This document shows, in pieces, positions 1 to 51,148 of a stretch of DNA of 51,148 nucleotides. Origin of the DNA: Deltaproteobacteria bacterium (GTDB taxonomy: Bacteria > Desulfobacterota > Syntrophia > Syntrophales > Smithellaceae); assembly GCA_025361065.1 (NCBI GenBank), contig JANYAY010000024.1, forward strand, positions 1-51,148, written 5' to 3'. The notes under the pieces are model-generated. The model made no database searches and was not told the DNA's origin. It saw only the letters and a list, made by a program, of their open reading frames with translations. How positions within the stretch are numbered: the stretch's first letter is position 1; every line of letters starts with the position of its first letter. A program made the translations under genes and the position numbers.

Positions 1-1118
1 CCGGCATAGTCTCCAACTCCCATATAAACATCACATCTGCCCGCGGCCCGGATAGCGCCTCCTGCATCCTGATCCAAGGCAAACCCTATGGGCCTGTCCA
101 GATCAACGGCCGCAAAGGAAAACATGGCTCTGGGGTAAATAGTCTTATCCGTTGCAATCGTTCTAAATGGAGTTACTGACTCATTGAGCGAACCCCTGGG
201 ATCGCCTTCTTCAGATTTGAAGAAAACAAATCGGGGATTTTTACTAACGTACATATCGACTTCGTCAGGATGCGCCTTAAAATAATCAATCATGACTTTC
301 ATGTTGATGTTTTTCTCCGTAAAATTTCCATCAGCTATCATTTTTTGCCTGATACTCCGGTATTCCCAACCGTTATGCGCGGCATAGCCGACTGCTGCGA
401 TCTGCCCGTCGTGCAGACGAATTTTTGCTGAGCCTTGCACATGCACGATATAAACTTCAAACGGGTCGCCAAGCCATAAAAGCTCTTTGCCGTCAAGGAT
501 ATTGGATTTTTGTATATCCAACCTGCTCGGGTATTGCAGGATCCGACCATCCGGCCCCTTTTGACCCTGAATCGTCCCGTCAGGCGATTTTAACAGATCG
601 TCAGGCGACTTGTATAAAGGATACTTGAAACGCTCTGTGCGTATAAACGAACCGTCAAAAATAGGTGTATAATATCCTGTAAACAACACCGTTCCCCGAT
701 TATCACAGCCGACCGAAATATACGTATCGAAATTTTCCCGTAAAACCGCGTTCATCCGCTGGGGGGACAATCCCGATGTAAAAAGTTTTTTCAGTTCCTG
801 CAGGCTTCTTACCGCATGTTCATGAGTGATGTCGCCATAAGGATAAAATGATTTGCTAGATGGTTTTGCCATATAGTTTAGACTACGTTCGATTGCTTCC
901 TTTAAACCGTCAATATCAGAGCAAGCCTTTGTGTAGTCGGGAATCTGCTTGGGATCGGTAATCTTTCTCAGTGCCAGCTCGCCTGGTGGCAATTGACGAG
1001 TGTAATCTTTTTGGGGTTCTTGAAAGTCAATAAGAACTGCACTGCGTTTTTCACAGCCCGCAAGGAGTAAAAAAGCAATAACCGACAACAAGCTCAGGAA
1101 AATAATTCTGATTTTCAT
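1..1118 (-). CDS. mltA: MltA-type membrane-bound lytic murein transglycosylase (3' end cut by window edge)
   Basis: The protein would cleave peptidoglycan glycan strands with formation of 1,6-anhydro ends, working from the periplasmic face as a lipoprotein. Seen in the sequence: the ATG at 1116-1118 opens a frame that runs uninterrupted to the window edge (372 codons). The N-terminus MKIRIIFLSLLSV...LLLAGC is a lipoprotein signal with the lipobox LAGC. The middle has the MltA-type segment around GTVLFTGYYTPIFDGS. The last part before the edge, LDQDAGGAIRAAGRCDVYMG, is the C-terminal '3D' region that carries catalytic aspartates in this family. The family is usually 350-400 residues, so only a short C-terminal piece is missing. 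It is the first gene of its strand here, with no neighbour within 270 bp upstream. Family assignment is firm; the symbol rests on homology. Confidence 0.88.
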   Translation of the reverse strand, partial: MKIRIIFLSLLSVIAFLLLAGCEKRSAVLIDFQEPQKDYTRQLPPGELALRKITDPKQIPDYTKACSDIDGLKEAIERSLNYMAKPSSKSFYPYGDITHEHAVRSLQELKKLFTSGLSPQRMNAVLRENFDTYISVGCDNRGTVLFTGYYTPIFDGSFIRTERFKYPLYKSPDDLLKSPDGTIQGQKGPDGRILQYPSRLDIQKSNILDGKELLWLGDPFEVYIVHVQGSAKIRLHDGQIAAVGYAAHNGWEYRSIRQKMIADGNFTEKNINMKVMIDYFKAHPDEVDMYVSKNPRFVFFKSEEGDPRGSLNESVTPFRTIATDKTIYPRAMFSFAAVDLDRPIGFALDQDAGGAIRAAGRCDVYMGVGDYA

Positions 1119-1389
1119 TGGCAAAGCATAAGACAAGAGAGTCGTGTATGTCAAAGGAAATATTAGCCGCAAAATGTATGGTGCCGTGGCGAGGTGTATC
1201 GTCGATCGTGAATGGTGCTTATTATGGGTTGATAAACAACATTCGTGCCGGCTTCACTAATAGCAAAAATAAAATAAAAATGAAGCATTGAATCTTTACG
1301 TCAATAAGTCCCAAGCTGAGAGACGGGAGGAATTATAGATAACTTAGTTTCTTGGTTATGTAACGTATAGATAAAAAGATATCACATTC

Positions 1390-1779
1390 CTATTCCTTCG
1401 GCATATAGCCCTTTTCTTTAATAAATTTCATCAAGTCTCGTTCTCCTAATTTTCCAAACCACTCAAACTTTATGGAACGCTTCCTGTATTGGGAATCTTC
1501 AGTTTTTTTATCAGCTACGGTTTGGAATCTTATCTTGCTTTCTTTCACTGAATTATTAAACAATTTTAAATACCCGCTTTTTTGTAATTCTTCGGGAGAT
1601 CCTTCGTAAACAAATGCCATACCGCCCATGCCAACATCTATGACATTTACTTGGTAGTGAATACCATCTTCGGTAGTCGGTGTTATAATAACAACTGATT
1701 TATTAGGTACATGAAATCTTGTATGTTTTCTTTTCTTTTTGAAGAATATTCTTTTAAATAGACTTATAATATTGCTCAT
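1390..1779 (-). CDS. PilZ-domain-like protein
   Basis: A 129-residue protein with a very basic N-terminus (FKRIFFKKKRKHTRFHV) followed by a small beta-rich domain. RKHTR fits the RxxxR half of the c-di-GMP-binding PilZ signature, and the later DVGMGGMAF sits where the D/NxSxxG half is expected. The serine is replaced by glycine, so ligand binding is uncertain. A purine-rich ribosome-binding site (AAGGAAGAAA) lies just before the ATG. PilZ proteins are c-di-GMP effectors in motility, pili or exopolysaccharide control; that role here is inference. It stands alone between mltA and the cupin gene, with an AT-rich leader. It could be a degenerate PilZ domain that no longer binds the nucleotide. 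Confidence 0.6.
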   Translation of the reverse strand: MSNIISLFKRIFFKKKRKHTRFHVPNKSVVIITPTTEDGIHYQVNVIDVGMGGMAFVYEGSPEELQKSGYLKLFNNSVKESKIRFQTVADKKTEDSQYRKRSIKFEWFGKLGERDLMKFIKEKGYMPKE

Positions 1780-1947
1780 TTTTCTTCCTTTCTAAATATT
1801 TTTTATGATTTTTTACTATAAAAACAATTCAAAACATATAATTCTCTTATCCTATTTCCTTGTGCATTTATTGCTATCGGTCTAACTGGGCATTGTCGTA
1901 AATTATATCCGCTTTGCCAATTTTTGAATAAATGCCAGATTCTTGCT

Positions 1948-2421
1948 TCAAAATAGTTTTTTCAGGGATGCCAGATATGCTTTGGCTGATTCATGACCTT
2001 CTTCGGGCGCCCAGGGAGCTTTTTCATCGTTTGTCAGCGGCAGGAAAGGCCCTCCCTTGGCCTCAAAAAAGACACTCCGTTCTTTCAGGGACAGCCAGGT
2101 ATGATATGCGCCATGGGGAATGTTAGCCATAAGAACATCGCCGTCAGGTTCCAGAATCGATTTTTCTTCTATCTTGCCTGCGTCATTAAAAATGATTATC
2201 GCCATCGAACCCCGAACAACTATCAATGTTTCGTCTTTGTTTATGTCCAGATGCCGGTGCGGCTGTATATATGAATCAGGCTCCATGGCATTCAGGAGTC
2301 GATGGCAAATTTCATGGTCGGCATGGTGAAAGTTGTAATTTTTGCGCAGGCGCGGTGACTGCTTGGCTTGAAGTGAAATGTCTTCCAGTTTTTTTTGATC
2401 AATGAATTGCGTTTTGCTCAT
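1948..2421 (-). CDS. WbuC-family cupin-fold metalloprotein
   Basis: A 157-residue protein with the WbuC-type cupin. The metal-site motif reads YIQPHRHLDINKDETLIVVR at about residues 51-70, and the second half reads IPHGAYHTW. Family members are 130-160 residues and are often found in O-antigen or polysaccharide loci, but their reaction is not established, so no substrate is claimed. Its start ATG overlaps the TGA of a 31-codon ORF just upstream (ATGA overlap), which suggests translational coupling. No sugar-biosynthesis neighbours are present in this window. Confidence 0.8.
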   Translation of the reverse strand: MSKTQFIDQKKLEDISLQAKQSPRLRKNYNFHHADHEICHRLLNAMEPDSYIQPHRHLDINKDETLIVVRGSMAIIIFNDAGKIEEKSILEPDGDVLMANIPHGAYHTWLSLKERSVFFEAKGGPFLPLTNDEKAPWAPEEGHESAKAYLASLKKLF

Positions 2422-2513
2422 TGGTCAACAATGATGTCGGTGGTGACAGGAATGTAAGAGATGAGAAGAAGGAAACTGACAATTGCAACAATGCATATAA
2501 TTCGCTTGTTCAT
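2418..2513 (-). CDS. Small hydrophobic peptide, overlapping the cupin start
   Basis: A 31-codon ORF that begins MNKRIICIVAIVSFLLLISY and ends PVTTDIIVDQ. It has a basic start, one membrane-spanning stretch of about 17 residues, and a short polar tail. The TGA stop shares bases with the ATG of the WbuC-type cupin gene (ATGA). A GGGGT stretch about 8 bp upstream could serve as a weak ribosome-binding site. I do not recognise a family. It may be a real small membrane protein, a leader peptide for the cupin gene, or the remains of a signal sequence. Confidence 0.4.
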   Translation of the reverse strand: MNKRIICIVAIVSFLLLISYIPVTTDIIVDQ

Positions 2514-2624
2514 GGCAGACCCCGCGATTGGTTAATGACGGCAATGCTATACACCATTGTAGAGAAAATATCAACAACTCCGTTTATCTGCTACTACTAA
2601 AAATTGGAACGGCATGACTCCTGA

Positions 2625-3806
2625 TTATTTAATTCCCCAAACGGCTTTTGTTCCTAAAAGGGATGCTTTGCCCAGGGCAATTTTGAGATATTCCAGCATC
2701 AATTCTTCAATAATTTGCTCTTTAGGTGTGTTGGCAGAGGAGTCTTGTTTTTTTATTTCATTTGTTGTGATTTTACCGTTCAGAACGGCCAGGGATTGTC
2801 GAGCCTGCTGCAAAGTGGCATATTTTTCTACTAAATCATTTCTGGGCAAGTCTGCAAGCGACTGATAAGTCGAGGCTATTTGATTTGGCGCCGGCAATTT
2901 TGGAGATTCCAGGATTGTTTTTGAATTTCGGGCATTTCTTTTCATTCCCTTGATTATATGGCTCGTTTGGACAAAATTTATTCCGGACCAGCCGGCCCGA
3001 ATCCATTGAAAAAATCCTGATCTGACTGTGGCCGGAGAAGTGCCCGACTCGACAAAAACGCCCACCGAAAAATAGTCATAGATGTAAGCTTTAACCCATC
3101 CCAGGCCTGTCTTAGCCGAACCGGGTATGCCTGAATAATAGTAATTCCAATCCTCATCGTTCCCCAGGATGAAGCCTTTTTTACCGATGTCGGATATGCT
3201 GCTCTGTTTGGAAATGGAAATAAGCACCTGCCGTCCTTTGTGATTGAGAAGGATGAGCGTTCTTTTCAGATCGTATTCATAGTAGACGCCAGTCGTGAGG
3301 TCAGGCGTGATGCCGTCACGTTGTAATCCGTAAATGATTACAGGCTTGCCGCCTGGTGCAGGGAATTTCCAGTGGCTCGGCATTTTTTGTGATTCTCCCG
3401 GGAGGTTGTTCCATATTGAATAGCGCAGGGATGATGGGCTCGTGAGAGCCGCTGGAATTTTGCTGTTGTAGGCGTATTGCAGGAAATTAGAGAAGCTGAT
3501 TCCGGTATCGAATTCATAATAGGCTCCAGGGGCTTCCTGGATTATTGGAAGTTCACCTTCTTTATTTGGCTTGGGATCGAGTACAAAATCCACAAGTGCA
3601 GCTATGGCCTGGGCATCGAACCCTGTTTTGGGGTTGGCACAGAACGAAACCAGTTTCATTGCCGAGGCGGGGATCGGGCTGGAAATGTCCGAGAGAGCAG
3701 CGGCGAAGGCCGGGTGATGCTGAAATATTATCGCGAGTGAAATTGTCAATGCTATCGATATCCATCGGAAACCGGACACTGGGTTTTTTGCGCTTTTCTT
3801 CATCAT
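2625..3806 (-). CDS. Secreted protein of unknown function
   Basis: A 393-residue protein that I do not recognise. It starts MMKKSAKNPVSGFRW, then a hydrophobic segment (ISIALTISLAIIF) ending in HPAFAAAL, a typical signal peptide with an AxA cleavage site near residue 36. The mature part has no transmembrane segment; it is rich in aromatic and glycine residues (for example GLGWVKAYIYDYFSVGVFVE) and ends in an alpha-helical, charged region from about residue 310. No catalytic motif is evident. Upstream, within about 30 bp of the start, lies a 131-bp sequence that is repeated upstream of the TPR lipoprotein gene near 14.6 kb, so both may share a control region. It is monocistronic. Confidence 0.7.
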   Translation of the reverse strand: MMKKSAKNPVSGFRWISIALTISLAIIFQHHPAFAAALSDISSPIPASAMKLVSFCANPKTGFDAQAIAALVDFVLDPKPNKEGELPIIQEAPGAYYEFDTGISFSNFLQYAYNSKIPAALTSPSSLRYSIWNNLPGESQKMPSHWKFPAPGGKPVIIYGLQRDGITPDLTTGVYYEYDLKRTLILLNHKGRQVLISISKQSSISDIGKKGFILGNDEDWNYYYSGIPGSAKTGLGWVKAYIYDYFSVGVFVESGTSPATVRSGFFQWIRAGWSGINFVQTSHIIKGMKRNARNSKTILESPKLPAPNQIASTYQSLADLPRNDLVEKYATLQQARQSLAVLNGKITTNEIKKQDSSANTPKEQIIEELMLEYLKIALGKASLLGTKAVWGIK

Positions 3807-3832
3807 ATGCTTAATTATATCAGTTAGACCGG

Positions 3833-3963
3833 TTTCTCGCGATCCGACAGATCGAGTTTTGTTTTCTATATCTACCGCCTTGCTTTCCGGCAGTACAAAT
3901 CATTTCATCTGTAGCCGATTGTAATGTAGCATAAAACGGCAAAATGGAGAAGCAAGAATTATA
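3833..3963 (-). repeat. Repeat family B, copy 1 (upstream of secreted-protein gene)
   Basis: About 130 bp that align along their full length with 14689-14816. Read on the minus strand, both begin TATAATTC, continue with CATTTTG, GTTTTATG and TACATT at matching spacing, then CCGGAAA, AGGCGG and GAGAAA. Both copies lie 5' of a gene for an exported protein on the same strand. The leading TATAAT resembles a -10 box, which would put the rest in a conserved 5' leader; I see no good -35 box shared by both. The rest of the interval 3964-4211 holds no recognisable gene. Confidence 0.6.
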
Positions 3964-4211
3964 GGAGGGAGTCCACGAGGCAAGCCGTCTCCGATAATTT
4001 CCTATTCATCTGACAGATAATTTTACGCTATCCACCACAACGGCCCTCCGAGAGGCAAAGGTTTCTCAATAATTACGGACAAAAATCTTAAGAGATTCCG
4101 TTGTCGAAAATCAGATATTAGAGCACTGAATTTTCATCGGCATTCTGCTAAATTATGAACAGGTTTGGGTATTGAACCGGGATGGAGGGGGAGAAGAGGA
4201 GAGGAGAGTGT

Positions 4212-4661
4212 ATGACTGGCAGCTTATTTGATATTCTTCTTGTGGAAGATAGTACTGCTGACTGTGATTTCATTCTGGCAGCACTCGGAGAAAATAATTT
4301 TGCCAACCGGGTTAAGGTATTGCGAGATGGCGAAGAAGCCTTTGATTATATCTTCCGAACGGGGCAATACAAGGACTGCGGCATGTGCGACAACCCCAGA
4401 TTGATTCTGCTGGACCTTAATCTGCCGAAAATTAACGGACTGGAGATTCTGAAAAAAATCAGGTCGGATGAGGGCACCAGAATGATCCCGGTTGTGGTAC
4501 TTACGTCATCTCTTTCCGATAAAGACAAGATTGAGAGTTATAAGCTTGGTGCGAACAGTTACATTGTGAAGCCTGTCCGGTTTGATTATTTTGTCCAGGT
4601 TATTGCCGAAATAGGCTCTTATTGGGCGCTTTTAAATAAAGCGCCCTTTGATAATGAATAA
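4212..4661 (+). CDS. Single-domain response regulator, Rcp1-like
   Basis: A stand-alone receiver domain of 149 residues. After MTGSLF it reads DILLVEDSTADCDFI (acidic pocket ED), the phospho-acceptor Asp in LILLDLNLPKINGLEIL, the Thr/Ser switch in VVLTSSLSDKDK, and the conserved Lys in YIVKPVRF. The insert between helix 2 and strand 3 (FRTGQYKDCGMCDNP) is typical of the Rcp1 group that partners with phytochrome-like or other histidine kinases. An ATG 30 bp upstream is in frame, but the start at 4212 follows a strong purine-rich site (GAGGAGAGGAGAG), so I chose it. No output domain and no kinase lie nearby; the partner is probably encoded elsewhere. Confidence 0.88.
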   Translation: MTGSLFDILLVEDSTADCDFILAALGENNFANRVKVLRDGEEAFDYIFRTGQYKDCGMCDNPRLILLDLNLPKINGLEILKKIRSDEGTRMIPVVVLTSSLSDKDKIESYKLGANSYIVKPVRFDYFVQVIAEIGSYWALLNKAPFDNE

Positions 4662-5119
4662 TCTTCCGGGTTGAAAAAATATTGACGAAAGAATGAACAA
4701 GGCATTAAATATTTCTTGTTGTAATAATCGGCAGATGGTTAATTTATTAAAAAAGGCGCAAAGGTTTGCACGGACTATCCGCGCGAGGAGACTATAAAAA
4801 GTCTCGACGAGCCGGAATCGGGAGAAAAGCAGGCCTACACGTTCTTTAGTAACTATGCGATCTTTCTTTATTCCTCAATTCAGATAAACCTCTGGTGCCT
4901 AAGGGCTGTAATGCGATGAGTATAACCCACAGTAAAATAGCTTAGTTCTTCTCAGTATGGCAAGCGCAAAATCATTCCCATCTGTTCAAAGATGTGTCAT
5001 TAGTTTTTTCATGAAACCCAATGTCCACTTTGCTCCCAGATGAGCGCTTTTATCCGGAAGCTCTGCTCTCTTAGACCCGATAGTTCAATTTGCCTTTTCG
5101 ATAAGGGTTATCGTAGCGG
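4662..5119. other. 458-bp interval without a convincing gene
   Basis: A start-less open stretch on the plus strand at about 4740-4920 encodes a peptide ending YAIFLYSSIQINLWCLRAVM before a TGA. It could be the worn tail of a lost gene, but there is no start codon and no family I recognise. Nothing else is supported. Confidence 0.3.
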
Positions 5120-5956
5120 TCAAATTATGTCTTCATGCCTGAACTGCCTGAAGAGCAATGCGCCGAGAATAAAGCTGTAGATAAGAATGTTGATGAGCGG
5201 ATATATCGATCCGAATTCGTGGACCACTCCACTGCCAATAAACGAAGACGCAAACTGCTCAGTCCCGGAAAGTTTCGGCCATAAATAGTAAACAACTCTC
5301 CACCATGTCCAGTCCGATGGAAAACCCGATTGCTGCACCATCGCTTGTGCTATTTGGCTATGACTTACAGCAAATATTCCGTCGGCTACGAGACCAGTGA
5401 TGCCGATGCCCATAACACAAAGAAAAGCAATCACATCAGGCATTAGGAGCGACAAAAGGAGCACGGCAATAACCACAAAGAGCAGGTTGAAAGAGCAGAG
5501 CAATGAAGCAAGGAGATATTCCGGCAGGACAGCTTTTAAATTCAGCGATGTAATAATGAACACAATGCCGTGCAAGGTGAACATGAGGATGGTCGATAAA
5601 ACCCACAAACCCAATATCTTACCCGCTATATACTGCCGTCGCGTTATCGGTTTGGACAATATGCATGATTGCATTCCATCATCCCGGTCACGTTTTAACA
5701 CACGCATTGCAAGCAACGCTGTTAAAAGCATCACACCTATGGCGATAACATGGAAAGTAATTTTGGACATCATTTGGACAACGGTTCCCGGATCCAGTGT
5801 CTGCCCGTTCACCATATAATTACCCGAATAACAACTGCGAATGAGAAATATAAATAGGGCGCAGATAATGAACATAATGATAAGGCTCTTTTGCCTTACT
5901 TCATCCAAAAGTGTATATTTCGCAATTTTGAAGATGGGGGATCGTGCCTTGGACAT
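5120..5956 (-). CDS. ABC-2 type transporter permease
   Basis: A 278-residue membrane protein with six predicted transmembrane segments: one after KSLIIMFIICALFIFLI, then clusters around ITFHVIAIGVMLLTALLAM, GLWVLSTILMFTLHGIVFI, LLCSFNLLFVVIAVLLLSL, VIAFLCVMGIGITGLV and, at the C-terminus, LINILIYSFILGALLF. The loop DRDDGMQSCILSKPITRRQY is characteristic of ABC-2 permeases, including the NosY-like group. It starts 7 bp after the stop of the ATPase gene, so the two form an exporter. The cargo cannot be read from the sequence. Confidence 0.85.
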   Translation of the reverse strand: MSKARSPIFKIAKYTLLDEVRQKSLIIMFIICALFIFLIRSCYSGNYMVNGQTLDPGTVVQMMSKITFHVIAIGVMLLTALLAMRVLKRDRDDGMQSCILSKPITRRQYIAGKILGLWVLSTILMFTLHGIVFIITSLNLKAVLPEYLLASLLCSFNLLFVVIAVLLLSLLMPDVIAFLCVMGIGITGLVADGIFAVSHSQIAQAMVQQSGFPSDWTWWRVVYYLWPKLSGTEQFASSFIGSGVVHEFGSIYPLINILIYSFILGALLFRQFRHEDII

Positions 5957-5963
5957 TTTCCTA

Positions 5964-6668
5964 TCAACCCTTTATGAACCTTACAAACACATCTTCCAGA
6001 GTATCACCATTCTTGACCAGGGAAGAAATGGTGTCTTTCACTAAAAGCTTTCCGCGATTGATGATTGCGGCGTTATCGCATATTTTTTCTACTTCCGACA
6101 GCAGGTGTGAATTAAGGAAGATAGTCATGCCTTGGTCTTTCAGTGATTCTAAAAGCTGGCGTATTTCCCTGATCCCGATAGGATCAAGGCCGGAAGTGGG
6201 TTCATCGAGAATTAGGAGTTGCGGATTACCGATGAGTACAGCGCCGATTCCGAACCGCTGAATCATGCCCTTGGAATAGGTGCTCACCTTCGTGTTTTCT
6301 CTCCCTTGCATGCCGATTTGCTCGACAATATGTCGGCATTGGTCGCGCGCATCGGCTTGGCTTATATCCAACAGTTCTGCACAGCGCTGCAGATACTGCC
6401 ACCCGGAAAGATAGGGAGGAATATGATAGTTTTCCGCCAGATAACCAACTGCGATGCGGCTTGCTAAATTTGTGCTGGGAAAACCATTTACCGACAGGCT
6501 TCCCGATGTCGGCCGGGTAAAGTCCAGCAGCATCTTAACGATTGTCGTCTTCCCTGCGCCATTGGGTCCAAGAAGAGCAAAATACTCACCTGCCTGGACG
6601 TGAAACGAGACATTGTCGACGGCGGCAAGTGTACCATATCTTTTGGTTGCGGTGTTCAATTCAATCAT
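5964..6668 (-). CDS. ABC transporter ATP-binding protein (ABC-2 partner)
   Basis: A 234-residue ATPase. Walker A is GPNGAGKT (about residues 35-42), Walker B is LLILDEPTSGLDP, and the switch His is in FLNSHLLSEVEKI. The signature loop reads YSKGMIQR instead of the usual LSGGQ; this variant is common in the NosF/CcmA-like group that pairs with ABC-2 permeases. It is the first gene of a two-gene operon with the downstream permease. The role is export or membrane-protein assembly; the substrate is unknown. The start is ATG followed by IELNTATKRYG, the usual N-terminus of this family. Confidence 0.9.
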   Translation of the reverse strand: MIELNTATKRYGTLAAVDNVSFHVQAGEYFALLGPNGAGKTTIVKMLLDFTRPTSGSLSVNGFPSTNLASRIAVGYLAENYHIPPYLSGWQYLQRCAELLDISQADARDQCRHIVEQIGMQGRENTKVSTYSKGMIQRFGIGAVLIGNPQLLILDEPTSGLDPIGIREIRQLLESLKDQGMTIFLNSHLLSEVEKICDNAAIINRGKLLVKDTISSLVKNGDTLEDVFVRFIKG

Positions 6669-6755
6669 GGGCGGAGTATATGTGCCGCAACATGTTCTGT
6701 CAATAAAATACAGGTCAGAAGACGTGCTGTTAAGTTTAGGAACAGGTCTCGCCGG

Positions 6756-7496
6756 CTATTTATCGTTCTTGAATCCCTGAATCTTCATGGTCGGGTAGAC
6801 CCTGGGAAAATATACGAACGAATAATAATTAAGAGTATTTGTACTCCAGTTGACCTCGTTTTCTCTGCCCACACTTTTCAGATAGGGATGCATCAAGGCG
6901 TCATACTCATCTATCAGGCCGGGAAGCTTTGCCGGGTCGTAGGATTCATCATGCCTGAAGGCCGCCAAAGGCATCCTGGGCTTCTTATGTGATCTATCCG
7001 CAGGATAGCCTATCGTAAGTCCATTCAGGGGGAAAGTATATTCCGGCAGATTCAACAGTTCGATCATCGCTGCGGGATCATTGCGGATACCGCCGATGGG
7101 AACAATCCCCAGGTCGAGGGATTCTGCCGCTGTAATGACATTCTGCAGACATATCCCGGCATCAATTGCGACGGCAATAGTGGCCTCAACACTTTCGGGA
7201 ATGACGAGGGGTCTGCCGACTTTATCAGCCGCCAGTTTGGCCTTATAAAAATCAGCAACGAACAAAATGAACAGCGGTGCCTGAGCTATCCATGTTTGGC
7301 CTCCGGCGATTTCCGCTATCCGGCGTTTTTTCTCTTTGTCACGGACAATGATCAAGCTGATCTGCTGGCCGTTTATGGAATTCGGGGCAGCCTGCGCCAC
7401 GGCTACCAACTCATCGATAATGGCATCCGTTATCTCTTTATCCAGAAAGCTGCGGATACACCGATGATTCTTCATGATTTCAATAGTCTGGTTCAT
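6756..7496 (-). CDS. Nitroreductase-family flavoprotein
   Basis: A 246-residue protein with the FMN-binding nitroreductase fold. HRCIRSF near the N-terminus binds the FMN phosphate, AAPNSINGQQISLIIV is the helix/strand typical of NfsA-type enzymes, LGIVPIGGIRNDP is the second FMN contact, and GLTIGYPADRSHKKPRMP follows. The family reduces nitro-compounds, flavins or quinones with NAD(P)H; the true substrate is unknown. The start has an AAAGGA ribosome-binding site. One copy of the roughly 100-bp repeat family A ends 29 bp upstream of the start codon, so transcription or translation may be affected by it. It is monocistronic as far as the spacing shows. Confidence 0.87.
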   Translation of the reverse strand: MNQTIEIMKNHRCIRSFLDKEITDAIIDELVAVAQAAPNSINGQQISLIIVRDKEKKRRIAEIAGGQTWIAQAPLFILFVADFYKAKLAADKVGRPLVIPESVEATIAVAIDAGICLQNVITAAESLDLGIVPIGGIRNDPAAMIELLNLPEYTFPLNGLTIGYPADRSHKKPRMPLAAFRHDESYDPAKLPGLIDEYDALMHPYLKSVGRENEVNWSTNTLNYYSFVYFPRVYPTMKIQGFKNDK

Positions 7497-7525
7497 GCTT
7501 TATAAATCCTTTCTCGTGATTGATT

Positions 7526-7629
7526 TTAATCCCGCTCACTTGGGGACGAGCGTTAATTCTCGTGAGCGAGCTCGCGATATAATGACGTTCATTTCATGCC
7601 TCGACAGCTTCTTGCTAACTGGTTGATTA
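7526..7629 (-). repeat. Dispersed repeat family A, copy 1 (upstream of nitroreductase)
   Basis: About 104 bp that match 13735-13834 and, in inverted orientation, 20117-20219. The shared core, as seen on the plus strand here, includes GAGCGTTAATTCTC, ATATAATGACGTTC and TTTCATGCCTCGACAG, between a CCCGC-rich end and a GGTTGATT end. The CCCGC end lies 29 bp before the nitroreductase start. In copies 2 and 3 this end forms a hairpin (CCCGC/GCGGG); in this copy CGCTC/GAGCG can pair instead. Confidence 0.85.
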
Positions 7630-7702
7630 TTGAACGCCTTTTATTCCTCAATATGTTGATTTGCTTTGTCTGGTTGAAATCTTACACGGTTCTTAAAACA
7701 AC

Positions 7703-7849
7703 TCAAGCATACATTTCAGGAAATGCATCACGGGGCAAAGTCATCATCGATATTTCAATTTTGTGCAGCTGGTAAAATATTGTACCATCCACTTTGTGTT
7801 CAGGTTTAGGCAGGCACCGTACTTGAGAATTACTGATCGAACTACTCAT
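7703..7849 (-). CDS. Small ORF of unknown function (48 aa)
   Basis: A 48-residue ORF that starts MSSSISNSQVRCLPKPEHKV and ends LPRDAFPEMYA. It is preceded by a very good ribosome-binding site (AAAGGAG, 7 bp from ATG), better than those of several certain genes here. No family is recognised and there is no signal peptide or membrane segment. It lies upstream of repeat copy A1 and the nitroreductase gene on the same strand, so a common transcript is possible. Confidence 0.4.
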   Translation of the reverse strand: MSSSISNSQVRCLPKPEHKVDGTIFYQLHKIEISMMTLPRDAFPEMYA

Positions 7850-8349
7850 TAAAACTCCTTTGAAATAACGGAAGAAACCCTTTATACACCTCTTCGACTG
7901 TCAGCAGATTGGATAATTATTTTGGTAAAAGTCACAAATATCTAATATCATTTAACAATGATGGTTTTCCGTGTGAATTGGGCACCCAAAAATTGGCATA
8001 AATGGAGTATTATATTCGTTATGCCATATTCGTTCTACACCTTGACATTATCAATAAGCAGCAGTACACTAAGCATGAAGAGATGCTGCAATGACCGGAT
8101 GATGTGAAAAAGTTACGCCATTTCAACAGGAGGTAATTAAAAGAGCGTCGTTGGTTGTTAGTGATAATGCTAAACTGCTAAAAGAGCAGTTATTTACAGA
8201 GTTGATTACAACTCATGGATAAAAAGCATTGCAGCTCTCTTCTTAATTGGCAGCATTAAAGGTTAGTATTCCCTTTTTAGTTAACAGGGAATGTAAAAAT
8301 AACAAGAAATTGAATAATCGAGATACTGTTATGCACGTATTGAGTCTGT
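7850..8349. other. 500-bp interval without a convincing gene
   Basis: AT-rich. A short open stretch on the plus strand (about 8110-8221) encodes LVVSDNAKLLKEQLFTELIT and follows a good Shine-Dalgarno-like AACAGGAGGTAATT, but has only a TTG as possible start and 23 codons. No other support for a gene. It could be the leader of the RNA candidate that follows. Confidence 0.3.
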
Positions 8350-8514
8350 TCTACTGGAAGTTAACATAAAAGAAAAACACAGGGTCTTCGTGGTGATTAT
8401 CACCCTGAAAAGACCAACTGTTAAATGACGGACTCCAGTAAAAAGACAAGACGGCATAAGCGGTTCTCGTTAGCCCCTCGCTGGAAGTAATGTTCCGCGA
8501 GGGGTTTTTATTTT
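8350..8514 (+). ncRNA. Candidate structured small RNA
   Basis: Nested inverted repeats end in a strong intrinsic terminator, with no ORF on this strand to explain the terminator. TACTGGA (8352-8358) pairs with TCCAGTA (8434-8440), GTTAAC (8360-8365) with GTTAA (8420-8424), GGTCTT (8383-8388) with AAGACC (8410-8415), and GGTGAT (8392-8397) with ATCACC (8399-8404), giving one long interrupted stem. A 30-nt single-stranded stretch follows, then the terminator hairpin. The whole lies 3' to, and convergent with, the penicillin-acylase gene. It does not match the conserved parts of tmRNA, SRP RNA or RNase P RNA as I know them. Inference only; the promoter is not identified. Confidence 0.45.
8474..8514 (+). 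terminator. Strong intrinsic terminator
   Basis: CCCCTCGC pairs with GCGAGGGG, with an inner GGAA/TTCC extension, followed by TTTTTATTTT. The T-run is only on the plus strand, so it ends a plus-strand transcript coming from the left. Confidence 0.85.
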
Positions 8515-8619
8515 CCCGCCAATAATTGCTAATTCCCCCCAGGAAGACGCCAGCGAAGTTTCCTGTCACAGAGTATGGGGCAAATAAGTGCAGTATCCAT
8601 ACGCTCGACGCTGTTTCCA

Positions 8620-11208
8620 TCAAGGCATCAGCACAAGTTTGCGGACAGCGGCCGCGTCCACCTGCTCGCGGGTCCAGAGCATCGGGCGATATTTGCCGAT
8701 GCTCCACGATTCAATCATATTGCCGTAGCCCGGGCTGCCGGGATTGCCGCTCGGACCGGTGGAGTTCATGCTCTCGCATTTGGTCAGGTCGTTCATATCA
8801 ATTATCATGCGCATTGAGGGTATCGACCGTGGGGAGAAATCACCGGAACTGGCCATCCACATCTGGCTGTTTACGCATTCGCTGTTGCCGCCCATGGGCA
8901 CCTTGCTTTTGTTGACGATCGATTCTATCGGACTGATGCCGCTTAAGCCCAGGGGATTGCTTATGAAGTTGGCCGCGTGCAATTTACCCCACCTCCACTT
9001 GCTGCGGTCCTTGCCCAAAGCAGCCACAGCGGCGGCATAGCCTTCGGCAAAAGAGCGGGCGAGCATATCGTCCCTCGTCTCGACCTTTGCTGAAGTAGCC
9101 GGATCATCCCACCATTTATCGTCCGGCGTCTTCAGGAGGAGATTGATCGCCCACATCTCTCTGTCTCCACCTTCTGATTTGATCACTGATCCCAGCTTGT
9201 TCTGGAAAACATTCTTCGTCAGCTTCATCCAGAACTCTCCGTAAAGTGCGGCATAAGGGCTATCCTCGGTACACATTCCGTCCCATTTGACCATCCAGTC
9301 GCGGGCGTCGGTAAGGTCTTTGTCGCTGAATTTCAGCCCCGCCAGGTATGGCAATACTTCCAGGGCGCTGAGATATTTGTTGTCGTTCTGTATGGTGCGG
9401 TACGTGGCCACAGTATTGGGAACAAGCTGATTGATCATTTCATAGATGCGCGAGGCGCGGTAGCCATAATTCCACTTGTTATACCGGCTGCCGAAGTTGG
9501 GGTTGGTGTCGGCACCGGTCCGTGACTGAAGAAATTCGTAATACTGAGGCGGAGCTGCTTCCTGGTTGGACGCTACAATGAAATTGCGCACCGGGTTATA
9601 GATGCGGGGGAGGAGATCAAAGGGCACATAGCCCTTCCAGACGTATTCGTCGGTCCAGCCGGGGGCCGGTGTCTGTCCAGTGTAGCCTTTGGGGCGTATG
9701 GGTATCTTGCCCGGCATCTGGTAGCCGATGTTGCCCTGCCTATCGGCGTAAAGGAAGCTCTGTGACGGAACGTCCCAGTACTTGAGGGCGTTGCGGAATT
9801 CCTCCCAGTTGCGGGCCTTGTCCAGAGCGATGACGGAAATAGTCAGATTGGAAGGCTCGAGCGCCGTCCAGCGAAGGGCCAACGGGTCAGTGTTATTGAA
9901 ATCCTGTCTTTTGCCAGTTTTGGGATCGAAGCGATTCTCATTGATCACAGGGCCGAGGTGAGTCTCTCTGACTTTTATTACCACCGGGGGCTTGCCGTTA
10001 CCGAAGTTGATCGTTTCCTCGCGCACAGTCATGTCACGCCAGACGCCGTTCCATTTGTACTGGAGAGGGTTAGCCGGATTGATCTTTAACATATACTGGT
10101 CATTGACATCGGGATAGACGTTTGTAGTGCCCCAGGTGATATCATTGTTGTGACCAACTATGATGCCCGGGCTGGCAGCGAACGTGAACCCTGCTACGTC
10201 GAACGGGGCCTCCTGGGCGGGCAGGTTACAGTGAAGGGCTATCTCGTACCAGATAGACGGCATTTGTATGCCCAGGTGGGGGTCATTGGCCAGTATGGCC
10301 TTTCCGCTCTGCGTCATTGCGCCGGTGGCTACCCACCCGTTGCTGCCCGCCCCTTCAGTCTCTCCCAGTATAGGGCTGAGATTCGGGGCTGCTTCAGTTA
10401 ATGCGGCCTTGGGAATGAAACAGGCGCTCCCTTTTGCCGATTTCTGCGCTCTTAAGGAAACGGATTGCATAAAGGCCTGAACGTCCTCAGGAAGCATGAT
10501 GGTGGGTTTGAGGCCGTTGGGCCAGGAGGGCAGGAGGAATTTTTCGGTCATTTCCGGTCCGATGAGAGAGTTAAGTTTGGTGCGGGATATCTCGGTGTCG
10601 CGGCTGAGGCCGAGATCGAGAGCCATCAGTTTGGCAAAGGCCAGAGTATCGAGCGGACTCCAGGGTTCGATTTTGAACTTAATGCCGGTCAGGCCAAGGA
10701 TAGTGTAGTTGACGGAAAGCTGCTGAGGGCTTTTCCCGGAGATGTAAGCATTTACTCCCTCAACAAACGCATCCAGCGGGGCGCGTTGATCAGGAGTATA
10801 CATGTTGTATTCCTGACGGCAGACCTTATATAGACCCAGTGAGCGCAGGTAGATGTCAGTGTTCAGGAGGCTCTCCTTCCGGCCGGTGAGCTCTTCGATT
10901 CTGCCTTGGCAGGTATGGCGAAAGAATTCCATCTGCCACCAGCGATCCTGGGCCTGGGTGTAACCCTGGGCAAAGAAGAGGTCGTGCATGTTTCGTGCGT
11001 AAATATGGGGCACGCCCCAGGAGTCGCGTATCACCTCCACTTTGTTTTGTAAGCCCTTGACCTGCAGTTCACCATCCACGCGGGACAGCGGGTACTGGAT
11101 AATGGCGAGGTAGTAAAGATAGCCGCCCCCAGCCAGCAGCACAATAACGGCAGCAATTGTTATGAGGGTGATTCTAATAGCCTTAACAGAACTCTTCTTC
11201 TTCGTCAT
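8620..11208 (-). CDS. Penicillin acylase family protein (N-terminal nucleophile amidohydrolase)
   Basis: An 862-residue precursor. A single N-terminal membrane segment (IRITLITIAAVIVLLAGGGYLYYLAI, residues 11-36) anchors or exports it; the alpha-chain region follows with VIRDSWGVPHIYARN. The autocatalytic cleavage site is GAGSNGWVATG, so Ser289 would become the N-terminal nucleophile of the beta chain. LANDPHLG and GHNNDITWGTTN carry further family motifs. The family hydrolyses amide bonds of N-acyl compounds such as penicillins, acyl-homoserine lactones or N-acyl amino acids. It lies 71 bp after a D-aminoacylase-type gene on the same strand, which suggests a joint role in the breakdown of N-acylated amino acids in the periplasm; the true substrate is unknown. 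Size is normal for the family. Confidence 0.9.
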   Translation of the reverse strand: MTKKKSSVKAIRITLITIAAVIVLLAGGGYLYYLAIIQYPLSRVDGELQVKGLQNKVEVIRDSWGVPHIYARNMHDLFFAQGYTQAQDRWWQMEFFRHTCQGRIEELTGRKESLLNTDIYLRSLGLYKVCRQEYNMYTPDQRAPLDAFVEGVNAYISGKSPQQLSVNYTILGLTGIKFKIEPWSPLDTLAFAKLMALDLGLSRDTEISRTKLNSLIGPEMTEKFLLPSWPNGLKPTIMLPEDVQAFMQSVSLRAQKSAKGSACFIPKAALTEAAPNLSPILGETEGAGSNGWVATGAMTQSGKAILANDPHLGIQMPSIWYEIALHCNLPAQEAPFDVAGFTFAASPGIIVGHNNDITWGTTNVYPDVNDQYMLKINPANPLQYKWNGVWRDMTVREETINFGNGKPPVVIKVRETHLGPVINENRFDPKTGKRQDFNNTDPLALRWTALEPSNLTISVIALDKARNWEEFRNALKYWDVPSQSFLYADRQGNIGYQMPGKIPIRPKGYTGQTPAPGWTDEYVWKGYVPFDLLPRIYNPVRNFIVASNQEAAPPQYYEFLQSRTGADTNPNFGSRYNKWNYGYRASRIYEMINQLVPNTVATYRTIQNDNKYLSALEVLPYLAGLKFSDKDLTDARDWMVKWDGMCTEDSPYAALYGEFWMKLTKNVFQNKLGSVIKSEGGDREMWAINLLLKTPDDKWWDDPATSAKVETRDDMLARSFAEGYAAAVAALGKDRSKWRWGKLHAANFISNPLGLSGISPIESIVNKSKVPMGGNSECVNSQMWMASSGDFSPRSIPSMRMIIDMNDLTKCESMNSTGPSGNPGSPGYGNMIESWSIGKYRPMLWTREQVDAAAVRKLVLMP

Positions 11209-11279
11209 AGCAGCCTCCCTTAAGTTCTTTTATACCCATGGTTTTCCAGACATTACTTTGCCTTGATTTGTGCATTAAC

Positions 11280-13025
11280 TCACCTGGCCTTTTTGATTAC
11301 CCTTCCGGGAAGCACTTCCTTGTTGAACCTGCCGTCCGATACGACCTCCTCGCCGTTTATAATAACTCTTTCGATTCCCGCAGGATGAACATCTGGTTTG
11401 TGGAAAGTGGCTGTGGTGTCGATGTTCTCCATGTCAAAAATGACAATATCAGCGAATGCTCCTTTCCGCAGGACTCCCCGATCCTTTATTCCCATGATCG
11501 ATGCCGGCATACTCGTAGATTTGAAGACTGCTTCCTCGAGGCTCAACATTTTCCGTTCCCTAACGAAGAGCTTGATAAAACGCGGAAAGCAATCGTAGAA
11601 AACGTGGGATGGTCTCCCGTAGGGAGTGAGTATGGTATCGGTGGCGGGTACGAATAGTGGATGGGTGAAGGCTGCCCAGAGCGACCGTTCTACGAAGGGA
11701 TCATCCGGCTGTGTGGGAGTATGGAAAACCATCACTTGACCGTTTTCATCGATGAGAAGGTCCGCCAGCGCGTCCATGGAAGTGCGCTTGGTAAGCCTGC
11801 CGATTTCGGGGAAGGTCTTCCCCACTGTCCATTTGTTCTTTTCGCTGGTTACTGCCATCACCCGCAGTCCCGCCCAGCCGGTCATTTTTATATAGTTGAA
11901 GGACCAGGTAGCCCCATCCCGGTGCGGCCAGTCAGGCTCGGCATGCGTGAGATCGCGCTTGACCCGTTTTCTGAAGGCAGGATCCCGGAGTCTCTGGAGA
12001 GCCGCGGCCCGGCCGCCTTCGTGAACATAGGGTGGAAGAAAGGCCAGGAGCTCCGTAAAGCCCTGTGCCGTGGGAAGCTGGTCAAAGTGAATATTGACCC
12101 CGCCACGGGCGGCCTTTTCCAATATTTTCAGTTTTGCTTCCAGCCCCCTTTCTATGGGTATGGGGATCTTCAGACGGTTGTAGGCGAAGGAACCCAGCCT
12201 GATGATGCCCTTCATTATCCCGGCCATACCTCTGGTATAGGGTTGCCAGTAGAGGTGGGATACCTGTATGGGTACATCATTTTTTCTCCCTACCTGGATC
12301 ACTTCATCCAGTGCCAGGTCGAGGGTGTGTGAATAGCTCCTGAGGTGGGAGGTGAAGATGCCTCCTCTTCTTTTTAAAACCCTGCCGAGCCTGACCAGTT
12401 CGTCCGTATCGCTCTGCGATCCGGGATAATACTGCAGCCCGGTCGACAGGCCCAGGCAGCCCATCTCGAGGCAAACATCGAGATAGTGCTCCATCCTGTT
12501 CTGCTCGTCTTCTTTGAGCAGGCGGTTGACACTTCCGGCGGCAGCGATCCTGAGGGACCCATGTCCTGCAAGGAGTCCCATATTGAGGAGCAGTCCCTGT
12601 CGCTCGGCCCTTGTCATGAACTGATCGGGATTCTGCCAGTGTATTTCCCCGTCCATGTTTTTAAGGCTGAGCTTTTCCAGATAGGCCAGGGTCACCTGCC
12701 GATGCTCCTCCGGGATAAAACAGGTGGAAAATCCACAGTTGCCGCCGACGAAGGTAGTGATCCCCTGCATAACCAGCGGTTTTAAGATTTCGTTGTGGTT
12801 TTTCGCCTGAATCATGAAATCGGCATGGGAATGAATATCGATGAATCCGGGCGCAACGATCTTCCCGGAAGCGTTTATCTCTTTTACCGCATTTTTCCCG
12901 ATTTGCGGTGCAATCTCGGCAATCTTTCCTCCTTTGATCGCAATATCCGCCTCATACCTTTTACCGCCGGTTCCGTCCACTAGAGTGCCATTATGTATGA
13001 TGGTATCGAACATCGCGCCGTTCAT
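11280..13025 (-). CDS. D-aminoacylase / N-acyl-D-amino-acid deacylase-type amidohydrolase
   Basis: A 581-residue metal-dependent amidohydrolase. It starts FDTIIHNGTLVDGTGG, typical of the family, followed by the metal-binding APGFIDIHSHAD at about residues 60-71. The later Cys of GGNCGFS is a metal-ligand position in D-aminoacylases. HLRSYSHT and VSHLYW supply further histidines, and the C-terminal PASIMGIKDRGVLRKGAFAD closes the beta-sandwich part. The enzyme would hydrolyse N-acyl-D-amino acids, or a related cyclic or acylated amide, to free amino acid. The start has a good ribosome-binding site (ATGGAGGATGAACC before ATG). It is followed by the penicillin-acylase-family gene, probably in one operon. 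No signal peptide, so it acts in the cytoplasm. Confidence 0.88.
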   Translation of the reverse strand: MNGAMFDTIIHNGTLVDGTGGKRYEADIAIKGGKIAEIAPQIGKNAVKEINASGKIVAPGFIDIHSHADFMIQAKNHNEILKPLVMQGITTFVGGNCGFSTCFIPEEHRQVTLAYLEKLSLKNMDGEIHWQNPDQFMTRAERQGLLLNMGLLAGHGSLRIAAAGSVNRLLKEDEQNRMEHYLDVCLEMGCLGLSTGLQYYPGSQSDTDELVRLGRVLKRRGGIFTSHLRSYSHTLDLALDEVIQVGRKNDVPIQVSHLYWQPYTRGMAGIMKGIIRLGSFAYNRLKIPIPIERGLEAKLKILEKAARGGVNIHFDQLPTAQGFTELLAFLPPYVHEGGRAAALQRLRDPAFRKRVKRDLTHAEPDWPHRDGATWSFNYIKMTGWAGLRVMAVTSEKNKWTVGKTFPEIGRLTKRTSMDALADLLIDENGQVMVFHTPTQPDDPFVERSLWAAFTHPLFVPATDTILTPYGRPSHVFYDCFPRFIKLFVRERKMLSLEEAVFKSTSMPASIMGIKDRGVLRKGAFADIVIFDMENIDTTATFHKPDVHPAGIERVIINGEEVVSDGRFNKEVLPGRVIKKAR

Positions 13026-13210
13026 GGTTCATCCTCCATGATCCCGAATGTTTTTCACCCGATTGTTCCGGACATTCTCCGCTCTCAAATATTATTCTCA
13101 TCCCTCAATTAATGCAAATCGTTTCCGGAGAACGAGCCTGTCCGGAACTCATCGTAGGGGAAACCACTCCTAATAATGATTCTTATGTTAGTGGTTTATG
13201 TTGTTCCGTA

Positions 13211-13693
13211 CTAATTTTTCCAATTGATACGCCCCTCTTTAGAGAAAGGAAATTCGCGGCTGCCGAATGCGGCCCTGACATCGGCCTTTCCCTCTATCTT
13301 ATAAGGCAGGTCGCCCTGTGTTAAAATAGCCTTCAGGCTTCCACTCATATCTTTAAATTTGGCAGCGACAGATACCTGTATCTGCGTTGTTGATGATGAG
13401 GGGATCAAGAGTTCCTTTTCCAGCCGGCCGTTACCAATTTCTTCATTGTTAAGGTAAACGATGTATTCAAAAGATTGGAGATTAAGATCAAATCTATTCG
13501 GATTTTTTATCTCGAGATCGAGAAGAAGATTCATCTGTGTAAAAGAGAGGGGCCTGAGAGTGACCCCGCGAATGGCGAAGGATGGCTTTTCCATTATCCA
13601 GCCGAGGCAGGACATAAGGAAAATGGAAAAGGTGAGCAGGAATAATATTCGACAAGAGGCTCGTTTTTCTTTGCTGTGTAATTGTGCTGTCAT
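13211..13693 (-). CDS. LEA type 2 / WHy-domain lipoprotein
   Basis: 160 residues from the ATG at 13693, chosen because AAAGG lies 7 bp upstream; a longer reading to 13717 would use a TTG. The N-terminus has a basic stretch and a hydrophobic segment (ILFLLTFSIFLMSC) ending in a probable lipoprotein Cys. The rest is a WHy/LEA_2 domain: ...RGVTLRPLSFTQMNLLLDLE, IKNPNRFDLNLQSFEYIVYL and NNEEIGNGRLEKELLIPSSS. LEA_2 proteins are small beta-sandwich, desiccation- or stress-linked proteins; in Gram-negative bacteria they are mostly uncharacterised lipoproteins. Repeat copy A2 ends 41 bp upstream of the start. Confidence 0.78.
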   Translation of the reverse strand: MTAQLHSKEKRASCRILFLLTFSIFLMSCLGWIMEKPSFAIRGVTLRPLSFTQMNLLLDLEIKNPNRFDLNLQSFEYIVYLNNEEIGNGRLEKELLIPSSSTTQIQVSVAAKFKDMSGSLKAILTQGDLPYKIEGKADVRAAFGSREFPFSKEGRINWKN

Positions 13694-13734
13694 GGCTCTG
13701 CCTTTCTCATTTGGCAATAGGATATGGGTTATTT

Positions 13735-13834
13735 AAATCCCGCTCACGCGGGACGAGCGTTAATTCTCGTGAGCTAGCTGCGATATAATGACGTTCATTT
13801 CATGCCTCGACAGCGAGCTAGCTAGGTGGTTGAT
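13735..13834 (-). repeat. Dispersed repeat family A, copy 2
   Basis: About 100 bp, nearly identical to copy 1 in its middle (GAGCGTTAATTCTCGTGAGC, then GCGATATAATGACGTTCATT). The CCCGC end forms a clear CCCGC-tcac-GCGGG hairpin and lies 41 bp before the LEA-type gene start. The other end stops 5 bp from the stop codon of the TPR gene. Confidence 0.85.
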
Positions 13835-13838
13835 TTAT

Positions 13839-14582
13839 TTACCAGGCAATCCCCTGATGCTTCAAATGATCCTGTGCTTCTTTGAGACCTAGTCTGGCTG
13901 CTATTTTCCAATCAACAATGGCCTGATTGTGGTTACCAGATGCACTAAAGGCAAGTCCTCTATTATAATAGGCAAATGCAAATTCCGGGTTTAGTTTAAT
14001 GGCTTTGTCGTAATCAACAATGGCCTGATTGTGGTTGCCAAGCTTAACATAGGAACTTCCCCGGTTTTCATAGAAATACATATTTTTCGGGCTTAGTTCA
14101 ATGGCTTTGTTGTAATCGGCAATTGCTTGTTTATGGTTGCCAAGTTTATCATAGGTATTTCCGCGGCTAACAAAGTTCTCTGCATCATTCGGGTCGAGCT
14201 CAACGGCCTTGTCGTAATCCGCAATTGCCTGATTGTAATTGCCAAGATGGTAATAGGCACGCCCGCGGTTAACATAGGTCTCTGTATCTTTCGGATTCAG
14301 CTCAATGACCTTATTGTAATCGGCAATTGCCTGATTGTAATTGCCAAGATAATAATAGACACGTCCACGGTTAATATAGGCATCTTTAACTTTTGGATCG
14401 AGCTCTATTGCCTTACTGTATGCATCTAGCGCTTTGTCCAGGCGATTATCAATACCAGCCTGATGGCCCATTGTAAACCATTCGCCGGCAGTGAAACCAT
14501 CTATGGTTTTATAATGCGCACAACCAAATATTGTTGGTAATGACAATAAAATGAATAGCAACGCACTGCGGCAAATTTTCAT
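13839..14582 (-). CDS. TPR-repeat lipoprotein
   Basis: 247 residues from the ATG at 14582, which lies 8 bp after GGAAGGG; an ATG two codons upstream is also in frame but sits too near the site. The signal peptide ends in the lipobox IFGC. The mature part is almost only tetratricopeptide repeats: six to seven 34-residue units with the pattern AYINRGRVYYYLGNYNQAIA DY.KAIELDP. The DNA itself is a tandem array of about 102-bp units, so unit number could vary by recombination. TPR lipoproteins act as scaffolds for envelope complexes; no partner is evident here. The 128-bp repeat B2 lies upstream. Confidence 0.88.
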   Translation of the reverse strand: MKICRSALLFILLSLPTIFGCAHYKTIDGFTAGEWFTMGHQAGIDNRLDKALDAYSKAIELDPKVKDAYINRGRVYYYLGNYNQAIADYNKVIELNPKDTETYVNRGRAYYHLGNYNQAIADYDKAVELDPNDAENFVSRGNTYDKLGNHKQAIADYNKAIELSPKNMYFYENRGSSYVKLGNHNQAIVDYDKAIKLNPEFAFAYYNRGLAFSASGNHNQAIVDWKIAARLGLKEAQDHLKHQGIAW

Positions 14583-14688
14583 ATGCATATCCCTTCCAGA
14601 TACAAAGATAATTGGGTGTTGTTCCATTTATATCATTAATGTATTAAATGATTCTCTCCATTTTGACATTTGAGTTAAGTAGCCAGAT

Positions 14689-14816
14689 TTCTCCCGACGC
14701 TGCAGGTTAAGTTTTTTCCTCGTTTGCCGCCTGGTTTTCCGGTGATGTATTATTATTTCAATCATTACCGCTTGCAATGTATCATAAAACAACAAAATGA
14801 AGAAACGGGAATTATA
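14689..14816 (-). repeat. Repeat family B, copy 2 (upstream of TPR lipoprotein gene)
   Basis: Aligns with 3833-3963 over its whole length, in the same orientation to the downstream gene. On the minus strand it starts TATAATTC and ends in GAGAAATC about 107 bp before the TPR start codon. Short ORFs that cross it look spurious. Confidence 0.6.
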
Positions 14817-14924
14817 CAGGAAGCAATGCCTGCTGCACCTTGTCCTCAATTACAAGGAATAAATAAAAGCGAGGATTACCGAGGTATAATTAACCATTGT
14901 GGCAATCTGGAGACTGTCTATAAA

Positions 14925-15236
14925 TTATTCTCCTGACAGGTAATGTCTGCCTGACAGGATGGGGTGGCGGCAGAGCATTCGCGGCCCGGCATATTTCATC
15001 ACCGCCCTGATCTTTTCCCTCATGTCAGGCTTATAGCAATGTACGGAGCATTTTGAGCATTTGGGCTTGTCTTCCCGAAGGGGGCATCTTTCCAGGCGCA
15101 GCCTGACATAGTCAAGAAGTCCTCTGCATTCCGGACACAGACCATCTCTTCTGCTATGCTGACCATGACAAAAGATATCAATCATCAGTTCGGCTGTCTT
15201 AACCTCATTCTCCATTTTAGAATGATTGCTGGACAT
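14925..15236 (-). CDS. YgbA_NO family (nitrous oxide-stimulated promoter) protein
   Basis: A 103-residue cysteine-rich protein. It matches the family called 'nitrous oxide-stimulated promoter' (E. coli YgbA): MIDIFCHGQHSRRDGLCPEC, then RLERCPLREDKPKCSKCSVH, then CYKPDMREKIRAVMKYAGPR and the end ILSGRHYL. Eight cysteines spaced as in the family suggest a metal or Fe-S cluster. In enterobacteria expression responds to nitrosative stress through NsrR; no such site is identified here. The start is uncertain: ATG at 15236 or at 15215, neither with a strong ribosome-binding site. Confidence 0.85.
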   Translation of the reverse strand: MSSNHSKMENEVKTAELMIDIFCHGQHSRRDGLCPECRGLLDYVRLRLERCPLREDKPKCSKCSVHCYKPDMREKIRAVMKYAGPRMLCRHPILSGRHYLSGE

Positions 15237-15501
15237 GATATACCAATGAGACTCCCTGCAAAATTTCAGTTTACATTGACCTGTTCCCGAATTCTATCAT
15301 ATGGAAGGTTAGTGTTAAGCTAATTCTTGATTATTTCCGATTAAAATGTTGGGGGACTGGGGAAAACAAGAAAAACAACATTACAGCAGAACTAAATGAC
15401 CGTGAATGTGCATTGCCGATGGATACCGGATCAGAATCGGGATGCTGTAAACCGGTTAGACCTGCCCTCCGACGAACGCTGTGCTCATCCTGCCAAAATA
15501 G

Positions 15502-15533
15502 AAAAGGCGCAACCTGTTGAAGTTACGCCTTTT
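15502..15533 (-). terminator. Intrinsic terminator after tRNA-Leu
   Basis: AAAAGGCG..AAC pairs with GTT.CGCCTTTT around an 8-nt loop; on the minus strand it is followed by TTTTCTATTTT. It lies 10 bp after the 3' end of the tRNA gene. Confidence 0.8.
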
Positions 15534-15543
15534 ACTAACTATA

Positions 15544-15630
15544 TGGTGCCGAAGCCGGGATTTGAACCCGGACAGGCGTACACCCACTAGACCCTGAACC
15601 TAGCGCGTCTACCAATTCCGCCACTTCGGC
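15544..15630 (-). tRNA. tRNA-Leu (anticodon CAG)
   Basis: 87 nt with encoded CCA. Acceptor stem GCCGAAG pairs with CTTCGGC. The anticodon arm is CTAGG-TTCAGGG-TCTAG, giving anticodon CAG for CUG codons. A long variable arm, as expected for a class II tRNA, precedes the T arm CCGGG-TTCAAAT-CCCGG. It is a single gene with its own promoter and terminator. Confidence 0.96.
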
Positions 15631-15643
15631 ATTCGAGCGATGA

Positions 15644-15671
15644 ACTATAACGATCAGTACCTTCTTGTCAA
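15644..15671 (-). promoter_or_regulatory. Sigma-70-type promoter of tRNA-Leu
   Basis: On the minus strand TTGACA (15666-15671), a 16-bp spacer and TATAGT (15644-15649), ending 14 bp before the mature tRNA 5' end. Confidence 0.7.
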
Positions 15672-15746
15672 GATAAAATGATGTTGAATTTAATTACCAA
15701 AATGTTATGGTAGCGCACAAATTGCGTACTTACTTGTGAGAAACTT

Positions 15747-16691
15747 ATGATTGTATTTAAAGGTATTGAAAATATTACGGAAGATTTCCGCGGTTCATTT
15801 GTCACGATCGGTAATTTTGACGGCGTGCATTTGAGTCATCAGTTCATTTGCCGCAAGCTGGCGTCAGAGGCGAGGGCAGTCGGAACAAAATCGCTCGTTA
15901 TTACTTTTAATCCCCATCCGAAACTGATCCTGCATCCCAATATCCGGCCTTTTTATCTGCTTACAACTTTAGATGAAAAATTAAAACTATTGGAAGATTG
16001 CGGAGTTGACGGAACCCTGGTAATTCCATTTTCGGCGGAATATTCGAAAATTACGGCAGAACAATTTGTTTTTGGCTTTTTAGGGCAAAAGCTGGCAGCT
16101 AAAAAAATTATCGTTGGTCATGACTACACATTTGGCCAGGCCAAGCAGGGTAACAGTGACTATTTAATTTCTTCCGGAGCAAAACTGGGCTTTGCGGTGG
16201 AAGTGATTGATGCTGTTAAGGTTGGGACCGATATTATCAGCAGTACGTTGATTCGCAACTTAATTCTGCAAGGTGACGTGAACTCCGTATTCAAATTTAT
16301 GGGAAGGTGGTATAATATTGCCGGAATTGTGGTTTCCGGCAGGGGGCGGGGGACCGGGCTTGGTTTTCCCACAGCGAATCTGGAACCGGAAAAAGAATTG
16401 CTTCCTCCACCCGGCATTTATGCTGCTTTTGCCGAGTTGGAAGGAAAATGCTATATGGCGGCATTAAATATTGGAGCTAAACCGACATTTGCCGATTATA
16501 CATTTACTTTTGAGGCGTACTTGCTTGATTTCGCAGGGGATGTGCGAAGCAAAAGAATAAATATTTTATTCGTGGAGAAGTTGCGGGATATTGTCAAATT
16601 TGACGGTCCCGAAATGTTGAAGCAACAGATAGCAGCGGATGTGGAAAAAGTAAGAGCTATCTTATTGAAAAATATGGACAAGAAAGAATAA
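15747..16691 (+). CDS. ribF: Bifunctional riboflavin kinase / FAD synthetase
   Basis: Makes FMN from riboflavin and FAD from FMN, using ATP, in the cytoplasm. The N-terminal FAD synthetase half has the nucleotidyltransferase motifs VTIGNFDGVHLSHQ (about residues 20-33) and ISSTLIRNLI. The C-terminal riboflavin kinase half has GRGRGTGLGFPTANL and YTFTFEAYLLDFAGD. At 314 residues it has the normal length. It is followed 27 bp downstream by asd on the same strand, likely one transcript. The region before the start has no strong ribosome-binding site (TTGTGAGAAACTT). Confidence 0.96.
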   Translation: MIVFKGIENITEDFRGSFVTIGNFDGVHLSHQFICRKLASEARAVGTKSLVITFNPHPKLILHPNIRPFYLLTTLDEKLKLLEDCGVDGTLVIPFSAEYSKITAEQFVFGFLGQKLAAKKIIVGHDYTFGQAKQGNSDYLISSGAKLGFAVEVIDAVKVGTDIISSTLIRNLILQGDVNSVFKFMGRWYNIAGIVVSGRGRGTGLGFPTANLEPEKELLPPPGIYAAFAELEGKCYMAALNIGAKPTFADYTFTFEAYLLDFAGDVRSKRINILFVEKLRDIVKFDGPEMLKQQIAADVEKVRAILLKNMDKKE

Positions 16692-16718
16692 GGAAATTTA
16701 TTTGGAGGTAATAGTTCA

Positions 16719-17798
16719 ATGTTAAGAATTGCCATAATTGGCGCAACAGGGATTGTCGGTCAGCAAGCGATTGTCAGTTTAATTGGTCATCCCTGGTTTA
16801 AAATTACGAAGCTGGCGGCTTCCGAGCGATCCGCCGGGAAAAATTATCGCGACGCCTTGAAAGATGTAAGCGGTTCATCGCGCTGGTGGTGCATGGAAGA
16901 ACTGCCCGAAGAGATCGGGAATATGCAGGTAGAAGATGCATCTGCCTTCGATCCGACTTCAGTAGATATTATTTTCTCCACCATGGATGCAGGAGCAGCC
17001 AAAGAATTGGAGCCGAAATATGCAAAAACAACACCGGTGATCAGCACTGCCTCGGCGTTTCGCTATGAGTCGGATACACCGATCCTTGTCGGCGGTGTCA
17101 ATATGGATCATGCCGCATTGCTGGCCGTTCAGCAAAAGAATCGCGGATGGAAAGGATTTGTATCACCCAAACCCAACTGTACAATTTCCGGGCTGGTTGT
17201 TTCTTTAAAACCAATTCAGGATGCCTTCGGTGTGAAGCAGGTGGTAATGACTTCGCTGCAGGCCATGTCCGGCGCCGGAAGGACACCGGGACTGTCCGCA
17301 ATGGATATGATGGAAAATGTTGTTCCCTATATACCGGGCGAAGAACCCAAGGTGGAAACCGAACCGCAGAAAATTCTGGGGAAGTTCACCGGTGAAACCA
17401 TTCAGGATGCCAACTTCGGCATTACTGCAACCTGTACCCGTGTGCCGGTAATCGACGGTCACATGGTCTGCGCTTTTGTGCAGACGGTCAAACCCTGCAC
17501 TCCGGAAGATGTTAAAAAAGTTATGATGGATTACGGCAAGGATTTTGCCGAACTTCACCTGCCCAGTTCACCGGCACAGTTGATTGACGTCACCGATGAT
17601 CCTTTTCGCCCGCAGCCGCGCATGGATCGGGAAAAAGGCGGCGGCATGACTGTAACTGTAGGCCGGATCCGTAAAGACCCGATTCTGGAAAATGGGATCA
17701 AATACGTTTGTCTGGCCCATAACACCAAACTGGGTGCAGCCAAAGGCGCTCTGCAAACAGCGGAATATCTGGTGAAAAATTATTTAAAATTGATTTAG
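16719..17798 (+). CDS. asd: Aspartate-semialdehyde dehydrogenase, archaeal/fungal type
   Basis: Reduces aspartyl-4-phosphate to aspartate-4-semialdehyde with NADPH, a branch point for lysine, diaminopimelate, threonine and methionine. The Rossmann start is IAIIGATGIVGQQ. The catalytic Cys is in SPKPNCTISGLVVSLKP (about residue 153) and the substrate-binding and general-base part in TATCTRVPVIDGHMVC, with the active-site His. The length (359) and the 'PKPNCT' form point to the archaeal/fungal class rather than the E. coli class, a trait also seen in some deltaproteobacteria. GGAGG lies 10 bp before the start. A strong terminator follows. Confidence 0.95.
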   Translation: MLRIAIIGATGIVGQQAIVSLIGHPWFKITKLAASERSAGKNYRDALKDVSGSSRWWCMEELPEEIGNMQVEDASAFDPTSVDIIFSTMDAGAAKELEPKYAKTTPVISTASAFRYESDTPILVGGVNMDHAALLAVQQKNRGWKGFVSPKPNCTISGLVVSLKPIQDAFGVKQVVMTSLQAMSGAGRTPGLSAMDMMENVVPYIPGEEPKVETEPQKILGKFTGETIQDANFGITATCTRVPVIDGHMVCAFVQTVKPCTPEDVKKVMMDYGKDFAELHLPSSPAQLIDVTDDPFRPQPRMDREKGGGMTVTVGRIRKDPILENGIKYVCLAHNTKLGAAKGALQTAEYLVKNYLKLI

Positions 17799-17809
17799 TT
17801 CTTAATATC

Positions 17810-17844
17810 AGCCGCGGTCATACAAAATGGCCGCGGCTTTTTTT
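17810..17844 (+). terminator. Intrinsic terminator of ribF-asd
   Basis: AGCCGCGGTCA pairs with TGGCCGCGGCT (one G-T pair) around a 7-nt loop, followed by seven T. Confidence 0.92.
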
Positions 17845-17935
17845 ATGCAGAAAGTTGCAATTTACAGTATCGATACTGTTGGCAAAACAATTCCGGCCTT
17901 CGTGAATATTGTATAATTCAAGTATTGGAACAATC

Positions 17936-18505
17936 ATGACGATGCTCAACAGAAATTTTTATGCCCGCGATACGCTGCAAGTCGCCCGCGCGCTCTTGGG
18001 GAAAAAATTGGTACGCCGGATCGGCAGTGCCGAATTGAGCGGAATGATCGTGGAAACTGAAGCATACTGCGGGGAGTCCGACAGCGCCTGCCATGCGCAC
18101 CGCGGCAAAACGCCGCGCAATGCCGTCATGTTTGGTCAGCCCGGACATGCTTATGTTTATTTTACCTATGGCCTGCATTATCTGCTTAATCTGGTGGCGG
18201 AAGAAGAAGGCAATCCCTGTGCTGTACTTATCCGGGCAGTTTTACCTCTTGCCGGTATCGAAGAAATGGAAGTCCGCCGGAAAAAAAAGGGGGCGGAACT
18301 GACCAATGGCCCGGCCAAGCTCTGCCAGGCTTTCGGAATTGATAAGTCATTAAATGGCTGTGATTTAACCTGCGGCAAAGAATTGTGGCTGGAAGATCAC
18401 AAAACTATTCCGGCAAAACTGATTACAGCCACATCCAGAATAGGCATCGATTACGCAAAAAAGGAACACCGCGAAGCGCCGTGGCGGTTTTTAGTCAAAA
18501 TATAG
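17936..18505 (+). CDS. 3-methyladenine DNA glycosylase (AAG/MPG family)
   Basis: Removes alkylated purines and similar lesions in base-excision repair. Motifs in order: NRNFYARDTLQVARALLGKK, then SGMIVETEAYCGESDSACHA with the catalytic Glu in ETEAY, then PGHAYVYFTYGLHYLLNLV, with the DNA-intercalating aromatic, LTNGPAKLCQAF and the end EAPWRFLVK. I chose the ATG at 17936; a TTG nine codons upstream is the only longer in-frame option, and an ATG two codons downstream is also possible. 189 residues is the usual bacterial length. It stands alone between the asd terminator and the MCP promoter. Confidence 0.94.
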   Translation: MTMLNRNFYARDTLQVARALLGKKLVRRIGSAELSGMIVETEAYCGESDSACHAHRGKTPRNAVMFGQPGHAYVYFTYGLHYLLNLVAEEEGNPCAVLIRAVLPLAGIEEMEVRRKKKGAELTNGPAKLCQAFGIDKSLNGCDLTCGKELWLEDHKTIPAKLITATSRIGIDYAKKEHREAPWRFLVKI

Positions 18506-18584
18506 ACAAGCTTGGCCTGCCCCTCCCTTTTAATATCGCTTTTCTCCACCTCCACACCAAGACAACATATTGTGGAAAAAACAA

Positions 18585-18613
18585 TTGACATACAAAAGGG
18601 TCTTCCCTATATT
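18585..18613 (+). promoter_or_regulatory. Sigma-70-type promoter of the MCP gene
   Basis: TTGACA (18585-18590), 17-bp spacer, TATATT (18608-18613), about 55 bp before the MCP start. Confidence 0.7.
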
Positions 18614-18667
18614 CCCAATGCCGGAAAGTAATGTCTTATCAAGTCAAATCTGATGGGGGAGGATTCT

Positions 18668-19852
18668 ATGGGAGTTGTTTTTGAGGTACTGGGGATACTG
18701 GGGATAGGCGCTGTCACAATGGTTATCGTATTGGGCGGTCTGCGAACCATCTACGGGAAGAATCGTCCGACAAAGATGTACGTAGTAATCATTCCAATTA
18801 TGTTTTTAATAGCGTTGCTGTTTTATGCTCTGGGCCGGACGGAAGCAGCGAACTCGGTTATGTCGATCATGGTCGGAGGCATCCTAACCGGCGCCCTCCT
18901 GCTAGGCTCATTCGTCTATCTTGCCCAAAAGAAGGCGATCCCGATTCTGTCCTCGTTCTATGGCATTTTGACGGGAACTGACGAAGTGCTCAATGGCACG
19001 GAACAAATGATATCCACCAGCAACGCGTTGGCGGAAGGGGCCAGCGAACAGGCCTCGGCCATCGAAGAAACGTCGGCGTCTCTGGAAGAAATGTCCTCCA
19101 TGACCTCTCAGAACGCGGAGAATGCCAGCCGGGCCAATACCTTGATGTCCAGGGACGCCAGGGACAGCTTTGAACTGGTGGCAAACAAGATGAGCCAGAT
19201 GCACGAGGTCGTCCTGGCCAGTGTCCGGGCCGGCGAGGAGACGGCCAAGATCATCAAGACCATCAATGAAATCGCCTTTCAAACAAATCTGCTGGCGCTG
19301 AATGCGGCGGTTGAGGCCGCCCGGGCGGGCGAAGCTGGAGCGGGATTCTCGGTCGTAGCAGAAGAAGTCCGGAACCTTGCCCTGCGTTCCGCCGCCGCCG
19401 CCAAAACGACGGAAGACCTGATCGCCGATTCGACAGGCAAGACGCGGCAGGCGTCGGCGCTCTTTGGCCAGATCAATGACGAACTTGCCAAAAACCGGGG
19501 AATTGCTTTCAGCGTCACGGAATTAATTGGTCAGGTTGCCGCCGCTTCTCATGAACAGGCCCAGGGAATCGACCAGATTAGCCGCGCCGTGACGGAGATG
19601 GATAAGGTGGTCCAGCAAAATGCCGCCAGCGCCGAGGAATTTTCGGCGATCACGGAAAACATCAAGGATCAGATCGTCAACATCAGCAATCTTGTGGAAG
19701 CGGTCAAGCCGATCCTCGGCGAGGAGATCATCATGGCCATGGGTGAAAAGGTCAACTCTTCTCAGACCGGTGATATCCACAAACCGTTGCAAAGGACCAG
19801 CAAGCATGGCAGCCCGAAGGGTCGTCCGGTTAAAATGATCTCATCTCGTTGA
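18668..19852 (+). CDS. Methyl-accepting chemotaxis protein without periplasmic sensor domain
   Basis: 394 residues from the ATG at 18668, which follows GGGGGAGG; an in-frame ATG 15 bp upstream overlaps that site. Three membrane segments crowd the first 90 residues ([56 protein letters not shown]) with no room for a ligand-binding domain and no HAMP domain. The cytoplasmic coiled coil follows, with the highly conserved hairpin tip [20 protein letters not shown] and [20 protein letters not shown]. It would signal to CheA/CheW, perhaps sensing membrane or cytoplasmic state. No other chemotaxis gene lies nearby. Own promoter upstream. Confidence 0.92.
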
Positions 19853-20116
19853 GAAAAGAACCGAACAGGCCTCTTTAGATATCGGCTGTTGAATACGGGG
19901 ACTAAACAGCAAAACTTTACCCATATTTATACCCGGAATGATTGTTTGTCGGGTGTCAGGTCTTTTGGTGCTGCCCTGCTGCCGATCGACGAAGTACGGG
20001 GAAAACTATCCGCGTTGATTGAGGAAGCACTATTCTAATATTATCATTTGGTGGAATTATTGCCCATTACATATATCGATAAAAACTTCGATCTTCAGCG
20101 TGTTACCAAATAATGC
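19853..20116 (+). other. Interval with a possible gene remnant
   Basis: An open, start-less stretch ending at a TAA at 20036-20038 encodes SFGAALLPIDEVRGKLSALI followed by EEALF. It resembles the C-terminus of a chemotaxis protein such as CheB, which would fit next to an MCP, but the match is by eye and weak. Confidence 0.2.
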
Positions 20117-20219
20117 AATCAACCGCCTCGCGAGCTCTCTGTCGAGGTATGAAACGAACGTCATTATATAGTAGCAAGCTGCGGAGAATTAACGCTAGTC
20201 CCGCAGCAGCGGGATTAAC
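20117..20219 (+). repeat. Dispersed repeat family A, copy 3 (inverted)
   Basis: About 103 bp matching copies 1 and 2 on the other strand: AATCAACC, CTGTCGAGG, GAACGTCATTATAT, GAGAATTAACGCT and the CCCGC-agca-GCGGG hairpin. The hairpin end lies 29 bp before the ABC ATPase start, the same arrangement as copy 1 to the nitroreductase gene. Confidence 0.85.
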
Positions 20220-20248
20220 TTTTTCCCCGGGCAGGAGGTGCGGAAGTT

Positions 20249-20986
20249 ATGACCGATCAGGATAAAAAAGTTGATAATCAGGATAATATTGTTTTTCAGG
20301 TTCGGGACCTCGCCAAAATTTATAAAATGGGCGAAGTGGAGGTTCACGCTTTACGCGGCGCCAATCTGGAACTTTTCTCACGTGAATTAATTGTCCTTTT
20401 AGGTCCTTCAGGTAGCGGAAAATCTACATTACTGAATATTCTCGGCGGCCTCGATACGGCGACGAGTGGCTTTGTTTCCTACCTGGGAAAAGAATTAACC
20501 AATGCCGGCGAGAAAGAGTTAACAGAATATCGTCGTTTCCATGTCGGTTTTGTATTTCAGTTTTATAACTTGATACCCAGCCTAACCGCGCTCGAAAACG
20601 TTGCTGTTGTAACGGAGATAGCCAGAAATCCCATGAAGCCGGAAGACGCGCTGGCTCTGGTCGGGTTGACGGACAGGTTGGATCACTTTCCGGCGCAGTT
20701 GTCCGGCGGCGAGCAACAGCGTGTGGCCATCGCCCGCGCCATATCCAAAAACCCGGAGGTTATGCTCTGTGACGAACCCACGGGCGCGCTTGATTCCCAG
20801 ACGGGAGTGGTCGTGCTCGAAGCTTTGGAACGGGTCAATCGAGAACTGGGCACGGCAACGGCAATTATTACCCATAATGTGGACATTGCCGCTATGGCCG
20901 ATCGAGTTATTCATCTCAGTAACGGAAGAATTGCCGAAGTGGCGGTAAACAAGATACGGAAATCGCCGCACGATATACAGTGGTAA
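20249..20986 (+). CDS. ABC transporter ATP-binding protein, LolD/MacB type
   Basis: A 245-residue ATPase: Walker [10 protein letters not shown] (about residues 52-60), Q-loop [19 protein letters not shown], signature [15 protein letters not shown], Walker [14 protein letters not shown] and the switch His in [14 protein letters not shown]. This is the pattern of LolD/MacB/DevA ATPases that drive FtsX-type permeases without moving the cargo through the membrane. Start: ATG after GGCAGGAGG. Its partner permease follows 148 bp downstream and the periplasmic adaptor gene lies 8 kb further on, past a restriction module. Repeat copy A3 lies directly upstream and could carry its promoter or leader. 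Confidence 0.93.
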
Positions 20987-20991
20987 AAAAA

Positions 20992-21056
20992 GGCTGAAGA
21001 CTGAAGGCTGAGGGCTGAAGGTAAGGCTAAAAGATAAAAGATAAAAGATAAAAGAT
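20992..21056. repeat. Two adjoining heptanucleotide tandem repeats
   Basis: Four units of the type GGCTGAA (20992-21019, with GACTGAA and GGCTGAG variants), then four perfect units AAAAGAT (21029-21056). They lie in the gap between the ATPase and permease genes. Unit number could change by slippage. Confidence 0.8.
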
Positions 21057-21134
21057 AGGGACTCGAAGACCGGCGGGAAACCCCGGCGCATGCTTTGGTA
21101 GGCCGGTGAAGGAAAACCGTGCATTGGTAAAATA

Positions 21135-23498
21135 ATGAAGGCACTCGATAGAAAAGTCTGGCGAGACCTGTGGCATATGAAAGGGCAGGTTTTTGCCATA
21201 ACACTGGTGATTATCAGCGGCGTGGCGACCTTTATCATGTTCATCGCTACTATGCATTCTCTTGATCGCACCAGAAGCAGTTTTTATATCGATTACAATT
21301 TTGCCGATGTATTTGTTAATTTGAAAAGGGCGCCGGAAAGCCTGAAAGAAAAAATAAAAGAAGTGCCCGGTGTTAATCGGGTCGAAACCCGTGTATCCGC
21401 TTATGTCAAACTGGATATCAGCGGTTTTTCCGAGCCGGTCACCGGCCACATAATCTCCATCCCTGACGATGGCCAGCCCCTGTTGAATCGTCTTTACATC
21501 CGCAAGGGCAGGCTGGCCGATCCGGCAAAAGATAATGAAGTGGTAATCAATGAAACCTTTGCCCATGCCCATGGTTTCAATCTTGGTGATCAATTTGCCG
21601 CGATCATTAACGGCAAATGGAAAAAGCTTACTATTACCGGGATTGCTCTCTCGCCGGAATTCGTTCTGGTCATGCGGCCGTATGCCATGAGCCCCGATTT
21701 TAAGCGCTATGGCATTCTCTGGATGAGTCGCAAGGCAATAAGCCGCGCTTATAACATGGAAGGAGCTTTTAATGATGTCGCCCTGACTCTGTATCCCGGC
21801 GCCAAATTAAGTGATGTTCTGCGCGAAATCGATAATATTGTGGACAGGTATGGCGGGTTCGGCGCTTATGCCCGCAATGATCAAATATCGCATCGACTGC
21901 TCAACGAGGAATTCCGGATGCTCCGGAATATGTCCAAAATATTTCCCACAATATTTATATTTGTTGCCGCTTTTTTATTGAATGTTGTTATGAGCAGAAC
22001 CATCAATACTCAGCGCGAACAGATCGCTGCCCTGAAAGCATTCGGGTATGATAATTTCACTATCGGCATGCATTATGCGAAGTTGGTTATTCTGATTATA
22101 GCTGCCGGTCTTATTCTCGGCATTGCAGCCGGTATCTGGCTTTCGAAAATATTAGGCGGCATTTACATGGAAGTTTATCGCTTTCCCTCTCTTGCCTTTA
22201 TCCTGAAACCATGGGTAATTATTGCGGCAATAATAATCAGCATCGCTTCCGCCTTAATCGGCACATTGCACTCTCTCTGGCTGGCGGCCAAACAACCGCC
22301 CGCCGAGGCCATGCGTCCCGAGCCTCCCGCAAAATTTAAAGTAACACTGATTGAAAAAACCGGTATTGGCCGCCTGTTGACACAGCCATCACGAATTATC
22401 GTGCGCAATATTGAACGCAAACCCGTCAGAACCTCCCTCTCGATTATTGGAATTGCTGTGGCCTGCGCTACAATGATCGCCAGCGGATTTTTTAAGGATT
22501 CCGTTGATTACATGGTAAACGTCCAGTTTATTCTTTCCCAGAAAGAAGACATGGCCGTTGCTTTTACCGATCAAACTTCCTATAAAGCAATATATGAACT
22601 AAAAGAGCTCGAAGGTGTCCATCATGTCGAAACATTTCGCACAGTTCCGGTAAGATTGAAATTCGGTCTTGCGAGTTATAAAACTGTAATCAACGGCATA
22701 GAACCTGATAGCCGCCTGCATCCTCTACTGGATACGAATTTAAAACCGGTGCCCCTGCCGCAGGAAGGTATTATATTGAACGATTATTTAGGTGAGCTTC
22801 TGGGTGTCAAAGCAGGCGACATGCTGACTGTCGAAACTTTAGAAGGATCAAGAACAACCCGCCAGGTGCCGGTAGTTGCCCTGGTCAAGCTGTATCTGGG
22901 AGTAATGGGTTATATGGACATCTCGGCGCTCAACCGTTTGATGAAGGAGGGCGATGCCATATCGGGAGCTTATCTGACGGCAGATAGCCGATATCAGGAG
23001 GAACTTTACCGGAAATTTGTGGACATGCCGCGCGTTTCCGGAACTATCGTAAGAAAAAATGAAATTCGCAATTTTTATGACGTACAGGCCAAAGGCATGC
23101 TTTTTTTTACATTTATCGCCACAATAATGGCTTGTTCTATTGCAATCGGCGTAGTCTATAATAACGCCAGAATAGCTTTGTCGGAACGCAGCCGTGAGCT
23201 CTCCAGCCTCCGTGTGCTCGGTTATACAAGGGGCGAAATTTCATACATCCTCCTGGGAGAGTTGGCGTTAATTGTGCTCACAGCCATTCCGCTGGGTTTT
23301 GCTATCGGCTATTGGCTTTGCGCTTACATTGCGGGGGCACTGGTATCTGATCTTTTCCGGGTACCGCTGATTATAGAAATGAAAACTTTTGCTTTGTCGG
23401 CGGCGGTTGTTCTGGCTGCGGCCTCGCTATCGGGATTGATTGTGCGTCATAAACTCGATCATCTTGATCTGGTGGAAGTATTGAAAACAAGAGAATAG
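21135..23498 (+). CDS. ABC transporter permease with two FtsX domains
   Basis: A 787-residue inner-membrane protein. It has an N-terminal membrane segment (GQVFAITLVIISGVATFIMFI) followed by a large periplasmic MacB-like part. Three membrane segments at about residues 275-395 form the first FtsX domain; a further segment at about 430-460 (LSIIGIAVACATMIASGFF), a second periplasmic domain and three terminal segments form the second. This is the layout of lipoprotein- or macrolide-type exporters (MacB/DevC-like duplicated forms). It works with the upstream ATPase and very probably with the HlyD-type adaptor at 31355. The cargo is unknown. The start has a weak ribosome-binding site. Confidence 0.9.
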   Translation: MKALDRKVWRDLWHMKGQVFAITLVIISGVATFIMFIATMHSLDRTRSSFYIDYNFADVFVNLKRAPESLKEKIKEVPGVNRVETRVSAYVKLDISGFSEPVTGHIISIPDDGQPLLNRLYIRKGRLADPAKDNEVVINETFAHAHGFNLGDQFAAIINGKWKKLTITGIALSPEFVLVMRPYAMSPDFKRYGILWMSRKAISRAYNMEGAFNDVALTLYPGAKLSDVLREIDNIVDRYGGFGAYARNDQISHRLLNEEFRMLRNMSKIFPTIFIFVAAFLLNVVMSRTINTQREQIAALKAFGYDNFTIGMHYAKLVILIIAAGLILGIAAGIWLSKILGGIYMEVYRFPSLAFILKPWVIIAAIIISIASALIGTLHSLWLAAKQPPAEAMRPEPPAKFKVTLIEKTGIGRLLTQPSRIIVRNIERKPVRTSLSIIGIAVACATMIASGFFKDSVDYMVNVQFILSQKEDMAVAFTDQTSYKAIYELKELEGVHHVETFRTVPVRLKFGLASYKTVINGIEPDSRLHPLLDTNLKPVPLPQEGIILNDYLGELLGVKAGDMLTVETLEGSRTTRQVPVVALVKLYLGVMGYMDISALNRLMKEGDAISGAYLTADSRYQEELYRKFVDMPRVSGTIVRKNEIRNFYDVQAKGMLFFTFIATIMACSIAIGVVYNNARIALSERSRELSSLRVLGYTRGEISYILLGELALIVLTAIPLGFAIGYWLCAYIAGALVSDLFRVPLIIEMKTFALSAAVVLAAASLSGLIVRHKLDHLDLVEVLKTRE

Positions 23499-23589
23499 AT
23501 TATGAATAAAAATGAATTTGAACTTGAAATATTAAAACATGATATGCGAGGATACAAATAACAAGCATATAATTCAGGGAGATTAATGG
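23499..23589 (+). other. Junction between exporter permease and restriction module
   Basis: Contains a 19-codon ORF (23502-23561, MNKNEFELEILKHDMRGYK) of unclear meaning and the hsdM ribosome-binding site within TCAGGGAG (23574-23581). The same 8 bases recur at 31340-31347 before the adaptor gene. Confidence 0.4.
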
Positions 23590-25650
23590 ATGTCGGTTCA
23601 AACACATGCTCAAATGGCAAGTTTCATCTGGAGTATCTGCAATCTCCTTCGTGGCCCGTATAAGAGAAATGAATATCGGAAGGTTATTTTGCCCCTGACC
23701 ATTTTACGCCGCTTTGACTGCATTCTGGAACCATCGAAGGCAAAGGTTCTCGCGGAGCATGATAAACTCAAAGGCAAATCGGAAAACATCGTTTATGCCA
23801 AGCTAAAAAATATCACCGGCGTGTCATTCTATAATCTTTCCAAACTGAATTTCAAAAAACTATTGGACGATCCGAACCATATTGCCCCGAACCTCAACAG
23901 CTATATCAATGCCTTTTCTCCCAATGTGCGGCAGATATTTGAGCGCTTTGACTTTGGCGTCCAGGTCAACCGGATGAATGAAAAGAATTTGCTTTTTGAG
24001 GTCATCAAGAAGTTTGCTTCCGATGATGTTAATTTATCTCCTGACAATATTGACAACATGCAAATGGGCTATGTCTTTGAAGAACTGATTCGTATCGGGG
24101 CGGAGCAAGCCAACGAAGAAGCAGGGGAGCACTTCACCCCGCGCGAAGTCATTAAGCTGATGGTTAACCTGTTGCTCTCACCTGAAACTGATTTGCGCAA
24201 AAGCCATGTTGTCAAAACTATCTATGATCCGGCCTGTGGCACCGGCGGCATGCTCTCCGTTGCAGAAAACTATATCCGCACACTCAATTCCGAGGCGCAA
24301 CCGCATCTTTACGGCCAGGACTGGAACGATGAAGCCTATGCGATATGTCGCGCCGACATGCTTATCAAGGGAGAGGAAGCAGACAACATCAAACCGGAAT
24401 GCACTTTTGAGCATGACGGTTTTCCTAAAGATAAATTTGACTATATGCTGGCCAATCCACCCTTCGGCGTCGAATGGAAACAACAACAAAAGACCATAAC
24501 TGATGAACATGAGAAGCTGGGTTACGATGGCCGCTTCGGGGCGGGCTTGCCGCGCATCAATGACGGCTCTCTTTTGTTTATCCAGCACATGATTTCCAAA
24601 ATGCGCCAACCGCAGGACGGAGGCAGCCGGATCGGTATTGTCTTTAATGGCTCCCCGCTTTTTACCGGAGATGCGGGTAGTGGAGAATCCAACATACGTC
24701 AGTGGATTATTGAAAACGACTGGCTGGAAGCGATTGTCGCCCTGCCGGATCAGCTTTTCTATAACACCGGCATTTCTACTTACATCTGGATCATCACCAA
24801 CCGGAAGGAAAGAAAACGCAAGGGAAAGATTCAACTCATTGATGCCCGTGCTTTTTACGTCAAAATGAGGAAAAGCCTTGGCAACAAGCGCAATCAGATC
24901 GGTGACGGAGAAGATAACCGGCCTGATCAGATTGCGGAGATCACCCGTATTTACGGCAACTTTGCCCATGATGAAAAAAGGAAAATTGAAGTTGACGGCG
25001 TCAAGAAATCTGTCATCGTCTCCAAGATTTTTGACAATAAAGAGTTTGGATTCAATAAAATAACAGTCGAGCGTCCCTTGCGTCTGAACTTTCAGGCGAG
25101 CGAAGAAAGAATCACGCGGCTCAACGAAATCAAAACCTTTCAGAAAATTGCCGCCGGATTTCAGCGCCAGGAGGCCATTAAAGACTTGCTCACTGAACTG
25201 GCCAAAAAAACCAAGAAAAGGATTTTTAAAGACCGCGTTGCCTTTCTGAAAGAGATGAAAGCCATCGATCAAAAATCCAGTGTGCACTTGTCTGCGCCGG
25301 AACTTAAGGCATTACTGGAAGCCTTGAGCGAAAAAGACGAAACAGCCGAAATCTGCCGCGATGCGAAGGGAACTCCCGAACCGGATACAGACTTGCGTGA
25401 TATGGAGAATGTGCCGCTGAAAGAAAACATTGATCAATACTTCCAACGCGAGGTATTACCCCATGTGCCGGATGCCTGGGTAGATCACGGCAAAACCAAA
25501 GTGGGTTATGAAATCCCGCTCAACCGACATTTCTACCGTTATGAACCACCGCGCCCGTTGGATTCCATAGAGGCGGATATCAAAGAGTTGGAGACGGAAA
25601 TCGTTACCCTACTTGCGGAGGTTACCGGCAGTAACGGAGGTTCAAAATGA
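23590..25650 (+). CDS. hsdM: Type I restriction-modification methyltransferase subunit
   Basis: Adds a methyl group to N6 of adenine in the sequence recognised by HsdS. The N-terminal helical HsdM domain covers about residues 5-150. The methyltransferase domain has AdoMet motif I DPACGTGGMLSVAENY (from about residue 213) and catalytic motif IV LANPPFGVEW (about residue 287). At 686 residues it is longer than the classical EcoKI-type subunit (about 530); the extra part is a charged C-terminal extension from about residue 500. It is the first gene of the module, and its stop overlaps the start of the DUF1016 gene (ATGA). Confidence 0.95.
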   Translation: MSVQTHAQMASFIWSICNLLRGPYKRNEYRKVILPLTILRRFDCILEPSKAKVLAEHDKLKGKSENIVYAKLKNITGVSFYNLSKLNFKKLLDDPNHIAPNLNSYINAFSPNVRQIFERFDFGVQVNRMNEKNLLFEVIKKFASDDVNLSPDNIDNMQMGYVFEELIRIGAEQANEEAGEHFTPREVIKLMVNLLLSPETDLRKSHVVKTIYDPACGTGGMLSVAENYIRTLNSEAQPHLYGQDWNDEAYAICRADMLIKGEEADNIKPECTFEHDGFPKDKFDYMLANPPFGVEWKQQQKTITDEHEKLGYDGRFGAGLPRINDGSLLFIQHMISKMRQPQDGGSRIGIVFNGSPLFTGDAGSGESNIRQWIIENDWLEAIVALPDQLFYNTGISTYIWIITNRKERKRKGKIQLIDARAFYVKMRKSLGNKRNQIGDGEDNRPDQIAEITRIYGNFAHDEKRKIEVDGVKKSVIVSKIFDNKEFGFNKITVERPLRLNFQASEERITRLNEIKTFQKIAAGFQRQEAIKDLLTELAKKTKKRIFKDRVAFLKEMKAIDQKSSVHLSAPELKALLEALSEKDETAEICRDAKGTPEPDTDLRDMENVPLKENIDQYFQREVLPHVPDAWVDHGKTKVGYEIPLNRHFYRYEPPRPLDSIEADIKELETEIVTLLAEVTGSNGGSK

Positions 25651-26651
25651 AGAGTCTTAAAAGCAATTCTCTGTATGCCGCAATTGCGCTTGTTATTGCC
25701 GAAGCCAGAAAACGCTCTTTTTCTACGGTCAATACCATTCTTTTGGAAACTTACTGGAAAGTGGGCCAACTTATTTGCGAAGATGAACAGCATGGGAAAA
25801 AGAGGGCTGTCTATGGCGAGAAGCTTTTGAAAAAAATTGCCGACCAGTTAACTCTTGAATTCGGCAAAGGTTTCGACGAACGTAATTTAAATAATATGCG
25901 GGCGTTTTACCAGGCCTTCCCGATTTGGAACGCAGTGCGTACGGAATTGAGCTGGACCCATTACCGACTTCTCTCGCGGCTTGATGATGAAAAGAAAAGA
26001 AATTATTACTTAAGTCAGAGCATTGAAGCCGGTTGGAACAGCCGTACGTTGGATAGAAACATCAGCACCCTGTATTTCGAACGTCAACTGCCTGTTGTAA
26101 AGGGAGCGCCTGACAGCCAGAAACACACAGTCAAAGATCCATATATATTTGAGTTTCTCGGTCTTTCCCAAGCGGCGCGCCATCAGGAGCGGGCGATTGA
26201 GAGCAGCCTGATTGATCACCTGCAAAGCTTTCTTCTGGAACTGGGAAAAGGCTTTGCCTTTGTTGCCCGGCAGCAGCACATTGTTACCGACACCTCAGAT
26301 TTTTACATTGATCTGGTTTTCTACAATTACCATTTGAAATGCTTCGTTCTTATTGATTTGAAAACCGGCAAATTGACCCATCGGGATATTGGCCAGATGG
26401 ATATGTATGTACGCATCTATGAAGACCTGAAGAAGGGGCCGGACGACAACCCCACCATCGGCTTAATCCTTTGCACGGAAAGGGATGAAACCATTGTCAA
26501 ATACTCCGTTTTGGCGGAAAACAAGAATCTGTTTGCCAGCAAATACCTGCTGTATTTGCCCAAAGAAGAGGAACTGATCCAGTTGATTAAACAAGATCGC
26601 AAGCTTTTTAATGCCGGTCATGCCGACCCGGAGGACCATGATGAAGGATAG
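25647..26651 (+). CDS. DUF1016 / YhcG-family PD-(D/E)XK nuclease-like protein
   Basis: 334 residues. The N-terminal DUF1016_N part includes LETYWKVGQLICEDEQHGKK and the pattern FGKGFDERNLNNMRAFYQAF, with LSWTHYRLLSRLDDEKKRNY. The C-terminal nuclease-like part has FYIDLVFYNYHLKCFVLIDL then KTGKLTHRDIGQMDMY, with Asp at about 222 and DLK at about 237-239 in the PD-(D/E)XK arrangement. The family is widespread in bacteria and often sits inside type I restriction loci; its biochemical task is not settled. It overlaps hsdM by 4 bp, so it is translated with the module. It may be an accessory nuclease or a regulator. Confidence 0.88.
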   Translation: MKSLKSNSLYAAIALVIAEARKRSFSTVNTILLETYWKVGQLICEDEQHGKKRAVYGEKLLKKIADQLTLEFGKGFDERNLNNMRAFYQAFPIWNAVRTELSWTHYRLLSRLDDEKKRNYYLSQSIEAGWNSRTLDRNISTLYFERQLPVVKGAPDSQKHTVKDPYIFEFLGLSQAARHQERAIESSLIDHLQSFLLELGKGFAFVARQQHIVTDTSDFYIDLVFYNYHLKCFVLIDLKTGKLTHRDIGQMDMYVRIYEDLKKGPDDNPTIGLILCTERDETIVKYSVLAENKNLFASKYLLYLPKEEELIQLIKQDRKLFNAGHADPEDHDEG

Positions 26652-26937
26652 ATTTGTCATCGAGCAGATTCGGCAAACGGCATCTGCCAAATCGGCGTAT
26701 AGGAATCTGATATTTCTTCTTTCTGTCATTCCGGCGCAGGCCGGAATCCAGTTACTGCTGAATGTTCTGGACACAGGCAAGCTTACCTTTCATGATGTTT
26801 GCCGGTGTAATCATGATTTGACTTTTCGCGATCTTTTCAATAATATTAAGCCCAACAACACCCTCCACGCATCCCGTCGGATCTGCGCACCATGGAGGGT
26901 TACTTTTTTTCTGGCGATGGATCAAGGTTCTGTATGA
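26638..26937 (+). CDS. Small ORF between the DUF1016 gene and hsdS
   Basis: A 99-codon ORF that begins MMKDRFVIEQIRQTASAKSA, preceded by GGAGG. It overlaps the end of the DUF1016 gene by 14 bp, and its TGA overlaps the hsdS ATG (ATGA), so the translational chain of the operon is unbroken. The middle reads SVIPAQAGIQ, the usual translation of a widespread intergenic palindrome, and the later part looks unlike a protein. Probably a short or truncated gene extended through an inserted repeat; it may now only serve to couple translation to hsdS. Confidence 0.35.
   Translation: MMKDRFVIEQIRQTASAKSAYRNLIFLLSVIPAQAGIQLLLNVLDTGKLTFHDVCRCNHDLTFRDLFNNIKPNNTLHASRRICAPWRVTFFLAMDQGSV
26725..26751. repeat. 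REP-like palindrome (CATTCCGGCGCAGGCCGGAATC type)
   Basis: ATTCCGG-cgcag-CCGGAAT, a perfect 7-bp inverted repeat in the context GTCATTCCGG...GGAATCCAG. This sequence type is widespread between bacterial genes and is often mistranslated as SVIPAQAGIQ. Confidence 0.8.
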
Positions 26938-28247
26938 AATATCCTGCTTATCCAAAATATAAAAAATCTGGTGTGAAATGGCTGGATGGCGACGGTTCGG
27001 CAGGCTCACCGCAGGGTGTGCCGGATCATTGGGAAGTGAAGAGAACACGCTTCATGGTAACGATGAATCCGAGCAAGCAGGAAATTAATCATCTGCCACC
27101 GGAAACAGAAGTCCAATTCTTACCAATGGAATCTGTGGGTGAAGATGGTTCTTTGAACTTGGAAACAATTCGTCCAATATTTGAAGTAAGTTCTGGTTAT
27201 ACCTTTTTTGCGGAAGGCGATGTTACATTCGCGAAAATCACACCCTGCTTTGAAAATGGAAAGGGCGCAATAATGCGCAATCTCCAAAACGTATTTGGAT
27301 TTGGAACAACTGAATTAACAGTCATACGCCCCGGCCCATCTCTTAATAATGAATATTTGTATTACCTGACAATATCGCGCGATTTCAGAAAAAATGGGGA
27401 AGCATGGATGTATGGTGCCGGCGGACAAAAACGTGTGCCGGATGATTTTGTGCGTGAACTCCGATTCGCATTTCCCCCACTTTCCGAACAGCAGGCCATT
27501 GCCGCTTTTCTTGATTGTGAGACAGGGCGGATTGATTCGCTCATCGACAAAAAACAAAAGTTCACTGAACTTTTGAAGGAAAAGCGCACGGCGCTCATTT
27601 CCCACGCTGTCACCAAAGGCTTGAACCCGAAAGTCAAAATGAAACCTTCCGGCGTGGAATGGCTGGGCGATGTGCCGGAGCATTGGGATGTGAAACACAT
27701 TAAATATATTGTAAGGATGAAAAGTGGCGAGAGTATAACTTCTGAGGAAATACAAGAAAGCGATGATTATCCGGTGTATGGCGGCAATGGTTTGCGTGGC
27801 TATTATTCCGATTTCACACATAATGGGCATTATGTATTAATTGGGCGACAAGGCGCTCTTTGCGGGAATATTAACTATGGTAATGGTAAGTTTTGGGCTT
27901 CAGAACACGCAGTGGTAGCAAATCCTATGACGCCAATAGCCACATTGTGGCTGGGTGAATTATTACGAATAATGAACTTGAATCAGTATTCTGTATCAGC
28001 CGCTCAACCAGGATTAGCAATTGAAAAAATCAAAGAACTTATTGTTCCTTTTCCACCTCTCTCTGAACAACAAGCCATCGCCGAATATCTCGATCAGGAA
28101 ACCGTCAAGATTGATAGCCTAATTACCAGGGTGGAAACCGCCATCGAAAAGCTCAAAGAATACCGCACCGCCCTGATCAGCGCGGCAGTAACCGGAAAAA
28201 TTGATGTTTCGACAGGACTCAACACAAGCGGGCGGGAGGTCGCATGA
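26934..28247 (+). CDS. hsdS: Type I restriction-modification specificity subunit
   Basis: 437 residues from the ATG at 26934 (MKYPAYPKYKKSGV); a longer reading from 26892 has no ribosome-binding site. Two target-recognition domains, each opened by a G-x-x-W...P-x-HW element (GVPDHWEVKRTRF near the start and GVEWLGDVPEHWDVKHIKY near residue 235) and closed by a conserved helix (FPPLSEQQAIAAFLDCETGR and FPPLSEQQAIAEYLDQETVK). The two halves recognise the two parts of a split DNA target; the target itself cannot be read. The stop overlaps the hsdR start by 4 bp. Confidence 0.94.
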   Translation: MKYPAYPKYKKSGVKWLDGDGSAGSPQGVPDHWEVKRTRFMVTMNPSKQEINHLPPETEVQFLPMESVGEDGSLNLETIRPIFEVSSGYTFFAEGDVTFAKITPCFENGKGAIMRNLQNVFGFGTTELTVIRPGPSLNNEYLYYLTISRDFRKNGEAWMYGAGGQKRVPDDFVRELRFAFPPLSEQQAIAAFLDCETGRIDSLIDKKQKFTELLKEKRTALISHAVTKGLNPKVKMKPSGVEWLGDVPEHWDVKHIKYIVRMKSGESITSEEIQESDDYPVYGGNGLRGYYSDFTHNGHYVLIGRQGALCGNINYGNGKFWASEHAVVANPMTPIATLWLGELLRIMNLNQYSVSAAQPGLAIEKIKELIVPFPPLSEQQAIAEYLDQETVKIDSLITRVETAIEKLKEYRTALISAAVTGKIDVSTGLNTSGREVA

Positions 28248-31200
28248 AAGCCACGACGGAAAAAGCCTTTGAAGCCTATATTGAAGAAACGCTGGCTGCA
28301 CGCGGTTGGATTGCCGGTGACAATCTTTTGTGGGACAAGCAGAAGGCTCTGTTTCCTGAATATGCCCTGGATTTTATCAAAACCACACAGGCCGATCTCT
28401 GGAAGCAGATGGAAAAGCTGCATGGTGCGGAACTCTCCGGCAAGCTGATCGACACGCTGGTGAAAGAGCGCAACACCAAGGGCACGATTCACATTCTGCG
28501 ACATGGTTTTAAATTCTACGGCAAAACTTTTAAACTGGCTTTTTTCAAACCCGCGCATGGGCTGGTGCAGGAAACCCAAGTCCTGTTTGCGCAAAATCGC
28601 CTGCATGTCACCAGGCAGGTGCCTTGTCACTCTACAGACGATAGCACGATTGACATGGTGTTGTCGCTCAACGGCATTCCCTTTGCCACAATGGAAATAA
28701 AAAATCCCTTTACCGGACAGAGCTGGAAAAATGCGGTTTACCAATACAAAACTGATCGCGATCCGCGAGCCCCGCTCTTTTTGTTCAAAAAAGGGGCAGT
28801 GGTGCATTTTGCGGTTGATCCCGATGAAGTGCACATGGCCACGCGCTTAAACGGCGGCAAAACTTTTTTCCTGCCCTTCAATCGCGGCAGTCATCCGGGC
28901 CAAATCGAATGCGGCAAGGGGAACCCCCGGCACCCGTCCGGCCATCGAACCGGTTATTTCTGGGAGGAAGTTCTGGCGCGCGAAAGCTTTCTGGATATTG
29001 TGGGCAGTTTTGTCTTTCTGGAAACCGCCGAAGAAACCGTCGATGACGGAAACGGTGGACGCAAGAAGGTGACCCGCGAGACAATGATTTTCCCCCGTTA
29101 TCATCAGTTGGATTCCGTGCGCAAGCTCGTAGGCGCAGCAGGTGTTGAAAAAACCGGTAACAATTTCCTGATTCAGCATTCCGCCGGCAGCGGCAAGACC
29201 AACAGTATTTCCTGGCTTGCTCATCGCCTGTCAAGCCTGCATACAACAAAAGATGAGAAGATTTACGATTGCGTCATTGTTATCACCGACCGCCGTATTT
29301 TGGATAAACAGCTCCAGGACGCTATATATCAGATCGAACACGCCCAAGGTGTGGTCAAGGCCATTGATGAAGATTCCAGGCAGCTTGCGCAAGCCCTGGT
29401 GGACGGCACCAAAATTGTTATTACAACTTTGCAGAAGTTTCCCTTCATTCTGCAAGGCCTGTTGCATCTTGCGGGCGCGGAAAATTTGGATAATCCCGAC
29501 GAGGTTTCTATTTTAAAAGCCAAAGAATGGGAGGCTGCTATTGCTGCGCGAAAATACGCCGTGATCGTGGACGAAGCCCATTCCAGCCAGACGGGCGATA
29601 CTGCGCGGGAGCTAAAACGCATTCTGGGCGCAGGCACGCAAAACGGCGCAGGGGACGCAGGAGAAGATGAGCTACCGGCGGATTGGGAAGACGGACTGAA
29701 CGCAGTCATGGAATCACGCGGGCGGCAGAAAAACCTGAGCTTTTTTGCCTTTACCGCTACGCCCAAGGGAAAAACACTGGAGCTGTTTGGTCGCCCGGGC
29801 GCCAGCGGCAAACCGGAATCTTTTCACACCTACTCCATGAAACAAGCCATCGAGGAAGGATTCATTCTGGATGTGCTCACGAGATACACCACTTACAAAA
29901 CGTATTACCGTCTGGTGAAAAAAGCGGAAGATGATCCGGCCATGCCGAAGAAAAAAGCGGCCAAGAAACTGGCGAAGTTCATGGCTTTGCATCCGCACAA
30001 TATCGAGCAAAAAACGGAAATTATGGTTGAACATTTCCGGCAGCATGTTAAACAAAAGCTGTTCGGTCGCGCCAAGGCGATGGTTGTTGCCGGTTCACGC
30101 CTGCAAGCTGTGCGCTATATGATCTCTTTTCAGAAATATATTGAGGAGCATCACTATACCGACATCCGTCCGCTGGTGGCCTTCAGTGGAACCGTGAAGG
30201 ACCCGGAGACGAGCCTGGAATACACCGAACCGGGCATGAATATCGATGTGGTCACGGGGAAGACTATTTCGGAAGGCCAGTTGCCGGACAAGTTCGATAC
30301 TTCCGACTATCAGGTATTGCTGGTGGCTAATAAATATCAGACCGGCTTTGATCAACCGTTACTTTGCGCCATGTATGTGGATAAGCGTTTGGATGGCGTT
30401 CAAGCCGTGCAAACACTATCCCGCCTGAACAGGACACGCGCCGGGAAAGAGCCACCGTTTGTGCTTGATTTTGTCAATAAGGAGGAAGATATTTATCTGG
30501 CCTTTAAACCTTATTACAATGTAACCACATTACAGGAACCTTCCGATCCCGGTCATTTGGAACTACTAAAACATGAATTAAACGCGATGCAGGTATATCA
30601 GTGGTCGGAAGTCGAAGCATTTTGTCGGATATTTTATCTGCCCCAATACAAACAAAATCCGTCCGATCACGCCCGGATGGAAAAGCATATTCAGCCAGCC
30701 GTGGACAGGTTTAATGCCCTGGACGATGAGCATAAAGGAATGTTTTACGAGAAGCTGACCGCCTATACGCGCTTTTATTCCTTCATCAGCCAGATTATTC
30801 CTTATTCAGACCAGGAACTGGAAATGCTCTACAGTTATGGCCGCTATCTGACCACACACCTGAATATTGATGATGGCGGTATTAATCCCCACCCGGAAAA
30901 AGAAGTTGACCTGCAATACTATAGAATTGAGATGGTTTCATCGGGTTCGATTGTGATGGAAGCAGGCGATATATATGGTGTTAAAAGCCCGACGGCAGTG
31001 GGTACGAGTAAGGCAAAAGACGAAAATAAGCCGCTTTCGGAAATTATTCAGGCATTGAATGACCGTTTCGGTACGGACTTTTCCGAAGAAGACCGATTAT
31101 TCTTTGAGCAGATCAAGGAAAAAGCCTCCAGAGATGACAAGGTTATCCAGACCGCCAAAGCCAATACATTGGAGAAGTTTGAGTTGGGTATTCAGGAACT

Positions 31201-31351
31201 GATTAAAGACTTGATGGTGCAACGTATGGCCGATAATGATGGTATCGTAACTCGCTATATGGACGATATTGATTTCCAGAAAACAGTTTTACCGATTCTC
31301 GCAAAAGAGATTTATAAAAATGTACTTGAAAAACAAGTATCAGGGAGCTGA
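28244..31351 (+). CDS. hsdR: Type I restriction enzyme, motor/endonuclease subunit
   Basis: 1035 residues, full length. The N-terminal nuclease domain shows the PD-(D/E)XK residues in STIDMVLSLNGIPFATMEIK (about residues 134-153). The superfamily 2 motor follows: Walker A SAGSGKTNSISWL (about 313), VITDRRILDKQLQ, DEAHSSQTGD (about 442) and FFAFTATPKGKTLELFG, and the second RecA part has LVANKYQTGFDQPLLCAMYV and LSRLNRT. A helical C-terminal part would dock to the methyltransferase. It is intact, so the module looks functional. The stop codon lies only 3 bp before the start of the exporter adaptor gene, whose ribosome-binding site is inside the hsdR end. Confidence 0.95.
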   Translation: MKATTEKAFEAYIEETLAARGWIAGDNLLWDKQKALFPEYALDFIKTTQADLWKQMEKLHGAELSGKLIDTLVKERNTKGTIHILRHGFKFYGKTFKLAFFKPAHGLVQETQVLFAQNRLHVTRQVPCHSTDDSTIDMVLSLNGIPFATMEIKNPFTGQSWKNAVYQYKTDRDPRAPLFLFKKGAVVHFAVDPDEVHMATRLNGGKTFFLPFNRGSHPGQIECGKGNPRHPSGHRTGYFWEEVLARESFLDIVGSFVFLETAEETVDDGNGGRKKVTRETMIFPRYHQLDSVRKLVGAAGVEKTGNNFLIQHSAGSGKTNSISWLAHRLSSLHTTKDEKIYDCVIVITDRRILDKQLQDAIYQIEHAQGVVKAIDEDSRQLAQALVDGTKIVITTLQKFPFILQGLLHLAGAENLDNPDEVSILKAKEWEAAIAARKYAVIVDEAHSSQTGDTARELKRILGAGTQNGAGDAGEDELPADWEDGLNAVMESRGRQKNLSFFAFTATPKGKTLELFGRPGASGKPESFHTYSMKQAIEEGFILDVLTRYTTYKTYYRLVKKAEDDPAMPKKKAAKKLAKFMALHPHNIEQKTEIMVEHFRQHVKQKLFGRAKAMVVAGSRLQAVRYMISFQKYIEEHHYTDIRPLVAFSGTVKDPETSLEYTEPGMNIDVVTGKTISEGQLPDKFDTSDYQVLLVANKYQTGFDQPLLCAMYVDKRLDGVQAVQTLSRLNRTRAGKEPPFVLDFVNKEEDIYLAFKPYYNVTTLQEPSDPGHLELLKHELNAMQVYQWSEVEAFCRIFYLPQYKQNPSDHARMEKHIQPAVDRFNALDDEHKGMFYEKLTAYTRFYSFISQIIPYSDQELEMLYSYGRYLTTHLNIDDGGINPHPEKEVDLQYYRIEMVSSGSIVMEAGDIYGVKSPTAVGTSKAKDENKPLSEIIQALNDRFGTDFSEEDRLFFEQIKEKASRDDKVIQTAKANTLEKFELGIQELIKDLMVQRMADNDGIVTRYMDDIDFQKTVLPILAKEIYKNVLEKQVSGS

Positions 31352-31354
31352 TAT

Positions 31355-32556
31355 ATGAATGTAGCATTACGCCGAAAGTTGTTTGTGATTATAATTATCG
31401 CTTTGGTAATTCTGGCAACTATTTACGGTTTTTTCCCGAAAGCAGTGGATGTTGATCTGGTTTCCGTCACACGCGGCCCGCTGCAGATAACAATTGAAGA
31501 AGAAGGACGCACCCGTCTGAAAGAGCGTTTTGTAATCACGGCGCCGACGGCCGGATACATGGAACGCATTTCCGCCAAAGTGGGAGACAAAGTGGACAAG
31601 GGACAGAGCGTTGTCGTTCTGGAACCATTGCGTTCGCCGGTGCTCGATCCCCGCAGCCGGGCGGAAGCGGAAGAAACCATTAACGCTGCCGGGGCCGCCC
31701 TGAATGCCGCTGTCGAAAGGGAAAGCGCATCTTCAGCGGATGCCGATTATATGGAGAAAAGACTCGCCAGACTGAAGAATCTATATAACAAAGGGTCTAT
31801 TGCCAAAGATCAGTATGATCAAATGGAAGCGGAGGCAAAAAAAGTGCGGGCTCTTCAGCGTTCTGCCAAAGCAGCCGTAAATGTTGCGCGCTCTGATCTG
31901 GCAAGATCGAAAACACTGTTGCAAAACTTCGCTGTGGTTAAAAAAACAGCCGGTTCCAATAAGGTTTACGTCTCAACGCCGGTGAGCGGCAGCATTTTTC
32001 GCATCTACCACGAAAGTGAAGGGGCGGTAAATGTTGGTGAACCTCTCCTGGATATCGGCAATGTCAAAAACCTTGAAGTCCGCGTGGAAGTACTCTCGTC
32101 GGATGCAGTGAAGATCAAGCCGGGGACTGCGGTGTTGTTTAAGCGCTGGGGTGGCGAGGGAACACTTTCGGGAGTTGTCCGTGTTGTCGAACCGGCCGGA
32201 TTTACTAAAATATCAAGCCTGGGCGTGGAAGAGCAAAGAGTGCTGGTTGTTGCCGATATGACATCTCCTGCGGAAGCATGGCGGGCGCTGGGTGACGCTT
32301 ACAGGCTGGAAGCGCACTTCGTTGTCTGGAAGGCAAGGATATTCTTCAAATACCAACCAGTGCGCTTTTCCGTTCCGGAAAAGACTGGGCTGTCTTTGTT
32401 GAAGAAAAGGGAAAAGCAAGAAAGCGTTTAATTGAAGCCGGCCAGAGAAATGGCTTAATGGCGGAAATTATCTCCGGATTGAAAGAAAAGGAAATGGTAA
32501 TTGCCCATCCTGATGATAAAATCAGCGACGGCTCGCGGATTCGCCCGCGGAAATAG
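31355..32556 (+). pseudogene. HlyD/RND-type periplasmic adaptor subunit of the ABC exporter, with a 3' frameshift
   Basis: Links an FtsX-type permease to an outer-membrane channel. An N-terminal anchor (LFVIIIIALVILATIYGFF) is followed by the barrel-sandwich half FVITAPTAGYMERISAKVGD, a coiled-coil hairpin at about residues 110-190, and the second half VSTPVSGSIFRIYHESEGAV. The first frame runs 31355-32431. Near 32330, after HFVVWK, homology shifts to another frame: GKDILQIPTSALFRSGKDWA, then VFVEEKGKARKRLIEAGQ, through to the TAG at 32554-32556. One missing base within TGGAAGGCAAGG explains this. The restored protein would have 400 residues; the frameshifted one ends at 358 with a wrong tail. 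A sequencing or assembly error is possible. Belongs with the genes at 20249 and 21135. Confidence 0.85.
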
Positions 32557-32604
32557 TAAGTTCCTTATGACCATACTTTAACCAAAAAAACACAAGGATG
32601 TTTT

Positions 32605-33765
32605 ATGAAGAATTTTATTTTTGAAAATCCAACAAAAATTATCTTTGGCCGCGGGCAGATAAGCCAGGCAGGAAAAGAAGTAGCCCGTTTTGGTCGCAAG
32701 GTTTTACTGGTCTATGGCCTTGAAAGCATAAAGAAAAACGGAATTTATGATCAGGTGATTTCTTCTTTGCAGGAAGCAGGCTTGAAGATCGTGGAATTTC
32801 CGGGCGTCAAATCAAACCCCATGCTCGCTCATGCTCTGAAAGGTATTGCCCTGGCGCGGGAGACGCAGGTTGATGTTGTTATGGCTGTGGGCGGAGGCAG
32901 TGTGATCGATACCGCGAAGACAATTGCCGCTGGTGTGCAGGCCGATCATGATGTTTGGGATTTCTTCACTTATAAAAAACCAGTTCTCGGCGCCCTGCCG
33001 GTGTTAACGGTGCTGACTCTGGCTGCCAGCGCCTCCGAAATGAATCCAGCTGCTGTGATGACGCGCGAGGAAGGTATGCAGAAATTCAGCTTTCGCTCAC
33101 CGCATATTCAGCCGCGTGTCTCCATCCTCGATCCTACGGCGCTCTTTAGCCTCTCCGCGGCTTACAGCGCTTACAGCGCGGTTGATGCTATTTCTCACCT
33201 GCTGGAATCATACTTCAATAATGAAGAGACTGACAGTCCCTTTCAGGACAGATTAGCGGAAGGTCTGATACGAACCATCATGGAAAGCACGGAAATAATT
33301 CTTCAGGAACCGGCTAACTATAATGCGCGCGCCAATATGATGTGGGCAACAACCTGGGCTTTCAATGGTTTGCCTGCGGCGGGCCTAGGCAGGGTTACTC
33401 TCCCCGTGCACATGATTGAGCATTCAATAAGCGCCATCTATGATATTGCCCACGGCGCGGGGCTTGCTTTAGTTCTTCCCGGCTGGATGCGCTATACGTT
33501 TGAAAAGAATGTCCGGAAACTGGCGTGGCTGGCCCGGGAGATTTTTCGCAGCGAAGGCAGCGATGAAAACGCAGCGGCAGAAGGCATCGGCAAGATGAAG
33601 GATTGGTTTGCGTCCATAGGCTGTTCCACATCACTCACGGATGCCGGTATCCCCGAAAATGATATTGATAAAATTGCCGAGAATGCCTTTGTACTGGCTC
33701 AAACCTGGCAGTTACCGGATTATACCAGAGACGTGATTGCAGAAGTCCTGCGTCATTGCCGGTAA
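32605..33765 (+). CDS. Iron-containing (group III) alcohol dehydrogenase, BDH/YqhD type
   Basis: 386 residues. Starts NFIFENPTKIIFGRGQI as in butanol dehydrogenases. The NAD(P)-binding AVGGGSVIDTAKTIA is at about residues 94-108. Metal ligands are expected in DAISHLLESYF (Asp and His) and in MIEHSISAIYDIAHGAGLAL (two His). It would interconvert an aldehyde and an alcohol with NAD(P)H, a redox sink in fermenting or syntrophic cells. AAGGA lies 8 bp before the start. It lies 48 bp after the restored adaptor stop, but the biochemical roles do not suggest a common function. A terminator overlaps its stop. Confidence 0.93.
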   Translation: MKNFIFENPTKIIFGRGQISQAGKEVARFGRKVLLVYGLESIKKNGIYDQVISSLQEAGLKIVEFPGVKSNPMLAHALKGIALARETQVDVVMAVGGGSVIDTAKTIAAGVQADHDVWDFFTYKKPVLGALPVLTVLTLAASASEMNPAAVMTREEGMQKFSFRSPHIQPRVSILDPTALFSLSAAYSAYSAVDAISHLLESYFNNEETDSPFQDRLAEGLIRTIMESTEIILQEPANYNARANMMWATTWAFNGLPAAGLGRVTLPVHMIEHSISAIYDIAHGAGLALVLPGWMRYTFEKNVRKLAWLAREIFRSEGSDENAAAEGIGKMKDWFASIGCSTSLTDAGIPENDIDKIAENAFVLAQTWQLPDYTRDVIAEVLRHCR

Positions 33766-33774
33766 TGCGCTTTT
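33750..33774 (+). terminator. Possible intrinsic terminator at the end of the alcohol dehydrogenase gene
   Basis: GCG.CATT pairs with AATG.CGC around GCCGGT, followed by TTTT. It overlaps the TAA stop and lies between convergent genes. Confidence 0.5.
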
Positions 33775-34360
33775 AATTGGCCGGTTTAAATTCAATGATT
33801 ACTTTGCCGGGATTGGAACTATTATATTTATCGTTATCGCAGCGTTTCCAGATGCCCAGATCAAACCAGAAACCTAAATTAAACTCTTTGGTCTTAATCG
33901 TTTTGCCTTCGCCCCGGAGAGCCGTATAATAACAATACTCACCAAACTCATAGGGCATTCTATCCGTGCTTTCTCCCCGGCCCTTTTCGTTAAATAACGC
34001 GCCGTTGTATTTTTTTATTAGTTTATTCAGTACAACCCCCAGAATATTATAGTAAGCATGTTCTGCGCTGAGATCAGCCGTATTAAACTCCTTTTGGGCA
34101 TGCACTGATTTAACACGGCCATTTTTTGTTCTGCAGATTATTTTATAGCCATCTATATACCCTTCATAGGCATAACCATATTCATCATCACTGCCGGATC
34201 TCAAAAAATCTTCGGGCATTGCTGTTGCCGGTGCGCCGGGATTTACTTTGAGAATAAAATCAGCAATATTTTCGTAAGCTGACGCTGTTGAATTGAATTG
34301 TGAAAAAAACAACATCAGTCCAACAATGGCAAAAATAATCATGACTGTTTTATGCCTCAT
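33773..34360 (-). CDS. Exported protein of unknown function
   Basis: 195 residues. A signal peptide (MRHKTVMIIFAIVGLMLFFS...STASAYE) with an AxA-type cleavage site near residue 28. The mature part is small, charged and tyrosine-rich (YGYAYEGYIDGYKIICRTKN, GEYCYYTALRGEGKTIKTKE). No family is recognised and no catalytic motif seen. GAGGA precedes the start. Convergent with the alcohol dehydrogenase gene. Confidence 0.7.
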   Translation of the reverse strand: MRHKTVMIIFAIVGLMLFFSQFNSTASAYENIADFILKVNPGAPATAMPEDFLRSGSDDEYGYAYEGYIDGYKIICRTKNGRVKSVHAQKEFNTADLSAEHAYYNILGVVLNKLIKKYNGALFNEKGRGESTDRMPYEFGEYCYYTALRGEGKTIKTKEFNLGFWFDLGIWKRCDNDKYNSSNPGKVIIEFKPAN

Positions 34361-34632
34361 ATATTATTCCTCGTTTCCTGATTTAGGATGCTGTGTAAAT
34401 TTTAAAGATCAGTTTTCCCCCAAAGTCAAGATAAAAAGCGAGGATGGGAAAGCCGGCCGCAACATAATATTACGGAAGTAAGCATGTCAAAAAACAGTCA
34501 TCATGATTAAAAGCATCCAGTAAAAATGACAGGAAGTTTAATATGTGGAGGGAATAATTGTCTATCCGGCAAGATTCTTTGCAGAGATTTCCCAATTGTG
34601 GTAAATTATTATTCATCCGGAGGAGTAAAATT

Positions 34633-35205
34633 TTGCAGACTGACCTGGATTTATTTTTGAAAGCCATAAAATTCTCCGCAGAAAAGCACCGCGACCAGCG
34701 CCGGAAGGATGAACAGGCATCGCCTTATATCAACCATACCATTGAAGTTGCCAATGTTTTATGGACTATCGGCGATGTCTACGACCTCACCACCATTGTC
34801 GGCGCAATTCTTCATGACACGATTGAAGATACAAATACTACGCACGAGGAAATCAGTATTAATTTTGGAGAAGATGTTCTTGCGCTGGTCCTGGAAGTCA
34901 CTGACGATAAGAATTTGCCGAAGCAGGAAAGAAAACTCAAACAAATTGAGAAGGCGCCATTTCTTTCCTTCCGGGCCAGGCAATTAAAACTGGCCGATAA
35001 AATTTGCAATATTGGTGATATCGCCAATTTTCCACCACGGAATTGGTCATGGCAAAGAAGAGTTGATTATTTGGACTGGGCTGATTCCGTTATTGCCGGT
35101 CTGCGCGGTGCAAATGAAAAACTGGAAACATATTTCGATGAAGTCTTGGCCGATGCCCGGAAGAAACTGGCGCTGGAAAATGATGCGACTCTCGGGGACG
35201 AATAG
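34633..35205 (+). CDS. HD-domain protein, MESH1-like small alarmone hydrolase
   Basis: 190 residues from a TTG at 34633, chosen because a full GGAGGAG lies 8 bp upstream; the longer frame from 34558 has none. The N-terminus matches the start of MESH1/SpoT hydrolase domains: FSAEKHRDQRRKDEQASPYI and NHTIEVANVL. The metal-binding HD set is complete: His35 (INHT), His61-Asp62 (LHDTIEDT) and Asp122 (LKLADKICNI). There is no synthetase or TGS domain. Family knowledge: such free-standing domains hydrolyse (p)ppGpp, and the animal form also NADPH. Monocistronic; convergent with the transglutaminase-like gene. Confidence 0.87.
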   Translation: MQTDLDLFLKAIKFSAEKHRDQRRKDEQASPYINHTIEVANVLWTIGDVYDLTTIVGAILHDTIEDTNTTHEEISINFGEDVLALVLEVTDDKNLPKQERKLKQIEKAPFLSFRARQLKLADKICNIGDIANFPPRNWSWQRRVDYLDWADSVIAGLRGANEKLETYFDEVLADARKKLALENDATLGDE

Positions 35206-35209
35206 ATGA

Positions 35210-36904
35210 CTATTTGACCGTCAACCCTGTAACCCGGTAATTAAACTCATAGCTCAGCGCCCCGCTCCAATCGTCATGGAAAACTCCTTTGTAGCGTGTT
35301 CCATAGACAGGCCCTACCGGTTTGCCGTATGTATAGAACCAATTAATGATCGGGCTGCCGGAAAAACCAAGAGCGATCCAGTAGGAACCGGGCATTAAAA
35401 CAGGGGAATCTTTCTTAAAATCAAAATTAACCCAGCGATAACCGGGCTTCAGGGACAGTTGATCCAGGTTGACCATATCACTTGTATAGAGAGGCGCACC
35501 GGGCTTACCCTGATCATCCTGAAAAATATCGACCCACAACCAGCCTTCGCCGCCGAATTTATGCAGTGCCAGGGCTGCTTTTTGCAGTTTCAAGGGTTTC
35601 TTTAAAACAACAACCTGCGCATATTGAGTTGCTTTTGTTGTTACATATTCCGCCGTCTCCACCAGAAAGTTGCGGGACATTTCATAGTTATTAGCACCGG
35701 ATTTTGTGGTCGCGCGGGGAAAGGCAAAATCAACATCTTCCGGGAAATCCAGGTTACCGTAAACAAAGGGCACCAAAAAACGCAGTAATTTTTTTTCGTT
35801 TTCCGGTATGACAACGGGTGGCGGCGGTGGGATCATGGCAATTTTCTTAAACTCCGCTTTTACGCCTGGTCCCAGCAGCAAATTCTTCGGGCCATAACTC
35901 TGACGGCTTCCTTTAAATTTAACAGAATCAGAAATAAAATTAGCATCAATTGTTTCCTGTAGTTTTGGTTTGATGCGCGCATCGGTTGTTTGTGACCAGC
36001 GTACTAAACCGTCATTTTTTGTTTCGTTATTATCCACACCAACTTCAATGCGGACAAACCGGTTGGAAACAAAAAGCTGCATATTTTGCGGATCGTAGGG
36101 CACCCAGCCTTTATCGGGGAACCATATCTCAATCCAGGAATGTCTGCCTTGACCCATTTTAAAAGTAAGCGTTCCCTTTTCCCAGGCGATATCAAAAGGC
36201 TGATTAAGTGTAACGCCATTGACTATACGTACCGGAACTCCGACTGAACGCAAAAGAGCCGCGGCAAGATGCGAATAATTCTGGCAATTTCCCTTGCCCG
36301 ATTCCAGAGAATAAACGGCATCATACTGTGACGGCGGGTTGACGTAGCGTACATTATCTACTACCCAGGAAACCACTCGCTGCACGGCATCAAATTGAGT
36401 TTTTACATCTCTTGTCAATTGCAGAGACAGTTTGCGAATTTCCGGATTATCCGACTGCACTTGCGCGGTAGCCTTTAAATAGTCGGCCATGTCGGAAGAA
36501 AGATCAGTCAGAGGAAAAGGTGCATCCGTTTCAATAAGTTTTAATCCGGTATGGTTTACGGCATCAAAAGAAATTATAGCATTAACCTTATCGGGAACGT
36601 TCGTCCAGGTTGCCAGAATTGTGCTGTTACCGCGCACATCCGTTGATGTTTTTCTATCCTGTGCTTCGGGAGAAAATGATATTTTCAAGTTGGATATCTG
36701 CTGGCTGTAAGTAGGGGATTCAAAACTCTGAGGGATAACAAAGCTCAAAGACAGTTTGCGCATGGCATCGCCGGCGGTGATCTGGTGCTGCAATTCATAA
36801 CGAATAGTCGAAGCCATGTCACCTTTAACAATAAAATTTTCGGCAAAGCAGGGAACTGCTAATGCCGCAATGGCTAAAAATATTAAACCTGAAATCTTTT
36901 TCAT
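35210..36904 (-). CDS. Secreted transglutaminase-like (papain-fold) domain protein
   Basis: 564 residues. A signal peptide (MKKISGLIFLAIAALAVPCFA) is followed by an N-terminal beta domain. The transglutaminase-like core is at about residues 165-275, with the catalytic triad Cys in LESGKGNCQNYSHLAAALLR, His in GQGRHSWIEIWF and Asp in WVPYDPQNM. A proline stretch (IPPPPPVVIP) separates it from a C-terminal beta domain (from about residue 370). The family includes peptidases and amidases acting on the cell wall or secreted proteins; the substrate is unknown. AGGGGA precedes the start. A 125-bp inverted-repeat element lies 29 bp upstream. Confidence 0.87.
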   Translation of the reverse strand: MKKISGLIFLAIAALAVPCFAENFIVKGDMASTIRYELQHQITAGDAMRKLSLSFVIPQSFESPTYSQQISNLKISFSPEAQDRKTSTDVRGNSTILATWTNVPDKVNAIISFDAVNHTGLKLIETDAPFPLTDLSSDMADYLKATAQVQSDNPEIRKLSLQLTRDVKTQFDAVQRVVSWVVDNVRYVNPPSQYDAVYSLESGKGNCQNYSHLAAALLRSVGVPVRIVNGVTLNQPFDIAWEKGTLTFKMGQGRHSWIEIWFPDKGWVPYDPQNMQLFVSNRFVRIEVGVDNNETKNDGLVRWSQTTDARIKPKLQETIDANFISDSVKFKGSRQSYGPKNLLLGPGVKAEFKKIAMIPPPPPVVIPENEKKLLRFLVPFVYGNLDFPEDVDFAFPRATTKSGANNYEMSRNFLVETAEYVTTKATQYAQVVVLKKPLKLQKAALALHKFGGEGWLWVDIFQDDQGKPGAPLYTSDMVNLDQLSLKPGYRWVNFDFKKDSPVLMPGSYWIALGFSGSPIINWFYTYGKPVGPVYGTRYKGVFHDDWSGALSYEFNYRVTGLTVK

Positions 36905-36932
36905 AGAGATATCCCCTGTCGTCCAAGGTGTT

Positions 36933-37057
36933 ATAACATTTCTAAATCAAAGATGATATCGCGGCGGCTAGAAGGAGGCGACGAGGCGTATTATACATAC
37001 GTTGAGGATGCCGACGACGACGCCAACAAAGATAGCGCTTTGATTTAGGAATGTTAT
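36933..37057. mobile_element. Small inverted-repeat (MITE-like) element, 125 bp
   Basis: Terminal arms ATAACATTTCTAAATCAAAG (36933-36952) and its inverse at 37038-37057 match at 19 of 20 positions. The core contains GGAGGCGACGAGGCGTATTA, then TACATACGTTGAGGATGCCG. No coding capacity. A decayed relative of the left part lies at 41855-41900. Confidence 0.75.
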
Positions 37058-37230
37058 TGAGCAATATAATCGAGAGAGGCTTATTATGTCAATTGAAACA
37101 AATCTAAAACGGGAACACACAATAATTATTTGATCTTTATATGAAATTAGCGTAAAAATGAATTGCGAATAAATAATGCACTTACGTGCGCAAAGATGCC
37201 GAAATATCCGGAAAGTTACACTAGAAAAAT

Positions 37231-37494
37231 ATGGATATTCAAATAGATCATCACACCTTGGAAAGAGCTGAAGAGCGCGGCACTGATGAAGCTGAGATTA
37301 GGGATGTAATTAAGGCAGGTTTCTCCATACCGGCGAAATACGGACGTAGCGGGAAAGCTAAGGTTTACGATTTCAAGCAAAACCGGCATAATAAGTATTA
37401 TGACCAAAAGCGGGTTGAGGTTTTCTATCTGATAGAAGCAGATAAGATTATTACTGTAACAGTCTATGTTTTTTATGGAAAATGGGAGGCATAA
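37231..37494 (+). CDS. DUF4258 family protein (possible RelE-like toxin)
   Basis: 87 residues, starting DIQIDHHTLERAEERGTDEA, the typical DUF4258 opening (His-x-x-x-Arg-x-x-x-Arg-Gly). EVFYLIEADKIITVTVYVFY near the end gives the last beta strands. The family is small, RelE-like in size, and commonly paired with DUF2283. The next gene, DUF2283, starts directly after its TAA. A toxin-antitoxin role is inferred from size and pairing only. No clear ribosome-binding site upstream. It lies between the 125-bp inverted-repeat element and the AT-rich islet. Confidence 0.82.
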   Translation: MDIQIDHHTLERAEERGTDEAEIRDVIKAGFSIPAKYGRSGKAKVYDFKQNRHNKYYDQKRVEVFYLIEADKIITVTVYVFYGKWEA

Positions 37495-37707
37495 ATGAAT
37501 ATTGCTTATAACGATAAAACTGACCTTCTTTACATCAGGCTTGATGACAGCAAGCAGGCCATTATTAATAAGAGGGTAGCGGAAGATATTGTTCTTGATG
37601 TTGGCGAGAACGACAAAATCATAGGAATAGAAATCATGGATGCTTCAAGGCATGTGTCACTGGACAAGATTTTGCCTGTTAAATATGCAGTCGCCAAAGC
37701 TTCTTAA
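37495..37707 (+). CDS. DUF2283 family protein (possible antitoxin)
   Basis: 70 residues: NIAYNDKTDLLYIRLDDSKQ, then VAEDIVLDVGENDKIIGIEI and MDASRHV. This is the complete DUF2283 pattern (Y-D...D-x-LYI, D..G...GIEI..AS). The start codon directly follows the stop of the DUF4258 gene, so both are translated together. It is likely the antitoxin-like partner; DNA binding or autoregulation cannot be seen. Confidence 0.85.
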   Translation: MNIAYNDKTDLLYIRLDDSKQAIINKRVAEDIVLDVGENDKIIGIEIMDASRHVSLDKILPVKYAVAKAS

Positions 37708-37943
37708 TAGCACCGCAGGCGGTGGCTCTCTGCCTATGAAAGAAAACGACTGTTATAGTTACCATGAAAAATAAAGTATAGAGGGCGGAACAATTGCCTG
37801 GCCCAATGGCGCTTATATTGGCCCGGTCTCCTTTATGAAAAGTCTTTTCGAATTAAATGTTGCTATCCCCGGAATAAACAGATGACATCGGATACCATAA
37901 GGTGTGTGAATTATTTTGTTAAATTAACAAGGATTAAAACCTC

Positions 37944-38789
37944 ATGCGTAATCTGAAATCATTATATCATTACACATCACAAAAAGGTCTTCTTGGTATT
38001 ATCAATGATAATAATCTATGGATGACTAATATATTTTATCTGAATGATAGTGAAGAATTTACACACACAACAAAATTGATCATCTCAATAGTGAAGAATC
38101 ATAATAAAGAAATAACTGGTAAGATAGAAGCAGGAACATCTACACAACGTGAATCTGATTTACTCCGAAAATTTAGAGAAATTGAGAGGGTGTTGAACGA
38201 TTTTATAAGTGAGGGATTGTCTGAAAGTTATGTGTTTTCACTTTCAAATGATGGTGATACTCTAAATCAATGGAGAGGATATTGTCCTGAGGAAGGTGGA
38301 TTCAGTATCGGGTTTGATTATAATAAATTGTCGTCTATAATAGATACTTTGAATAATAACGGGAATAGTGAAAGGTATGAAATAAAAAGATGTTTATATG
38401 AAGAAGAGGAACAACTGAAAAAATTGGAATCATTAGTTGATAGGATAGATGATGATTTATTTTATAAAAAAGAATTTTATAAACAATTAGTCACCTATTC
38501 TTCATATTTCAAACATGAATCATTCATAAAAGAAAATGAATATCGTATTATATATCATGGAGAACCTCCTAATCTTGAAAAACGATATACTGAAGGAAGG
38601 TCAATGATAATACCATATGTAAATTTGCTGCCTCCCGAGAATAAAGATATTATATTACCCCTAAGTGATGTTTTTGTAGGACCAACACCGCATAATGTAT
38701 TATCAAAGTTATCTATCATAAGTCTCTTAGACTCTAAAGGATATGACATAGATGTCAAGCCTTCAGAAATTCCATATAGGTCATGGTAA
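37944..38789 (+). CDS. DUF2971 domain protein
   Basis: 281 residues, AT-rich compared with the flanking genes. Starts LYHYTSQKGLLGIINDNNLW and has FYLNDSEEF, SLSNDGDTLNQWRGYCPEEG and GFSIGFDYNKL, all DUF2971 hallmarks. A later KENEYRIIYHGE carries another conserved part. The HYT/NDSEE arrangement recalls ADP-ribosyltransferase-like proteins, but the activity is unproven. Family members are frequent in variable, defence-rich DNA, which fits this islet. AAGGA lies 10 bp before the start. The next gene follows after 30 bp. Confidence 0.83.
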   Translation: MRNLKSLYHYTSQKGLLGIINDNNLWMTNIFYLNDSEEFTHTTKLIISIVKNHNKEITGKIEAGTSTQRESDLLRKFREIERVLNDFISEGLSESYVFSLSNDGDTLNQWRGYCPEEGGFSIGFDYNKLSSIIDTLNNNGNSERYEIKRCLYEEEEQLKKLESLVDRIDDDLFYKKEFYKQLVTYSSYFKHESFIKENEYRIIYHGEPPNLEKRYTEGRSMIIPYVNLLPPENKDIILPLSDVFVGPTPHNVLSKLSIISLLDSKGYDIDVKPSEIPYRSW

Positions 38790-38819
38790 ATAAATGAACT
38801 ATTTATATCATGAGGACTT

Positions 38820-40016
38820 ATGAAAAATAAATTCCAATTATTGCTCATACTACTGGTGATTAACGTTCTTTCATTTCCGTCTTTATGTTTTTCTGAAATG
38901 AAAACCGCTACAGGTGAATACTGTAAAATCTATCTAGGAGATATGGAAGACAAATATGTTTTAAATCACTTCAGAAATATTGTAAGAGATAGATCAATAG
39001 AAGATGGTCTGAGGAAATTAGATAAAAATAATCATGAATTTCAATCTTCCATAAGTAAAATTGCAAGCAGCCGTCATTGTATAAGATACATTAGTAATCA
39101 ATACTTGAATAAAGTAGTTGTAGTTAGTCATACAGAAAAAAATAGAAAAATATGTGATAAAGTAAAAATAACTGTAGATACCGAAATAATATATGAATTC
39201 ATAAAAATGGATGGGTGTCCTCCTTTAGTTGAAGCTCCTGATGCAAAAGGCGAAGAATGGGTTGAAGATATTTACTCACGTCTTGAATTGAAGGGTGATG
39301 TTATTAATATAGGTCTAATAATAGACACCAAAATCCCCGACATAGAAGGAAATAAAAAAGAACTGTTAGAGAACGAAGAGGAAAAACAATTGTTTTTCGT
39401 GATGTCAGAAATTAAGAAGGACAAATACAAAGTAGTTGATAGAAGGCATTTGAGTAAGATTATAGATGAACAAAAACTTTCATCATCTGGTCTTACAGAC
39501 AGCGATTCAGTCAAATTAGGTAAACTCCTCAATTTAGATATTATTGTTCTCAGACTAATTTATGAAAATAGTCAAGTAACGAAAGTGTTGAAAGTGGATA
39601 CTGGAGAAGTATTGTTATTCAAGACTTATGAGTTGGAGAAGAAAACAAAAAAAGAAGAATGGGTTCCTATAGTACGAACACATTATCGGGATACATATTA
39701 CTATAATAGTTCTATAACAAATGTAAGGCCAAATGTTGTCAAGGTATGGGTTATGGTAGAGTATTCAAAAATCGGGAAAGATGAATATATTAAAGAAAGA
39801 AAAAAAGATAATCTTTCAGTAAACGGTTATGAAATGTTAGTTCACCAAAAATATCTTTCCGAATATGATTGTGTCAATAAGACTGTAAAAACGGTAAAAT
39901 CTGTTGATTATGATAATAAAGGATATAAATTAGAGGATCAAGACTATTCATATATAAATCAAATAATCCCTGGGACAGTTGCAGATTCAGTCCTAAAAAA
40001 CGTCTGTCCAAAGTAG
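38820..40016 (+). CDS. Secreted CsgG-like protein with a C-terminal adhesin-E-like domain
   Basis: 398 residues, AT-rich. A signal peptide (KFQLLLILLVINVLSFPSLC) is followed by an N-terminal domain rich in charged residues. A CsgG/FlgO-like segment at about 160-270 reads KDKYKVVDRRHLSKIIDEQK then LSSSGLTDSDSVKLGKLLNL, the pattern in which such proteins compute lipoprotein-pore or flagellar-associated folds. A C-terminal part of about 100 residues starts VVKVWVMVEYSKIGKDEYIK and continues HQKYLSEYDCVNKTVKTVKS, ending IIPGTVADSVLKNVC, like the surface-adhesin protein E family with its paired Cys. The combination is unusual. GAGGA precedes the start. Function is inferred as an envelope protein only. 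Confidence 0.7.
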   Translation: MKNKFQLLLILLVINVLSFPSLCFSEMKTATGEYCKIYLGDMEDKYVLNHFRNIVRDRSIEDGLRKLDKNNHEFQSSISKIASSRHCIRYISNQYLNKVVVVSHTEKNRKICDKVKITVDTEIIYEFIKMDGCPPLVEAPDAKGEEWVEDIYSRLELKGDVINIGLIIDTKIPDIEGNKKELLENEEEKQLFFVMSEIKKDKYKVVDRRHLSKIIDEQKLSSSGLTDSDSVKLGKLLNLDIIVLRLIYENSQVTKVLKVDTGEVLLFKTYELEKKTKKEEWVPIVRTHYRDTYYYNSSITNVRPNVVKVWVMVEYSKIGKDEYIKERKKDNLSVNGYEMLVHQKYLSEYDCVNKTVKTVKSVDYDNKGYKLEDQDYSYINQIIPGTVADSVLKNVCPK

Positions 40017-40136
40017 TTTGTTACACATCGTTCAGATTATGATGTGAGAATAACATATGAGAAATTCAAACTTTCATTCATCTGGAAAAGAATAGTTTGA
40101 ATATTTTTGTTCGGACTTAAAGAGGATATAGAAATA

Positions 40137-40307
40137 ATGGATCCTATAAGGACTGGAGATAGTGTTATCTTATGGGTTGGAATGATTATAATAATAGTAT
40201 GTATCATGATGTCTATATGGTTTATAATAAAAAGTTTCTCATGGGGCGTATTACCTATGATTATTATTGGTATCTCTACATGTTTTTGGATGAAGTCTAG
40301 ATATTAA
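40137..40307 (+). CDS. Small membrane protein
   Basis: 56 residues from the ATG at 40137 (MDPIRTGDSVILWVGM); the frame is open 10 codons further to a TTG. Two membrane segments (VILWVGMIIIIVCIMMSIWF and SWGVLPMIIIGISTCFW) with a short loop. AGAGGA lies about 10 bp upstream. AT-rich as the two genes before it. No family recognised. Confidence 0.5.
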   Translation: MDPIRTGDSVILWVGMIIIIVCIMMSIWFIIKSFSWGVLPMIIIGISTCFWMKSRY

Positions 40308-40395
40308 AGCTTTATTTCGTTTCCGTCAATGATGCCAGAGTTATCAAGCAAATATAAAGATAATCAGCTTGTTACAGCTTTCCTGAAAAATATAA

Positions 40396-40424
40396 TTGAC
40401 AATATTTTGATTATGGATAAGTTA
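40396..40424 (+). promoter_or_regulatory. Possible promoter of the HesB-like selenoprotein gene
   Basis: A perfect TTGACA (40396-40401) with a weak -10 region (GATAAGTTA) at about 16-17 bp, some 50 bp before the start. Confidence 0.4.
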
Positions 40425-40472
40425 TCACCAAGATAGATGGGAAATAACCCATCAGAGAAAGGGGATAAATTA

Positions 40473-40790
40473 ATGTTTACAGTTACAGATAAGGCATCCG
40501 AAGTAATCAAGGATTTTCTCAAAGACAAAAAAGAAAATTCCGCGATTCGGATTACAATGTCAATTGGTTGATCCGGGCCCTCTTTGGGTATGGCTCTGGA
40601 TGAGCCTAAAAATGAAGATGAAGTGTTCGATGAGAAAGGAACAAAATTTATTATTGATAAGGACCTTCTCAATCAAGCGCAACCGATTAGCGTCGATTTT
40701 ATTGAATCAGACCGCGGTTCGGGATTTAAATTAACTTCCGGTCTTGCGGAACCGGAAGGCGGTTGCGGATCGTCATGCGGAGGTTGCTGA
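40473..40790 (+). CDS. HesB/IscA-like protein with in-frame TGA: candidate selenoprotein
   Basis: 105 residues if the TGA at 40569-40571 (codon 33) is read as selenocysteine (U). It starts MFTVTDKASEVIKDFLKDKK after AAAGGGG. The critical part reads IRITMSIG-U-SGPSLGMALD, then FIIDKDLLNQAQPISVDFIE and a Cys-rich end, GGCGSSCGGC. The U falls on the first conserved Cys of IscA (Cys35 in E. coli, TSGCSGMAY), a metal or Fe-S ligand. The two C-terminal cysteines of the family are present. Both sides of the TGA keep the same frame and clear family similarity. HesB-like selenoproteins are known from selenoproteome surveys. Requires SelA/SelB/SelC elsewhere. Alternative: a nonsense-mutated pseudogene, less likely given the clean frame and hairpin. 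Confidence 0.85.
40569..40600 (+). promoter_or_regulatory. Possible bacterial SECIS hairpin
   Basis: Directly after the TGA, CCGGGCC (40573-40579) can pair with GGCTCTGG (40592-40599) with two G-T pairs and one bulged C. The 12-nt loop CTCTTTGGGTAT contains a G-G-G-T, as expected for SelB recognition. Position and size fit a bacterial SECIS; the loop is a little closer to the TGA than in E. coli fdhF. Confidence 0.55.
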
Positions 40791-40797
40791 AACTTCG

Positions 40798-40826
40798 GGG
40801 GGAGATTCTTTCTCCCCCTTATTTTT
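40798..40826 (+). terminator. Intrinsic terminator of the selenoprotein gene
   Basis: GGGGGAGA pairs perfectly with TCTCCCCC around TTCTT, followed by TTATTTTT, 8 bp after the stop. Confidence 0.9.
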
Positions 40827-40902
40827 GAACAACTTTTTTCTCCCACCATTTCGTCTGCAAAGTGTTAACCTAAATATAACTTGGTATCAGGATAAATTAA
40901 TA

Positions 40903-41820
40903 ATGAAAAAACTGGATAATGCAGATCAGCTTCTGCAGCAGGGGAAATATTTGGAAGCCATTGTGCTTTTAGAAGAAATTCATTGTGCTAATCCTGAAGA
41001 AGAATCAGTTTTGTTGATGCTGGCCTGGGCGCATCACGACAGCGGCGCCACAGCGAAAGCTGTTGCCTATCTGGAAACCCTGCTCCAGCGGGAACTGCAA
41101 AGAAAAATATTCACCGGATTTGCTTTTGATGAACTTGTCCGCATTTATAAACAGGAGAAAAATTTCCGCAAACTTACGGAAATCTGCACAAGCGCCGTGG
41201 CTGCGCAACCTGAAGATACAGGCCTGCTTATCGAACTCGGAAATGCCTATCTCCTGGCCGGTCAGGCCCGGGCTGCCTGCGGCATTTTTGAAAAATTAGT
41301 TCATCTGGAAAACGATAATCCTGCTTCTTATTGTCGCTTCGGCGAGGCTTTGTTTGCCGCCGGCATGACCGCAGAGAGCGAAGCTGCGTATTTGCGTGCC
41401 GGAGAAATTGATCCGGATCAGGTTGACCATTATTATTTTAAAATAGCTGATTTATTCGCCGAAAGCGGTTGTTATGAAGAAGCAAAAAGATTGCTGGAAG
41501 CGTGTATTGCCGCAAATCCGGCTAAAGCAGTGTATCATTGTTGTTTGGGCGATGTCCTGATCGGTTTGGGCCGGGTTTTCGAAGCGCAGGCGCAATACGA
41601 AACCGCTATCCATTATGACAACTCCAGTGCCGGTGCATACTACAACCGTTTAGGCAATATGCTGGCCCGGAGAAATTACCATTCCGAAGCTGTGGAAGCC
41701 TTCAGAAGAGCATTAAAAATAGAACCGGACAATTCTGTTTATTTACGGCATCTTGCTCTTTCCTATAAAGCCCTGGGATTGATGGATATAACAAAGGACT
41801 TAAGTGAAAATATCCAATAA
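40903..41820 (+). CDS. TPR-repeat protein
   Basis: 305 residues from the ATG at 40903; the frame is open further upstream, across the terminator of the preceding gene, which is not credible. No signal peptide. The protein is built from TPR units: ADQLLQQGKYLEAIVLLEEI, LLIELGNAYLLAGQARAACG, YYFKIADLFAESGCYEEAKR, YHCCLGDVLIGLGRVFEAQA and AYYNRLGNMLARRNYHSEAV then EAFRRALKIEPDN. It is a probable cytoplasmic scaffold for protein assembly. It follows the selenoprotein gene but is separated from it by a strong terminator. Weak ribosome-binding site. Confidence 0.85.
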   Translation: MKKLDNADQLLQQGKYLEAIVLLEEIHCANPEEESVLLMLAWAHHDSGATAKAVAYLETLLQRELQRKIFTGFAFDELVRIYKQEKNFRKLTEICTSAVAAQPEDTGLLIELGNAYLLAGQARAACGIFEKLVHLENDNPASYCRFGEALFAAGMTAESEAAYLRAGEIDPDQVDHYYFKIADLFAESGCYEEAKRLLEACIAANPAKAVYHCCLGDVLIGLGRVFEAQAQYETAIHYDNSSAGAYYNRLGNMLARRNYHSEAVEAFRRALKIEPDNSVYLRHLALSYKALGLMDITKDLSENIQ

Positions 41821-41854
41821 CGATTAATTGCCGGGAAGAAATATCTGTTAAACC

Positions 41855-41900
41855 AATTCTAAATTAAAAACGATAGCGCAGGGGCAGGGAGAAGGCGATG
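41855..41900. repeat. Decayed left end of the inverted-repeat element
   Basis: TTCTAAATTAAAAACGATAG then CGC...GGGGCAGGGAGAAGGCGA resembles 36940-36981 of the 125-bp element with several changes. The right arm is missing; the sequence runs into the CoA-transferase fragment. Confidence 0.45.
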
Positions 41901-41904
41901 TGCG

Positions 41905-42000
41905 GATCACAGAATCCAATTGTCCGCCGATGCCACTAATCATGGTTTTTACCAGGCGATTCGGAAACAGCCTGCTCTGTAAGATCAACTCCTCCAGAGC
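41905..42000 (-). pseudogene. Fragment of a CoA-transferase (acetyl-CoA hydrolase/transferase) gene
   Basis: On the minus strand it encodes VDLTEQAVSESPG, then after a one-base shift MISGIGGQLDSVI. This matches VDLTGQAVSESLGNTMISGP then GGQLDFVIGAF of the intact gene at 44298-45629. The nucleotides align with 44583-44677 at roughly 75-80% by eye, with one extra base. Only about 32 codons remain, so it is dead sequence. Confidence 0.8.
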
Positions 42001-42009
42001 AGGCTGTTT
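41965..42009 (+). terminator. Hairpin, probable terminator of the TPR gene
   Basis: AAACAGCCTGCTCT (41965-41978) pairs perfectly with AGAGCAGGCTGTTT (41996-42009), followed by GTTCCTGTTT. The left arm is part of the CoA-transferase remnant. It lies between convergent genes. Confidence 0.55.
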
Positions 42010-42065
42010 GTTCCTGTTTATCTAAATGGTGCGGTAAAAATATAAGAAACTAACCCCCTTTTGCA

Positions 42066-44258
42066 CTAGCTCTCCGGGACGTTCTCTTTCTTTAACCAGC
42101 TATTATAGTTTACCATGCTGGACAGGGTCTTGACAGCACGTTCAGGCGTCAGGAAGGAGATGCCTTTATAGGGACTGTCGGGAATTTCCGTGACAGTCCT
42201 GCTCTTTACGTCATCCAGAAATACTCCCATGATCGGTTTTCCGTATTTTTCCATTAGTTTGGCGCTGCAAGCAAAAAAATCCTTTTCAGCTTGTTCATAC
42301 AGCTTTTGACCTTCATCGTAGGCGGATTGCGGGATATCTTGACCAGAGGCACGGGCTGCATCGAGCAGTCTAACCACGGTATTGGTTCTCCCAACGATAC
42401 CTAAATGGATGACGGCGTCGCATTGGTCCCAAGCGATGAGGGCTTCGAGGATTTTCTTAGGCATCGAGGTATCGAATTCGCCGACCATATCAACAGGATT
42501 CTCGCGGCTCCAGTACGGTGGCAGAATCTCATCAATCCGGGCGATAACATCCTTGGTCAAGTGAGGAACTTCGAGCCCCAGTTCAACGCATAAATCGGTT
42601 GCGACAACACCCCATCCGCCCCCCAGGGTCATAATGGCCACTCTTTTTCCCCGGGGCAGTGGCAGTGAGGAAAAAGCGGCGGAAAGGTCCAAAAGATCCA
42701 TCGGTTGATCAGCTAGTACCACACCGGCCTGCTTGCAGGCCGCATTGAAAATTCTGACGTTGGACGCCAGGGCGCCCGTATGACTAGCTGCCGCCCGGCT
42801 GCCCGCTGCTGTTCGGCCCCCTTTGAGAACAACGACGGGTTTAATTCGAGAAACTTGGCGAGTCGCGGAAAAGAACCGCCGTCCGTCTTTGATGCTTTCT
42901 ATATAGAGCACAACCGTCTTCGTCAACTCATCGGCTGCAAAAGTGCTGATGTAGTCTTCAATTGTTATCATGGCTTCATTGCCTGATCCGCAGAAGGCGC
43001 GTATTCCAATACCTTCCGCTTCGGCAAAATTCATTAACTGGATTCCCAGATTGCCTGACTGGGAAACCAGACTGACCGATCCGGCTTTGGGCCAACAAGT
43101 GGTTCCCGTGCAATATAAGTTTACATGAGGATTGCAGATGCCCATCGTATTAGGACCGAGGATCGTGATGCCCGCTTCCCTCGCGGCTTTGACAAGATCC
43201 ACTTCAGACTGACGGCCCTCGCCGCCTAACTCGCTGAAGCCGGCCGAGATAAGGAGCATGTAGCGTATTCCTTTCGCCTTGAATTCGGGAATAAGAGCGG
43301 GGACATGGGCCGCAGGAATCGTGACGATGCCGATATCGACCTTACCCGGGATTTCCATGACGGTTTTGTAGACCTTCCTGCCGGAAATATCCTGTCCTTT
43401 CTGATTGACCAGATAAAATTCTCCTTTGTAGCCGCCAGCCAAGACGTTGGAGAGAAGCAGATTCCCCCATTTACCAATTTGGGGGGACGCGCCGATCAAG
43501 GCCATGGAACTGGGATAGAAGATATTTTTTAACTCTGCCGGTTCTATGTGGAGATTCGTGGCTGTCCCGACGGGCCGATCGCCGATGATGATCAGGGCGT
43601 CAACTGCCGTTACCCGGCCATCGGCCCCGATAACCAGAGGATTGATATCCACTTCCGTAATATCAGTCAATTCTTCCGCCAGACGGGACAATCCGACGAT
43701 GGTTCGGACAAGGTCTTCTCTCCAGGCTGCCGATTCTCCTCTGAAGGCGCTGAGCAACTTCGAGGAATGAAGCTCATCGATCATCAATCCCGCCTCAACC
43801 TCATTTAGGGGGGCAACGCGAAAGACGACATCACCCAGGGCTTCGGTGAATATTCCACCCAGACCGAACATGACAATGGGACCGAAATGCTGATCACAGA
43901 ACAGACCCGCCACAAATTCCCGCCTCCCTTTGATCATCGGTTGAACCAGAAATCCTTCGAGGTCTTCCCCTGCCGACCTGGCGATGGCCTTGGCCGCCGT
44001 CAGGATGTCCCGCGAATTTTTTAGATTCAGTCGGACGAGCCCGCGTTCCGTTTTATGAGTCAGCTTAGACCCCAATCCCTTGAGAACAACAGGAAATCCA
44101 TATTGCCTCGCTTTCTGAACCGCATCCTCCGGTCGAAAAACAACCGATTCCTTTACAACAGGAATGCCGTAGATGCTCAGCACCTGCTTGGCCTCGGCCT
44201 CGGTCAAGGCTGTCCGGCCTTCTTTTTTTGCCCTGTCGATCAGTTTCCGCTTATCCAT
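42066..44258 (-). CDS. Acyl-CoA synthetase (ADP-forming), fused subunits
   Basis: Converts acyl-CoA (often acetyl-CoA), ADP and phosphate to acid, ATP and CoA, or the reverse, through a phospho-histidine. 730 residues in the order ATP-grasp (about 10-230, with YGFPVVLKGLGSKLTHKTE and DITEVDINPLVIGADG), CoA-binding (about 245-340, SSMALIGASPQIGKWGN) and ligase (about 350-640). The active His is H493 in SRAAASHTGALAS; GGGWGVVATDLC closes the second part. The ATP-grasp-first order is the reverse of the more frequent fused form with the CoA-binding part first. It starts 39 bp after the stop of the CoA-transferase gene on the same strand; together they could recover ATP from acyl-CoA in fermentation or syntrophy. 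Confidence 0.93.
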   Translation of the reverse strand: MDKRKLIDRAKKEGRTALTEAEAKQVLSIYGIPVVKESVVFRPEDAVQKARQYGFPVVLKGLGSKLTHKTERGLVRLNLKNSRDILTAAKAIARSAGEDLEGFLVQPMIKGRREFVAGLFCDQHFGPIVMFGLGGIFTEALGDVVFRVAPLNEVEAGLMIDELHSSKLLSAFRGESAAWREDLVRTIVGLSRLAEELTDITEVDINPLVIGADGRVTAVDALIIIGDRPVGTATNLHIEPAELKNIFYPSSMALIGASPQIGKWGNLLLSNVLAGGYKGEFYLVNQKGQDISGRKVYKTVMEIPGKVDIGIVTIPAAHVPALIPEFKAKGIRYMLLISAGFSELGGEGRQSEVDLVKAAREAGITILGPNTMGICNPHVNLYCTGTTCWPKAGSVSLVSQSGNLGIQLMNFAEAEGIGIRAFCGSGNEAMITIEDYISTFAADELTKTVVLYIESIKDGRRFFSATRQVSRIKPVVVLKGGRTAAGSRAAASHTGALASNVRIFNAACKQAGVVLADQPMDLLDLSAAFSSLPLPRGKRVAIMTLGGGWGVVATDLCVELGLEVPHLTKDVIARIDEILPPYWSRENPVDMVGEFDTSMPKKILEALIAWDQCDAVIHLGIVGRTNTVVRLLDAARASGQDIPQSAYDEGQKLYEQAEKDFFACSAKLMEKYGKPIMGVFLDDVKSRTVTEIPDSPYKGISFLTPERAVKTLSSMVNYNSWLKKENVPES

Positions 44259-44297
44259 TATTTTACCCTCTCAAACCGCTAAAGTTATTTCCCGTTG

Positions 44298-45629
44298 TCA
44301 AAAAGTCTTTTGGCGAAGAAGTCCCCTTTCCCTTGCACCCTTTTCCAGCTCTTCTCTGAATTTGGGGTGGGCAATAGCAATAAGGGCCTTTGCGCGTTCC
44401 GGTTCGGTCAGCCCCATAAGGTCGGCGGCGCCATATTCGGTTACAATATATCGCGTATAATGCCGCGGCACTGTTACACGGGCACCCTGCGCAATGTAGG
44501 GCACAATCCGCGATATGGCTTCATTACTAGTCGTGGAAGGCAGCAGGTTAATAGCGCGGCCCCCTCTCGACCAGAATGCGCCGATTACAAAATCCAATTG
44601 TCCACCGGGACCGCTGATCATAGTGTTCCCCAATGATTCGGAAACAGCCTGTCCCGTAAGATCAACTTCTACAGAGCCGTTGATCGCCACGATGTTGTCT
44701 TCCTGGGCGATTACTCCTATATTATTTACGTAAGAACACGGACGGAATTCTACCATGGGGTTTCTCTCCAGAAAATCATAGAGATTCTGATCACCCAGGG
44801 CAAATCCCAAAATGATCTTACCGGGATTGACCTTCTTGTAGAGCCCCGTAACAATTCCCTTCTCTACCAGACAGTCTATGCCGGGAGGCGCCAGTTCGGA
44901 ATGAATACCCAGATCTTTGAACCCTGAATGTTTAATAAGGGTACTGATCGCTGCTGGAACACCCCCTAACCCGACTTGCAGGCAATCGCGATCTTTCAGA
45001 AGGTGCAGGACATGTTCTGCAATCTTCACTTCTGTCTCTGATGGGATTACGAAAGGCAATACAACAAGAGGACTGGGGTTTTCCACAAAGGCATTAAAGC
45101 GCGAAACATGAAAATTAGTTTGACCATAGGTGCGCGGGATGTTGGGATTGACTTCCGCAATTGCCCATTCGGCCATATTCAGAATATCTTCGGTATAAAA
45201 AGTATCAAAGCCCAGATTAACATAACCGTGTTCATCAGGCGGCGCCACTTGCATGACAATACCGGTACGTCGCTTATAAATCTTTTTCCGGTTGGTGTAT
45301 CTCTTCGCCATATCGGCTCCCTGACTAACGAAAAAGTTCGCCCATTCCGATTTAGCAATTTTGAGAAGCGGAGGTGTACTGTAAAACCCCGACATAAAAT
45401 GGAAGGTATCTCTGTATGCGGGTTCCAGAAGTTTATAGGGACGGAGAGCCAGGTTAATCATGACTTCCACATTCTTCAATTCATCCTTCCGGTCGGCAAT
45501 GGCATCAACAATAGGTAAATCCGGCTGCCCCAGACCAAGAGGCAACCAAACGCTGTCGCCGCTTTGAACAATCTTTGCCGCCTCAAGTGCAGTCATGAGA
45601 CGACTGCGGTAAAGTTCTTTCCAGCTCAT
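44298..45629 (-). CDS. Acetyl-CoA hydrolase/transferase family (4-hydroxybutyrate CoA-transferase-like)
   Basis: 443 residues from the ATG at 45629, which follows AAAGGAG by 8 bp; the frame extends to a TTG six codons upstream. Transfers CoA between acetyl-CoA and a carboxylic acid. The N-terminal half starts SWKELYRSRLMTALEAAKIV and has IVMQVAPPDEHGYVNLG. The likely catalytic Glu (about residue 245) is in LGIHSELAPPGI. The C-terminal half has NIVAINGSVEVDLTGQAVSE and GPGGQLDFVIGAFWSRGG with the CoA-binding glycines. It is the first gene of a two-gene unit with the ADP-forming synthetase. A broken fragment of a related gene lies downstream of the pair. Confidence 0.92.
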   Translation of the reverse strand: MSWKELYRSRLMTALEAAKIVQSGDSVWLPLGLGQPDLPIVDAIADRKDELKNVEVMINLALRPYKLLEPAYRDTFHFMSGFYSTPPLLKIAKSEWANFFVSQGADMAKRYTNRKKIYKRRTGIVMQVAPPDEHGYVNLGFDTFYTEDILNMAEWAIAEVNPNIPRTYGQTNFHVSRFNAFVENPSPLVVLPFVIPSETEVKIAEHVLHLLKDRDCLQVGLGGVPAAISTLIKHSGFKDLGIHSELAPPGIDCLVEKGIVTGLYKKVNPGKIILGFALGDQNLYDFLERNPMVEFRPCSYVNNIGVIAQEDNIVAINGSVEVDLTGQAVSESLGNTMISGPGGQLDFVIGAFWSRGGRAINLLPSTTSNEAISRIVPYIAQGARVTVPRHYTRYIVTEYGAADLMGLTEPERAKALIAIAHPKFREELEKGARERGLLRQKTF

Positions 45630-46032
45630 AAAAAAATCTCCTTTCAATTTTGATAATCATACAGGAACAAATTGCAAACACAACAGGGACACACCCCCAT
45701 TCATGCTTAGTATTTGCATAATACGGATATATAATTACCCTCCTTCCGGATGGGGCAAATCCCCCATTAGTCCGGTCCGGGTGGTTTTACTTCGCCACTG
45801 CAGATAATCGATAATTTCCTGGGAGTAAGACGAAAAGCGAAAAAAACGCGACTTGATCAGTTGAAATAAAAATACTTACAGTAATAGTTGTTTTATTCTC
45901 ATGTTGATGGGGAAACGGGAAAAGCCATACGCCACCTGGAAAAGGCGGTCAGCTTCTTCCGATGATGATGATCTGACCAATATATTATTTTCAGGAATTC
46001 CGGATGTGCCGGTAAAATGTACTATGGAGGTA
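45630..46032. other. 403-bp interval without a convincing gene
   Basis: Holds the upstream region of the CoA-transferase gene on one side and the 3' side of the pseudo-receiver gene on the other. A 48-codon plus-strand ORF at 45901-46047 (MLMGKREKPYATWKRRSASS) has no ribosome-binding site and overlaps the convergent gene; I do not support it. Confidence 0.35.
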
Positions 46033-46557
46033 TTAAACCCGCCCTAGTTTCTTCAAGGTTTCCTTAAAAATGCCGTAGAAGGCCTTGTTGTCGTCCAGTG
46101 CTCGTTTGATAATTGTCGCAAAATCATCAATATTTTTTTTGTTGATCACCAGATTGACACTTTTATTGAAGGCCATCATGTTATCCATAGTGCGGTAATT
46201 GTCCGCAAGCAGCGCGACAAATATATTTCTTCTCGCTGCTGCCGCCAGATTTTGCAGATAAGTCAACACTTCGTTGCTGCTTTGCGCATCCTCTGTGATG
46301 GCGAAATTTTCGTTTACCAGAACCAAATCATAGGCATGAAAACGCATGCTTTTTAAGGCTTCGCGACCGCTTGCCGGCTCTGTAACATGGTAGCCCATAT
46401 TTATTAATATTTTTGTAACTTTTTCCTTTATTGCCGGATCCGATTCGCAGACCAGGGCGGTTTCACTGTTCGTGCTTATGAAGTCAAATGGCTTTTCTCC
46501 GGCATCGTAGCCTGCGGAAGCAACTTCATTGACAAGAGACTTCTTTTCCTCTTCCAT
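46033..46557 (-). CDS. Pseudo-receiver (CheY-like) protein downstream of pilU
   Basis: 174 residues. From about residue 32 a receiver-like fold: TALVCESDPAIKEKVTKILI, NMGYHVTEPASGREALKSMR and AYDLVLVNENFAITED. At the position of the phospho-acceptor the sequence is LVLVNEN, so Asn replaces Asp. NIFVALLADNY lies at the usual Thr/Ser position, with Ala-Asp instead, and NLVINKKNIDDF gives a Lys near the normal site. It therefore probably binds a partner without being phosphorylated. It follows pilU and pilT on the same strand, with AAAAGGAGGG before the start. Perhaps a pilus-retraction regulator. Confidence 0.72.
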   Translation of the reverse strand: MEEEKKSLVNEVASAGYDAGEKPFDFISTNSETALVCESDPAIKEKVTKILINMGYHVTEPASGREALKSMRFHAYDLVLVNENFAITEDAQSSNEVLTYLQNLAAAARRNIFVALLADNYRTMDNMMAFNKSVNLVINKKNIDDFATIIKRALDDNKAFYGIFKETLKKLGRV

Positions 46558-46738
46558 AACAAAACCCTCCTTTTAGGGGCCGTTACGGGTCTTGTGACCT
46601 CGCGTGACCTTTAGGTTATTACATTATTGCAAAACGATTACATTGCTTAACCATTTTGTTACGGCCCCTTATGCCGGTTATGATATTACAATGTAACAGT
46701 CTTGCCACCCGCAGGGGTGGTTATTGTAGAACAACGGC

Positions 46739-47920
46739 TTACCATGGCTGTTGTTTCGGCTTGCCATAATCAGAATCCACTTTAAGTTTTCCGAGCAGAT
46801 CAGTCGTCTTTTCACCGCGCGAACTCTTTACCGCATCAATTCCGCGGCCTACGATGCCCTTGTTGGAGGCATAGGCTTTGGCCGTTTCTTCGCTGATAAG
46901 CCCCTTTGTATATAGTTCAACGATATAGTCGTCAAAGGTTATCCATCCATAGGCCTTGGATGCCTGGATAATTTCGTAGAAGGTCTTGCCTTCCGACTCG
47001 CCATTGAGAATCGTATCTTTGACGCGCATATTTGTGCCCATGATTTCGAAAGCGGCGATCCTGCCACCTCCTTCTTTCGGCAGCAGCCTCTGGCAGACAA
47101 TCCAGCGTACGGTGTCGGCGAGGCGAATTCTTATCTGCTTTTCCTCCTCGATACTAAACATGCCGAGAATACGATTAATAGTCTGACCGGCATCGACTGT
47201 GTGCAAGGTGCTGACGACGAGATGTCCGGTTTCAGCGGCCGACATGGCAATCTCCACGGTTTCCCGGTCACGCATTTCTCCGACGAGGATAACTTTTGGT
47301 GCCTGCCTCAGCGCTGCGCGCAGACCGTTGGCAAATGTATCAAAATCCTGTCCCATTTCCCTCTGGTTAAAGGTGGCTTTTTTATGGGGATGTCCGAATT
47401 CCACCGGATCTTCCAGTGTAATGATATGGCAGGCTTTTGTTTCATTGATAGCATTGAGGACACCGGCCAGAGACGTGGACTTTCCGCTGCCGGTGGCACC
47501 GGTTACCAGAATAATACCGTTTTTTTCCTCGGCCATCTTTTTAAAAGGTTCGGGAAGGCCCAACTCTTCGATAGTCGGTATCTTTGTTTCCAGTTTTCTC
47601 AAAACTATGGAATAATTGCTGCGCTGGGAAAAGATGTTAACGCGGAAACGCGCCTTGCCGGGTAGTTCATAGGAGGAATCACAGGAACCCTGGGAAAGCA
47701 GCATTTCGGTAAGCCGCCGGTCATAATTAATCAGGTTTAGAGCAAATATTTCCGTCTGAAATGGTGTCAGCCGTTCAAAGGAGGGATCGAGGTCAACCGT
47801 TATCAGCTGTCCCGAACTTTCCACCTGGAACGATTTGCCTACGGTGACGTTCAAATCGGAAACATTTTTATTGGAATCGAGCATTTTGCCCAGAATATAA
47901 TCAATTTCCTGCTTTTTCAT
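46739..47920 (-). CDS. pilU: PilT/PilU-type twitching motility ATPase
   Basis: 393 residues from the ATG at 47920, chosen for the AGGAG before it; the frame extends 28 codons upstream into a repeat, which is not credible. A retraction ATPase of type IV pili at the inner membrane. N-terminal PAS-like part (SDLNVTVGKSFQVESSGQLI), Walker A VTGATGSGKSTSL (about residue 140), the Asp box HIITLEDPVEFGH, Walker B KVILVGEMRDRETVEIAM and the His box TGHLVVSTLHTVDAGQT. The AIRNLIRE motif that marks PilT is not present; the equivalent part reads MRVKDTILNGESEGKTF, so PilU is the better name. 3' to pilT, with a 128-bp repeat between. Confidence 0.87.
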   Translation of the reverse strand: MKKQEIDYILGKMLDSNKNVSDLNVTVGKSFQVESSGQLITVDLDPSFERLTPFQTEIFALNLINYDRRLTEMLLSQGSCDSSYELPGKARFRVNIFSQRSNYSIVLRKLETKIPTIEELGLPEPFKKMAEEKNGIILVTGATGSGKSTSLAGVLNAINETKACHIITLEDPVEFGHPHKKATFNQREMGQDFDTFANGLRAALRQAPKVILVGEMRDRETVEIAMSAAETGHLVVSTLHTVDAGQTINRILGMFSIEEEKQIRIRLADTVRWIVCQRLLPKEGGGRIAAFEIMGTNMRVKDTILNGESEGKTFYEIIQASKAYGWITFDDYIVELYTKGLISEETAKAYASNKGIVGRGIDAVKSSRGEKTTDLLGKLKVDSDYGKPKQQPW

Positions 47921-47947
47921 AGCACACTCCTGGTTATAAAAATATTT

Positions 47948-48075
47948 AGCAGGCTGTTGAAAAAGGCTCATCTGCTGTGTTACGCTTCGGTTCTCGCTGC
48001 TCACGTACCTTTAAAAGTACGCTCCGCTGCTCGACCCTCGCGATGCCTTGCAGCTAAACCTTTTTGAACAGCCTG
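47948..48075. repeat. Inverted-repeat element between pilT and pilU
   Basis: AGCAGGCTGTTGAAAAAGG (47948-47966) and CCTTTTTGAACAGCCTG (48059-48075) are near-perfect inverse arms of a roughly 128-bp element. The inner part contains GTACCTTTAAAAGTAC, itself a palindrome. No coding capacity. A single arm recurs at 49281-49309. Confidence 0.8.
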
Positions 48076-48139
48076 AATAACAGGTGTTTTTCATCAACAT
48101 GTTAGGGGGAAAGCGTTACCCCCTGCCATCCTGCCTGTA

Positions 48140-49222
48140 TTATATTTCCGTGAAATCTGTTGGCGCACCCTTCAGGAATTGCCGGAAACGTGTCTTGTCG
48201 TTACACTTGGCATAAGCATCATCTCCGCCGATCCATCTGCGGTTGATAAGCTCGAATATGGCATCATCAAGCAGCTGCATGCCGTACTTTTTGCCGGTCT
48301 GAATCGTCGAAGGAATCTGAAAGGTCTTGGATTCGCGGATGAGGTTACGTACAGCCGCAGTGGCTATGAGTATTTCGAGGGCTGCACAGCGCCCCTTCTT
48401 GTCCACGCGTTTAAAGAGTGTCTGGGAAATAACGGCACGGATACCGTCAGCCAGGGTTGAACGGATCTGTGCCTGCTGATTGGAGGGAAAAACTTCAATG
48501 ATCCGGTCCACAGTTTTCGCCGCCGAGGTTGTGTGTAGAGTGCCAAAAACGAGATGGCCTGTGGAGGCGGCCTCTATGGCCAGAGAAATGGTCTCCAAAT
48601 CCCGCATTTCGCCCACAAGGATAATATCCGGGTCTTCCCGCAGTGCTCCGCGCAAAGCGGAGGTAAAAGTCTTGGTGTGCATCCCGACTTCTCTATGGTT
48701 GACGATACAACCTTGACTCTGATGAACAAACTCAATGGGATCTTCAATGGTAATGATATGATCTTTCCGCAGTCTGTTCGCTTCATTGATGATGGCCGCC
48801 AGTGTTGTGGATTTACCACTGCCGGTAGGTCCCGTTACCAGCACAAGCCCCCGGGGCAGCAGGGCCAGCTTGGAAATTACATCGGGCAGAGCCAAATCCT
48901 GACAGGTGAGTATTTTGCTGGGGATTTCGCGAAAAACTGCCGCCACCCCCCATTTTTGCTGGAAGTAGTTGGCACGGTAGCGGGCAAGCCCGGGTATCTC
49001 GTAAGCAAAATCAATGTCGCCTGTTTCTTCAAATTGCTTGACTTTATATTCCGGAGCAATCTCGTAGAGCATTGCCTTGAGTTCGTCATTGCCCAGAATA
49101 TCGTATTTAATCCGCTCGATTTCCCCTCTAACTCTCATTGCCGGCTGCTGACCGGTCACCAGATGAAGGTCGGATGCGCCCTGTTCATGTAAGAGTTGAA
49201 AAAAAGCATCAATTTTCGCCAT
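48140..49222 (-). CDS. pilT: Type IV pilus retraction ATPase PilT
   Basis: 360 residues. Starts IDAFFQLLHEQGASDLHLVT then GQQPAMRVRGEIERI, typical of PilT. Walker A LVTGPTGSGKSTTLAA (about residues 128-143), Asp box HIITIEDPIEFVHQS, Walker B DIILVGEMRDLETISLA, His box TGHLVFGTLHTTSAAKT, and the PilT-specific AVRNLIRES near residue 290, needed for retraction. ATP hydrolysis would drive pilus retraction for twitching, DNA uptake or surface sensing. First gene of the pilT-pilU-pseudo-receiver group. One arm of the repeat at 47948 lies 58 bp upstream of its start. No pilin or assembly genes are in the window. Confidence 0.95.
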   Translation of the reverse strand: MAKIDAFFQLLHEQGASDLHLVTGQQPAMRVRGEIERIKYDILGNDELKAMLYEIAPEYKVKQFEETGDIDFAYEIPGLARYRANYFQQKWGVAAVFREIPSKILTCQDLALPDVISKLALLPRGLVLVTGPTGSGKSTTLAAIINEANRLRKDHIITIEDPIEFVHQSQGCIVNHREVGMHTKTFTSALRGALREDPDIILVGEMRDLETISLAIEAASTGHLVFGTLHTTSAAKTVDRIIEVFPSNQQAQIRSTLADGIRAVISQTLFKRVDKKGRCAALEILIATAAVRNLIRESKTFQIPSTIQTGKKYGMQLLDDAIFELINRRWIGGDDAYAKCNDKTRFRQFLKGAPTDFTEI

Positions 49223-49280
49223 GATTATACTCCCCCAGAGGTTAAATTTTTGAAATTCAGCTACTTAATAAAGTGCAAGC

Positions 49281-49309
49281 CGCAGATGAGCGCTTTTCAA
49301 CAGCCTGCG
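49281..49309. repeat. Single arm of the pilT/pilU repeat
   Basis: CGCAGATGAGCGCTTTTCAA then CAGCCTGCG matches the inverse of 47948-47976 with few changes. No second arm is seen. It lies in the region upstream of pilT. Confidence 0.65.
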
Positions 49310-49393
49310 AGAAAAAACATTGGCTTTCCCCTTAAAATTCCCGGTGAGTATAGGGAAAACCCCATGATTTTGTCAAGGTAAGAATAGAAAACC

Positions 49394-49423
49394 TTGACAC
49401 TAAGATAAACAATAATATATGCT
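49394..49423 (+). promoter_or_regulatory. Promoter of tRNA-Ala
   Basis: TTGACA (49394-49399) with TATATG at 16 bp or TATGCT at 18 bp, about 35 bp before the tRNA. Confidence 0.6.
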
Positions 49424-49457
49424 CGCGCTCGTTTTTCCGATTGTAAGTTATCAGGTT

Positions 49458-49533
49458 GGGGATGTAGCTCAGCTGGGAGAGCGCGGCGTTCGCAATGCCG
49501 AGGCCAGGGGTTCGATCCCCCTCATCTCCACCA
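49458..49533 (+). tRNA. tRNA-Ala (anticodon CGC)
   Basis: 76 nt with encoded CCA. Acceptor GGGGATG pairs with CATCTCC (one G-T). D arm GCTC-AGCTGGGA-GAGC, anticodon arm CGGCG-TTCGCAA-TGCCG giving CGC for GCG codons, T arm CAGGG-GTTCGAT-CCCCC region. A single gene followed by a terminator. Confidence 0.95.
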
Positions 49534-49565
49534 AAACCTCATCCAACACAATCCAAGGAAGTACA

Positions 49566-49595
49566 AAAACCCGTTAGAAATAGCGGGTTTTTTGT
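49566..49595 (+). terminator. Intrinsic terminator after tRNA-Ala
   Basis: AAAACCCG pairs with CGGGTTTT around a 10-nt loop, followed by TTGTTT. Confidence 0.8.
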
Positions 49596-50255
49596 TTATT
49601 ATCCTAAGGTGTGTTACCAGGGGGGCCGGGGCGGGTGTTCTGTCCCTACCAGTTTGTCCTTGCCGATAAGTTTCATGAGTCCAAAGCATTAAATGCCGAT
49701 CTGCGCTTAAAATGGTTTACCGATATAGATGCAGCCAGAGGTTGGCTTAATCGTAGATAAAGCAAAGGAAAAGGGCAACAAACAACCAATTGTAACGTTC
49801 CTCTCATTCTATCCTTAATCCACAATAATTTTAAACCTAATTATTGTGGACTCATAGATGGTGCAAGATTTGCCAGTGGCTGAAAATAAAAATATTGATG
49901 AGACTTTTCCGATGATGTTCTTCCTGCTATAAACAGATCGTCATTTTTGCGGCCTATCTTTCCTTGACGTTCAAGATTACTCTTTGTATACTTTCAACTC
50001 CAAAAAAGGGAGTTGTTCTCGATTGTTTCAAAATAGAAGGCAGTAAGTTTTTACGGTTGGAGATCCACTCAGTATTCCGGTCCATCATGGGTCTTAAACG
50101 GCAGGACTATATTTCAACTATCAATGAAAAGTTGAGATTTGTCCTTATCGGGTTTTTCTGAGAGCGCGAAAAGCAACAAAAGGTGTCTTGACGAAACTGT
50201 TTTGATCACATTTCCATTTATTCAAAAGGGTCAATCATTTTTTAAGGAGGATTCC
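49596..50255. other. 660-bp interval with one possible gene remnant
   Basis: At 49644-49760 (plus strand) a start-less frame encodes PYQFVLADKFHESKALNADL then RLKWFTDIDAARGWLNRR and a stop. The end FTDIDAARGWL resembles the C-terminus of SpoIIAA/STAS-like or similar small proteins; probably a worn gene tail. The rest, AT-rich, shows no supported gene. The final 40 bp hold the SDR ribosome-binding site. Confidence 0.3.
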
Positions 50256-51023
50256 ATGGAGATTACGAAACGTACTGCTTTAATTACAGGAGGCGCTTCC
50301 GGTCTGGGGGAGGCGGCGGTAAGGCAAATTGTCAGGGACGGAGGGAATGCCGTCATTTTTGATGTCCAGCAGGACAAGGGTAAAGCGCTGGCTGCCGAGT
50401 TGGGAAAGAGCGTCCTCTTCTGCATGACGGATGTTACCAAGGAAGAAAGCGTGAATGACAGCATCGCCAAAGCGAAAGATCAATTTGGCGGCATTCATTT
50501 CTGCGTTAATGCCGCCGGAACCGGATGGGTCGAACGAACCGTCTCCAAAAACGGACCCCATTCCCTGCCCATCTTTGAACAGATCCTTCGCCTCAATCTT
50601 CTGGGCACTTTCAACGTAGCCAGCAAAGCCGCCTTTGCCATGAGCACAAATGAAGCGAATGAAAAAGGTGAAAGAGGGGTAATCGTCAATGTATCCAGCA
50701 CGGCGGCCTTTGACGGCCAGATTGGCCAGGTTGCCTATGCCGCTTCCAAAAGCGCCGTTGTGGGCATGACGCTTCCCATGGCCCGGGATCTTTCCAGTCT
50801 CGGGATTCGTGTCGTCACTATCGCTCCGGGACTTTTCAACACACCGCTTTTGGCTATGCTACCTAAGGAGGCTATGCAGGCCCTTAACAATTCGGTGCCT
50901 TTTCCCAAAAGAATCGGTGAACCGGAGGAATTTGCCCTGCTCGTGCAACAGATAATTTTGAATCCTTATTTAAACGGTGAGGTCATCCGACTGGACGGGG
51001 CGCTCCGCATGGCGCCTAAATAG
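50256..51023 (+). CDS. Short-chain dehydrogenase, HSD17B10 / 3-hydroxyacyl-CoA dehydrogenase type 2-like
   Basis: 255 residues from the ATG at 50256, which follows AAGGAGG; the open frame upstream lacks such a site. NAD-binding TALITGGASGLGEAAVR (about residues 7-23), NAAGTG, catalytic Ser in VNVSSTAAFDGQ and the YxxxK pair in QVAYAASKSAVVG. The end, VPFPKRIGEPEEFALLVQQI then ILNPYLNGEVIRLDGALRM, is very like mammalian HSD17B10 (3-hydroxyacyl-CoA dehydrogenase type 2). It would oxidise a 3-hydroxyacyl-CoA, fitting beta-oxidation of fatty or branched acids in a syntrophic bacterium. Its neighbours beyond the window are not known. Confidence 0.9.
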   Translation: MEITKRTALITGGASGLGEAAVRQIVRDGGNAVIFDVQQDKGKALAAELGKSVLFCMTDVTKEESVNDSIAKAKDQFGGIHFCVNAAGTGWVERTVSKNGPHSLPIFEQILRLNLLGTFNVASKAAFAMSTNEANEKGERGVIVNVSSTAAFDGQIGQVAYAASKSAVVGMTLPMARDLSSLGIRVVTIAPGLFNTPLLAMLPKEAMQALNNSVPFPKRIGEPEEFALLVQQIILNPYLNGEVIRLDGALRMAPK

Positions 51024-51148
51024 ATGTTCATGGGTAGAATACATCCAATCTTTAAAAAAAGAAGCAGCAACAACCTGTCCAAGCGAGACGAATCGGTAGT
51101 GTCAAAAGTTTTATGAAAACTAGCACGGATAAATGAAAAGAGAGATAG

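Follow-up and report, generated by a model that had tools for sequence, protein, structure and literature searches.

Within the 51,148-nucleotide stretch of DNA analysed here (the window) lies what we read as an intact gene for a HesB-like, that is, A-type-carrier-like, selenoprotein, in which selenocysteine (Sec) would be inserted at an internal UGA by means of a SECIS element and Sec33 would form a probable Fe-S/metal or redox site. From the comparisons given below we put the probability of this reading at roughly 0.93. The locus itself (Table 1) is a real, intact iron-sulfur-assembly-like gene; its internal UGA almost certainly encodes Sec, judging by the conservation of the codon and of the hairpin that follows it.

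Table 1. Positions in the window of the hesB-like gene, its signals and its neighbours
Feature	Position	Strand	Basis
Transglutaminase-like gene, upstream	35210-36904		
Shine-Dalgarno-like AGAAAGGGG, 8 nt 5′ of the ATG	40456..40464	+	read from sequence
HesB/IscA-like selenoprotein gene (predicted), 105 residues, Sec at 33	40473..40790	+	profile matches, homologue alignment, selection
In-frame TGA, predicted Sec33, motif USGP	40569..40571	+	translation, alignment to homologues and IscA
Bacterial SECIS-type hairpin GGCUC-UGGAU-GAGCC, apical loop 40597-40601	40592..40606	+	conservation, compensatory changes
Terminal stop TGA of the hesB-like gene	40788-40790	+	translation
Terminator-like stem with T-rich tail	40797..40819	+	sequence
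TPR-repeat protein gene, conserved downstream neighbour	40903..41820	+	comparison of related loci

Reading frame and family assignment

Translation bore out the claim of the first-pass annotation that the gene is one frame with a single internal TGA: the product begins with MFTVTDKASEVIKDFLKDKKENSAIRITMSIGUSGPSLGMALDEPKNEDEVFDEKGTKF, carries the UxGP motif of HesB-like selenoproteins as USGP at residues 33–36 and ends with GGCGSSCGGC before the stop. It had also been predicted that gene callers would report only the C-terminal 68 codons or less, and the mechanical list of open reading frames indeed gives only a 68-codon piece (40584-40790); standard annotation misses or shortens the gene. The good ribosome-binding site ascribed to the gene is the Shine-Dalgarno-like sequence of Table 1, and in most relatives the region upstream of the ATG likewise has an A/G-rich GGGG/GGAG site. 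The terminator claimed 3′ of the gene was found as a terminator-like stem with a T-rich tail.

Family similarity on either side of the TGA was recovered by profile searches. The NCBIfam model NF038090 ‘IscA_HesB_Se’ matched residues 1–100 with 117.5 bits (cut-off 85) when Cys was put at the U position, and PF01521 (Fe-S_biosyn) matched residues 2–99 with 38 bits (gathering cut-off 26.3). The score with TIGR01911 (HesB_rel_seleno) was 54.3 bits, below the curated cut-off of 66.35, and all equivalog models stayed below theirs (IscA, 53.4 of 150.6; SufA, 46.1 of 136.2; ErpA, 39.6 of 117), which is why the protein was filed under NF038090 alone. In the host genome, a fragmented draft of 186 contigs and 3.95 Mb that is 97% complete, the gene is the only clear match to the Fe-S_biosyn superfamily (one more, weak match has an E-value of 0.22); an IscU/NifU-type scaffold and one SufB/D-type protein are encoded in the same genome. 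A PF01521 search over 155 genomes missed the window's own gene and was left unused for superfamily counts per genome.

Conservation of the in-frame TGA

The NF038090-type family occurs in 127 of the 155 genomes searched in the order, mostly in the Sec form; the order as a whole seems to depend on it. The earlier statement that HesB-like selenoproteins exist in anaerobic bacteria therefore stands, while its ‘a few’ was too low. Among the 150 homologues listed from the 155 genomes, with rows counted by eye, a single TGA is found in 130, two in one and no TGA in 19; TAA or TAG occurs in none. All 14 public-genome loci that span the site carry TGA. In the alignment, TGA occupies the same column in 55/55 distinct Sec-type sequences, and 12 Cys-type homologues use TGC or TGT there; TAA or TAG at this position, named by the first-pass annotation as the mark of a dead gene, was seen neither among the 150 listed matches nor in these aligned sequences. 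The tetrapeptide U(S/A/G)GP is near-invariant (USGP, UAGP or UGGP in 53 of the 55 Sec-type sequences). A distant homologue from Bipolaricaulota has Cys residues at the Sec position.

Two departures from the usual arrangement were seen among the relatives. In genus g22, paralogues (L075, L076, L077, L079 and L083) have Trp, Arg or Ser in place of Sec, the ligand residue being lost in extra copies. At another locus (L078; G007 C193:10560-11294) there is a tandem hesB-like pair, of which one copy has two in-frame TGA codons as reported and the other has Cys.

A SECIS-type hairpin downstream of the UGA

The hairpin that had been noticed 3′ of the TGA was found again, with a correction: the relevant stem is that of Table 1, and its UGGAU loop contains GG. 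Counting from the T of the TGA as 1, its pairs are 24-38, 25-37, 26-36, 27-35 and 28-34. Standard pairs occupy 274 of 275 stem cells, and all five pairs are formed in 54 of the 55 distinct TGA-type sequences; these sequences are related and the counts are not independent events, yet paired changes occur at two pairs and in several genera. A null in which codons were replaced at the gene's own usage and amino acids were kept (1000 trials) gave 188±5 paired cells (maximum 203), with all five pairs in 3.5 of 55 sequences (maximum 10). Sliding the partner arm by 1–3 bases left only 31–133 paired cells.

Compensatory changes were observed at pair 25-37, which is seen as GC, GU, UG, AU and UA, and at pair 26-36, seen as CG, UG and UA. 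Replacement of Ala by Ser, Thr or Val at codon 9 is accompanied by a matching change in the opposite arm. Codons within the hairpin are otherwise frozen: Ala9 is GCT in 100% (background 16%), Leu10 is CTG in 100% (27%) and Glu12 is GAG in 95% (34%). The apical loop reads UGGAU/C, with G, in 55/55 Sec-type sequences, and the whole five-pair stem is kept in only 5 of the 12 Cys-type homologues.

A search of 39.9–41.4 kb of the window against Rfam matched no RNA family, so the SECIS element was judged by its conservation. Single-sequence folding was only mildly better than that of shuffled sequences (z from –1.4 to –2.1), another reason why the case for the hairpin is built on conservation. In a longer stretch, single-sequence folding preferred a different fold, which was set aside as covariation supports the five-pair hairpin.

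Taken with the gene layout, these observations suggest the following course of translation. The ribosome would start at the ATG and, on reaching the UGA, would be met by a complex of SelB, GTP and Sec-tRNA anchored by the hairpin, which would insert Sec; translation would then run on to the terminal TGA. The decoding step at the hesB-like UGA is strongly supported by the comparative data, and the actual insertion of Sec is presumed from them.

Position of the predicted selenocysteine and possible function

The mature protein probably adopts the IscA fold. In the alignment with E. coli IscA (PDB chains 1r94 and 1s98), U33 occupies the column of the first ligand Cys, in agreement with the earlier proposal that the TGA stands at the first metal-ligand Cys position. 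The accompanying claim that both C-terminal cysteines are retained held for one of them: C98 lies on IscA C101, but Gly96 lies on IscA C99, and further cysteines follow at 102 and 105. The tail is thus CxxxCxxC, compared with CxxxCxC or CxxCxC in other family members and CxC in IscA. The pattern of three ligand cysteines, C(x)n CxC, by which A-type carriers are recognised is accordingly absent here, Sec standing first and only one tail Cys falling on the CxC of IscA.

Sec33 probably serves, together with the tail cysteines 98, 102 and 105, to bind or pass on an Fe-S cluster or a metal, or else for redox chemistry at the site. A carrier function for Fe-S clusters or metal, with U33 as a ligand, is what we presume from the fold and the alignment. 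It is conceivable, if somewhat doubtful, that the protein is instead a redox selenoprotein or handles heavy metals or selenium. Most selenoproteins are redox enzymes (PMC13188914), the tail is of CxxxCxxC-like rather than CxC type, and the g22 paralogues, with Trp, Arg or Ser replacing Sec, show that the scaffold can do without a ligand at this position. The IscA-type fold with its conserved ligand position, and the status of the gene as the sole clear member of its superfamily in the genome, argue against such a role. Sec forms, Cys forms and ligand-less paralogues together make up a deep natural alignment in which selenium as an Fe-S or metal ligand can be set against selenium in redox catalysis.

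Decoding machinery and a second UCA tRNA

The genome was checked for selA, selB, selC and selD, as the first-pass annotation had proposed, and all four are present; the lack of selA/B/C that it had named as a refuting result did not occur. Profile searches gave 608 bits for SelA, 364 bits for a full-length SelB and 379 bits for SelD; the tRNA-Sec is canonical (70.9 bits, anticodon TCA, G73, encoded CCA). SelD (L035:1501-2424, + strand) has an in-frame TGA of its own (HGAGUACK; U11 of the matched stretch) and is itself predicted to be a selenoprotein. A second SelB-like match on contig C103 (191 bits, with stops) proved to be EF-Tu, the ORF being intact and the match overrunning the stop codon. 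SelB matches at E 1e-40 were found in 151 of the 155 genomes of the order, and in 142 they were above the SelB cut-off; SelB presence does not separate Sec from Cys genomes, because nearly all match at a threshold that EF-Tu also passes.

The same genome encodes a second tRNA-Sec-like gene (G000 C127:12460-12553; L010:1500-1594, – strand) with anticodon UCA, U73, no encoded CCA and the acceptor stem GACCGG, which scores 52.7 bits as tRNA-Sec, over the gathering score. Most extra tRNA-Sec-like matches fetched from the same family are similar (GACCGG...CCGGUCU, TCA, U73, no encoded CCA), with recurrences at L144-L153, L159 and L160. In another family of the order, two loci (L157 and L158) have related tRNAs with a long variable arm and the GCA (Cys) anticodon. 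Vargas-Rodriguez and colleagues reportedly found in 2018 that a non-canonical tRNA-Cys together with SelB can recode a Sec-UGA with Cys (cited in PMC8762117), and the second UCA/U73 tRNA presumably belongs to that class or is a relative of it.

Given a second UCA tRNA with U73, a Sec/Cys mixture at the hesB-like UGA is possible. The UGA would then be read, still in a SelB- and SECIS-dependent way, as Cys or as a mixture in which Sec would dominate with selenium and Cys without it. Such decoding is a live rival that concerns the identity of residue 33 and leaves SelB-dependent readthrough as it is. The UCA anticodon combined with a Cys-type discriminator, the above-threshold tRNA-Sec score, the recurrence of look-alikes in the family, the two GCA relatives elsewhere in the order and the use of Cys as the natural alternative at the site in Cys-type homologues all point in its direction. 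On the other side, the genome has canonical tRNA-Sec, SelA and SelD in intact form and can thus supply Sec, and the putative recoding tRNA might be charged with a different amino acid or act on different genes. We consider Cys decoding unlikely on balance. An extension of it, which we regard as speculative and improbable, is dual decoding, in which the canonical tRNA-Sec would supply Sec and the second, family-wide tRNA would supply Cys, such that selenium supply would set a selenolate or a thiolate ligand at the cluster or metal site of the cell's only clear A-type-carrier-like protein. The second UCA tRNA makes Sec-versus-Cys decoding testable at a defined site.

At L156 and L162, in genomes G143 (tRNA at C15:7918, SelB match at 8096) and G086 (tRNA at C430:6015, SelB match at 6193), an additional SelB-like gene is closely preceded by a different short tRNA-Sec-like gene (UCA, AGGGGCAA acceptor). 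The pair is a possible second Sec system.

Returning to Sec insertion in an intact gene, two readings deny recoding altogether. Were the TGA a nonsense mutation in a dead gene, a C-terminal piece or nothing would be made, as the output of standard callers (40584-40790 only) might suggest; but the same TGA recurs across many genera, the hairpin is conserved, and purifying selection acts on both sides of the codon (against the closest relative, L017, dN/dS is about 0.04 before the codon and 0.08 after it), all of which makes this exceedingly improbable. A sequencing or assembly error in a Cys codon, thinkable in a draft as fragmented as this one, is hardly credible when many independently assembled genomes share the TGA and the SECIS hairpin covaries. 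Homologue conservation and purifying selection therefore exclude both for practical purposes.

Relation to known systems

HesB-like selenoproteins were catalogued in 2006 by Zhang et al., with 11 members, Syntrophus aciditrophicus and Syntrophobacter fumaroxidans being named (PMC1794560), and a 2026 review describes them with the motif UxGP and cites TIGR01911 as their model (PMC13188914). The window gene shares with that family the UxGP motif with predicted Sec at the position of the first IscA ligand, a UGA with SECIS, and occurrence in anaerobic bacteria; nothing essential differs. It belongs to this already known family and is not new in kind, because an NCBIfam model exists and published selenoproteome lists include the family. 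What is documented here for the family is SECIS covariation, its genome-wide count in the order and its downstream TPR neighbour.

E. coli IscA, SufA and ErpA belong to the same superfamily, and the protein aligns to 1r94/1s98 and 2d2a over nearly the full length; it differs from them in having Sec for Cys at the first ligand and CxxxCxxC for CxC in the tail, and in scoring far below the equivalog cut-offs. The Methanococcus maripaludis protein MMJJ_08070, likened by its published description, is also HesB-like with Sec; it is archaeal and uses the archaeal Sec system. It was found by mutagenesis and 75Se labelling, is without known function, and its disruption left nitrogen fixation unimpaired (PMC11097638), so for the members found here, too, the carrier role is put forward as presumptive.

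Genomic neighbourhood

In almost every related locus compared, those from other families of the order among them, the TPR gene comes directly after the hesB-like gene, and its product is a possible functional partner of the HesB-like selenoprotein; in the window the terminator-like site separates the two genes. Upstream, the transglutaminase-like gene adjoins the hesB-like gene in several relatives (L019-L021). In the window the two are parted by an AT-rich stretch (~30% GC, roughly 37.5–40.4 kb, within 37000-40470) with a DUF4258/DUF2283 gene pair, a DUF2971 gene and an Adhesin_E/CsgG-like gene, which looks like an insertion.
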